DNA of 39,425 nucleotides from Campylobacteraceae bacterium. GTDB taxonomy: Bacteria > Campylobacterota > Campylobacteria > Campylobacterales > Sulfurovaceae. Below the pieces are notes generated by a model. That model did not search any database, was not told the DNA's origin, and worked only from the letters and a program-made list of their open reading frames with translations. The stretch is taken from positions 1 through 39,425 of the forward strand of contig JALVXC010000103.1 in assembly GCA_027038275.1 (NCBI GenBank). Direction: 5' to 3'. The position numbers and the translations under genes are program-made. Below, one piece after another: positions 1-39,425 of this stretch (the stretch's first letter is position 1; every line of letters starts with the position of its first letter).

Positions 1-57
1 TGATAATGGTGGTGTAATCGATTTTATGCTATTATTTTTTTGGGTGTCTTTATTCAT
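1..57 (-). CDS. possible 5' end of an unidentified gene cut by the window edge
   Basis: On the minus strand an ATG at 57-55 opens a frame that stays open to the window edge and encodes MNKDTQKNNSIKSITPPLS. It would lie 68 nt downstream of pyrD on the same strand. No good Shine-Dalgarno sequence precedes the ATG, and only 19 codons are visible, so this may be a chance frame. No family can be assigned. Confidence 0.2.
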   Translation of the reverse strand, partial: MNKDTQKNNSIKSITPPLS

Positions 58-84
58 AAGTATTATTAAATACTATAGATACCC
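42..84 (+). terminator. possible plus-strand terminator hairpin left of pyrD
   Basis: An outer stem pairs GGGTGTCT (42-49) with AGATACCC (77-84), allowing one G-T wobble. An inner stem pairs AGTATT (59-64) with AATACT (69-74). ATTTTTAGC follows on the plus strand, as for a weak Rho-independent terminator of a plus-strand gene lying left of the window. It could also slow transcription leaving pyrD. There is a large internal loop, so the assignment is tentative. Confidence 0.3.
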
Positions 85-125
85 ATTTTTAGCTTATCCC
101 ACACAATCCGTTATAATCAGAAAAA

Positions 126-1190
126 TTAATGACAATCAGCACCAATAGCCTCTGAAATATGCTTATATCCATCTGCTTTTAGTAGTTCAACTAACCCTTC
201 GTTTATATCTTTTATCATTTTTGGACCATTGTAGATTAGCATAGAGAAGACCTGAATAAGTGATGCTCCTGCTTTAATACGTCGGTAGGCATCTTCGGCT
301 GTCTCTATTCCACCTACAGAGATGAGCAGAGTCTCTCCATATAGCTCTTTTCCAATAGCCTGAAAGAGTCTAAATGATTTTTCACGAACTAAAGCTCCAG
401 AGATTCCTCCAAAATCTTTTGCATTTGGTGTAACAGAGTAGTCAATGGTTGTATTTGTAGCTATAATTCCTGAAGCTCCTGCATCAACAGCTGTTGTACA
501 AAGTGCAATGGCATCATCAGGAGTCATATCAGGTGCAATTTTAAGTAAAATAGGTTTAGATGTAATCTCTTTTGCCATTGTAAAGAGGTCGGTAATAAAC
601 TTTTCATTTTGTAAATCTCTAAGCCCTGGGGTGTTTGGTGAAGAGATATTAATAACTATATATGTACCATAATCTTTAAATGCTTCTAGCAATATACGGT
701 AGTCATTTAGTGCTTCATCTTCTGGTGTAACTTTATTTTTACCAATATTTATGCCAATAGGGTAGTCAAAGTTTTTAACTTTGTTAAGTTGAGCTAACAT
801 ATACTCAGCCCCACGATTGTTAAACCCCATAGCATTTTGAATAGAACGCTCCTCTTTTAGTCTAAAGAGTCTTGGTCGTGGGTTTCCTACTTGTGGCTTA
901 GGGGTTACTGTTCCTATCTCGGTAAAGCCAAAACCAAGCGATGGCATAGCTTTTATATACTCTCCATTTTTGTCAAAACCAGCTCCAAGACCTACAGGAT
1001 TTTTAAAGGTTGTTTCAAAAAACTCTTGGTGCAACATTGGGTTGTTGACAAAGTAGTGATTTTTTGGAATCTGAAATAACAAAGGGGCATAAGGAGCTGT
1101 CTTAAGGGCTAGACCTGTAATGCTATGAGCTGTTTCAGGATTTAGTTGAAACAGAATGTTTTTAATAGTTTGGTAAGAAAAAAGTGACAT
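126..1190 (-). CDS. pyrD: dihydroorotate dehydrogenase (quinone), class 2
   Basis: The product oxidises dihydroorotate to orotate with FMN and passes electrons to membrane quinone, the fourth step of pyrimidine synthesis. Visible family motifs are NPVGLGAGFDKNGE, FTEIGTVTPKPQ, the FMN/substrate segment SIQNAMGFNNRG, INISSPNTPGLRDLQ (containing the class 2 catalytic serine region), KIAPDMT, ATNTT and ISVGGIETAEDA. The amphipathic N-terminus that attaches class 2 enzymes to the membrane is present. The start is taken at the ATG at 1190 (MSLFSYQT), because GGAG lies six bases upstream. A longer frame from a TTG at 1202 would place that ribosome site inside the gene. The length of 354 aa is normal. 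A -10 box and a hairpin overlapping the ribosome site lie just upstream. Confidence 0.96.
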   Translation of the reverse strand: MSLFSYQTIKNILFQLNPETAHSITGLALKTAPYAPLLFQIPKNHYFVNNPMLHQEFFETTFKNPVGLGAGFDKNGEYIKAMPSLGFGFTEIGTVTPKPQVGNPRPRLFRLKEERSIQNAMGFNNRGAEYMLAQLNKVKNFDYPIGINIGKNKVTPEDEALNDYRILLEAFKDYGTYIVINISSPNTPGLRDLQNEKFITDLFTMAKEITSKPILLKIAPDMTPDDAIALCTTAVDAGASGIIATNTTIDYSVTPNAKDFGGISGALVREKSFRLFQAIGKELYGETLLISVGGIETAEDAYRRIKAGASLIQVFSMLIYNGPKMIKDINEGLVELLKADGYKHISEAIGADCH

Positions 1191-1192
1191 AA

Positions 1193-1219
1193 AATACTCC
1201 AATAAAAAATTGGAGTATT
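1193..1219 (-). promoter_or_regulatory. hairpin covering the pyrD ribosome-binding site, with adjacent TATAAT
   Basis: AATACTCCAAT (1193-1203) and ATTGGAGTATT (1209-1219) form a perfect 11-bp stem with a 5-nt loop. On the minus strand one arm contains the GGAG that serves as the pyrD Shine-Dalgarno sequence. A perfect TATAAT (1222-1217, minus) overlaps the other arm, so a transcript starting about 7 nt later would lack part of the stem. Only read-through RNA from the upstream gene would fold the site shut. On the plus strand the stem is followed by a T7 run, so it could also terminate plus-strand RNA. Confidence 0.5.
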
Positions 1220-1230
1220 ATACTTTTTTT

Positions 1231-1725
1231 CTAGTAAAAGTAGTGCATGGAGAGGTTAAGATTGTTGATATTGTCAATATTTTTAAGCTTTGATGTTTTT
1301 AAATATCTATAGCCCAAATCGAGGTCAAAGTCATCATTTAAGATATATGCTAACCCTGTATTTAGACCATACACATAACCTCTATCTCTTGCTAAATGAT
1401 TGCTATTTGCTTGTAAAACACCAAATGAAGCACCTAAATATGGTTTAAGTAATGAGTTTTCAAATGTGTTATTAAAAATACCCATATCTATTTGAAGAAG
1501 TAACATCTGAAACTTGTCATCTCCATTTTTATCATAGCTATAGATAATAGAGCTTCTTGAATTTTCTTGTTGAACTCCATATTTTACTCCAAAAGAAGGA
1601 GTGTCTCTATTTTCAAATTTTGATATACCAGTTTGAATACCAATAAATGAATAGCTTGTATCTGTAGCTAAAATAGGAGTTGCTAGTAAACATAAAGGTA
1701 AAAATAGTTTATAAAATTTTGTCAT
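1231..1725 (-). CDS. small outer-membrane beta-barrel protein
   Basis: The 164-aa product begins with a signal peptide (hydrophobic to about residue 20, ending near ATPILATDTS). Short amphipathic strands with many aromatic residues follow, and it ends in ...LNLSMHYFY. The terminal aromatic residue and the alternating pattern (GLNTGLAYILNDDFDLDLGYRYLKT) match the eight-stranded OmpA/opacity-type barrel family. The best reading is a small outer-membrane protein of unknown ligand. It has its own promoter: a minus-strand TATAAT at 1764-1759. It precedes pyrD on the same strand with about 40 nt between them, so some read-through into pyrD is likely. No enzymatic motif is visible. Confidence 0.7.
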   Translation of the reverse strand: MTKFYKLFLPLCLLATPILATDTSYSFIGIQTGISKFENRDTPSFGVKYGVQQENSRSSIIYSYDKNGDDKFQMLLLQIDMGIFNNTFENSLLKPYLGASFGVLQANSNHLARDRGYVYGLNTGLAYILNDDFDLDLGYRYLKTSKLKNIDNINNLNLSMHYFY

Positions 1726-1758
1726 ATTGGTGACCTTATATAATATATTATCTTCGGA

Positions 1759-1764
1759 ATTATA
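1759..1764 (-). promoter_or_regulatory. -10 box of the outer-membrane protein gene
   Basis: Minus-strand GCTATAATTCC contains a perfect TATAAT 34 nt before the ATG. AT-rich DNA and no clear -35 lie upstream, as is usual for Campylobacterota sigma-70 promoters. Confidence 0.5.
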
Positions 1765-1833
1765 GCTAAAGTTATCTTTATATTAAAATATTTTTAAGTT
1801 TATATATTAAATTGCTGAAAATATTTTTCACTT

Positions 1834-2385
1834 TTAAGTAATATTGTTGTATCTATAAATCCATATTAAAACCCCGACTTGAATAAAAACAATCCCCCAA
1901 TAGACCAACTGAAAAGAGCTTTTAATTGTCTTGTGTCTAAAAAATTTTTGTGCTACAAGTGCCAAGGGAGAACCACCAAGAAGAGCTAGAGTTTGTAGGT
2001 TAAGTTCTGGCACTCGGAGTTTGTCACTACTAGAGATAAATTTGTCATAACCATAGAGTAAAAAAGTAGCTATATTTATACTAACTAAATATGCTAGTAA
2101 AAAGTGTACCTTTTGAGACAAATAGAGAGAGGCAACAGCAACAAAGAGAGATGAGATAGTCCCAAAAATTAAATATGGTGAACGCTGTTTAGCTCCTGCT
2201 TCTACATTAACAGCAGAGAGACCTCTGTTGGTTTTTTGTATGTTAAAGGTTACCTCTTGACCCTGTTCTAATGTTTTTGAGTTTTTAACCTTTGAGATGT
2301 GAACAAAGATATCCTCTTCTTGTTCATCAGAACGAATAAATCCATAACCTTTTTCTTTGTTGAAGTTGACGATATAGCCTTGCAT
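1834..2385 (-). CDS. cold-shock domain / DUF1294 fusion membrane protein
   Basis: The 183-aa protein has two parts. Residues 1-65 form a cold-shock domain with the RNA-binding pattern KGYGFIRSDEQEEDIFVHIS. Residues 70-180 form a DUF1294 membrane domain with about four hydrophobic helices and the family signature YGYDKF...LRVPE...LALLGGSPLALVAQKFFRHKT. Fusions of this architecture are known in many bacteria but have no settled function. The ATG overlaps the stop of the metal permease gene by one base, and GAGGA lies seven bases upstream. It is therefore translationally coupled to the metal importer, which may hint at a role in stress or metal starvation; that is an inference. Confidence 0.85.
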   Translation of the reverse strand: MQGYIVNFNKEKGYGFIRSDEQEEDIFVHISKVKNSKTLEQGQEVTFNIQKTNRGLSAVNVEAGAKQRSPYLIFGTISSLFVAVASLYLSQKVHFLLAYLVSINIATFLLYGYDKFISSSDKLRVPELNLQTLALLGGSPLALVAQKFFRHKTIKSSFQLVYWGIVFIQVGVLIWIYRYNNIT

Positions 2386-3197
2386 TATCTAATCCTCTCC
2401 AAAATCTTACTAACCCCCAAAAAGAGAAACAAAGAAACAGCCGAAACCAAAATAATAGAAGCACCAGAAGCAATCTCATACTCATACGAAAACCAAAGCC
2501 CAATAAGTGTAAAAATAGAGGAGAAGATACCCGAGAGTATCATCATAACATAGAGAGTATTAGAGAGCTTCTCTGCAATATAGACAGGAATAGTAAGCAG
2601 GGCAATTACCAAAATAAGCCCCACTACTTTAATAGCAACCACCACAGTTAAAGCAGAGAGTACCAAGATAAGAGTGTAGAAAAAGGGTACATTAATCCCT
2701 CTTAAATTAGCATATTCGCTATCGTAAGAGACTGCTAAAATATCTCTATACCAAAAGGTCATAATAAAAAGAATAACCACCAACAACCCACCCATAAACC
2801 ATAAATCAGAGCTAGAAACAGCCAAAATAGAGCCAAAAAGGTAGCTCATAAAGTCTGCTTGATAACCAGGAGTAAGGTCAATTAGCACAACTCCCAAAGC
2901 CATACCAACAGCCCACATAAGACCAATGAAAGTATCCATTCTCTCACGCTCTTTTAGAGTAATAGAGGCAATAATAAGTGCTGAAAGAACAGCAAACAGA
3001 GATGCTCCAAGAAACATAGGCAACCCAAAAAAGACAGCAACCCCAATACCCCCATAAGCAGTATGAGCAATTCCTCCTGCTAAAAAAACCATACGATTGA
3101 CCACAATAAGCGAACCAATAATCCCTGATGCGATAGAGACTAAAAGACCTGCCATAAGAGCATTTTGAACAAAGTCGTAGCTAAGGGCTTCAAGCAT
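2385..3197 (-). CDS. znuB: zinc/manganese ABC transporter permease (ZnuB/MntB family)
   Basis: The 270-aa membrane protein has seven to nine hydrophobic segments. It belongs to the ABC-3 permease family of metal importers, recognised by SIASGIIGSLIVVNRMVFLAGGIAHTAYGGIG at the N-terminus and KVVGLILVIALLTIPV near residue 190. It forms the channel through which the metal delivered by the binding protein crosses the inner membrane. AAGGAG six bases before the ATG supports the start. The gene overlaps the end of the ATPase gene by 8 nt and touches the cold-shock/DUF1294 gene. Zinc is the likeliest substrate, but manganese or iron cannot be excluded by sequence alone. Confidence 0.88.
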   Translation of the reverse strand: MLEALSYDFVQNALMAGLLVSIASGIIGSLIVVNRMVFLAGGIAHTAYGGIGVAVFFGLPMFLGASLFAVLSALIIASITLKERERMDTFIGLMWAVGMALGVVLIDLTPGYQADFMSYLFGSILAVSSSDLWFMGGLLVVILFIMTFWYRDILAVSYDSEYANLRGINVPFFYTLILVLSALTVVVAIKVVGLILVIALLTIPVYIAEKLSNTLYVMMILSGIFSSIFTLIGLWFSYEYEIASGASIILVSAVSLFLFLGVSKILERIR

Positions 3198-3948
3198 TTG
3201 AGTCTCCTTGTGTGGTTTTTAGATTTTGAAAGAGGTTGACTTCGCAAAACTTGTTAGTGCATTGGTTTATACTATTTTTTGCAAAACTCTCTTGTGTTAG
3301 ACCATGAAAAGAGAGGGTTTTGTTAATATGCACAACAGTAGAGGCATACTGCATAATAAAAGATAGGTCATGGCTAACCACAATAATAGTTATATAGCTA
3401 TTTAACTCTTTAAGTAGCTCATAAATCTGCTTTTGACCCTCTACATCTATACTTGCTGTAGGCTCATCTAAAATCAACACTTTAGGGTGGGCACACAAAG
3501 CACGAGCAATCATAACTCGTTGACGTTGCCCCCCAGAGAGCGAACCAATCTTCTCATTTGCAAACTTCTCCATACCAACTTGAGCCAAAGCTCCCAAAGC
3601 ACAACGCTTCTCCTCCTCTGCATACCCAAAAAGAGGGCGTTTTGTACCTATGTGACCCATTAACACTACCTCTAGAACCTTAATAGGAAAGTCGGTATTT
3701 ACATTGGTATTTTGAGGAACATAACCAATCTTTTGTAGGTTTTTGTGTGGCTTCTCTCCAAAGATTTTAATACTCCCCTCTTTGACAGGGTTAATTCCCA
3801 ATATAAGTTTAAGCAGAGTAGATTTACCCCCACCATTTGGACCAATAATAGCTAAAAAATCTCCCTCTTCAACACACAGATTAATATTTTCTAAGACTTT
3901 CTGCTTTTGGTAAGAGAAGCTAAGATTTTTTATCTCTATAATGCACAT
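3190..3948 (-). CDS. znuC: zinc/manganese ABC transporter ATP-binding protein
   Basis: This ABC ATPase energises the metal importer. It shows Walker A (GPNGGGKST), the Q-loop (YVPQNTNVN), signature LSGGQRQR, Walker B (VLILDEPTASID) and the H-loop (VVSHD). The C-terminus has a short extension with two cysteines (CTNKFC), often seen in metal-importer ATPases. The start is placed at the ATG at 3948 (MCIIEIKNLSFSY), two bases after the stop of the binding-protein gene and with AAGAG upstream. A frame extending to a TTG at 3969 adds seven residues inside the previous gene and is less likely. The length of 252 aa is typical. Confidence 0.9.
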   Translation of the reverse strand: MCIIEIKNLSFSYQKQKVLENINLCVEEGDFLAIIGPNGGGKSTLLKLILGINPVKEGSIKIFGEKPHKNLQKIGYVPQNTNVNTDFPIKVLEVVLMGHIGTKRPLFGYAEEEKRCALGALAQVGMEKFANEKIGSLSGGQRQRVMIARALCAHPKVLILDEPTASIDVEGQKQIYELLKELNSYITIIVVSHDLSFIMQYASTVVHINKTLSFHGLTQESFAKNSINQCTNKFCEVNLFQNLKTTQGDSNA

Positions 3949-3949
3949 C

Positions 3950-4774
3950 TTAAGGCTCTTTATGGGCAATGGCTTTAGCTAAATTTTGCAGATTTTCACC
4001 CCAATTTTCAGCTAGAGTTGAGGCTTTTATGACACTAATATTTAGTTGTTTTGAGATAATCTTTGAGGCTTTATCTGAAAACTCTGGTTGTGTAAATATG
4101 GCTTGAACCTGCTCTTTTTTTGCTTTTTCAATAATCTTTACCAAAGCTTTCATCTTAGGAGATTTACCCTCTACCTCAACAGCTAACTGTTTTAACCCAT
4201 AACGTTTAGCAAAGTATCCCCAAGCAGGGTGAAAGACCATAAAGGTTGTACCTTTTGGGGTATCTTTTAAAATATTTTTTATATTTTGGTCAAGCTCATC
4301 TATCTCTTTTAGAAACTTCTCTAGGTTCTCTTTGTAGTAGTTTTTATTGGCTTTGTCTACTTTGACCAAAGCTTCATAAATATTTTGAGCAATTATTCTA
4401 ACATTGATAGGGTCAACCCACACATGAGGGTCTAGCTCTTCTTGTTTATGATGGTGCATAGCTGTTTTATTTATATCTTTAGAGGTGTCAATCACAAGCA
4501 TATCGCTGTTTTGATTTATAAATTTACTAAGCCATACCTCTTCAAACTCAACACCAATAGCGAGGTAGAGCATTGCTTTGCTTAGTCTTTTCATTTGAGA
4601 TGGTTTTGGTGTGTAGGTGTGAGGAGAAGCTCCATTCTCTACCATAACAGTCACATCAACCTTATCTCCACCAATCTTATTAACAAAGAGTTTTTGGGGT
4701 ACAATGCTAACAATTACGTTAACTTTTGCAAATGTTACAACTGTAAATATAAGTATTAAAAGTAATTTTTTCAA
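3950..4774 (-). CDS. znuA: periplasmic zinc/manganese-binding protein (ZnuA family)
   Basis: This is the solute-binding protein of the adjacent importer. A 16-residue signal peptide leads to the cluster A-I fold (VIVSIVPQK). Expected metal ligands are visible: H52 (GASPHTYTPKPSQ), H117 (LDPHVWVDP), H182 (VFHPAWGYF) and an acidic residue in TQPEFSDKAS (about 231-234). A short histidine cluster (H107-109, MHHHK) lies just before H117, in the place of the His-rich loop of zinc-binding homologues. This favours zinc over manganese. Translation starts at a TTG, with GAGGA seven bases upstream. It is the first gene of a four-gene operon and is divergent from a small HTH gene, the obvious candidate to share its control region. 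Confidence 0.88.
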   Translation of the reverse strand: MKKLLLILIFTVVTFAKVNVIVSIVPQKLFVNKIGGDKVDVTVMVENGASPHTYTPKPSQMKRLSKAMLYLAIGVEFEEVWLSKFINQNSDMLVIDTSKDINKTAMHHHKQEELDPHVWVDPINVRIIAQNIYEALVKVDKANKNYYKENLEKFLKEIDELDQNIKNILKDTPKGTTFMVFHPAWGYFAKRYGLKQLAVEVEGKSPKMKALVKIIEKAKKEQVQAIFTQPEFSDKASKIISKQLNISVIKASTLAENWGENLQNLAKAIAHKEP

Positions 4775-4838
4775 GTTTTATCCTCTATTATATATTAAAA
4801 TGGAATAATAACATAATTCGTTTATAGGAGTCGTTAAG
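4775..4838. promoter_or_regulatory. divergent control region of znuA and the small HTH gene
   Basis: This 64-bp AT-rich spacer separates the TTG of znuA (minus) from the ATG of the next gene (plus). Both ribosome sites lie in it: GAGGA for znuA and AGGAG for the plus gene. TATATAATAG on the minus strand is a possible -10. No convincing Zur or Fur palindrome was found by eye. Confidence 0.35.
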
Positions 4839-5129
4839 ATGAAAAAACTAACATTAAGAGAGTATGCAAGAGTGCATAAACTAAGTTACTTCAATGTTAT
4901 GAAGATGGTCAACAATGGCGATGTTAAAAGTGTAACTGAGCAGATAGGTGGAAAAGAGGTTAAGTATGTACTTGTGGAGGAGGAGCAAGAGAAGAGGGTG
5001 AGTGAAAATATCATAGAAACTTCATCTCAAAAGTTAACGCTTAAAGAGGAGAATGAGCTTTTAAAAAAGGAGATAGAGCGTCTAAAGGCTGAATTGGAGA
5101 GGTGTAATAGACGGACTGTTTTGGCATAA
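4839..5129 (+). CDS. small helix-turn-helix / coiled-coil protein
   Basis: The 96-aa product has an excisionase- or MerR-like N-terminal helix-turn-helix (LTLREYARVHKLSYFNVMKMVNNGDV, about 4-30). A short beta segment (GGKEVKYVLVEEE) and a heptad coiled coil (about 66-92) follow. The layout suggests a dimeric DNA-binding protein or an adaptor. It has AGGAG eight bases before its ATG. It is divergent from znuA and convergent with the MsbA-type gene, whose stop lies one base beyond its own. A role in regulating the zinc operon is possible from position only; no family with a known function was recognised. Confidence 0.7.
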   Translation: MKKLTLREYARVHKLSYFNVMKMVNNGDVKSVTEQIGGKEVKYVLVEEEQEKRVSENIIETSSQKLTLKEENELLKKEIERLKAELERCNRRTVLA

Positions 5130-5130
5130 A

Positions 5131-6840
5131 TTACACCAAAACCTTAGCCAACTTCTGATACTCTTCACACTCATTTATAAGGTCTTCATATTGCCCACGG
5201 CAGACAATCTCTCCCTCTTTAAAGACCAAAATAGCATCTGACTTTTCAATAGTGCTAAGTCTGTGGGCTACGGTAATGGTTATCATCTCATATTTTAACT
5301 CATGTAGAGCTTGTTGAATAAGTGCTTCACTCTTGTTGTCAAGGGCAGAGGTAGCTTCATCTAAGATGAGAATATCAGGCTCTTTATAGATAGCTCTTGC
5401 AAGGGCTATGCGTTGTCTTTGACCACCAGATAGGTTGTTTCCATTCTCTGTTAGCATAGTGTGTATGCCATATTCTAACAGCTCCACAAACTCTAACGCA
5501 TGGGCTTTTTTTAGTGCGTCAATGACCCTTTGTTCATCAAACTCTTGACCATAAGCGATATTTTGAGCAATGGTATCATTAAAAATATATATACGTTGAG
5601 TCACATAGGCTATGCGTTTGTGTAGAGACTCTAGGGTTAAATCTTTTATATTATACTTCTCATTTAGAACAATCTCTCCCTCACTAGGGTCATAGAAACG
5701 AACTAAGAGGTTTACTAAAGAGCTTTTACCAGCTCCAGAGTCACCCACAAGAGCTATGCTCTCACCTCTGTCAACCCCTAAAGAGATATTGTTTAGAGCT
5801 AATTTGTCACCATAATTTAGTGAGGTGTGTAGTACAGAGAGGTGTTTGATTTTTTCATTTAGCTCTATGCTTCCTGACTGTATAGTTGGTTGAGTGTTAA
5901 GAAGTTCAAACATACGTGTATTGGCAACAACTGCATCTTGTGCTTGGTTGTAGAGCGATGAGATTCTTTTGATGGGTGTATAGAGCATAAAAAGGGCTGT
6001 TGCAAATGCAAAAAAAGCTCCAACACTTATTCTCTCCTCTATAACCTCTGTTCCTCCTATGTAGATAACTAACCCAATAGCAACAGAGCCGAGTATCTCC
6101 ATTATAGGAGAGGTTAGGGCATTGACTTTAATCTGTTTGAGTAGATAGGTAAAGACATTATGGTTCTCTTTTTCAAACTTTTTTGCCTCTAACTCTTGGC
6201 TAGAGTTGGACTTGATAACCTCTATATTTGAAAATATCTCTCCTAAACGGGCTGTCATGTCTGATGTACTCTCTTGTGATAGCTTTGAGTACTTTTTCAT
6301 CTTTTTTGCTAAACGTGAAAGAGGGTAGAGAGCCAAAGGCATAATAATTAAAAAGTAGAAAGCAAGTTTTGGACTCTCGTAAATTACATACCCTGTTAGT
6401 GCCACAATGGTTAATGACTCACGAATAAGGTTTGGAATCATATTTGTTACAACAGTCTGAATACGTGCAATATCATTAGTGACACGAGAGAGTATCTCTC
6501 CTGTGTGCATGGTTTGAAAAAACTGCATATCTTGGTAGCTAAGGTGTTTGACCAACTTGTTACGAAGTTTTCGTACAACATCTAGCCCTATAAAAGACAT
6601 ATAGTAGGTCTGAATATACTGTCCTACCCCTTTAAGTGCAAAGACCCCCACAAGCAAAAATGGCATAAGAGCTAACATCTCTGTGTCTTTGTTAATAAAG
6701 ACATCATCTAGTACAGGTTTAATAAGTTGTGCTGTTCCTGCTGTTCCGACTGCGACGGCTATCATTCCTATAATAGCAAAAAGGAATTGCCGTTTATAGC
6801 CTATGAGATAGGGTAGATACTGTTTAAAGAGATTTTTCAT
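5131..6840 (-). CDS. msbA: lipid A / lipid-linked ABC exporter, MsbA type
   Basis: The 569-aa half-transporter fuses a six-helix membrane domain (about 1-310) to an ATPase domain (about 330-569). ATPase motifs are Walker A GDSGAGKSS, Q-loop YVTQRIYIF, signature LSGGQRQR, Walker B ILILDEATSALD and H-loop TVAHRLS. The N-terminal segment AQLIKPVLDDVFINKD and the membrane-domain motif GEILSRVTNDIARIQ fit the MsbA branch that flips core-lipid A across the inner membrane. Related drug or polysaccharide exporters look similar, so substrate is inferred. The gene follows cysS by 18 nt and probably shares its transcript. Its ribosome site is weak. Confidence 0.85.
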   Translation of the reverse strand: MKNLFKQYLPYLIGYKRQFLFAIIGMIAVAVGTAGTAQLIKPVLDDVFINKDTEMLALMPFLLVGVFALKGVGQYIQTYYMSFIGLDVVRKLRNKLVKHLSYQDMQFFQTMHTGEILSRVTNDIARIQTVVTNMIPNLIRESLTIVALTGYVIYESPKLAFYFLIIMPLALYPLSRLAKKMKKYSKLSQESTSDMTARLGEIFSNIEVIKSNSSQELEAKKFEKENHNVFTYLLKQIKVNALTSPIMEILGSVAIGLVIYIGGTEVIEERISVGAFFAFATALFMLYTPIKRISSLYNQAQDAVVANTRMFELLNTQPTIQSGSIELNEKIKHLSVLHTSLNYGDKLALNNISLGVDRGESIALVGDSGAGKSSLVNLLVRFYDPSEGEIVLNEKYNIKDLTLESLHKRIAYVTQRIYIFNDTIAQNIAYGQEFDEQRVIDALKKAHALEFVELLEYGIHTMLTENGNNLSGGQRQRIALARAIYKEPDILILDEATSALDNKSEALIQQALHELKYEMITITVAHRLSTIEKSDAILVFKEGEIVCRGQYEDLINECEEYQKLAKVLV

Positions 6841-6858
6841 TTTTATACTTTATTTAAA

Positions 6859-8259
6859 TTATATCTTTTCCCATACAGTACCATTGGCTGTGTCCATAAT
6901 GGCAATATCCATAGAGGAGAGTTCATTACGAATTGTATCTGCTTTTGCATAATCTTTCTCTTTTTTTGCAATATCTCTTGCCTCTATTAGAGCTTCTATT
7001 TTGGCTTTTGTCTCTTTGTCTATGCCAATTTGAAAGTAACTAAATGGCTCTTTACCACCAATGCCTAAAAGATTGTAAATAAACTTTATATTAGCTAAAG
7101 TTTCTTTCTTTAACCCTTTATCTTTGGGATTCTCGTCAAGCTTATCATTTGTCTCACTTATCATCTGCTCAACTCTAGCTAGAGCTACAGAGATATTTAG
7201 GTCATCACTCATAGCCTTTAAGACATCTTTTTGAAAGGCAATATTCGGTTTAGAAGCTTTGGTAGGGGTGACTCTCTTTTTGAGTCTGTAGAGTCTATCT
7301 AAACGCTTTTTAGAGTGAAGTAAATCCTCCTCATTAAAGTTAAAGTCATTTCTGTAGTGAACAGAGATGAGGTAGTTTCGTAAAATCTCACCATCATAGA
7401 CTTTAAGAGCATCTTTGACAAAAAAGGAGTTACCTAAAGATTTACTCATCTTCTCTCCGTCAATGTTTACAAACCCATTGTGCATCCAATACTTAGCAAG
7501 TTCATGTCCTGTAGCACATCTACTTTGAGAGGCTTCGTTCTCATGGTGAGGAAAGAGTAGGTCTGCACCTCCTCCATGAATATCTATACTATACTCACTA
7601 TTTCCCTCAAAGTGCTTCTCTATCATAGCCGAACACTCAATGTGCCAACCTGGGCGACCTTTTGAAAATGGCATCTCAAAGCAGATGTCATCTTGTGAAG
7701 AACAGGCTTTCCAGAGTGCAAAATCTTTTGGGTTACGTTTTTCAGGATTGTGTTCTACTCGGCTTTGGTTCTCTTCATCATCTGTTACTTTATGAGAGAT
7801 AGCTCCATAGTTTGGGTCTTTAGATGTATCAAAATAGACATCACCAGAGCTAACCACATAGGCAATGTCTTTGTCAATAAGCCCTTGAATCATACTCTCA
7901 ATTGCCTCTAGTGACTCTGTAGCTTTTGGTTCTATGTCAGCTTCACTCACACCTAAAGCTCTCATATCCTCTTTATAACGCTTAATATAGTGAGTTGTTA
8001 TCTCCTCTAAACTCTTACCTGTGGCTTGAACTTTTTTAATAATCTTATCGTCAATATCGGTAAAGTTTTTCCCCATAGTAACTTCATAGCCTAAAGCTTT
8101 AAGTGTACGAGCTAAAAGGTCAAAACTAAGAGAACTTCTAGCATGTCCTAAGTGTGCATCGTCATAGACGGTAGGTCCACAAACATAGATAGATGCTTTA
8201 CGAGGAACAATGGATTTAAATGGAAGTTTAGTTTTTTTTACGCTATCGTAGATGTGCAT
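6859..8259 (-). CDS. cysS: cysteinyl-tRNA synthetase
   Basis: The enzyme charges tRNA-Cys with cysteine. The class I signatures are present: HLGH (36-39, within YDDAHLGHARS) and KMSKS (in GEKMSKSLGNSF). Zinc ligands are C27 (YVCGPT), the cysteine in GWHIECSAM, and residues in FPHHENE. The C-terminal half holds the helical anticodon-binding region and the DALR-like segment (ALARVEQMI). At 466 aa it is normal in length. The ATG at 8259 is preceded by AAGG and a perfect minus-strand -10 box at 8296-8291, making it the promoter-proximal gene of a cysS-msbA unit. Confidence 0.97.
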   Translation of the reverse strand: MHIYDSVKKTKLPFKSIVPRKASIYVCGPTVYDDAHLGHARSSLSFDLLARTLKALGYEVTMGKNFTDIDDKIIKKVQATGKSLEEITTHYIKRYKEDMRALGVSEADIEPKATESLEAIESMIQGLIDKDIAYVVSSGDVYFDTSKDPNYGAISHKVTDDEENQSRVEHNPEKRNPKDFALWKACSSQDDICFEMPFSKGRPGWHIECSAMIEKHFEGNSEYSIDIHGGGADLLFPHHENEASQSRCATGHELAKYWMHNGFVNIDGEKMSKSLGNSFFVKDALKVYDGEILRNYLISVHYRNDFNFNEEDLLHSKKRLDRLYRLKKRVTPTKASKPNIAFQKDVLKAMSDDLNISVALARVEQMISETNDKLDENPKDKGLKKETLANIKFIYNLLGIGGKEPFSYFQIGIDKETKAKIEALIEARDIAKKEKDYAKADTIRNELSSMDIAIMDTANGTVWEKI

Positions 8260-8290
8260 AGTAAAGTAACCTTATTATTTTATTGGTGTG

Positions 8291-8296
8291 ATTATA
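8291..8296 (-). promoter_or_regulatory. -10 box of cysS
   Basis: Minus-strand TTTTAGCTATAATCAC contains TATAAT 31 nt before the cysS ATG. It is back to back with the promoter of the DUF465 gene. Confidence 0.55.
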
Positions 8297-8373
8297 GCTA
8301 AAAGGGTTTGAAAGATAAACCTATTGTTAGTTTTAGAACAGAAGATGTTAAGGGAAAAATTTCTATTTTAGAT

Positions 8374-8379
8374 TATAAT
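8374..8379 (+). promoter_or_regulatory. -10 box of the DUF465 gene
   Basis: TTAGATTATAATAATAG holds a perfect TATAAT about 58 nt before the ATG at 8438. No clear -35 is visible. Confidence 0.45.
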
Positions 8380-8437
8380 AATAGCATGAGTTTGATAAGT
8401 AAACTCAAAATTATTATTAAAATTTAAAGGATACATA

Positions 8438-8665
8438 ATGTTAGCAGAATATAGAGATGAGATTTCAGAATTAAAGCAGAGTAATGCACATTTTGCTAGA
8501 ATTTTCAATAAACATAATGAGTTAGATGAGAAAATAAAAGATGCAGAGCATGGGCGTGTTGGTATGAGTGACATGAAGATTGAAACTATGAAAAAAGAGA
8601 AATTGCTTTTAAAAGATGAGATGTATAAGATGGTTTTAGAGTTTAAAAAGGAACTTGCAAAATAA
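8438..8665 (+). CDS. DUF465 / YdcH-family small protein
   Basis: The 75-aa, highly charged, all-helical protein matches the DUF465 (YdcH) family. It has a leading LAEYRDEISELKQSNAHFARIFNKHNELDEKI and the characteristic late segment MKKEKLLLKDEMYKMVLEF, usually written as KKEKLxLKDEI. It probably forms a helical hairpin; the function is unknown, although such proteins are widespread. AAAGGA seven bases before the ATG sets the start. A longer antisense frame over the same DNA is a shadow. A hairpin terminator follows immediately. Confidence 0.82.
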   Translation: MLAEYRDEISELKQSNAHFARIFNKHNELDEKIKDAEHGRVGMSDMKIETMKKEKLLLKDEMYKMVLEFKKELAK

Positions 8666-8673
8666 AAATTATC

Positions 8674-8697
8674 AAGTGGAGGCAATATCCTCCACTT
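8674..8697 (-). terminator. hairpin terminator between convergent genes
   Basis: AAGTGGAGG (8674-8682) and CCTCCACTT (8689-8697) form a perfect 9-bp stem with a 6-nt loop. On the minus strand the stem is followed by GATAATTTTTATTTTG, so it should end transcription of the LysM gene. It may also serve the DUF465 gene. Confidence 0.7.
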
Positions 8698-8706
8698 AAA
8701 CATAGA

Positions 8707-9381
8707 TTAGTCTAAAGGAATTCTCAAGTGACTACCAATAGTAATTTGTAGATTAGAAGGAATCTTATCTTTGTTTGCCTTGTAGATTCTGTAGTAGAGC
8801 CTATTGTTCCCATAATAAGCTTGTGCATAGGTAGAGAGAGACTCATTATTTTGTACCTCTACAATGACCTCTGTATCGGTTCTTGAAATCTCTTTAATAG
8901 GTTTTCTAATACGAGTAGCACTACTTTTTGGTGATTTTCTCTTTTGAATATTTTTAATTCCTTTTTTGAGAAGAGTAACTTTTTGGTGTCCCTTCTTCTC
9001 TGTAAGTACTTTAACTAAACTCTTTAACTCTTTAATTGTTTCACGGTTCTCTTTTTGTTCCTGTTTAAGTTGTTCAAGCTCTTGTATAACTTCAAGAAGT
9101 TGCTCTTTTATATCTTTGCTTTTCTCTTTATCCTCTATATCTTCGTCACTAATTTGAGAAGAGCTAGGAAGTTTATCTAAAATGACATCTTTTGGCTTTT
9201 TGGCACAACTCTCCTCTTTTTTTAGACTAAAATCTGTACACCCCATAATCTTGTCTTCTTTTTGAAAGAGAGCCGACTTGTGTGACTCATCTACGATTTT
9301 AATCTCTAGGTCATCATCTGCAAAACAGTTTCCCCCTAATGCGAAGAGAAGTAGTGTTGTTGACGCGATAATTTTCTTCAT
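8707..9381 (-). CDS. periplasmic coiled-coil protein with C-terminal LysM-like domain
   Basis: The 224-aa protein has a signal peptide (to about residue 21, ...GGNCFADDD). A charged central region with a predicted coiled coil (about 88-130: [20 protein letters not shown]) and a basic linker (about 135-165) follow. The last 50 residues resemble Lys[32 protein letters not shown] then IGSHLRIP. LysM modules bind peptidoglycan, so it is probably a cell-wall-associated protein. The exact role is unknown. It has AAGGAG before the ATG and a minus-strand TATACT (9419-9414), and it is divergent from gatA. Confidence 0.72.
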
Positions 9382-9413
9382 TTTGTCTCCTTGTAAGTAG
9401 TTATTATATTAAC

Positions 9414-9443
9414 AGTATAGCATTATTAACTTTTGGCTATAAT
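9414..9443. promoter_or_regulatory. divergent promoters for the LysM gene and gatA
   Basis: On the minus strand TATACT (9419-9414) serves the LysM-like gene. On the plus strand GGCTATAATCAC contains TATAAT (9438-9443), 40 nt before the gatA GTG. The two -10 boxes are 18 nt apart, so RNA polymerase binding could be mutually exclusive. Confidence 0.5.
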
Positions 9444-9482
9444 CACGCAAAAAATTTTATTGATAAAATTGTAGGAAAAATA

Positions 9483-10823
9483 GTGATTACATTAAAAGAA
9501 GCATTAACAAAGAACAGAGAAGAACTAGAATTGCTTAAAAGTGAGATGGAGACTAAAGCAAAAGAGGGAGACTTAAATGCTTATATAGATTTTGCTTCAG
9601 CAGGAGAGGGTGTTCCCATTTTGATTAAAGATAATATTCAAGTTAAAGGTTGGTCAGTTACTTCTGGTTCTGAGATTTTACAAGGTTATGTAGCTCCTTA
9701 CAGTGCAACAGTTATTGAAAATCTACAGGCTAAAGGTTTCTCTGCTTTTGGTCGAGCAAATATGGACGAGTTTGCAATGGGGTCAACTACTGAAAGCTCT
9801 TTTTATGGGGTTACTAAAAATCCTTATGGAGAGAATCGCGTCCCTGGAGGAAGTTCAGGTGGTTCAGCTGCTGCTGTTGCAGGAGGTATTGCTATTGCTG
9901 CACTTGGAAGTGATACAGGTGGGTCTATTCGTCAACCTGCTGCCTATTGTGGTTGTGTTGGTATGAAGCCAACCTATGGAAGAGTAAGCCGTTTTGGTTT
10001 AGCCTCTTATGCTTCATCGCTTGACCAAATTGGACCAATTACTCAAAATGTTGAAGATGCAGCAATTTTGTATGATGCTATTGCCTCTTATGATACTAAA
10101 GATTCTACAAGTTCAGATTTGCCTTTAGAGAGTGTTGTTGAGAAGTTAGATGCCAATAGAAAGTTGACTATTGCTGTTGTTGACAACTATATTGCAGAGG
10201 CTTCATATGAGATTCAAGAGGCGTATGCTAACAGTGTAAAACTACTTGAAGAGGCAGGTCATACCGTTGTTCATAAAACTATGACAAATACTAAGTATGA
10301 CATCGCCACCTATTATATTGTAGCTACAGCAGAAGCAGCAACTAACTTGGCACGTTATGATGGTATTCGTTATGGTAAACGTATTGAGGGGGTAAATCTT
10401 GAAGAGACCTATAGAAATACAAGAGCTCAATTTGGTGATGAAGTAAAACGAAGAGTTATGCTTGGAAACTTTGTACTCTCAGCAGGTTATTACGATGCCT
10501 ACTATGTCAAAGCTCAAAAGGTAAGACACCTTATTACAGATGAGTTCAATAAGATTTTTGATGAGGCAGATTTGATTTTGTCTCCTGTTGCACCAACAGT
10601 TGCACCAAAGATTGGTTCAACCCATGACCCACTAGAGATGTATAAGAGCGATATGTATACTATTGGAGTAAATTTAGCAGGTCTACCTGCTATCTCTTTG
10701 CCTGTTGCAAAAAATAGTGAAGGAATGCCAATAGGTCTACAGCTTATTGGAAAAGCGTTTAATGAACAAGCTGTGTTTGATGGGGCGTTAAGCCTTGAGA
10801 GAGCCGTTAATTACATAAAGTAA
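9483..10823 (+). CDS. gatA: aspartyl/glutamyl-tRNA amidotransferase subunit A
   Basis: GatA releases ammonia from glutamine and, with GatB and GatC, converts misacylated Glu-tRNA-Gln (and Asp-tRNA-Asn) to the correct amidated forms. The amidase catalytic triad is intact: K49 (PILIKDN), S124 ([12 protein letters not shown]) and S148 ([13 protein letters not shown]), with family spacing. The length of 446 aa is slightly short for the family (about 480) because the N-terminus is compact. Translation starts at a GTG, with AGGA six bases upstream. gatB and gatC are not in the window. It is followed after 15 nt by guaB, and the two are likely one transcript. Confidence 0.96.
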
Positions 10824-10838
10824 AGGAAAAGATTACAC

Positions 10839-12284
10839 ATGAACATAAAGAAAAAAGCATTTACATTTGAAGATTTGTTGTTAGTTCCTCAACACTCAAC
10901 CGTTCTTCCAAAAGAGGTGTGCATAAAAACCAATTTGACCAAACGTGTAACTTTAAACACACCACTTGTCTCAGCAGCGATGGATACAGTAACTGAGTAT
11001 AGAGCAGCGATTGCTATGGCTCACTTGGGTGGTATTGGGATTATTCATAAAAATATGGACGTTGAAACACAAGCTAAACAGGTATCTAAAGTTAAGAAGT
11101 CAGAGAGTGGGATAATTATTGACCCTATATTTATCTCTCCTGAAAAAACAGTGGCAGATGCAGATGCCCTAATGGCTGAATATAAAATTTCAGGTGTGCC
11201 TGTGGTTGACCCTGATATGACTCTTTTAGGGATTATTACTAATCGTGATATGCGTTTTATTAGAGATATGTCGGCTAAGATTGAAGATGTTATGACAAAA
11301 ATGCCACTTATAACAGCTAAGGCAGGTACAACACTTGAAGAGGCAGAGAAAATTTTACAAGAGCATAAAATAGAAAAACTTCCTATTGTCGATAGTGAAA
11401 ATAGGCTTCAAGGGCTTATTACTATTAAAGATATTGAGAAGAAAGAGCAGTACCCAAATGCAAACAAAGATGAGCATGGACGACTTAGAGTTGGTGCAGC
11501 CATTGGTGTGGGGCAACTTGACCGTGCAGAGGCATTGGTAAAAGCAGGAGTTGATGTAATTGTTCTTGACTCTGCTCATGGTCACTCACAAGGAATTATA
11601 GATACACTCAAAGAGATAAAAGCTAATCTGGATGTTGATGTTATTGCAGGAAATATTGCAAGTGGAGTAGCGGCAAAAGATTTGATTGAAGCTGGAGCAG
11701 ATGCTGTTAAAGTTGGAATTGGACCTGGGTCTATCTGTACTACTAGAATTGTAACAGGTGTTGGTGTTCCACAAATATCTGCTATTGATGAGGTAGCACA
11801 AGTTGCTAATCCACTTGGTGTTCCTGTTATTGCCGATGGGGGTATTCGATTCTCTGGCGATGTGGCTAAAGCTTTAGCAGTAGGAGCTAGTTCTGTTATG
11901 CTTGGTTCAGCCTTAGCAGGTACATATGAAGCTCCTGGAGAGATGATTTTGTTTAATGGACGACAGTTTAAAGAGTATCGTGGTATGGGAAGTATTGGTG
12001 CTATGACCAAAGGGAGTACCGACCGTTATTTTCAAGAGGGAACAGCGTCTGATAAGCTAGTTCCAGAGGGGATTGAGGGGCGTGTACCTTACCGTGGTAA
12101 GATTGCATCTGTAGTTCATCAAATGGTAGGTGGTCTTCGTGCATCTATGGGCTATTGTGGTTCTAAAGATATTAAGACATTTTGGGAAAAAGCAGAGTTT
12201 GTTGAGATTACCTCAGCAGGTCTTTCAGAGTCTCATGTGCATGATGTGACTATTACTAAAGAGTCTCCTAACTATCACTCTTAG
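10839..12284 (+). CDS. guaB: inosine-5'-monophosphate dehydrogenase
   Basis: IMPDH oxidises IMP to XMP with NAD+, the committed step to guanine nucleotides. The barrel begins with [13 protein letters not shown]. Two CBS domains (about 95-200: [11 protein letters not shown]... through [14 protein letters not shown]) are inserted. The catalytic cysteine is C300 in [17 protein letters not shown], followed by the IMP-binding segment [10 protein letters not shown] and the mobile flap [10 protein letters not shown]. At 481 aa it is full length. It lies 15 nt after gatA and ends 4 nt before a hairpin shared with the convergent lipoprotein gene. Confidence 0.97.
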
Positions 12285-12287
12285 AAA

Positions 12288-12315
12288 AAGAGAGAAGGAG
12301 TACACCCTCTCTCTT
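12288..12315 (-). terminator. terminator between guaB and the lipoprotein gene
   Basis: AAGAGAGAAGG (12288-12298) pairs with CCCTCTCTCTT (12305-12315) apart from one mismatch, closing a 6-nt loop. On the minus strand the stem is followed by TTTTCTAAG, so it terminates the lipoprotein gene and probably blocks read-through both ways. Confidence 0.6.
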
Positions 12316-12690
12316 CTAAATTAAAATGGTCTCACCATAAAGAGACTCCTCTTGTTGCTCTTTAGATTTTTGAGCTGTAAAGGTTTTTTCAATCTTAAGA
12401 TACCAAGCACCATCATCTTTCTGCTCAAGAAAAATTTCGCTACCAACAGGTGCAACAGATAAGATAGTCTCTATCTCCTCTTTATACTCTCCATAGTCAG
12501 GAGTAGTAGAAGAGTCATTTATTGAGCTTACTGTTTGTGCATGTATTATCTTTTTAGATACTATAGTTACAGGTTGTTCTAAAGTTTCCACAGACTGAGC
12601 TGTTTTTACTGATTCTTTAGAACAGCCTAAAAATAGGTAAGCAGATAAGATAAAAAGCAAAATTTGCTTAGATTGCATGTGTGTTGTCAT
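12316..12690 (-). CDS. small lipoprotein of unknown function
   Basis: The 124-aa product has a lipoprotein signal peptide with lipobox LFLGC (cysteine at residue 23) followed by KES. After a flexible Ser/Thr/Val-rich linker there is a compact segment (EYKEEIETILSVAPVGSEIFLEQKDDGAWYLKIEKTF). No recognised domain is present. AAAGGAG five bases before the first ATG supports this start; a second ATG at codon 5 would also leave a functional signal. It is a single gene, convergent with guaB, and is probably anchored to the inner leaflet of the outer membrane. Confidence 0.65.
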   Translation of the reverse strand: MTTHMQSKQILLFILSAYLFLGCSKESVKTAQSVETLEQPVTIVSKKIIHAQTVSSINDSSTTPDYGEYKEEIETILSVAPVGSEIFLEQKDDGAWYLKIEKTFTAQKSKEQQEESLYGETILI

Positions 12691-12958
12691 GTGTACTCCT
12701 TTGTAGTTGTTATATTCTATTATGACATGAATATTACAAAATCACTAGAAAAATTAATTTTTTTTGAAAAAAAAATACTAAATGTTACATTAAAAATAAT
12801 TATCAAAACTTAATATAATAACAATAAATATTGATATATCTCACAGTAACAAAATAAAATATCACTCAATAAAAATTCTTCTAAATATTAACTTTAATAC
12901 AATTATATGTAATCTAAATCAAGTTATAATCTCTTAAAAATATTTAAAGGATAATTTG
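12691..12958. promoter_or_regulatory. AT-rich intergenic control region before the tetraheme cytochrome
   Basis: This 268-bp gap is very AT-rich and has no credible gene. A plus-strand TATAAT lies at 12925-12930 (AAATCAAGTTATAATCTC), 29 nt before the cytochrome ATG. Further upstream, TTGATATATCTCAC (12831-12844) has one perfect FNR-type half and a poor second half. It is not convincing alone, although haem-protein genes are often under such control. Confidence 0.4.
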
Positions 12959-13420
12959 ATGAAAAATTTTTTATTAGCTATAGCAATACTATTTATCTCC
13001 AATATAAGTTTGAGTGCATGTGAGGGTGATTGTGTAATGTGTCACCCTAAATTGATTAAAAAAGATGGTAAAATGGACAAAGACCATGCTATTTTAGTTA
13101 CTTGTAAAACTTGTCATACCCAAGAAGAGATGGAAAAGATAGATATGGGTTCAGGTTGTGGTCAAGATTGTTGGGATTGTCATGATATTAAAAAAGTAAC
13201 AGCTTCAAAAGTAAAAGAGCATAATAATCTACAAAAATGTATTGATTGTCACGTAACATTAGATAAAAATATGTTTGGAGGAGCAACAGGAACAGCTTTT
13301 TCTAATTTAGGAACATTAGATGATTTAGTTAATGATAGCTCTAGTGAATCAGCTGATATAAATGAGTCTAAAGTTGTTGATGAAATAAATAAGACAGCAG
13401 ATAATTTAAAAAAAAAGTAG
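12959..13420 (+). CDS. periplasmic tetraheme c-type cytochrome
   Basis: The 153-aa protein has a signal peptide (about 1-20) and four haem c motifs: CVMCH (25-29), CKTCH (49-53), CWDCH (71-75) and CIDCH (94-98). The motifs form two copies of the same unit: a cysteine four residues before a CxxCH (C21, C67), then a lone histidine (H43, H88), then five residues and a second CxxCH. This looks like an internal duplication of a diheme module. The last 50 residues are Ser/Asp-rich and carry no haem. It is probably an electron carrier; the partner is unknown. The start is the ATG at 12959 with AAGGA seven bases upstream; a TTG one codon earlier is rejected. It has its own promoter and no operon neighbours. 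Confidence 0.85.
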   Translation: MKNFLLAIAILFISNISLSACEGDCVMCHPKLIKKDGKMDKDHAILVTCKTCHTQEEMEKIDMGSGCGQDCWDCHDIKKVTASKVKEHNNLQKCIDCHVTLDKNMFGGATGTAFSNLGTLDDLVNDSSSESADINESKVVDEINKTADNLKKK

Positions 13421-13457
13421 ATAATAATAAAGATAGAGTTGGAATTTGGGAAAAAAT

Positions 13458-13475
13458 TTCACAATTTTTTGTGAA
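13458..13475 (+). terminator. weak terminator after the tetraheme cytochrome
   Basis: TTCACAA (13458-13464) and TTGTGAA (13469-13475) form a 7-bp stem with a TTTT loop, in AT-rich DNA 38 nt after the stop. There is no long T run afterwards. Confidence 0.35.
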
Positions 13476-13566
13476 TATTTGGAAAAGTATAGTCAATATT
13501 TTTACTTAAAATTCCATTCTAGCTCCTTTCCTAATATCTTTAAAAGTAAATTAAAACAGTTTTGGG

Positions 13567-13572
13567 TATAAT
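13567..13572 (+). promoter_or_regulatory. -10 box of rplU
   Basis: TTTTGGGTATAATCTC contains TATAAT, giving a predicted start near 13579 and a leader of about 58 nt. Confidence 0.6.
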
Positions 13573-13593
13573 CTCAAACTTTTTAAAAGCAGG

Positions 13594-13627
13594 GGGGTCT
13601 ATGACCTCTCATTAACAATATTAATGA
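13594..13627 (+). promoter_or_regulatory. structured leader of the L21-L27 operon
   Basis: Two adjoining hairpins occupy the leader. GGGGTC (13594-13599) pairs with GACCTC (13603-13608) over a 3-nt loop. TCATTAA (13609-13615) pairs with TTAATGA (13621-13627) over a 5-nt loop. The second ends just before the AAGGG ribosome site. Ribosomal protein leaders often bind their own product, so autoregulation by L21 is possible but unproven. Confidence 0.45.
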
Positions 13628-13637
13628 AGGGTTTGCA

Positions 13638-13943
13638 ATGTACGCAATCATTAAAGCAAGTGGTCAACAATTCAAAGTTCAAGAGGGTGATATTATCTGT
13701 TTTGACAAAATGAGTCTTGAACCAAAAGCAGCAGTAGAATTTAAAGAAGTTCTTGCATTGGATAATGGTGAATTAACTGTCGGTGCTCCTTTTGTAGAGG
13801 GTGCAGTGGTTAAAGGTGAGGTGATTAACGAAGGTAGAGACAAAAAAGTTATCATCTATAAAAAAAGAAGAAGAAAAGATTCAAAACTTAAAAGAGGTTT
13901 CAGAAGAGACTTCACAAGAGTTAGAATTACATCTATAGCATAA
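13638..13943 (+). CDS. rplU: 50S ribosomal protein L21
   Basis: The 101-aa protein matches bacterial L21 from end to end: [18 protein letters not shown] at the start, the core [15 protein letters not shown], and the C-terminal rRNA-binding signature [23 protein letters not shown]. It sits on domain structures of 23S rRNA in the large subunit. The ATG has AAGGG seven bases upstream. rpmA follows after 15 nt, the usual rplU-rpmA pair. Confidence 0.98.
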
Positions 13944-13958
13944 GAAAAGGAGCAGAAT

Positions 13959-14213
13959 ATGGCACACAAGAAAGGTCAAGGTTCTACACAAAATAATCGT
14001 GATTCAGCTGGTCGTAGACTAGGTGTTAAAAAATATGGTGGGGAAGCAGTAATCCCTGGTAATATTATTATTAGACAAAGAGGAACTAAGGTTCACGCTG
14101 GTACAGGTGTTGGTATGGGTAAAGACCACACTATCTATGCAACTGTTGAGGGTGTTGTTGAGTTTAGTAATGTTTCTCGTGGTAAAAAGAGAGTTTCTGT
14201 AGTACCTGCATAA
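13959..14213 (+). CDS. rpmA: 50S ribosomal protein L27
   Basis: The 84-aa protein begins [29 protein letters not shown], the flexible N-terminal tail of L27 that reaches the peptidyl-transferase centre. It continues with [24 protein letters not shown]. There is no N-terminal cleavage extension of the Firmicutes type. An AAAAGGAG site precedes the ATG. A strong terminator follows 11 nt after the stop, so the operon is just rplU-rpmA. Confidence 0.98.
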
Positions 14214-14224
14214 TATTTTAATAG

Positions 14225-14262
14225 TGTCACACACTATATTTAGTTTTGATGTGTGACATTTT
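14225..14262 (+). terminator. Rho-independent terminator of rplU-rpmA
   Basis: TGTCACACA (14225-14233) and TGTGTGACA (14250-14258) form a perfect 9-bp stem with a 16-nt loop, directly followed by TTTTCTCC. Confidence 0.8.
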
Positions 14263-14301
14263 CTCCTTTACAATTTAAATAAAAAAGTTAATTATAAGAT
14301 A

Positions 14302-14778
14302 TTATGACATATTATGCTTTATTTCTTCCCATTTCTCTTTTTCTCTTGATATATCAAGTAAGGCATAAAGATTTTTTTCTTCATATTGAATACGTTCAAT
14401 AAGGACTTCTACTAATTCATTAAATCTTTGAAAAAACTCATCATCTAATATAGCATCTTTTCGTGTATATTTAGTTAAGAAAGACATTAATTCAGGTTTT
14501 ATATCTCTAAAAGTATCAATAAAATTTTCAATAGCAACTTTTCTATCAGGTAAAATACGTTGCTCTCCATTTAAAAACTTATAGAATTTAAGGTCTTCAC
14601 TTATAATATGGTCAATAGCTAGATTATTCAATAAAATTAGATTCTTTTTAGCTTTTTTACGATGGTTTTTTGAGTATTCAGCCACAACCTTATGAGCCAA
14701 TAGTATAATCTTTTCATGCTCTTTTTTCCATTTTCTTACAATTCTTTGGTTTTTAGATAAAAATAATGATGAGAACAT
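14302..14778 (-). CDS. hemerythrin-like four-helix protein
   Basis: The 158-aa, all-helical protein resembles HHE/hemerythrin-domain proteins. Possible metal ligands are H21 (KKEHEKI), H29, the H57-x3-E61 pair (AIDHIISEDLKFY) and E133/E134 in helix four (RIQYEEKNLYALL). The helix-three histidine and the histidine before EE in helix four of typical members are missing. It could therefore bind a diiron site with altered ligands, or have lost it. Roles in O2 or NO sensing or iron repair are known for the family, but none can be assigned. AAGGA precedes the ATG. It lies 94 nt downstream of the AsmA-like gene on the same strand. Confidence 0.6.
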   Translation of the reverse strand: MFSSLFLSKNQRIVRKWKKEHEKIILLAHKVVAEYSKNHRKKAKKNLILLNNLAIDHIISEDLKFYKFLNGEQRILPDRKVAIENFIDTFRDIKPELMSFLTKYTRKDAILDDEFFQRFNELVEVLIERIQYEEKNLYALLDISREKEKWEEIKHNMS

Positions 14779-14872
14779 TTTTTATCCTTTTTTTAATTAA
14801 TTTTAACTAATTATAACATCAAAATTGGATTTATTTCTTTAATTTAAACTCAAAATTTAACAATTTTGCTTA

Positions 14873-16387
14873 CTATTTAAATAAATTATCTAGCATATTT
14901 TTAATTACTTCAGTCTCTTTCTTACCAATTCCTAACTCTTCTAAACGTTCAGTACCTATTTCATCTTTAACTCTGTCAAGAATACGCTCTTTAATAAATT
15001 GAGAACCATCAATAGTTACTTTTGGTTTTGAGATATTGCCTTTAATTTTTCCAGAAATATCTTTGTTTTCGACTATCAATTTATAGTTAGCATTAATAGT
15101 ATTTGTCTTTTTATTAATTTGCCCACTTGGGATAGATATATGAACTGTTCTACTCTTTGCATTAAAATCAAAATCAATTAGAGCCTTATTTAGTTTAGCA
15201 TTAAAGTATGTTTCATTATAACGCTCTTTAGTTAAGTCAACACCCCTTATCTGTTTTACCAAGTCAGTTAAGCTGTTAGGTAGAAGTTGAGCTTTGTTTA
15301 GTTGAGAGTGAACCTCTCCTTGCTCTTTTTCTAAGTTGTAGTCAACTTTACCTACAATATAAGCTTTAAAAATTTGAGGATAAGCTAGGGTATACATAAG
15401 CTTTTGTACTGAAACATCTTTAATAGTCGAAGTAAGTTGTTTATTTTGGAGTGTAAAGTTAATTACACCATCAAAACTAGTAGTTTTTCCTTGTAAATAG
15501 AGCTTTTTATCTGCTTTAATATTTCCATCTATGGTCATTTTACCTTGTAATTTTTTACCTACTAATCTATTAAGTTTAGATAGTTCTGGAATAAATAGAT
15601 TATATTTTGCAAATAGTTCCTTTTTTTTTAAGTTGTAGTGAGCATTACTTAGTTTAAGAGTTGATAGATTAGAGTTGATATTTGCATTAAACTTTACTAA
15701 ATCTGCTTGTATTGTTGAGTCAACCTTAGCTGTAATGGTGGTATTTTTAGGGAGATTGAGTTTATACTCTTTGTTAAAAACTTTTTCATTGAGTTTTGTA
15801 CTATGTAAAACAAGGTATGCTCTACCTTTTGTCTGTTTACCCTCTAAAGTTGGAATCTCCACATCTACATCTATTTTACCTTTGGCATAAGCTGGTTGTG
15901 CTGTGAGTAAAAGAAGTTGAGCTATGTCAGCTCTTATGAAATGTATTTTTATATTTTTAACTAATTCATCTTCTACCTTAAGGGTATAGTTGAGATTAGA
16001 GTCAAAGGCAAGACCCTCTCCTGTTACATCTAAATTATTGAAAAGACCTTTAACTGTTCCATTAACATCTATCTTATTGTCAAAAGAGAACTCTTTACTT
16101 TTAAAACCATCCGATTTTAGATTATACTCTAGGTTAAGAGTTTTATCTAAAAGGTTATAGTCTCCATAAGTATTTAGTGTACTAAGTCTATTAATTTTAG
16201 CTGTGAGTTCAATATAGTTATAATCAATTTTAAGGTGTTCTACCTCAACCTTTACTCTCTTTTTTGCTTTTGACTCCAAATAGGTAGAGAGATATGGTTT
16301 TAGATACTCATTTCCTTTGTCATTAAAAATTAAAAATAGAGAAAAAATAACTACTAAAGAGATAAAAAGAGATAAAATCTTTTTCAT
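14873..16387 (-). CDS. AsmA-like envelope protein
   Basis: The 504-aa protein has one N-terminal membrane anchor (about 3-22), then a long series of amphipathic beta strands rich in Asn, Lys and Leu (for example NGTVKGLFNNLDVTGEG, GKMTIDGNIKADKKLYLQGKT). The C-terminus reads ...ISGKIKGNISKPKVTIDGSQFIKERILDRVKDEIG, which resembles the end of AsmA/TamB-type proteins that bridge the periplasm and may carry phospholipid. The match is of type, not of close sequence, so the function is inferred. AAGGA precedes the ATG. It starts 36 nt after the porin gene and is probably co-transcribed with it, which suits an outer-membrane biogenesis theme. Confidence 0.65.
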   Translation of the reverse strand: MKKILSLFISLVVIFSLFLIFNDKGNEYLKPYLSTYLESKAKKRVKVEVEHLKIDYNYIELTAKINRLSTLNTYGDYNLLDKTLNLEYNLKSDGFKSKEFSFDNKIDVNGTVKGLFNNLDVTGEGLAFDSNLNYTLKVEDELVKNIKIHFIRADIAQLLLLTAQPAYAKGKIDVDVEIPTLEGKQTKGRAYLVLHSTKLNEKVFNKEYKLNLPKNTTITAKVDSTIQADLVKFNANINSNLSTLKLSNAHYNLKKKELFAKYNLFIPELSKLNRLVGKKLQGKMTIDGNIKADKKLYLQGKTTSFDGVINFTLQNKQLTSTIKDVSVQKLMYTLAYPQIFKAYIVGKVDYNLEKEQGEVHSQLNKAQLLPNSLTDLVKQIRGVDLTKERYNETYFNAKLNKALIDFDFNAKSRTVHISIPSGQINKKTNTINANYKLIVENKDISGKIKGNISKPKVTIDGSQFIKERILDRVKDEIGTERLEELGIGKKETEVIKNMLDNLFK

Positions 16388-16423
16388 AAAAAATCCTTTT
16401 TTCGCATAATAGCCAATCTAGTA

Positions 16424-17788
16424 TTAAAAAAGATAGTCCATCTCTAAACGTAATGCTTTGTAGCTAGGGTCTTTTTTGAAAGTACCATCTACATTAGCAA
16501 CTTTGTGGTCTTCTCTAAGTATCATAGAGCGTAGTTTTAAAAATAGATTAGGATTATCTTCAAAACGTTTAATTAAATCAAATGTAAAAACATTACTGTC
16601 TGCTGGTACAGCTGGTTTTTTGTCATCAAAATTATTTATGGCATAACGACTCATAACATGCAATCCCTCAAAAAAACTATTTTCAGGAAAATCATAATCT
16701 GCTCGAACCATAAATGTTTCACTGTTTGCATACCAGTTCATTCCTGACATTGGTCTTGTGTATCCTGCTGTTGGTAAACCGTCCCAAGGGGCAACAATAT
16801 CTCCTTTATCTTCAACTTTAGAGTAGCCTAAACGTAGACTTGATGAGTCAAAAATAAAGTCTATTCGTCCTGCTATTAGACTACTTTTAAGTGAGTTTAC
16901 ATCTCTGTATCCTCTAGTATCATTTTTTAGATTTGCTCCACCAATATCTCCTGCACCGTTGTCAAACTGTTGCATATATCGTATAGATGGTTTAATCTTT
17001 AGACCATTATCAAATTTAAATTTATATGCTCCTTCAACTACTGCTGAAGAGATAAGCTCTGGTACAGCAGTATAACCTAGACGTAGTTGTGTATTTTTAA
17101 ATATTCTATTTTTTGTTTCAAATACAATAAGTCTATCTTTAATTCCATTCTCTTTAAGTTTTGAAGCACTCAATCCTCTATGCATCGTCTTGTCATCATT
17201 GTCTAAAATAACATCATGAAATTTGCTATGTGTACGTAACTTCTGTTTGGTAAGGTAAGCAAGTACAATTTTAGTTTTTGGAATAGTACCTATACGTAGA
17301 TGGACTCCTTGAAAAGCATTCGGTATCATTTTTCCATCATGTGACTGTAACATAAAAGTCTCTACTAAAAAGCGTCCAAGTTTAAGCTCTACTCTATGTT
17401 TTTTAAATGAGAGAAAGTTTTGTACAAAAGATGTCATACTCTCTGTTTTAGAGTCTCTTATCTCTTTAGAACTATAAATACTTGTTGTAAAGGCAAGACC
17501 ATTGTATCTTCCCGATTTAAAAAGAAGATTTCCTCCTACATTGTAGCTTGTAGATGCTGTATTATAAAAAAAGTTATTGGTTCTAAAGCGACCATAAAAG
17601 ACTCCCTTAGTAAAAATATCTACAAATTTATCAACTTTTTTAGGACGTTTCTTATACTTGATTGTCATATTACATTGAATTCTCTGTTTTGCTACTATCT
17701 TTTTTTTAGGTTTATTATCTTTTTCATCTTTAGCATAGAGTGTTTGATTCCATATAAATAAAATTGTAATGATAAGTAGTAATTTCAT
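16424..17788 (-). CDS. OprD-type outer-membrane porin
   Basis: The 454-aa protein has a signal peptide (about 1-19) and a lysine-rich linker. A barrel of alternating strands follows and ends in LRLEMDYLF with a terminal phenylalanine. Segments such as FYGRFRTNNFFYN, VELKLGRFLVETFMLQSHDGKMIPNAFQGVHLRI and PSIRYMQQFDNGAGDIGG are typical of the Opr family of substrate-specific porins common in Campylobacterota. The substrate is unknown, possibly small organic acids. AGGA precedes the ATG, and a minus-strand -10 lies at 17818-17813. It heads a likely two-gene unit with the AsmA-like gene. Confidence 0.82.
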   Translation of the reverse strand: MKLLLIITILFIWNQTLYAKDEKDNKPKKKIVAKQRIQCNMTIKYKKRPKKVDKFVDIFTKGVFYGRFRTNNFFYNTASTSYNVGGNLLFKSGRYNGLAFTTSIYSSKEIRDSKTESMTSFVQNFLSFKKHRVELKLGRFLVETFMLQSHDGKMIPNAFQGVHLRIGTIPKTKIVLAYLTKQKLRTHSKFHDVILDNDDKTMHRGLSASKLKENGIKDRLIVFETKNRIFKNTQLRLGYTAVPELISSAVVEGAYKFKFDNGLKIKPSIRYMQQFDNGAGDIGGANLKNDTRGYRDVNSLKSSLIAGRIDFIFDSSSLRLGYSKVEDKGDIVAPWDGLPTAGYTRPMSGMNWYANSETFMVRADYDFPENSFFEGLHVMSRYAINNFDDKKPAVPADSNVFTFDLIKRFEDNPNLFLKLRSMILREDHKVANVDGTFKKDPSYKALRLEMDYLF

Positions 17789-17812
17789 TTTATTTCCTAA
17801 ATATTAAACTAG

Positions 17813-17818
17813 ATTATA
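17813..17818 (-). promoter_or_regulatory. -10 box of the porin gene
   Basis: Minus-strand GATATAATCTAG contains TATAAT 24 nt before the porin ATG. The surrounding 220-bp gap (17789-18008) is AT-rich, holds no gene, and also carries the promoter of the divergent symporter. Confidence 0.5.
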
Positions 17819-17978
17819 TCTATGTAGTTAGTTTTTAATTGTGAAATATATTATAATAGACTATAATGAACAAAAGAGTGTAAACTCCAGTAACACTCCT
17901 TAAACCCCATAATAACAATATTTCTCATAGTTATATATAAAAAACTATTCTCTGTTTAATCTTGAAGTTCTCTTTAGA

Positions 17979-17984
17979 TATAAT
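17979..17984 (+). promoter_or_regulatory. -10 box of the symporter-sirtuin operon
   Basis: TTTAGATATAATCAAAA contains TATAAT 24 nt before the ATG at 18009. Confidence 0.5.
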
Positions 17985-18008
17985 CAAAAAAATTGCAAAA
18001 GGCAGATA

Positions 18009-19508
18009 ATGCAATCAAATTTTTCCACATTAGATTGGATAATATTTTTTTCCTATTTTTTAGTTTTAATTTTAACAACAGTTATTTTGAGTAAAACAAA
18101 GGTTAAAACTTCCAGAGACTACTTTACAGGTGGTAACACTATGCCAATGTTAGCAGTTGCTATATCTGTTTTAGCTACTTCACAGTCAGCAGCTACCTTT
18201 TTAGGTGGACCAGAGTACTCCTATAAAAAAGATTTAACATTTTTAGGGTTTTATCTTTCAGCTTTTTTGGCTGTTGTTTTTGTCTCTAAAGTATTAGTTC
18301 CAAAATTTTATGAGATACGTGCCATTACAGTTTATGAGTATTTAGAACATCGTTATGGTGAGACCTCTAAGCGTTATGCAGGGGTTATGTTTTTGGTTGG
18401 TCGGTTATTTGCAAGTGGGGCTAGACTCTATATTGGTGCTTTGGCTATCTCTATGATACTCTTTTCAGATATTTATGCTACTCATATTGCTATCTCTATA
18501 GCCATTTTAATAGTAGGAGCTTTAGGTTATACCTACTTTGGAGGGGTAAAATCAGTTATATTTTCAGATATTATTCAAGCTGTAACCTATATTGGAGCAG
18601 GGTTAGCTGTTCTTGTCTATTTATACTATAGTTTAAATGCAGATTTCTCAACGATTGTTCAAATACTAAATGACAACCATAAGTTAAAATTGGTAGATTT
18701 TTCCTTTTCAGGTGGTTTTACCATCTGGACACTACTTACAGGGTGGTTTTTACTAAATATAGCAGCTTATGGATTAGACCAAGATATGACTCAACGTGTA
18801 CTAACTTGTAAAAACAGAGAGGAGGGTTCACGCTCTCTTATCTACTCTATTGTCTTTACCATTCCTGTTGCACTACTCTTTTTAATTATAGGTCTGCTTC
18901 TCTATCTATTCTACCAACACCCTGAACTCTCTTCGGTAAAATCAGCCTGTGTTGACCAAAATATTGATGGTCAAAGTGTTAAGATTTTTATGCTCTATAT
19001 CTTAAATGAGATGCCAGAGGGGTTAAGAGGTTTGGTAACGGTAGGTGCTATTGCAGCGGCTCTCTCTTCAACCAACTCTGTACTATCTGCTATGTCATCA
19101 GTTGCTATTGAAGATATCTATCGACCATGGCTAACCAAAAATAGTAAAGATGAAAAGCACTATCTAAATGCTAGTCGTGTTATGGTAATTGTTTTTGCTA
19201 TTTTGCTCTCACTTATGGCAATGCTTTCGTTCTATTGGCAACAGTATAGTGAGTTACCTCTTTTAAACTTTGCTTTAGGTGTTATGGCATTTGCTTACGC
19301 TTCACTATTGGGTGTTTATGGAGCAGCTATCTTTACCAAAAGAGGAAATGAGACAACTGTACTTTGGGCATTGGTTGGAGGGTTTTTAACTGTATTGGTT
19401 CTACAGCCTTATATTATTGGGATTAAGATAGATTTTTCGGTTATGATGATAGTTGGTACTTTGGTTTCATTTTCTATTATGATGCTAGGAGAAAAAAATG
19501 AACAATAA
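18009..19508 (+). CDS. sodium:solute symporter (SSS family)
   Basis: The 499-aa inner-membrane protein has about 13 hydrophobic helices and the family signatures SRDYFTGGNTMPMLAVAISVLATSQSAATFLGGPE, the sodium-site region RLFASGARLYIGALAIS, DQDMTQRVLTCKNREEG, and AAALSSTNSVLSAMSSVAIEDIYRPWL. SSS transporters import solutes such as sugars, proline, pantothenate or carboxylates with Na+. The substrate here cannot be told from sequence. The downstream sirtuin gene begins inside its last codons (11-nt overlap), so the two are translationally coupled. A link to acetate or another acyl substrate is an inference from that neighbour. Confidence 0.88.
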   Translation: MQSNFSTLDWIIFFSYFLVLILTTVILSKTKVKTSRDYFTGGNTMPMLAVAISVLATSQSAATFLGGPEYSYKKDLTFLGFYLSAFLAVVFVSKVLVPKFYEIRAITVYEYLEHRYGETSKRYAGVMFLVGRLFASGARLYIGALAISMILFSDIYATHIAISIAILIVGALGYTYFGGVKSVIFSDIIQAVTYIGAGLAVLVYLYYSLNADFSTIVQILNDNHKLKLVDFSFSGGFTIWTLLTGWFLLNIAAYGLDQDMTQRVLTCKNREEGSRSLIYSIVFTIPVALLFLIIGLLLYLFYQHPELSSVKSACVDQNIDGQSVKIFMLYILNEMPEGLRGLVTVGAIAAALSSTNSVLSAMSSVAIEDIYRPWLTKNSKDEKHYLNASRVMVIVFAILLSLMAMLSFYWQQYSELPLLNFALGVMAFAYASLLGVYGAAIFTKRGNETTVLWALVGGFLTVLVLQPYIIGIKIDFSVMMIVGTLVSFSIMMLGEKNEQ

Positions 19509-20196
19509 AAAAGTATACATAGTAAGTGGAGCAGGGCTTTCAGCAGAGTCTGGCATACGTACATTTAGAGATACAGATGGTCTTTGGGAAGAGTATAGCA
19601 TAGAGGAGGTCTGTTCAGTTGGTGGATTTATGCGTGACCGACAGAAGGTGTTAGACTTTTATGATGCACGTAGAGCAGATATAGAACAAAAAGAGCCAAA
19701 CTATGCCCATAAAAGGTTAGCAGAGCTTAAAAATAAGTACCCTGACAATGTTAAAATATTAACTCAAAATGTAGATGATATGTTAGAGAGAGCAGGGTGC
19801 AAAGATGTTATTCACCTGCATGGGACACTGACTGATTTGCGTTGTGAAGATTGTGGTAAGGTGTTTCATATAGGTTATAGAAGTCAAGAGGGGGCTGTTT
19901 GCCCATCGTGTGGCTCTTATAATATTCGACACAATGTTGTAATGTTTGGTGAACCTGCTCCTGCCTATAGAAATTTAAATGAGTTATATACTGAAGCTGA
20001 TATGGTAGTAGTCATTGGAACAAGTGGACAAGTTATTGATACTGCTTATATGGCACAGTTGGTAGAGTACTCTATTTTAAACAATCTTGATGTAGATGAG
20101 TATCATGACCAGTATTTTAAAGTTAAACTGTATAAACCAGCAACTGAGGCTGCTGATGAGATATATGATTTGGTTGAGGAGTTTTTGGAGGGGTAG
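19498..20196 (+). CDS. Sir2-family NAD-dependent protein deacylase
   Basis: The 232-aa sirtuin removes acyl groups from lysines using NAD+. It shows the NAD motif GAGLSAESGIRTFR (11-24), TQNVDDMLERAG (89-100), catalytic H108 (IHLHGTL) and a zinc site C116/C119/C135/C138. Y55 and R58 (FYDARRAD) form the YxxR pair of CobB/SIRT5-type enzymes that accept succinyl or malonyl lysine. The C-terminal third is unusual: after VVIGTSG it reads QVIDTAYMAQLVEYSILNN and lacks the usual VxPA and INxE segments that complete the NAD pocket. AGGAG six bases before the ATG supports the start, which lies inside the symporter gene. It ends 11 nt before a palindromic repeat. Confidence 0.85.
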   Translation: MNNKKVYIVSGAGLSAESGIRTFRDTDGLWEEYSIEEVCSVGGFMRDRQKVLDFYDARRADIEQKEPNYAHKRLAELKNKYPDNVKILTQNVDDMLERAGCKDVIHLHGTLTDLRCEDCGKVFHIGYRSQEGAVCPSCGSYNIRHNVVMFGEPAPAYRNLNELYTEADMVVVIGTSGQVIDTAYMAQLVEYSILNNLDVDEYHDQYFKVKLYKPATEAADEIYDLVEEFLEG

Positions 20197-20207
20197 GTGA
20201 TAGTGGT

Positions 20208-20288
20208 GGGCAGACACATTGGTCTGCCCCTACGAGTTATTTATATTTTAAATTTGCATGATGTAGGGGTAGACCAATGTGTCTACCC
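20208..20288. repeat. paired REP-like palindromes in inverted orientation
   Basis: Two 26-bp arms (20208-20233 and 20263-20288) are inverted copies that differ at two bases. Each arm is itself a hairpin: GGGCAGAC/GTCTGCCC and GGGTAGAC/GTCTACCC, with 6-nt loops and 8-bp perfect stems. Each carries the same outer tag, CCCCTAC or its complement GTAGGGG. The pair lies between convergent genes, and could act as a bidirectional terminator. A related element occurs at 28520-28544. Confidence 0.8.
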
Positions 20289-20294
20289 ATCTTT

Positions 20295-20579
20295 TTAAAT
20301 CATCATCTCCTGCTTAAGCTTCTCCTGATTTAACTTTTTAATAAGTTTAGAAGATAGCTCTTCATAACGTTTTTCATCTAAAGATAGCTTTTCTAAAAGA
20401 GGTTTTAGCTCTTCACTGTTTGCCCAGTTATTTAAAACTTTAAACTCTTTTTTGGTAAGTTTAACCTTTAAAACAGCTCTTAGCTCCTCTTCATCTTTAA
20501 GAGGTTTAATAAGCTTTCTAATATGTCGTTCTACTTCATCTCTAAGTGGGGTTTCTAGGTCTAGTTCTTCATTATTCAT
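20295..20579 (-). CDS. small charged helical protein of unknown function
   Basis: The 94-aa product is helical, rich in Glu, Lys and Leu, and has no cysteine, signal peptide or membrane segment (for example LRDEVERHIRKLIKPLKDEEELRAVLKVKLTKKEFKVLNN). No family was recognised. Its ATG immediately follows the plsC stop, and it is the last gene of the ctpA-pur-plsC operon. It could be a small cytoplasmic partner protein; codon use and charge pattern look like a real gene. Confidence 0.6.
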   Translation of the reverse strand: MNNEELDLETPLRDEVERHIRKLIKPLKDEEELRAVLKVKLTKKEFKVLNNWANSEELKPLLEKLSLDEKRYEELSSKLIKKLNQEKLKQEMMI

Positions 20580-21293
20580 CTATCGTTCTCTTTTATGTGT
20601 TTTCTCTTCTTCATCAATAACTTTTTGCATCTTTTGGCGTACCTCTTCATACCAACCTTTGTTCTCTGTTGAGACCTTAAAAGGCTCTAAGTAGGTAATG
20701 TGTACAGTAGTAGAGTGGGCTGTTCGGTTGTGTTCATTTAGTAGGCGTTTACTGTTTGTGATGACTATTGGTTGAACAGTAAGCTCAAGCTTTTCAGCAA
20801 CAATACGAGCACCTGCCTTAAAAGAGAGAAGAGACTGTTTGTCAGTTCTTGTTCCTTCAGGAAAAATAGTAATAATTCTATCTTTATGATTTTGAATAGT
20901 CTCTTTTGCGTCAGCTAATAACTTAATTAATCCACTTTTGTTTTGTCTATCAACCTCTATCATTTTAGGAATTTTTAGTAAAAATCCAAACCAAGGAGTA
21001 TCAAAAAGTTGTTTTTTTGCCACCCACTGAAAATTAACATTTTGACTTGCTTCAAGAGCAATAATATCAATAATACCTTGATGGTTAGAGATAATCATAT
21101 CTACATTTTTATCTAGTTTTCCATGCTCTTTGATTCTACCTCCAATTAGAAAAATAATTAGTTTGTTGAAGTAGTGTAAAATTTCAGATGACTTTTTAGG
21201 CATAATCATCAAAAGAGGAACCATTATCCCTGCTGCAACAAAGGAGATGACCCCTGCACCATAATAGAATCTAATCTTCGCAAAGGTCTTCAT
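20580..21293 (-). CDS. plsC: 1-acyl-sn-glycerol-3-phosphate acyltransferase
   Basis: PlsC acylates lysophosphatidic acid to phosphatidic acid at the inner membrane. The catalytic HX4D motif is H71-x4-D76 in ISNHQGIID. The glycerophosphate-binding motif is FPEGTRTDK (144-152). An N-terminal hydrophobic segment (about 10-33) anchors the protein. At 237 aa it is typical. The start lies 23 nt inside the upstream SH3-protein gene, so translation is coupled. It is followed without a gap by a small unknown gene. Confidence 0.94.
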   Translation of the reverse strand: MKTFAKIRFYYGAGVISFVAAGIMVPLLMIMPKKSSEILHYFNKLIIFLIGGRIKEHGKLDKNVDMIISNHQGIIDIIALEASQNVNFQWVAKKQLFDTPWFGFLLKIPKMIEVDRQNKSGLIKLLADAKETIQNHKDRIITIFPEGTRTDKQSLLSFKAGARIVAEKLELTVQPIVITNSKRLLNEHNRTAHSTTVHITYLEPFKVSTENKGWYEEVRQKMQKVIDEEEKTHKRER

Positions 21294-22305
21294 GTTTTAT
21301 CCAGCCTATAGTACCATTTGTATACTCTATTTTTACAAAATCATTTCTCTCTGCTAGTTTTGTTGTTTTGTATCTTTTGTCAATATGAATACTTGTAGTA
21401 CTATTTGATGTAGGTATAATGTAGAGAGGTGAACCCTCTTTGACACATACTGTAGCTAGTGGAGTGTAAAAGGTTAAGAGTACAGCAGATGAGATAACAG
21501 CCATAACCAAATAGAAAAAGTCTCTTTTCCATAAAAATAGAAGTACAAAGAGAACAGAGAGACCAATAAGTAGATATTTTTTCAGTGTTTCAAAACTATC
21601 ATCTTTTGGATTTAGGTCTGTTTGTGCTGCTACAGAGGCATCTTGCATAATAATAGGAATAGTTTTCTCTACAAAACTCTCTTTAATGGTATCGAAATAG
21701 GTAAAGTTAAGAACTCCATCTTCAGCAGGTAAAACTATATAGTAGTTTATCTCCATTTTAGAGCCTTCTCTTTTTGCATTTTCAATACCATCTTTAAGTG
21801 CAGATGGAATATATATATCTTCTAAATTTGCATCATGAGCTTCAAGAGAGATAGCAATAAGATTGGTCTTTTCATCATATACTGAGACTTGGTGATTTTT
21901 AATCTTTAATCCAGAGGCTATGACTCCAGAAAAGTTTTTACTCTTTGGAAGTTTTTTAACAGGTATCTTAAGCCCAGAGAGTTTCTCTCTTTTCCCATTT
22001 ATAGTAACTACTATTTTAGGAATATAGAAGAGCCTTCCCGAAGCTTTAAAGTAGAAGGTGTAGAATACATTAGAACCATTTTTAATAATAACAGGTTCTT
22101 CTAGTACAGGTTTCTTGTCTCCATAAAATTCAAATTTTATCTTTTTAGAGTCTTGTATATTAGTTAAAAAGCTAATAGGAAAAACCTGTTTATCATATAC
22201 TTTTTTAGGAACATAACTGTAGTTAATCTCTCCTGCCACGAGATTGATAGAAGATAGTACAAGAAACGTAATTAATAGTAAGGTATATGAGTATATATTT
22301 CTCAT
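21271..22305 (-). CDS. membrane protein with periplasmic beta domains and SH3-like domain
   Basis: The 344-aa protein has a signal peptide (MRNIYSYTLLLITFLVLSS), a beta-rich periplasmic region of about 230 residues (YVPKKVYDKQVFPISFLTNIQ...; BatD-like in style), two membrane helices (about 252-290) and a C-terminal SH3-like domain ending KIEYTNGTIGWIKHEDLCED. The start is the ATG at 22305-22303, which overlaps the purQ stop by one base. A frame reaching back to 22416 would lie inside purQ and lacks a signal. The function is unknown; SH3-like modules often bind cell wall. It is sandwiched in the operon between purQ and plsC. Confidence 0.7.
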   Translation of the reverse strand: MRNIYSYTLLLITFLVLSSINLVAGEINYSYVPKKVYDKQVFPISFLTNIQDSKKIKFEFYGDKKPVLEEPVIIKNGSNVFYTFYFKASGRLFYIPKIVVTINGKREKLSGLKIPVKKLPKSKNFSGVIASGLKIKNHQVSVYDEKTNLIAISLEAHDANLEDIYIPSALKDGIENAKREGSKMEINYYIVLPAEDGVLNFTYFDTIKESFVEKTIPIIMQDASVAAQTDLNPKDDSFETLKKYLLIGLSVLFVLLFLWKRDFFYLVMAVISSAVLLTFYTPLATVCVKEGSPLYIIPTSNSTTSIHIDKRYKTTKLAERNDFVKIEYTNGTIGWIKHEDLCED

Positions 22306-22979
22306 TAGGCTATAAGCCCTTCTAGCATTTTTATGCCATCTGTAGAGCCTAAAATAGTCTCTATAGCACGTTCTGGATGAGGCATAAGCCCAAATACATT
22401 TTTCTCTCTGTTGCAAACCCCAGCAATAGAGGTAACAGAACCGTTAACAACTATAGGCTCACCTTTCTCATTAGAGTAACGCAATAAAATCTGTTCATTT
22501 GCCTCTAGCTCTTTAAATGACTCTTCATCTATATAGTAGTTTCCATCTGCATGAGCAATAGGAATGTTTAAGATTTCATCTTTTTCACACTTTTGTAAAA
22601 AGTCATTGGTATTGTTAATTACTTTCATAGTTTGAAACTTAGATATAAAGTGTAGCCCTATGTTTCTCTTTAAAGCTCCAGGAAGTAGTCCAACCTCTGT
22701 TAAGATTTGAAAACCATTACATATACCTAAAACTTTTCCACCACTCTTAGCAAAATCTCTAACAGCACTCATAATTGGAGAAAATTGAGCAATAGCTCCT
22801 GAACGTAGGTAGTCACCATAAGAGAATCCACCAGGAACAACAACTAAGTCCACATTTGAAGGGAGTTCACTCTCTTTGTGCCATACAATAGTAGTAGTAC
22901 AACCAAGTTTCTCAAAAGCATACTTGGTATCTAAGTCACAGTTAGTACCAGGAAATTGTAAAATTGCAATGTGTTTCAT
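22305..22979 (-). CDS. purQ: phosphoribosylformylglycinamidine synthase, glutaminase subunit
   Basis: PurQ supplies ammonia from glutamine to PurL in the fourth step of purine synthesis. It is a class I glutamine amidotransferase with nucleophile C87 (VLGICNGFQILTEVGLLPGAL), the oxyanion segment PGGFSYGDYLRSG and the His-Glu pair in LMPHPERA. At 224 aa it is the short form that works with separate PurS and PurL, fitting the adjacent purS. It overlaps purS by one base. purL itself is not in this window. Confidence 0.97.
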   Translation of the reverse strand: MKHIAILQFPGTNCDLDTKYAFEKLGCTTTIVWHKESELPSNVDLVVVPGGFSYGDYLRSGAIAQFSPIMSAVRDFAKSGGKVLGICNGFQILTEVGLLPGALKRNIGLHFISKFQTMKVINNTNDFLQKCEKDEILNIPIAHADGNYYIDEESFKELEANEQILLRYSNEKGEPIVVNGSVTSIAGVCNREKNVFGLMPHPERAIETILGSTDGIKMLEGLIA

Positions 22980-23218
22980 TATATTAACTCTATGGTATAG
23001 TCTTCAATAACAGTATTTGCTAAAATTTCTTCAGCCATCTTCTCAACCTCTTTTTGAGCCTCTTCTTTGTTATCAGTAGAGAGTTTTAAAACAATCTGTT
23101 TTCCCATTCTAACATCTTCAACACCTTCAAAGTTCATTGCATCGAGTGCATGGTGAATTGCTTTTCCTTGTGGGTCAAGTACACCCTCTTTTAAAAATAT
23201 ATTTACTATTGCAGTCAT
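22979..23218 (-). CDS. purS: phosphoribosylformylglycinamidine synthase, PurS subunit
   Basis: The 79-aa protein is the small structural subunit that bridges PurQ and the short form of PurL. The family pattern is clear: VNIFLKEGVLDPQGKAIHHALDAMNFEGVEDVRMGKQIVLKL. It is one base overlapped with both purC and purQ, so the three pur genes are translationally coupled. Confidence 0.96.
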   Translation of the reverse strand: MTAIVNIFLKEGVLDPQGKAIHHALDAMNFEGVEDVRMGKQIVLKLSTDNKEEAQKEVEKMAEEILANTVIEDYTIELI

Positions 23219-23937
23219 TATGCTTTCTCTCCTAAGATTCTGTTTAACACCTCTTCATAGGCGACTTTAAGTCCACCTTGACCTTTTCTAAATCGGTCTT
23301 TGTCCATACTCTCACCTGTCTCTTTGTCCCAAAATCTAAAGTTATCAGGGCTAAGCTCATCAATTAAGATAATATTTCCATTGGCATCTCTACCAAATTC
23401 AAGTTTAAAGTCTACTACAGTTAAGTCTTTGTCTGCAAAGAACTCTTGCATAATAGCATTGACTCTTCTTGCCATAAAACGAATATAGTCAAGTTCATCA
23501 CTATTTTTTACCAACTCTAAAATAAGACAGTGTTGGTCATTTAGTTTAGGGTCACCTAGCTCATCATTTTTGTAGTCAAACTCCACTAGAGTAAATGGAA
23601 GCACTTTTCCATCTTCTATACCAAGGTTACGGCTCAATGAACCTGTTGCAATATTTCTTACAATAACTTCAATTAAAATAACATCACACTTTTTATGTAA
23701 CATGTTATTGTCATCTAACATCTTAACAAAGTGTGTTGGAACACCTTTTTCATTAAGCAGTTTAAACAGTTCGGTCGAAATTTTATTATTTAATGCACCT
23801 TTTCCCTCTTCTGAAGACTTTTTCTCTCCATTAAATGCAGTCAAATCATCTTTGAACTCTGAAATCAAAAGTGTATTATCTTTTGTATTCCAAACTTTTT
23901 TTGCTTTACCTTCATAGAGCAGTGTTGTTTTTTCCAT
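23218..23937 (-). CDS. purC: SAICAR synthetase
   Basis: PurC joins aspartate to CAIR in the eighth step of purine synthesis. The start [13 protein letters not shown], the ATP-binding [15 protein letters not shown], the segment [16 protein letters not shown], and [30 protein letters not shown] identify the family. The length of 239 aa is standard. AAGGA lies ten bases before the ATG. It follows ctpA by 18 nt in the same operon. Confidence 0.97.
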
Positions 23938-23955
23938 TGTCTATCTGTCCTTAGT

Positions 23956-25269
23956 CTACTTGTTTTTTGTAATCATTAAAGCTCTAAGAATGTCAATCCC
24001 TGATTTTAACTGAGAGTCTTTATATATCTGCTCTTCTGTTATAACAGTTTTATCTTTGTTCTCTTCTACTTTATCTTTTTTACCATCTACTTTTTGAAGC
24101 TCACTCTCAAGATGTCTTCGTAAATCTTTCTCTTTAATGGAGATTCCCTCTTCTGCTTTTTTAATCTCACCATAAGAGACCTCAACATCTGGAGTTACTC
24201 CAACAGCTTGAATTGTTCGTCCACTTGGTAGGTAGTAACGAGCAATAGTTAAACGTAGAGCTTCATCTTCATTAACAGGCATGACTACTTGTACAGAGCC
24301 TTTACCAAAAGTCTTTTCACCTACAATAACAGCTCGTTTATGGTCTTGTAGAGCACCTGAGACAATCTCTGAAGCAGAGGCTGAACCACCATTTACTAGC
24401 ACAACTATAGGAGTTTTTGTATCAGTATTTGGAGCAGTTGCATTGTAGACTAAGTTTTCAGAAGGAATTTTACCTTTTTGGCTAACTATTGGACCACTAT
24501 CTACAAACATATCAACTACACCAATAGCTTGATTAAGAAGACCACCTGGATTGTTTCTTAAGTCAATAATAATCCCTTTTGTATTTGGATGTTTTCTAAT
24601 GGCTTTTTTCATACTCTGTACTACCTTTTGGTCAAAAGAGGTAATACGTAGGTAGAGAATATCATCACCAATGGTTTTTGCATAGACAGACTGTATCTCT
24701 ATAATGTCTCTAACAATTTTGATTTTTAGAGGATGAGACTCACCTTTTCTTACAATAGTTAGCATAATCTCTGTATTTGGTTTTCCTCGCATAAGTGATA
24801 CAGCTTTATCTATGGTCATTCCAATAGTTGCTTGGTCATTGATTTTTAAAATAATATCACCAGCTTTGATTCCAGCTTTATCAGCAGGTGTTCCCTCTAG
24901 TGGTGCAATAACTGTTAAAGCTCCATCTCTCATACCGACAGTAATCCCAAGTCCACCAAACTCCCCATGTGTTTGAACCTGTAGCTCTTTGGTCTCTTTT
25001 GCATCCATAAAAGATGAGTGAGCATCAAGATTGGCAAGTAACCCTTTTAGTGCTTTATCAATAATATCTGAAGCATTAATATCATCTACATACTGGTCTT
25101 CTATAATCTGTACAATTTTTGTAAACTTTAAATAGGCCTGTAGTTTTGAAGTCTCTTCAGTTTGTGTTTCATAACTATTGGCTTGTGCAGAGCTTGTTGT
25201 AAGAATGACTGAGGCAGTTATGGTGGATATAAAGCCCAATAAGATTGCTTTTTTGTTTTTTATTATCAT
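23956..25269 (-). CDS. ctpA: carboxy-terminal processing protease, S41 family
   Basis: The periplasmic serine protease cleaves near the C-termini of exported proteins. It has a signal peptide (about 1-30, ...SSAQANS), a helical start, a PDZ domain (about 100-180, FGGLGITVGMRDGALTVIAPLEGTPADKAGIKAGD) and the S41 catalytic core. The nucleophile lies in NGGSASASEI (293-302), with the general base K323 in TFGKGSVQ. The C-terminus is Lys/Glu-rich. At 437 aa it is normal. It is the first gene of the seven-gene ctpA-purCSQ-SH3-plsC operon and is divergent from clpB. Confidence 0.95.
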   Translation of the reverse strand: MIIKNKKAILLGFISTITASVILTTSSAQANSYETQTEETSKLQAYLKFTKIVQIIEDQYVDDINASDIIDKALKGLLANLDAHSSFMDAKETKELQVQTHGEFGGLGITVGMRDGALTVIAPLEGTPADKAGIKAGDIILKINDQATIGMTIDKAVSLMRGKPNTEIMLTIVRKGESHPLKIKIVRDIIEIQSVYAKTIGDDILYLRITSFDQKVVQSMKKAIRKHPNTKGIIIDLRNNPGGLLNQAIGVVDMFVDSGPIVSQKGKIPSENLVYNATAPNTDTKTPIVVLVNGGSASASEIVSGALQDHKRAVIVGEKTFGKGSVQVVMPVNEDEALRLTIARYYLPSGRTIQAVGVTPDVEVSYGEIKKAEEGISIKEKDLRRHLESELQKVDGKKDKVEENKDKTVITEEQIYKDSQLKSGIDILRALMITKNK

Positions 25270-25306
25270 TTAGTTATTATGTATCCCATCGTTTTTTAAG
25301 AGCTAT

Positions 25307-25312
25307 ATTTTA
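25307..25312 (-). promoter_or_regulatory. possible -10 box of the ctpA operon
   Basis: Minus-strand CGATAAAATATAG contains TAAAAT 37 nt before the ctpA ATG. A second candidate, TATACT at 25333-25328, overlaps a plus-strand TATAAT. Confidence 0.35.
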
Positions 25313-25356
25313 TCGTAAATTGCTAAAAGTATAATGAGATTGCACACTAAAAATAA

Positions 25357-25374
25357 CACTTTGGTACTAAAGTG
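25357..25374. promoter_or_regulatory. near-perfect palindrome between ctpA and clpB
   Basis: CACTTTGGTACTAAAGTG is an 18-bp palindrome with one mismatched pair (positions 7 and 12). It lies between the divergent genes and 19 nt upstream of the clpB TATACT. It matches neither the CIRCE nor the HAIR heat-shock operator. Palindromes of this kind usually bind a dimeric regulator. Confidence 0.45.
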
Positions 25375-25393
25375 GCATTTATTTCTATAAAGT

Positions 25394-25399
25394 TATACT
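25394..25399 (+). promoter_or_regulatory. -10 box of clpB
   Basis: AAAGTTATACTAAAATAG contains TATACT 49 nt before the ATG. A second TATAAT at 25330-25335 could be an upstream promoter placing the palindrome in the transcript start region. Confidence 0.45.
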
Positions 25400-25448
25400 A
25401 AAATAGCAACTAGAAAATAAAAATAGTAATATTAAAGGAAGAGTAAAT

Positions 25449-28022
25449 ATGAGTATTTTAGAAAAATTAACCAACCAAATGACAGCAGCGATAGAGTCAT
25501 CAGTTTCACTAGCACTTCACAATAAAAATCAAGAGGTTGACCCTCTGCATGTATTGTGGGGCTTGTTGAGTAATACCAATTCACTGTTGCATCAAGCACT
25601 TAATAAAATGAATACTGACAAGGCAGCCATTGAGTTGGAGGTAAAAAGTCTTGTAAATAAATTGCCAAAAGTCTCTACTGTAACTAAAGAGACTATTCGT
25701 CTCTCACAAAAGATGGTAGCATCACTTCAAAAAGCAGAGGGGGTTATGGCAGCTAATGGTGACCAATACCTTGCTGTTGATGCGTGGATTATTGCCAATA
25801 TTGATGAGGACTTTATTAAGAATAGTTTAGGAAAATATATAGATTTAACTGAACTTAAAAAGACACTAGAGTCTATTCGTGGTGGTAAAAGTATAGAGTC
25901 TCAAAGTGCAGATGAGGCATTAGAAGCACTGGAACAATATGGTATTGACCTCAATAAAAAGGCTCTTGATGGAGAGCTTGACCCTGTTATTGGTCGAGAT
26001 GAAGAGGTGCAACGTGTTATGCAGATTTTAATTCGTAAGACAAAAAATAACCCAATATTAATTGGTGAGCCAGGAACTGGTAAAACTGCGATTGTTGAGG
26101 GGTTAGCACAACGTATTGTTAACAAAGAAGTACCTTTAAGTCTTCAAAATATGAGAGTTATTTCACTAGATATGAGTCGCCTGATTGCAGGGGCAAAGTA
26201 TCGTGGTGAGTTTGAAGATAGACTTAAAGCAGTAGTAGATGAGGTTAAACAGGCTTCAAATATTATTCTCTTTATTGATGAGATTCATACTATTGTTGGA
26301 GCAGGAGCAAGTGAAGGTAGCATGGACGCTGCAAATATCTTAAAACCAGCTCTTGCTCGTGGAGAGTTGCATACTATTGGTGCAACAACTCTTAAAGAGT
26401 ATAGAAAATATTTTGAAAAAGATACAGCATTGCAACGACGTTTCCAACCTGTAAAGGTTGATGAACCAAGTATCAATGAAGCATTACAAATTTTAAGAGG
26501 TATTAAAGATAGACTTGAAGCACACCACAATGTAACCATTACTGACTCTGCATTAGTCTCTGCTGCAAAGCTTAGTGACCGTTATATTACTGACCGTTTC
26601 TTGCCAGATAAGGCGATTGACCTTATAGATGAGGCAGCAGCTGAGTTAAAGATGCAGATAGAGAGTGAGCCAACAGAACTTGCAAAAGTTAAACGTCAAC
26701 TAGCAACTCTTTTGGTTGAGAAAGAGGCTCTTTTAATGGAAGAGAGTGATAAAAACAGTAAGCGTCTTGAAGAGATAGAGAGAGAGTTAGCTGATTTAGA
26801 AGAGAAAAAAGCCTCTCTTCAAAGTCAATTTGAGACTGAAAAACAGGTGTTTAATGAGATAGCTACTATTAAAGCAGAGATAGAGAGTTTAAAAAGTAAA
26901 GCAGCTGCTGCTCAACGTGAGGGTGACTTTACTAAAGTTGCAGAGATTCAACATGGACTCATTCCAGCTAAAACAAGAGAGTTAGCTCAACTCGAAGAGC
27001 GTTGGAAAGAGATGATGAAAGAGGGTACTTTGCTTAAAAACTCTGTTGATGAAGAGATGATAGCAAGTATCGTAAGTCGTTGGACAGGTATTCCTGTTAA
27101 TAAGATGTTACAGAGTGAAAAAGATAAGATATTAAATGTTGAAAATATCTTAAAACAAGAGGTTGTAGGACAAGAAGAGGCTCTAAAGGCAGTTGCAAGA
27201 GCAATTAAAAGAAACAAAGCAGGTCTTAGTGATATGAACAGACCTATTGGTTCATTTATGTTCTTAGGACCTACAGGGGTTGGTAAGACTCAAGTGGCTA
27301 AGACTTTGGCTAAGTTCCTCTTTGATTCTGAGAAGTCACTCATACGTATTGATATGTCAGAGTATATGGAGAAACATGCAGCATCACGTCTAGTTGGAGC
27401 ACCTCCAGGGTATGTTGGGTACGATGAGGGTGGACAACTTACCGAAGCAGTAAGAAGAAAGCCTTACTCTGTTGTACTATTTGATGAGATAGAGAAGGCA
27501 CACCCAGATGTCTTTAATACACTTTTACAAGTACTTGATGATGGTCGTCTAACAGATAACAAAGGTGTTACTGTTGACTTTAAAAATACTATCATTATTA
27601 TGACATCAAATATTGCGTCAGATAAAATTATGGAGTTTGTAGATAGACGCGATAGAGAGAAAGCTGTTAATGAAGAGTTAAAGAGACACTTCAAACCAGA
27701 GTTCTTGAACCGTTTAGATGATATTGTTATCTTTAATCCTCTTGATAAAGAGGCGATTAGAGGTATTGTTGATATTCTCTTTAAATCTATTAAAGAGAAA
27801 TTATTAGCAAGAGATATTACAGTTGAACTAACTGAAAGAGCAAAAGACTATATTGCAGAAGTTGGTTTTGACCCTGTATATGGAGCAAGACCACTAAAAA
27901 GAGCATTGTATGATGTAGTAGAGGATAGATTAGCTGAACTTATCTTAGAAGATAAGGTAACAGAGGGAGCATCTGTTACTTTTGATGTAGTTGATGATGA
28001 AGTTGTAGTAGATATTAAATAG
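25449..28022 (+). CDS. clpB: ATP-dependent disaggregase ClpB
   Basis: ClpB threads aggregated proteins through its hexameric ring together with DnaK. The N-domain (about 1-140) begins [20 protein letters not shown]1 has Walker [10 protein letters not shown] and Walker [17 protein letters not shown] long coiled-coil middle domain spans about 400-520 ([19 protein letters not shown]...[17 protein letters not shown]). NBD2 has Walker [10 protein letters not shown] and [14 protein letters not shown]. The length of 857 aa is full. AAGGAAGAG precedes the ATG. The gene has its own promoter near a palindrome, and heat regulation is expected. It is followed 30 nt later by a small haem-protein gene. Confidence 0.97.
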
Positions 28023-28041
28023 AAGATTTATAATTTTTTGG

Positions 28042-28047
28042 TATAAT
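28042..28047 (+). promoter_or_regulatory. -10 box immediately before the haem-binding protein gene
   Basis: TTTTTTGGTATAATCAGCTATG places TATAAT only five bases before the ATG at 28053. The usual start site would fall on the A or T of that ATG. No Shine-Dalgarno is present, so a leaderless mRNA is suggested. Confidence 0.5.
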
Positions 28048-28052
28048 CAGCT

Positions 28053-28490
28053 ATGAAAAAATTAACACTATTTGTATTTCTGGTTTTTATAGGGATTCAA
28101 TTCATACCACTTATGAATGTCCCTGCTGATGTGCCTACAAAGGCTGATGAGGAGCTACAAGCTCCCGAAAATATACAAGCTATCTTAAAACGTAGCTGTT
28201 TTGATTGTCACTCGAATCATACTACTTTCCCATGGTACAGTAATATCGCACCTGTCTCATGGTTTACCAAACACCATGTAGAAGAGGGACGAGAACATAT
28301 GAACTTCTCAACATGGGCAAAGTATGACGATGAGAAGAAGCTTAAGTATCTTGATAAGATTCCAAAAGCTATTAAGAGTAAAATGCCACTTCCAAGCTAT
28401 CTGTTAATTCATAAGGAGGCTAAACTTTCAGAGGCAGATAAAAAGGCATTGACCACTTGGGCAAGTGAAGCAGCATTTGATTTAGAGTAG
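28053..28490 (+). CDS. small periplasmic haem-binding-domain protein
   Basis: The 145-aa protein has an N-terminal signal or anchor (about 1-20) and one haem c motif CFDCH (about 49-53). The haem-binding domain signature follows: CFDCHSNHTTFPWYSNIAPVSW, then KHHVEEGREHMNFSTW and the C-terminal KMPLPSYLLIH...ADKKALTTWA. This family (PF14376 type) is common in bacteria with many cytochromes; its electron partners are mostly unknown. No Shine-Dalgarno is present, and the ATG lies 30 nt after the clpB stop with a -10 box between. The gene ends at a convergent boundary with the nos cluster. Confidence 0.8.
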   Translation: MKKLTLFVFLVFIGIQFIPLMNVPADVPTKADEELQAPENIQAILKRSCFDCHSNHTTFPWYSNIAPVSWFTKHHVEEGREHMNFSTWAKYDDEKKLKYLDKIPKAIKSKMPLPSYLLIHKEAKLSEADKKALTTWASEAAFDLE

Positions 28491-28519
28491 GGGGAGTAGC
28501 TCCTCTAAGATATTTAATT

Positions 28520-28544
28520 GGTGCGATGGCAATCGCACCCCTAC
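28520..28544. repeat. REP-like palindrome with CCCCTAC tag
   Basis: GGTGCGAT (28520-28527) and ATCGCACC (28532-28539) form a perfect 8-bp stem with a GGCA loop, followed by CCCTAC. It has the same plan as the arms at 20208-20288: a palindromic core and the CCCCTAC tail. It lies between convergent transcription units and could terminate both the haem-protein gene and the nos cluster. Confidence 0.7.
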
Positions 28545-28557
28545 CAAAGTATAAAAA

Positions 28558-29019
28558 TTACATATCTAAATACCGAATCAATCCCTTAGTTAACCTATCA
28601 AACTTCAATATCTTAGTCCCCCCATTTTTAAGCATAAATAGCTTTGCATTGTCCATATTTTCAAATGGTATTAAGTCATCTCCGTGTGGTCCTACTATGT
28701 GACTTCCAAACAGATAGACAGCCTCTTTTGCATCTACTTTGCGTCCACTTGTAAAGTCTTGAACTGACATTTTAGTAATGTTTGCATCTATAAATTTGTG
28801 TTTTTTAAAGTATTTTTGGTGTTGGTAGACTGTCATTAGTGATTTTACCGATACAAACTGAACCTTTTTGCCATTTTTTAATTCTGCTTCGGTTAGCCAT
28901 TTTGGGTACTTTTTTAGTGGTAACAGATAGACTGCGTCTGTTGCGTTTTGGTCTATTAGTTTTATATCTCCTGCTAGTAGACCGTGGGTTAGTAGTGCTA
29001 GTATTAGAAGTTTTTTCAT
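28558..29019 (-). CDS. NosL-like protein lacking cysteines, last gene of the nos cluster
   Basis: The 153-aa protein has a signal peptide (1-16, MKKLLILALLTHGLLAG) and a NosL-type core: KYPKWLTEAELKNGKKVQFVSVKSLMTVYQHQKYF, VQDFTSGRKVDAKEAVYLFGSHIVGPHGDDLIPF and LFMLKNGGTKILKFDRLTKGL. NosL proteins normally bind Cu(I) through a Cys-containing motif near the N-terminus. This one has no cysteine at all; the position before KYPKW reads VYLLPLK. Possible replacement ligands are the Met and His residues (KMSVQ, GSHIVGPHG). It lies 11 nt after nosY with TAAGGA before its ATG, so it is in the operon. It may aid NosZ maturation without binding copper in the usual way. Confidence 0.7.
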   Translation of the reverse strand: MKKLLILALLTHGLLAGDIKLIDQNATDAVYLLPLKKYPKWLTEAELKNGKKVQFVSVKSLMTVYQHQKYFKKHKFIDANITKMSVQDFTSGRKVDAKEAVYLFGSHIVGPHGDDLIPFENMDNAKLFMLKNGGTKILKFDRLTKGLIRYLDM

Positions 29020-29030
29020 TTTTTTGTTCC

Positions 29031-29858
29031 TTAAATCAAATCTTTTTTTCTAAATGCCAAATATCCAAATAGTGCAAATAGCCCACCAATAATTATTGGG
29101 TAGATTATAGCATAAACAATAAGTAAAGTTGTACCTAATGTATCTAACAGATAGTAGGCAACAGGTCCAATTACTGTTAATTCAGGGTCAAATAGGCTAA
29201 TAGCTCCTATTCTAAATACCTCTATGGGATTTAACATTGCAAAGATTAAGATTACATTGTCATCTACTCTATTTTGAAGCATAAGACCAATAAGTGCTAT
29301 ATCTATAAAGGCTAAAAGAAGTATCCAAACGACAAATGAGCTACCAAGTGCAATATCGGTTGATTTTACAATAGAGGAGAGAAAAAAAGCTACTCCTAAA
29401 AAGGTAAAACAGAGTGAAAAGAGTAGTATAGAGTATAGGAAAATAATACCCCAAGGTAGGCTGCCACCTTTACTTAAACCAAATATTACTCCCATAATAA
29501 GAGCTAAAAAGACAGGCATAAATACTGTAATAAAACGTCCTAACATTTTGCCCCAATAGTACTCTTTTAAAGAGATAGGAAAAGAGAGCATATACTCCAA
29601 GACATTACTCTCTCTGTCTCCTGAGATTGATTTTACCGTTGTTATAAGTATAAATATTGGTAAAATTATAATTGTTACTTGTATGAAAATCAGTAACATT
29701 CTACTAAGTCCTGTAAATCCCATTACTACTGCATCTGAGATACCTGTAATAAAAAAAAGAGCCATCAATCCACCAAAAACAAGGCTATATACATAAAACC
29801 ATTTTGAGCGAAGTGACTCTTTTATGTCTAAGTAGGCTATTAAAAATATATTTTTCAT
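29031..29858 (-). CDS. nosY: NosY, ABC-2 type membrane permease of the Nos copper-site assembly system
   Basis: The 275-aa protein has six to seven membrane helices and the ABC-2 pattern: SLRSKWFYVYSLVFGGL at the N-terminus, SGDRESNVLEYMLSFPISLKEYYWGK in the first cytoplasmic region, and FLGVAFFLSSIVKSTDIALGSSFVVWILL. With NosF and NosD it supports assembly of the CuZ [4Cu:2S] centre of NosZ; a sulfur-containing species or energy transfer is thought to be involved. Its ATG overlaps the stop of the preceding NosL gene by 4 nt (ATGA). Confidence 0.92.
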   Translation of the reverse strand: MKNIFLIAYLDIKESLRSKWFYVYSLVFGGLMALFFITGISDAVVMGFTGLSRMLLIFIQVTIIILPIFILITTVKSISGDRESNVLEYMLSFPISLKEYYWGKMLGRFITVFMPVFLALIMGVIFGLSKGGSLPWGIIFLYSILLFSLCFTFLGVAFFLSSIVKSTDIALGSSFVVWILLLAFIDIALIGLMLQNRVDDNVILIFAMLNPIEVFRIGAISLFDPELTVIGPVAYYLLDTLGTTLLIVYAIIYPIIIGGLFALFGYLAFRKKDLI

Positions 29859-30322
29859 TGAGTGTTAACCTTTTTTGTATTTAGCTCTTCTATCTCAAAT
29901 ACCCTCTTTTTTAGAGTTTTAAAATTGACTGTGTGGTGATTTTTTGGTAGAGTCTCTTTTGTATATGATGCAAAACCATAAGCCATAGGTGTTATAGAGT
30001 CATCTGTATAGATTGCACTTTTAGCATCTATCCATTTTCCTGTTTTGGCATCTGTAATCCAAAGTTTTATATTGTTGTCTATTGGAATTTTCTTTTCATT
30101 TAGCCAAAGTATAGTACAACCAATGTCATCAAATTTATAAGCTTTATTTCTCTTTATATCTATTGCCTCTACAGCAAATTTGCGTTCACTAATTGCCATT
30201 TTACAGCGTTCACACATATCTCTGTCCCAGTGCATCTTCTCAACTGAGCCTTTTTGTTTGGAGTTACAACCATTTAGTATAGTCAATATAAAAGCAATAA
30301 ATATAATCTTCAATATACTCAT
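29855..30322 (-). CDS. nosL: NosL copper chaperone lipoprotein
   Basis: The 155-aa lipoprotein has a signal ending in lipobox TILNGC (C19). A Cu(I)-binding motif follows: MCERCKM (residues 36-42, C37, C40, M42). The NosL core is KFAVEAIDIKRNKAYKFDDIGCTILWLNE and ...WIDAKSAIYTDDSITPMAYGFASY. It carries copper to NosZ in the periplasm. The ATG at 30322 is preferred because the signal peptide then starts directly (MSILKIIFIAF) and GAGAG lies upstream. An in-frame ATG at 30337 inside nosF adds MRDYK and is possible. The gene overlaps nosY by 4 nt. Confidence 0.88.
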   Translation of the reverse strand: MSILKIIFIAFILTILNGCNSKQKGSVEKMHWDRDMCERCKMAISERKFAVEAIDIKRNKAYKFDDIGCTILWLNEKKIPIDNNIKLWITDAKTGKWIDAKSAIYTDDSITPMAYGFASYTKETLPKNHHTVNFKTLKKRVFEIEELNTKKVNTQ

Positions 30323-30323
30323 C

Positions 30324-30965
30324 TTATAATCTCTCATCTTCTACAATCTTACCAAGTTCCATATAGATTTTTCTGTTTACTAGAGGCTCTATTTCATCTA
30401 AACGGTGAGTTATATAGATGGTCGAACAACTCTCGTCTATTTCGCTTAAGAGTTCATAAAACTGCTCACGACCTTTTGGGTCTAGGTTTGCTGTTGGTTC
30501 ATCAAATATTAGTAAGTTACTCTTTTTAGAGAGAGCAATAGCAATTAGAAGCTTCTGTTTCATTCCTCCAGAGAGTTTAAAGAATGGTTTAGATAAATTT
30601 GCTTCTAAATCCAACTCCATTCTTTTAGCCTCTTTAAATATACTCTCTTGAGTAGTATTTGAGCTTTTACTTATATACTTTATTAGCTCTTCTATACTTA
30701 GCTTTATAGGTGGTGGTAGTTGAGGTATAAAGCTAATACTATTAAGTACCTCTACACGACTCTTTATGGGGTCATTGCCAAATACTTTAATATCTCCTTT
30801 GTCTAGGTGATAAAAGCCTAAAATGGCACGAACAAGAGTTGTTTTACCTGCTCCATTTGGTCCCATTAGTGCTACTCTGTCACTACTATTAATTGTTAAA
30901 TTTATGTGGTCTAGTACATACTCCCTCATAAATTTTTTAGCAATACCTTTAGCTTCTATTATCAT
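30324..30965 (-). CDS. nosF: NosF, ABC ATPase of the Nos assembly system
   Basis: The 213-aa ABC ATPase partners NosY. Motifs: Walker A GPNGAGKTT, Q-loop FIPQLPPP, signature LSGGMKQK, Walker B LLIFDEPTANLD and H-loop ITHRLDE. The short length, the signature and its place between nosH and nosL/nosY identify NosF. Its ATG overlaps the nosH stop by 4 nt. Confidence 0.93.
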   Translation of the reverse strand: MIIEAKGIAKKFMREYVLDHINLTINSSDRVALMGPNGAGKTTLVRAILGFYHLDKGDIKVFGNDPIKSRVEVLNSISFIPQLPPPIKLSIEELIKYISKSSNTTQESIFKEAKRMELDLEANLSKPFFKLSGGMKQKLLIAIALSKKSNLLIFDEPTANLDPKGREQFYELLSEIDESCSTIYITHRLDEIEPLVNRKIYMELGKIVEDERL

Positions 30966-31873
30966 ACTAAATCTTTTAATCTAAACTCATACTCATAAGC
31001 ATCTGTATGGCAAACATCAAAACATCTACCACAAAGTGTACAGTCTCCATTTATAACAAGCTGTGTAGTAATGCCTTTCTCTTTTCTCTCTTTATCATGT
31101 TTTGGTTTTGTAAACTCTATGACATGTTCTTCAAAACAGGCACTTAGACATGCTCCACAGTGGTCACACTTGTTCATGTCCCACTTTACTTTAGTCATAC
31201 TTACCCAACCCAACATATTGTAAGTAGTTCCTACAGGACAGATATATTTACACCACATTCGACGTGAAAAGAAAATCTCAAATAGTAAAACAACTATTAC
31301 CCATACAATAGCCAAACTCCAACCATAAGTTATAAAACGACTTAAAATACCAATAGGATTTATAACTTCAAATACCAAATAACCATCTATCGCAGCTCCT
31401 ATTAGAAAGATTGCCCAAAAGAAGAAACGTATATTTGGGTTAAATTTACGTTCTTTTATTATCTTTTTACGCACAAGTTTCATGTGAATGTATTCACCAA
31501 TTTCACTTAGTAATCCATAGGGGCAGACCCAAGAGCAGTAGGCTTTACCTCCAACTAAAAAGTAAAATACAATTAGAGTAGCACTACCAATAATTACATT
31601 GGTATGAATGTGATGTTCTCCTGCAAAAATCTCTAGTGCAGTAAATGGGTCAATTAGGTGAAAACCTAAAAGCCTAGAGCCATTTAGTGTACCCTCTAAA
31701 AATTGAAAATCTATAGCAAATGATAGAAAAAAGAGTAGATTTATGGTTATGATACTAATCCAACGCCAAGCTCTTATTGTAAGTCTCTTTTTTCCTTTTT
31801 TATTTGTATAAAAAAAGGTAGAGAAAAAAGAGCTACTAAGTAACTCTTTAACAGTTGCACTATACTTATCCAT
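30962..31873 (-). CDS. nosH: NosH, membrane iron-sulfur quinol dehydrogenase (NapH-like)
   Basis: The 303-aa protein has four or more membrane helices. Two CxxxCP motifs lie at the membrane faces (C113/C117 in CSWVCPYG; C208/C212 in CKYICPVG). Two [4Fe-4S] ferredoxin motifs follow in the cytoplasmic C-terminus: C236/C239/C242/C246 and C278/C281/C284/C288. Like NapH, it is thought to take electrons from menaquinol and pass them to NosG. GGGAG precedes the ATG, and the gene lies 10 nt after nosC2. Confidence 0.92.
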   Translation of the reverse strand: MDKYSATVKELLSSSFFSTFFYTNKKGKKRLTIRAWRWISIITINLLFFLSFAIDFQFLEGTLNGSRLLGFHLIDPFTALEIFAGEHHIHTNVIIGSATLIVFYFLVGGKAYCSWVCPYGLLSEIGEYIHMKLVRKKIIKERKFNPNIRFFFWAIFLIGAAIDGYLVFEVINPIGILSRFITYGWSLAIVWVIVVLLFEIFFSRRMWCKYICPVGTTYNMLGWVSMTKVKWDMNKCDHCGACLSACFEEHVIEFTKPKHDKERKEKGITTQLVINGDCTLCGRCFDVCHTDAYEYEFRLKDLV

Positions 31874-31883
31874 AATCGACTCC

Positions 31884-32417
31884 CTATTTAGTAGCTTCGT
31901 CTAGCTTAGTTTTAAATGTAGAAATCTCATTTGCTAATTCTTCTAGTTGAGAGTCATTTAAATTACCAAGTAATCCATACATTACATAGTTTTTACGTTT
32001 TCCACTCTTAAAATCTTTTAGAGCTTTTAATATATACTCTTTATCTTGACCTATTAGTTTTGGTCCAATAATCCCTTGTCCAATATTTCCATGGCAAGAG
32101 GCACAACTCTTTTTATATAGAGTACTAGTTTTAAATGCACCTATATTTCCAGCTTTCTCTTTAAGTGCCTTTATCTTGTTTGCTACTTCATCATCTTGTT
32201 GAGTGTTAATCTCTTTTGTACTCTCTTGTTTAGTAGTTGTGATTTGGCTTGTTCCATTGGTATGTGTTTGTACTTTAATCTTACTATCTTCCATAGCTGT
32301 AGATTTAATTAATTTAGATATATTATCGAGTTTATTTACCTCTTTATCTAAACCAATCATATAGACTGTTGCCCAAACTACTAGTAGTGTTGCTATTATT
32401 GCAATTATGTGTTTCAT
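31884..32417 (-). CDS. nosC2: NosC2, monohaem c-type cytochrome
   Basis: The 177-aa cytochrome has an N-terminal membrane anchor or signal (about 3-22), a long Thr/Gln-rich linker (about 40-80) and a class I cytochrome c domain. CASCH (105-109) is followed by GNIGQGIIGPKLIGQDKEYILKAL and a distal methionine in NYVMYGLLGNL. It belongs to the pair NosC1/NosC2 in clade II nos clusters, presumed to carry electrons from NosG/H to the haem domain of NosZ. Its ATG overlaps the nosC1 stop by 4 nt; GAGGAG lies upstream. Confidence 0.9.
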   Translation of the reverse strand: MKHIIAIIATLLVVWATVYMIGLDKEVNKLDNISKLIKSTAMEDSKIKVQTHTNGTSQITTTKQESTKEINTQQDDEVANKIKALKEKAGNIGAFKTSTLYKKSCASCHGNIGQGIIGPKLIGQDKEYILKALKDFKSGKRKNYVMYGLLGNLNDSQLEELANEISTFKTKLDEATK

Positions 32418-32983
32418 TTTTCTCTCCTCATCTTTAGTATCTCTTTGTTAAAGTTTGCTATCTCATTTGCAATAGATTTAAGTTTTTTATCATCTATCTG
32501 AGATATAAGCTCTTTCATTAGAACGTTTTTCTTTTTTCCACTTTTAAACTCCATTATCCTATTATAGATAAATTCACTATCTTTACCCAATAGAGATGGA
32601 CCAATTACACCATTTGCATAGTCATCATGACAAGGAGAACATCTAATAATATAGTCATTACTAAGCCTCTTTATCATCATTGTTATTCTAACTTTTTCAT
32701 AAGGTGAGCGAATATTCAAATAGGCATCTATGGTTGTTCTTATTTTTGTATCATTGGAGTTATAGGTACTGTTTTTCTCTTTGTTATAAGAGTAGTAAAA
32801 CTGTCCACTATTCTCTTCTGATTTCTTTTTATCAACTTTTGTATTGACTGCATTTTGGGTTACTACAATCTTAGGTTCAGATGCTTGAGTTGCTTTGTTA
32901 TTTTCACTCTCTTTGTCACTACTACCACAACCTACAATAATTAGCGTAGTGCATATTATAGATATAGTTTTAACCCTACGCAT
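32414..32983 (-). CDS. nosC1: NosC1, monohaem c-type cytochrome lipoprotein
   Basis: The 189-aa product has a lipoprotein signal with lipobox IIVGC (C19), a polar linker of about 60 residues, and a cytochrome c domain with CSPCH (115-119) followed by DDYANGVIGPSLLGKDSEFIYNRI. It resembles NosC2 in the haem region and probably arose with it by duplication. The start is the ATG at 32983, where AAGGA lies seven bases upstream inside the end of nosG (8-nt overlap). An in-frame start at 33013 is rejected because it would put ten residues before the signal. Confidence 0.88.
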   Translation of the reverse strand: MRRVKTISIICTTLIIVGCGSSDKESENNKATQASEPKIVVTQNAVNTKVDKKKSEENSGQFYYSYNKEKNSTYNSNDTKIRTTIDAYLNIRSPYEKVRITMMIKRLSNDYIIRCSPCHDDYANGVIGPSLLGKDSEFIYNRIMEFKSGKKKNVLMKELISQIDDKKLKSIANEIANFNKEILKMRREK

Positions 32984-33764
32984 TGCTCTTTCCTTTTTTA
33001 TAAATTTGCTCATAAGTAGCTCTTGGCATTATATTTAATACTTGTGTTGGGCAAAGCTCTACACAAGCTCCACACCCAACACAGGCATCTCTAATTTCAG
33101 GCACTAATCCCTCTTCTTTTTTTACCATACCAATAGCTAAAGATGGGTCTGGAGTATATGGACACATATCAGCACATATCGTACACTCTTTATCTCTAAA
33201 CTTCTCTAAATTTTCTAATACCTTTTTTTGTAGCTCTTGCTTTTCGCTTTCGTTTCCTGTTATTTCGACTTTATGATTTGCTTTTTCACTTGAAGATATT
33301 ACTTTTGTATGCTCATAGATTCTATCTATGGCACTATCTGGTACTTTTTTATTGGTTAGAGCTAAACAAGCACTCTCATTGATCACAACTGCCATTCCCA
33401 TATGGACATATTTTAACTCATCTTTTTCATGGTCTAATGCTCCTGTTGGACATGCCAAGATACAAGGAAAAGCAGAGCATAAATAACAACCTCTATCAAA
33501 AGGATTTATGTAAGCCATACCCATACTTGCTTTACCATCTATATCTTCTAGCTTTATAGAGTCGTAAGGACACACTTGTAGACACTGCCCACATTTGATA
33601 CAGAGTTTTAAAAAGTCATCTTCATCTACAGCCCCAGGTGGTCTAAGTAGTAGTTTGTCAGCTTTTAGTTTAGGTGCAAAGAAAATCCCAGCTCCTGAAG
33701 CTAGTGCTACAATACTAAAACCACCAGCACTTTTTAAAAAGTTTCGTCTCTTTTTATCTTCCAT
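32976..33764 (-). CDS. nosG: NosG, periplasmic ferredoxin-type iron-sulfur protein (NapG-like)
   Basis: The 262-aa protein has a twin-arginine signal (KRRNFLKSAGG, residues 5-15). It has four [4Fe-4S] cysteine groups: CIKCGQCLQVCP (55-66), CYLCSAFPCILACP, CTICADMCP and CVGCGACVELCP. Like NapG it accepts electrons from the membrane partner NosH and hands them to cytochromes. Tat export suits a protein that folds with its clusters in the cytoplasm. AAGGA precedes the ATG, which lies 11 nt inside the end of nosD. Confidence 0.93.
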   Translation of the reverse strand: MEDKKRRNFLKSAGGFSIVALASGAGIFFAPKLKADKLLLRPPGAVDEDDFLKLCIKCGQCLQVCPYDSIKLEDIDGKASMGMAYINPFDRGCYLCSAFPCILACPTGALDHEKDELKYVHMGMAVVINESACLALTNKKVPDSAIDRIYEHTKVISSSEKANHKVEITGNESEKQELQKKVLENLEKFRDKECTICADMCPYTPDPSLAIGMVKKEEGLVPEIRDACVGCGACVELCPTQVLNIMPRATYEQIYKKGKSNA

Positions 33765-34977
33765 TATTTTTTCCTTCTATTATTTTAGGGTGTCTATCTG
33801 TCAATAGAACTATAGGTTCAGAGATTGGTGCTACTTTTGCCATAAAGTTTAATATTGAAATTACAGGTGAGCCATAAAAAAACTTGGCATTTGGGTTCAA
33901 CATCCAAATCTTATCGGCATAGTAGTAGACTTGGTAGGGTGTATCTCCTATTCCGTCTCTATCTCTGTCAAAACCTTCATAGTCACCCCAGTAGTTACCA
34001 TCCCACTCATTTTGAGTAACTTTTGTATTGTAGGAGTCATTTACTACACTCTCAATATTTCCTTTAATTGTATTACCTTTAAAGACATTATGTAGACTCA
34101 ATGAGTGAAAATGTACCCCTTCACTATTGTATAAAATGAGATTATTGCTAATATAATTTTTAGTCTCAGGTTCAAAGGGTGACCTATCTATGTAGAGTCC
34201 CCTTGCGTTGTATAGAATCTTATTGTTTTTAATAGTATAGTTTGAGCAGTCTTTAAGCCCAATACCTAAACCAGTAGTTCCAATAGAGTTTTCTATGGTA
34301 TTACCTATTGCTACTGTATCTTTAGAGTACATAAAAAATATCCCTACACTATTGTGTTTAAAGGTATTGTTCTTTACAATATTTTTACCTGTATACATAA
34401 AGTGCAAAGAGTATCTTCCATACTCACCATAATTATCTGCAATTAAGTTTCCATGTGAATACCAAACTACAAAATCTCGTGACTTTGTTATGTAGTTATG
34501 TGTTAGAGTATTATCTACACTATACCAAAGTCTAATGGCATCTCCACGCAAACCAAGTTCAAATGGTTTAGATGTTATAAAGTTTTTACTTATGTTAGAG
34601 TCATGAACCTCTTGTAAATCAATACCAAAAAGTACATCTTCTAAATGACAATCTATAATATTGCAGTGGTGTGCCTTTTTTATGGCTACTCCTGCATCTA
34701 CTCTTTCATGCTCTGCTCCACTACCTCTAATAGTTAAGTTTTTAAGAGTTACAAAAGGACTTGTAATAGTCACAACTGTTCCATTATTGTCACCCTCTAT
34801 AAAAGTCTTTTTACTCTGCCCCTCTATTATTAGTGGCTTATTAATGATAATATTACCTTTATAGATTCCATTTGGTAGTTGTAGTTTTGAGCCACTTTTT
34901 GCATTGTCAATAGCATCTTGCAATATATTTGCATTTGATACTACTGTTATGGCAAAAAGTAAGAGTAGGGCTTTCAT
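33754..34977 (-). CDS. nosD: NosD, periplasmic right-handed beta-helix protein for CuZ assembly
   Basis: The 407-aa protein has a signal peptide (1-17) and a chain of parallel beta-helix repeats of the NosD/CASH type (for example ITSPFVTLKNLTIRGSG, HCNIIDCHLEDVLFGIDLQE, NYTIKNNKILYNARGLYIDRSPFE). The NosD end segment EWDGNYWGDYEGFDRDRDGIGDTPYQ is present. It delivers a sulfur or copper component to NosZ with NosF and NosY. It lies 8 nt after nosB and overlaps nosG by 11 nt. Confidence 0.93.
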   Translation of the reverse strand: MKALLLLFAITVVSNANILQDAIDNAKSGSKLQLPNGIYKGNIIINKPLIIEGQSKKTFIEGDNNGTVVTITSPFVTLKNLTIRGSGAEHERVDAGVAIKKAHHCNIIDCHLEDVLFGIDLQEVHDSNISKNFITSKPFELGLRGDAIRLWYSVDNTLTHNYITKSRDFVVWYSHGNLIADNYGEYGRYSLHFMYTGKNIVKNNTFKHNSVGIFFMYSKDTVAIGNTIENSIGTTGLGIGLKDCSNYTIKNNKILYNARGLYIDRSPFEPETKNYISNNLILYNSEGVHFHSLSLHNVFKGNTIKGNIESVVNDSYNTKVTQNEWDGNYWGDYEGFDRDRDGIGDTPYQVYYYADKIWMLNPNAKFFYGSPVISILNFMAKVAPISEPIVLLTDRHPKIIEGKNNGR

Positions 34978-34985
34978 TGTATGTT

Positions 34986-35780
34986 CTACTCTTTATTCTT
35001 TTCTTGCTCTAATCGTCTAGCTTTTTTCTTAGAGATTATAGCAAAAAGACTAAATATACTAATAGCTATAAGTATCCAAAAACCTGTTGTTGGGTAGGAG
35101 TGTGTAGTAAATTGAGCTACCTTTCCATCTCCAAATACAGTTGGCATAAATGGTTTTATACTAAAAGCACCCCATTTGTGCATATGGTGTCCAAACCAGT
35201 AGAGCCAATATGTATAAAATCCTAAAAATATAAAAGGCAGTGCAACAGGAATTAGCATTAACCAGTCTAGTATCTTAGAGTCATATATCATATATAGTAC
35301 AAGAAGTAGAGCAACAAATAGTAATGCATAAGGTGCTAATGCTCTTAAATATGGAGCTCCTCTCTTCATTGGGTCCATTCCAATAAAGTGGTTAATCGTA
35401 TTCATCTCATGTACATCACCACTAAATCCATCAAAGTGGTAATATACAGGAATACCATTTGGAAAAGCATCTTTAGGATAGTTTGGAGCTTCGAGTGCTA
35501 CATACCAAATTGGCATAGTAGCTACACTTATCTCCATATCATCATCTATAAGCTTTTTTAAGTCACCTGCATCCTCTTTTGGAATGTTTGGACTTTTGTA
35601 TCTGCCTTTATTATAAAAGTTCCAAGTGTTTATAGTCAGGCTAGATATTTTATCTGCTTTACCCTCTTCATTTAGTTCTACAACATTGTGAGTTAAGACT
35701 GCTGGTATTACATAAGCATACATCAGTAGAGCAAATGCAATAAATGCAAAGATTTTAGACTTCAATTTAGAGCTGTTCAT
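34986..35780 (-). CDS. nosB: NosB, membrane protein of clade II nos clusters
   Basis: The 264-aa protein has four hydrophobic segments: near residues 9-30, 150-166, 171-197 and about 230-250. A periplasmic loop of about 110 residues lies between the first and second (KSPNIPKEDAGDLKKLIDDDMEISVATMPIW...). Genes of this kind follow nosZ in Wolinella-type clusters, and the role is unknown. GGGG six bases before the ATG supports the start. It is separated from nosZ by 110 bp that contain two strong hairpins. Confidence 0.8.
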   Translation of the reverse strand: MNSSKLKSKIFAFIAFALLMYAYVIPAVLTHNVVELNEEGKADKISSLTINTWNFYNKGRYKSPNIPKEDAGDLKKLIDDDMEISVATMPIWYVALEAPNYPKDAFPNGIPVYYHFDGFSGDVHEMNTINHFIGMDPMKRGAPYLRALAPYALLFVALLLVLYMIYDSKILDWLMLIPVALPFIFLGFYTYWLYWFGHHMHKWGAFSIKPFMPTVFGDGKVAQFTTHSYPTTGFWILIAISIFSLFAIISKKKARRLEQEKNKE

Positions 35781-35811
35781 TATAATTCCCCTTTAAGTTT
35801 GGTATTGGTTG

Positions 35812-35842
35812 CTAGTTTTTAGTTCTTAAAACTAAAAACTAG
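35812..35842. repeat. 13-bp stem hairpin between nosB and nosZ
   Basis: CTAGTTTTTAGTT (35812-35824) and AACTAAAAACTAG (35830-35842) form a perfect 13-bp stem with a 5-nt loop. It lies downstream of nosZ in the transcript and precedes nosB by about 32 nt. Confidence 0.75.
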
Positions 35843-35853
35843 AAATCAAATTG

Positions 35854-35879
35854 GGTAACGAAGCAGAAGCTTCGTTACC
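35854..35879. repeat. 11-bp GC-containing hairpin just after nosZ
   Basis: GGTAACGAAGC (35854-35864) and GCTTCGTTACC (35869-35879) form a perfect 11-bp stem with an AGAA loop, 11 nt beyond the nosZ stop. It may protect the 3' end of the nosZ message or partly terminate transcription. Confidence 0.75.
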
Positions 35880-35890
35880 AGTAAAAAATC

Positions 35891-38494
35891 TTAGAATAGA
35901 TTTGCGTTTTTCTCTATCCATTTTAGATACTCTACAATATCTTTAATCTGTTCATCACTCATACCTTGGTTAGGCATTCGTAGATTAAAGTAGTTAATCA
36001 TAGATTTTACGTAAGCATCATCATACTTACTCTTAGGGTCTTTAATAAAGTCTGCAACCCATTTTTCACCGTTTTCATGTCTTTGTAAAACACCTGTTAA
36101 GTCAGGGCCAGAAGATACTTTACCAATAACGTGACATCCACCACATCCACCTTCTTTAAATGCCTCTTCACCTTTTTTTACAGTTTCATTCATAGGTGTT
36201 GCAATTTTCTTAACAAGTAGGTCTTTTGCTCTAATACCAACATCGGCTGTCTTAACCATATATTGCCAAATCATATTTTCAAACAAAATAGCTTTATTTA
36301 AATCACCTGCTTTTACAGCCTCATCAGATTTTTTCTTCTGCTCTGCAATTTTGCCATATTGGTCAAGTGCATCTACAACTAAGTTTTTAACAACAGGGTA
36401 TTTTTCATAATGGTTAGTTTTTAAGAACTTAACAACACTCTGAATAACTGCATCTGTTGCTTTGTTTGTAGCTACAGTTTTGTCATACTCTTTTTTAAGT
36501 TGTTCTGGAGACATTTTTGCCATTTTTAACTTAGTAGCAGATGTATATTTTTTATTAGGGTCTTTAACAAGCAAGTAACCCATCATCTCTAAGTGTAGTG
36601 CAGAACAGAACTCTGTACAGTAGTAAGGGAATATACCCTCTCTATCAGCTTTAAATGTAAGAGCAACGGTTTTACCAGGTTCTAATGATGCGTGAACATT
36701 ATAGTGGTCAACTGTAAATCCATGTGTTTCATCTTCTGCACGTTCTAAGTTAGTTAAGTAGAATGTTACGGTATCACCTTTGTTTACAGTTACATGTTCT
36801 GGGTTAATATGGCTTCTAACCATTGTTCCATAAACATAAACATGGTTACCTTTTCTAACAATCTTCTCTTGACCAGCTAAAGTTTTACCTACATGAGTTT
36901 TACCTGTAAATGGATTTATTCCCATTTTATATCTTACATGAGTATGTAATTTACTCGCTCTAATAGCAACTGCTTGGTGAGGTTCTCCTAGAGGAATTGG
37001 CATATCATAAAGAAGTTGCATCTTTTTACCACGAATATCAATTAGCTGATGGTTTTGTGGGTGCAATGGTCCAATTTCGTTAAATCTGTCAATTGCCAAT
37101 TTGTTAAGTGCTATAATATAATCACCTTGTGGGTCTTCAGATTTTCCTTCCATACCACAAAGGTGACCAATATTATAGTTAACATTTTGTCTATCTTTAA
37201 CTTTACAAGTTAAGTAGTCCCATTTTACAACTTGACTATCAACGTAGAGTGAAGTATATATCTCACCATCTGTTTTCCATTTTGACCCAAATTGGTTATG
37301 TAATGGTCCTAAGCCCAACTCTGCTTGACATAGCATCGCTTTTTTCATATCTAAAATAGGAATACCATAAGGGTCTTTTCCTGCATAGGTATGATTTTTA
37401 ATTAACTCTTTGATTTTATCCCAACTATATACTGTTGCATGAGTATCAAGTTTACCACAAACTACAATATATTTACCATCAGGAGAGACATCAACACCGT
37501 GTGGAGATTTTGGTTCTGGTACTAAGAATAGTGCATCGTTTTTAACTGCAACATTAATAGGTATAACTCTCATCCCATTAATAACTTTTACATTTTTAGG
37601 GTCTTTTGCAAGTTTAGCGAGTTTTTTCCAATTATATACATGTAAAAAGTCAGTGTCGTTTCTTGAACAACCAGCCTCAAATGGTGGAAGACCTTTTTCT
37701 ATACCACCAGTATACATCTCTGAGTTAAAACTGTTTGTAAATCCCCAACCTGCACTTGCCTCTTTACCTGCATCAGATAAATCTTGCATATATGGAGGCA
37801 TTTCAATCGTAAATGATTGGTTAGCATCTATTCGTCCAACTTTTGGGTCAAATTTCCATACAGTAACACCACCACGATAGGTCTCTTTAAATTCCTCCAT
37901 TGGGTGATAGTTGTTATCTAATGGTGCTCCATATTGACAAGCCTCTAAAATATGATTAGAGTTTGGTGTAAAGAATGCTCCACCGTGGTCAGATTTAAAT
38001 ACAGGGTTTACAACAATCTGTTTTGTTACAAAGTCACTTAAATCTATAACTGCAATTCTTGGATTTGCTTTGTCATTAATTACAAGCCATTTACCATCGT
38101 ATTTACCATTTGTTTCAGAGAGTGCTGGGTGGTGTGTGTCACCCCAAGTGATTTTTTTACCTCTAATATTTCCTTGTGCAAGAATCTTTTTGGTGTCATC
38201 ATCATAACCCCAACCTTGCCAAGGCTCAGGTGTAAATACACCAATATATTTTAAAATCCTCATAGATGGAACGCCATATACCATAATCTGTCCAGACTGC
38301 CCTCCTGAACTAAATACAATATACTTATCACGTCCACCACTAGGTGTATATGTTTTCGCAGCTGCTAGTAAATCTTGTTGGGTAAGATGTCTATCTTTCA
38401 TTACCTTCTCAAGTTCATTACCAGCACTACTTAACGTGACACCCATTGCTAAAATGGTTGTAACTGATAAAAAGTTTTTTACGATTGATTGCAT
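35891..38494 (-). CDS. nosZ: nitrous oxide reductase with C-terminal cytochrome c domain (clade II cNosZ)
   Basis: NosZ reduces N2O to N2 in the periplasm. The 867-aa protein has a Sec signal peptide (MQSIVKNFLSVTTILAMG), not a Tat signal, which is the clade II feature. The beta-propeller carries CuZ histidines in DHGGAF, SPHGVDVSPDGK, GPLHNQFG, LHPQNHQ and GEPHQAVA. The CuA domain has CTEFCSALHLEMMG (about 626-639). The last 100 residues form a monohaem cytochrome c, CGGCH (784-788). The start is the ATG at 38494 with AGGAG eight bases upstream; a TTG at 38533 would add 13 residues before the signal and is rejected. Regulation appears to be by an FNR-type site at 38774-38787. Confidence 0.97.
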   Translation of the reverse strand: MQSIVKNFLSVTTILAMGVTLSSAGNELEKVMKDRHLTQQDLLAAAKTYTPSGGRDKYIVFSSGGQSGQIMVYGVPSMRILKYIGVFTPEPWQGWGYDDDTKKILAQGNIRGKKITWGDTHHPALSETNGKYDGKWLVINDKANPRIAVIDLSDFVTKQIVVNPVFKSDHGGAFFTPNSNHILEACQYGAPLDNNYHPMEEFKETYRGGVTVWKFDPKVGRIDANQSFTIEMPPYMQDLSDAGKEASAGWGFTNSFNSEMYTGGIEKGLPPFEAGCSRNDTDFLHVYNWKKLAKLAKDPKNVKVINGMRVIPINVAVKNDALFLVPEPKSPHGVDVSPDGKYIVVCGKLDTHATVYSWDKIKELIKNHTYAGKDPYGIPILDMKKAMLCQAELGLGPLHNQFGSKWKTDGEIYTSLYVDSQVVKWDYLTCKVKDRQNVNYNIGHLCGMEGKSEDPQGDYIIALNKLAIDRFNEIGPLHPQNHQLIDIRGKKMQLLYDMPIPLGEPHQAVAIRASKLHTHVRYKMGINPFTGKTHVGKTLAGQEKIVRKGNHVYVYGTMVRSHINPEHVTVNKGDTVTFYLTNLERAEDETHGFTVDHYNVHASLEPGKTVALTFKADREGIFPYYCTEFCSALHLEMMGYLLVKDPNKKYTSATKLKMAKMSPEQLKKEYDKTVATNKATDAVIQSVVKFLKTNHYEKYPVVKNLVVDALDQYGKIAEQKKKSDEAVKAGDLNKAILFENMIWQYMVKTADVGIRAKDLLVKKIATPMNETVKKGEEAFKEGGCGGCHVIGKVSSGPDLTGVLQRHENGEKWVADFIKDPKSKYDDAYVKSMINYFNLRMPNQGMSDEQIKDIVEYLKWIEKNANLF

Positions 38495-38739
38495 CGCAAT
38501 ATCTCCTATTGTTTTAAAAACTAAAAAAGACAATTAATCAATTAACTTTAAACTAAAAAACGTATCTAAGCTATTTATTTAACACTTTCTTAATACTTCT
38601 AAGATACAATTTTTTAAGGTATTTAAAGATAACTATTAAATGCCACCTACTAAACTTAAAAAATAGTTTGATGGAACGTTTATATGTTCCATCTTTAGAG
38701 TGTTCAATTTAAACATTCTAAAGATGAAATAGTTTTTTT
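38495..38739 (-). promoter_or_regulatory. long nosZ leader with two adjacent hairpins
   Basis: About 245 nt separate the predicted start (near 38739) from the nosZ ATG. Stem 1 pairs 38691-38704 with 38712-38725 over a 7-nt loop (one imperfect pair). Stem 2 pairs GATGGAAC (38670-38677) with GTTCCATC (38686-38693), sharing bases with stem 1 so that the two may exclude each other. On the minus strand stem 2 is followed by AAACTATTTTTT, a possible attenuator or terminator. No gene is seen in this region. Confidence 0.45.
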
Positions 38740-38745
38740 TCATGC

Positions 38746-38751
38746 ATTTTA
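38746..38751 (-). promoter_or_regulatory. -10 box of nosZ
   Basis: Minus-strand ATATGTAAAATGC contains TAAAAT with a TG before it (extended -10). The FNR-type palindrome centre at 38780.5 is 41.5 bases upstream of the predicted start at about 38739, the standard activating distance. Confidence 0.5.
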
Positions 38752-38773
38752 CATATATTATTAAAAGTTATTA

Positions 38774-38787
38774 TTGATATAAATCAA
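38774..38787. promoter_or_regulatory. FNR/CRP-family operator upstream of nosZ
   Basis: TTGATATAAATCAA is a perfect match to the FNR consensus TTGAT-N4-ATCAA. It lies 17 bp beyond the stop of the uracil-DNA glycosylase gene. Wolinella nos genes are controlled by the CRP/FNR-type proteins NssA, NssB and NssC, so a related regulator is the likely ligand. Confidence 0.65.
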
Positions 38788-38804
38788 GATAATAGCTCTT
38801 ATTT

Positions 38805-39425
38805 TTATAAAGTAGATAGTTTTTGAACTTTTTTTAAATCTAAAAAAATATCTCTTTTAAACGATGGATTTTTTAACAAAAAGTTAGGGTGATAGGTAGG
38901 AATAATTCTATAACTCTCTTTTTGAATTACTCTGCCCCTTATCTCTTTTAAATCTGTAAAATCATTAGTTAGGTAGTGGAATGCTCTCTCTCCAAGTGTA
39001 ACAATAACCTTAGGCTTTACCAACTCAATCTCTTTAAAAAGATAGGCTTTACAGGTGTGAAACTCGCTCTCGTGTACCTCTTTAGTTAGTAGAGGGTGAC
39101 ACTTTAGCAGATTTGTAATGTAGACTTTCTCTCGTGAGAGCTTTAAAACCTTTTCTATCATGGCTGTTAACATCTCTCCACCTCTTCCTAAAAAGATTGC
39201 TCCTGCGTTGTCTTCTATCTCTAGTGGAACATCTCCAACAAACATAATATCTGCTTGTGGATTTCCCTCTCCAAAGACTACATGGTTACGACCTTTACTC
39301 AAAGAGCAGAGGTGACAGTTTTGTGCCTGTTTTTTTAGAGCTTGTATAGAGTTTGGTAGCTCTAAAAGCTCTCTCTCTTCATGCGAGTAGGGCTTTTCAT
39401 TTGTATATCTGTAGCCTAAGTTTTT
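38805..39425 (-). CDS. uracil-DNA glycosylase family protein, type 4-like, 5' end beyond the window
   Basis: The frame runs from the stop at 38805 to the right edge of the window without a start that fits the family, so the gene is cut. Upstream codons read NLGYRYTNEKPYSHEERELL, then QAQNCHLCSLSKGR. The first two of four cluster cysteines are therefore CHLC, and the others are in LKCHP and HTCKAY, consistent with a [4Fe-4S] type-4 enzyme. Other motifs are GDVPLEIEDNAGAIFLGRGGEML (active-site loop), VYITNLLKC, KVIVTLGERAFHYL and IPTYHPNFLLKNP. It removes uracil from DNA. A TTG at 39302 would give a shorter frame lacking the CHLC pair and is not the start. Confidence 0.88.
   Translation of the reverse strand, partial: KNLGYRYTNEKPYSHEERELLELPNSIQALKKQAQNCHLCSLSKGRNHVVFGEGNPQADIMFVGDVPLEIEDNAGAIFLGRGGEMLTAMIEKVLKLSREKVYITNLLKCHPLLTKEVHESEFHTCKAYLFKEIELVKPKVIVTLGERAFHYLTNDFTDLKEIRGRVIQKESYRIIPTYHPNFLLKNPSFKRDIFLDLKKVQKLSTL

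Follow-up and report, generated by a model that had tools for sequence, protein, structure and literature searches.

Where does transcription of nosZ begin in this Campylobacteraceae bacterium, and which regulator might govern it? The clade II nosZ genes of Campylobacterota constitute a major sink for N2O at vents and in sediments, and to our knowledge their regulation has been described in few organisms of the phylum. The window, by which we mean the whole stretch of 39,425 nucleotides analysed here, carries a nosZ of this type together with accessory genes (Table 1), whose names we presume from the known epsilonproteobacterial nos order. The NosZ protein scores 858 bits against TIGR04246, above the cut-off, and the ATG at 38494 is backed by tblastn alignments that start from residue 1 in many relatives; a longer form beginning at TTG 38533, proposed by the ORF caller, is unsupported by the relatives' alignments. 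Elsewhere in the window, a match to the Rfam family Rp_sR47 (Rickettsia sRNA47) at 24257-24561 of the + strand is barely over threshold, falls within an S41-protease-like ORF on the opposite strand and is probably protein-coding sequence.

Table 1. Features of the nosZ region and intergenic operators elsewhere in the genome; positions are those of the window unless a contig is given.
Feature	Position	Strand	Basis or remark
FNR/DNR-type operator TTGATTTATATCAA	38774-38787	-	exact palindrome; kept upstream of nosZ in relatives
Extended -10 TGTAAAAT	38746-38753	-	hexamer TAAAAT 38751-38746; 22 nt after operator
Predicted transcription start P1	38739	-	predicted from 7 nt past the -10 and operator centre at -41.5
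Predicted nosZ leader, 245 nt	38495-38739	-	fold z-scores; conservation in WIN, L001, L111, L071, L220
Hairpin 1 (TTTCATCTTTAGA...TCTAAAGATGGAA)	38687-38729	-	core helix, 5 compensatory pairs in 4 sequences
Hairpin 2 (GATGGAAC-N8-GTTCCATC)	38670-38693	-	GATGGAA common to extended hairpin 1
Direct repeat TTAACAC-N4-TTAATAC, 11-bp period, OmpR/PhoB-box-like	38579-38596	+	conserved in five relatives
TACAAT, possible opposing -10	38605-38610	+	8 nt after repeat; within AAGATACAAT
nosZ, clade II (Sec-dependent) nitrous-oxide reductase, 867 aa, C-terminal cytochrome c domain	35891-38494	-	NCBIfam TIGR04246
Uracil-DNA-glycosylase-like gene	38805-39425	-	ORF; named from motifs in translation
Accessory nos genes downstream of nosZ, nosB/D/G/C/C/H/F/L/Y-like order	28558-35780	-	ORFs, translations
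Intergenic operator before SDR (short-chain dehydrogenase) gene	C6 (L081, G000:C6:64623)
Intergenic operator before sufB	C15 (L082, G000:C15:65777)
Intergenic operator between AhbAB-type siroheme decarboxylase gene and siroheme-synthase-like gene	C69:22693
Intergenic operator before small gene, then norC/norB	C69:24409
Intergenic operator before oxidase-like (PF00115) operon	C69:37380

A preliminary description of this DNA had claimed a perfect FNR-type palindrome upstream of nosZ, a minus-strand extended -10 with the operator centre 41.5 bp before the start of transcription, and a start about 245 nt before the nosZ ATG. All three are borne out by the coordinates. The operator at 38774-38787, which reads TTGATATAAATCAA on the + strand, is the sole exact TTGATN4ATCAA within the window; its centre at 38780.5 lies exactly 41.5 bp before 38739, and the extended -10 appears on the + strand (38746-38753) as ATTTTACA. 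From 38739, a predicted start, to 38494 the distance is exactly 245 nt. Both marks of a class II (-41.5) promoter are therefore present, namely a palindromic operator of the TTGATN4ATCAA type and a -10 that places its centre at -41.5. Taken by itself, the -10 hexamer is unremarkable, with several 4-5/6 matches in the AT-rich leader, and the significance lies in the fixed spacing between operator and -10, not in the hexamer. Within 200 nt of the nosZ ATG in the window, no minus-strand -10 matches at 5/6 or better. The possibility that the operator also serves a promoter facing the upstream gene was considered and rejected, the -10 match on that side being only 2/6. Operators with one mismatch show no excess in the window (2 found versus 3.9 expected), so the case is built on the perfect match, on where it lies and on its conservation.

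Conservation was assessed in upstream regions taken from 80 genome contigs that encode close NosZ, which we scanned for the operator. Most contain a site of the TTGAY-N4-RTCAA type, the variants being TTGAT in Sulfurovum/Nitratifractor-like loci, TTGACC-N2/3-GTCAA in Sulfurimonas-like loci and TTAAC/ATCAA hybrids in one clade. Sulfurimonas indica, for instance, carries a TTGACC-N3-GTCAA form at -91. Removal of near-identical promoters left 32 non-redundant Campylobacterota nosZ promoters, 22 of which have a -10 matching at least 5/6 at a gap of 22 nt, compared with 28 of 992 (2.8%) at other gaps (p ~4e-27 against this background, with residual relatedness ignored). The mean match to TATAAT is 4.34/6 at gap 22 and no higher than 2.94 at all other gaps. 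Given this conservation across relatives, the class II CRP/FNR design is thus ancestral, or at least prevalent, for nosZ in this part of Campylobacterota. For some loci, those of the Sulfurimonas type among them, the best-scoring -10 gave a few other gaps (17, 30, 33 and 37); such promoters may follow another geometry and have been kept outside the model. Directly 5' of the operator in Sulfurovum-type nosZ (L011, L018, L021, L032, L035 and L037) is a GTGTTAAATTAGTGTTAAAT direct repeat, at which a second regulator may bind.

The operator is absent from the Nitratiruptor-type nosZ upstream regions (L048-L056 and L058), and also from upstream of nosZ in L003, L024, L076, L078 and L080. The former have GTTTAAC/TTTAAC-rich sequence near the nosZ ATG, and the latter a GCGACC-N5-GCGACT-like direct repeat in place of the operator. 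The absence from these loci fits the report on Nitrosophilus labii, in which nosZ is without an exact site and TTGA-N6-TCAA is found at napA, norE and nosB, beginning 48-49 bases before the predicted starts and hence centred at -41.5/-42.5 (PMC11539149). A Crp/Fnr gene of N. labii is negatively correlated with nosZ (PMC11539149). Unlike N. labii, the bacterium studied here has an exact site at nosZ itself.

The preliminary description had also called for a genome-wide search for the same 14-mer. In the 2.54-Mb genome, a pattern search for the palindrome finds 15, compared with 5 for a control in which the palindrome pattern is read backwards; the expectation for an exact palindrome is ~0.08 per 39 kb. 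Judged by ORF layout, 6 of the 15 are intergenic and 9 are inside or inseparable from coding sequence. All six intergenic operators, that of nosZ included, have a TATAAT match of at least 5/6 at a gap of exactly 22, facing a gene, whereas operators inside genes have no comparable -10 pattern. The binomial probability for the six sites, ~3e-8 (background 28/992 at other gaps, two directions), is to be read as a guide figure, as it includes the prompting nosZ site and the 5/6 threshold was chosen after looking. At the SDR and AhbAB genes the predicted starts coincide with the ATG or lie a few bases from it, which would make these mRNAs nearly leaderless. The operator before sufB, also at gap 22, ties Fe-S assembly to the regulon of this operator.

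One could suppose that the palindrome arose by chance in AT-rich intergenic DNA, and that nosZ is reached by read-through from the uracil-DNA-glycosylase-like gene, which runs in the same direction and ends 17 bp before the operator, or from elsewhere. The base composition, this close gene end and the lack of a one-mismatch excess in the window are what such a view would predict, but conservation and fixed spacing recur at unrelated genes and in dozens of relatives with different upstream genes, and we consider a chance match scarcely credible.

Five CRP/FNR proteins were found when the genome was searched for homologues, as had also been proposed at the outset. Two have the FNR-type E-x-x-S-R helix with residues for TTGAT-type recognition, encoded on contigs C69 (PETFSR) and C84 (PETLSR) and ~35% identical to one another; the other three are without it. 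In FNR itself, E209, S212 and R213 contact TTGATN4ATCAA (PMC4505428). Neighbours of the C69 gene encode a radical-SAM protein, a siroheme methyltransferase, AhbAB, NorC, NorB and a NirS-like cytochrome, with three operators among them. Most congeners have a close orthologue, and in nearly all of these the PETFSR helix is unchanged. The DNR/NssB-like regulator (L096) combines a cNMP-binding domain (PF00027, 62.9 bits) with a helix-turn-helix (PF13545, HTH_Crp_2, 41.8 bits), the E-x-x-S-R residues and a gene location within a nir/nor cluster whose target genes are preceded by operators. An exact FNR consensus could also be expected of an oxygen-sensing [4Fe-4S] FNR proper. However, the N-terminal CX2CX5C-type cluster of FNR is absent from both helix-matched proteins, whose cysteines are at 82, 92, 218 and 221 (C69) and at 102 and 153 (C84), which makes an oxygen-sensing FNR unlikely, and Campylobacterota are reported to be without FNR orthologues (PMC6682613); together these leave FNR proper a very improbable occupant of the operator.

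The activator had been anticipated as a CRP/FNR-type protein resembling NssA/B. The class II architecture supports the first part of this claim, and an NssB/DNR-like identity is plausible, DNR/NssB-like being the fitting label. Since the nor-linked regulator of HRV44 is 50% identical to NssB (PMC11539149), the location of the C69 gene points, by analogy, to an NssB-like product. Campylobacter jejuni NssR recognises TTAAC-N4-GTTAA and has Q181 (PMC1274295), so "Nss-like" must here mean the E181 subtype; a TTGAT site and an E181 regulator are what we find, not the C. jejuni type.

In denitrifying proteobacteria, the DNR regulon has CTTGATnnnnATCAAG upstream of nirS/nirK/norB/nosZ (PMC1274295). 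The system described here shares with it the operator, target genes and a regulator of the same superfamily without the FNR cysteines, but belongs to Campylobacterota, serves a clade II nosZ and has the site at sufB and an SDR gene as well. It is likewise similar to W. succinogenes NssA/NssB/NssC and the HRV44 homologues, CRP/FNR regulators located beside nap/nor clusters (PMC11539149, PMC6682613), with which the napA, norE and nosB sites centred at -41.5/-42.5 extend the parallel. With C. jejuni NssR (TTAACnnnnGTTAA) the candidate regulator has superfamily and phylum in common, although the half-site differs and A180/Q181 of NssR are P/E here (PMC1274295). Operator sequence and -41.5 geometry are those of E. 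coli class II FNR promoters (FF-41.5 type; PMC4505428), whereas the candidate regulator, unlike E. coli FNR, is without iron-sulphur ligands.

Our preferred reading, to which we assign a probability of about 0.8, is that nosZ has a class II CRP/FNR-type promoter, with a DNR/NssB-like activator at TTGATTTATATCAA and a start at ~38739. Directly visible in the sequence are the operator, the -10, their spacing and conservation, the regulon-wide geometry and a regulator with matching recognition residues. In response to low oxygen and N-oxides or NO, a dimeric regulator, most likely the protein of the C69 nirS-norCB cluster and alternatively the NssA-like paralogue on C84, would bind the operator. 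Positioned at -41.5, it would contact RNA polymerase and recruit it to the extended -10 with no need of a -35 box, and nosZ would be transcribed from P1. The same protein and geometry would drive norCB, the heme-d1 genes, the oxidase-like operon, sufB and one SDR gene, and in this clade the nosZ transcript would begin with a structured leader of 245 nt. Against this reading stand the negative correlation in N. labii and the operator-less Nitratiruptor-type nosZ, and, as set out below, the long leader, the conserved element at 38579-38610 and an intact unit in a genome without nosZ (G055).

From operator to ATG the distance is 70-150 nt in most relatives, compared with 293 here, 317 in L001 and 415 in L071; given the short leaders of most relatives, a leader of 245 nt is particular to this clade. 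Alignment of five sequences (the window, WIN, with L001, L111, L071 and L220) reveals a conserved unit that runs, in order, operator, -10, hairpin 1, hairpin 2, a variable hairpin that WIN and L001 do not have, a third helix, ATTGTATCTT and a direct repeat, GTRTTAA-N4-GTRTTAA on the nosZ strand, at which conservation stops. The predicted leader of the window folds better than shuffled sequences, with z = -5.5 for the first 110 nt and z = -6.1 for 38739-38600. The arms of hairpin 2, GATGGAA and TTCCATC, are invariant in the aligned leaders, and GATGGAA can pair either with an upstream TTTCATC, which extends hairpin 1, or with the downstream TTCCATC of hairpin 2; these pairings are mutually exclusive, and the two states are within 1.5 kcal/mol of each other in all five relatives. 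The folding models, with four to five related sequences behind them, suggest that the leader may be bistable. In other nosZ leaders, too, a hairpin often begins only a few nt from the predicted start, which lends mild support to the position of that start.

Several other origins or functions of the leader were considered and rejected. It has no second copy in the genome, as a repeat or MITE would, and no known Rfam cis-regulatory RNA or sRNA matches it above the gathering score. Hairpin 2 is not a general binding site, GATGGAA-N6-12-TTCCATC being found once in the genome and rarely in 33 congeners. Nor do the hairpins form an intrinsic terminator on the nosZ strand, where the T-tract is displaced here and unconserved in L001, L111 and L071.

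The preliminary description had further claimed that transcription does not begin in the nearer AT-rich DNA. This claim went too far, as the conserved element at 38579-38610 leaves room for a second promoter or an opposite-strand RNA. AAGATACAAT is invariant in all five relatives, and the repeat with TACAAT looks like an OmpR-family-activated promoter aimed into the leader, away from nosZ. Only one other exact copy of the repeat is found in the genome, on C149 (L145, near 1450-1518), where TACGAT follows 8 nt on, upstream of a gene in that direction; with one mismatch the box occurs 15 times, compared with 10 for the control.

Transcription of nosZ could accordingly start at two promoters, P1 and a nosZ-proximal one in the leader, perhaps tied to the repeat at 38579-38596 and an OmpR-family response regulator, the operator then adding anaerobic induction to a basal promoter. 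The repeat is conserved in all five sequences and has a similar counterpart just 5' of the FNR operator in Sulfurovum-type nosZ promoters, yet toward nosZ there is no conserved -10 after it, conservation ends at the repeat, and the sole invariant hexamer is on its other side, aimed away from nosZ. We regard this second start as rather doubtful.

Another possibility is that the unit from operator to repeat is, or is also, an RNA gene, in which a + strand RNA antisense to the leader would run through hairpins 3, 2 and 1 from ~38617 to a T-tract near 38740. This hypothetical RNA of ~124 nt folds with z = -6.5 and ends in a terminator-like scan match (38690-38726, +), and the invariance of AAGATACAAT and the same layout at the other exact box are in keeping with it. 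Against it, L071 and L220 have a poor + strand T-tract behind hairpin 1 or none at all, the asymmetry of G-U pairs in the helices slightly favours the nosZ strand, the genome contains few copies of the box, and there is no Rfam family. In its favour, G055, a genome 97% complete in which no NosZ match is found anywhere, has the operator/leader unit complete and beside groEL (L220, G055:C35:3759-3834). In two congeners without nosZ, G018 (L113) and G025 (L112), the glycosylase gene is still present along with a remnant of the operator, which in G025 has mutated to TTGATATAAATCGA. Present without nosZ, the unit may be a relic that outlives the gene or an RNA gene of its own; G055, however, may just have lost nosZ recently, and we view an RNA gene as a tentative proposal, on the whole unlikely.

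The most far-reaching possibility, which we hold to be more speculative still, is that 38579-38787 is an autonomous riboregulatory unit, in which facing DNR-type and OmpR-type promoters would produce overlapping RNAs, a structured and perhaps bistable leader and an antisense small RNA, and which would persist as an independent gene in a relative that has no nosZ. If true, nosZ would integrate anaerobic/NO control and a two-component signal at the RNA level.

On the preferred reading of a class II CRP/FNR-type promoter, the nosZ control region is a solid further example of a known promoter type and a fairly ordinary control site; the leader unit is less expected. The analysis offers a single arrangement of operator, 22-nt gap and -10 that can be tested at nosZ and at nor/heme-d1 genes in dozens of mostly uncultured lineages, names a candidate regulator, and separates operator-bearing lineages from those of the Nitratiruptor type without the operator. 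The conserved leader unit, if transcribed, would give a first indication that nosZ is controlled at the RNA level in these bacteria.
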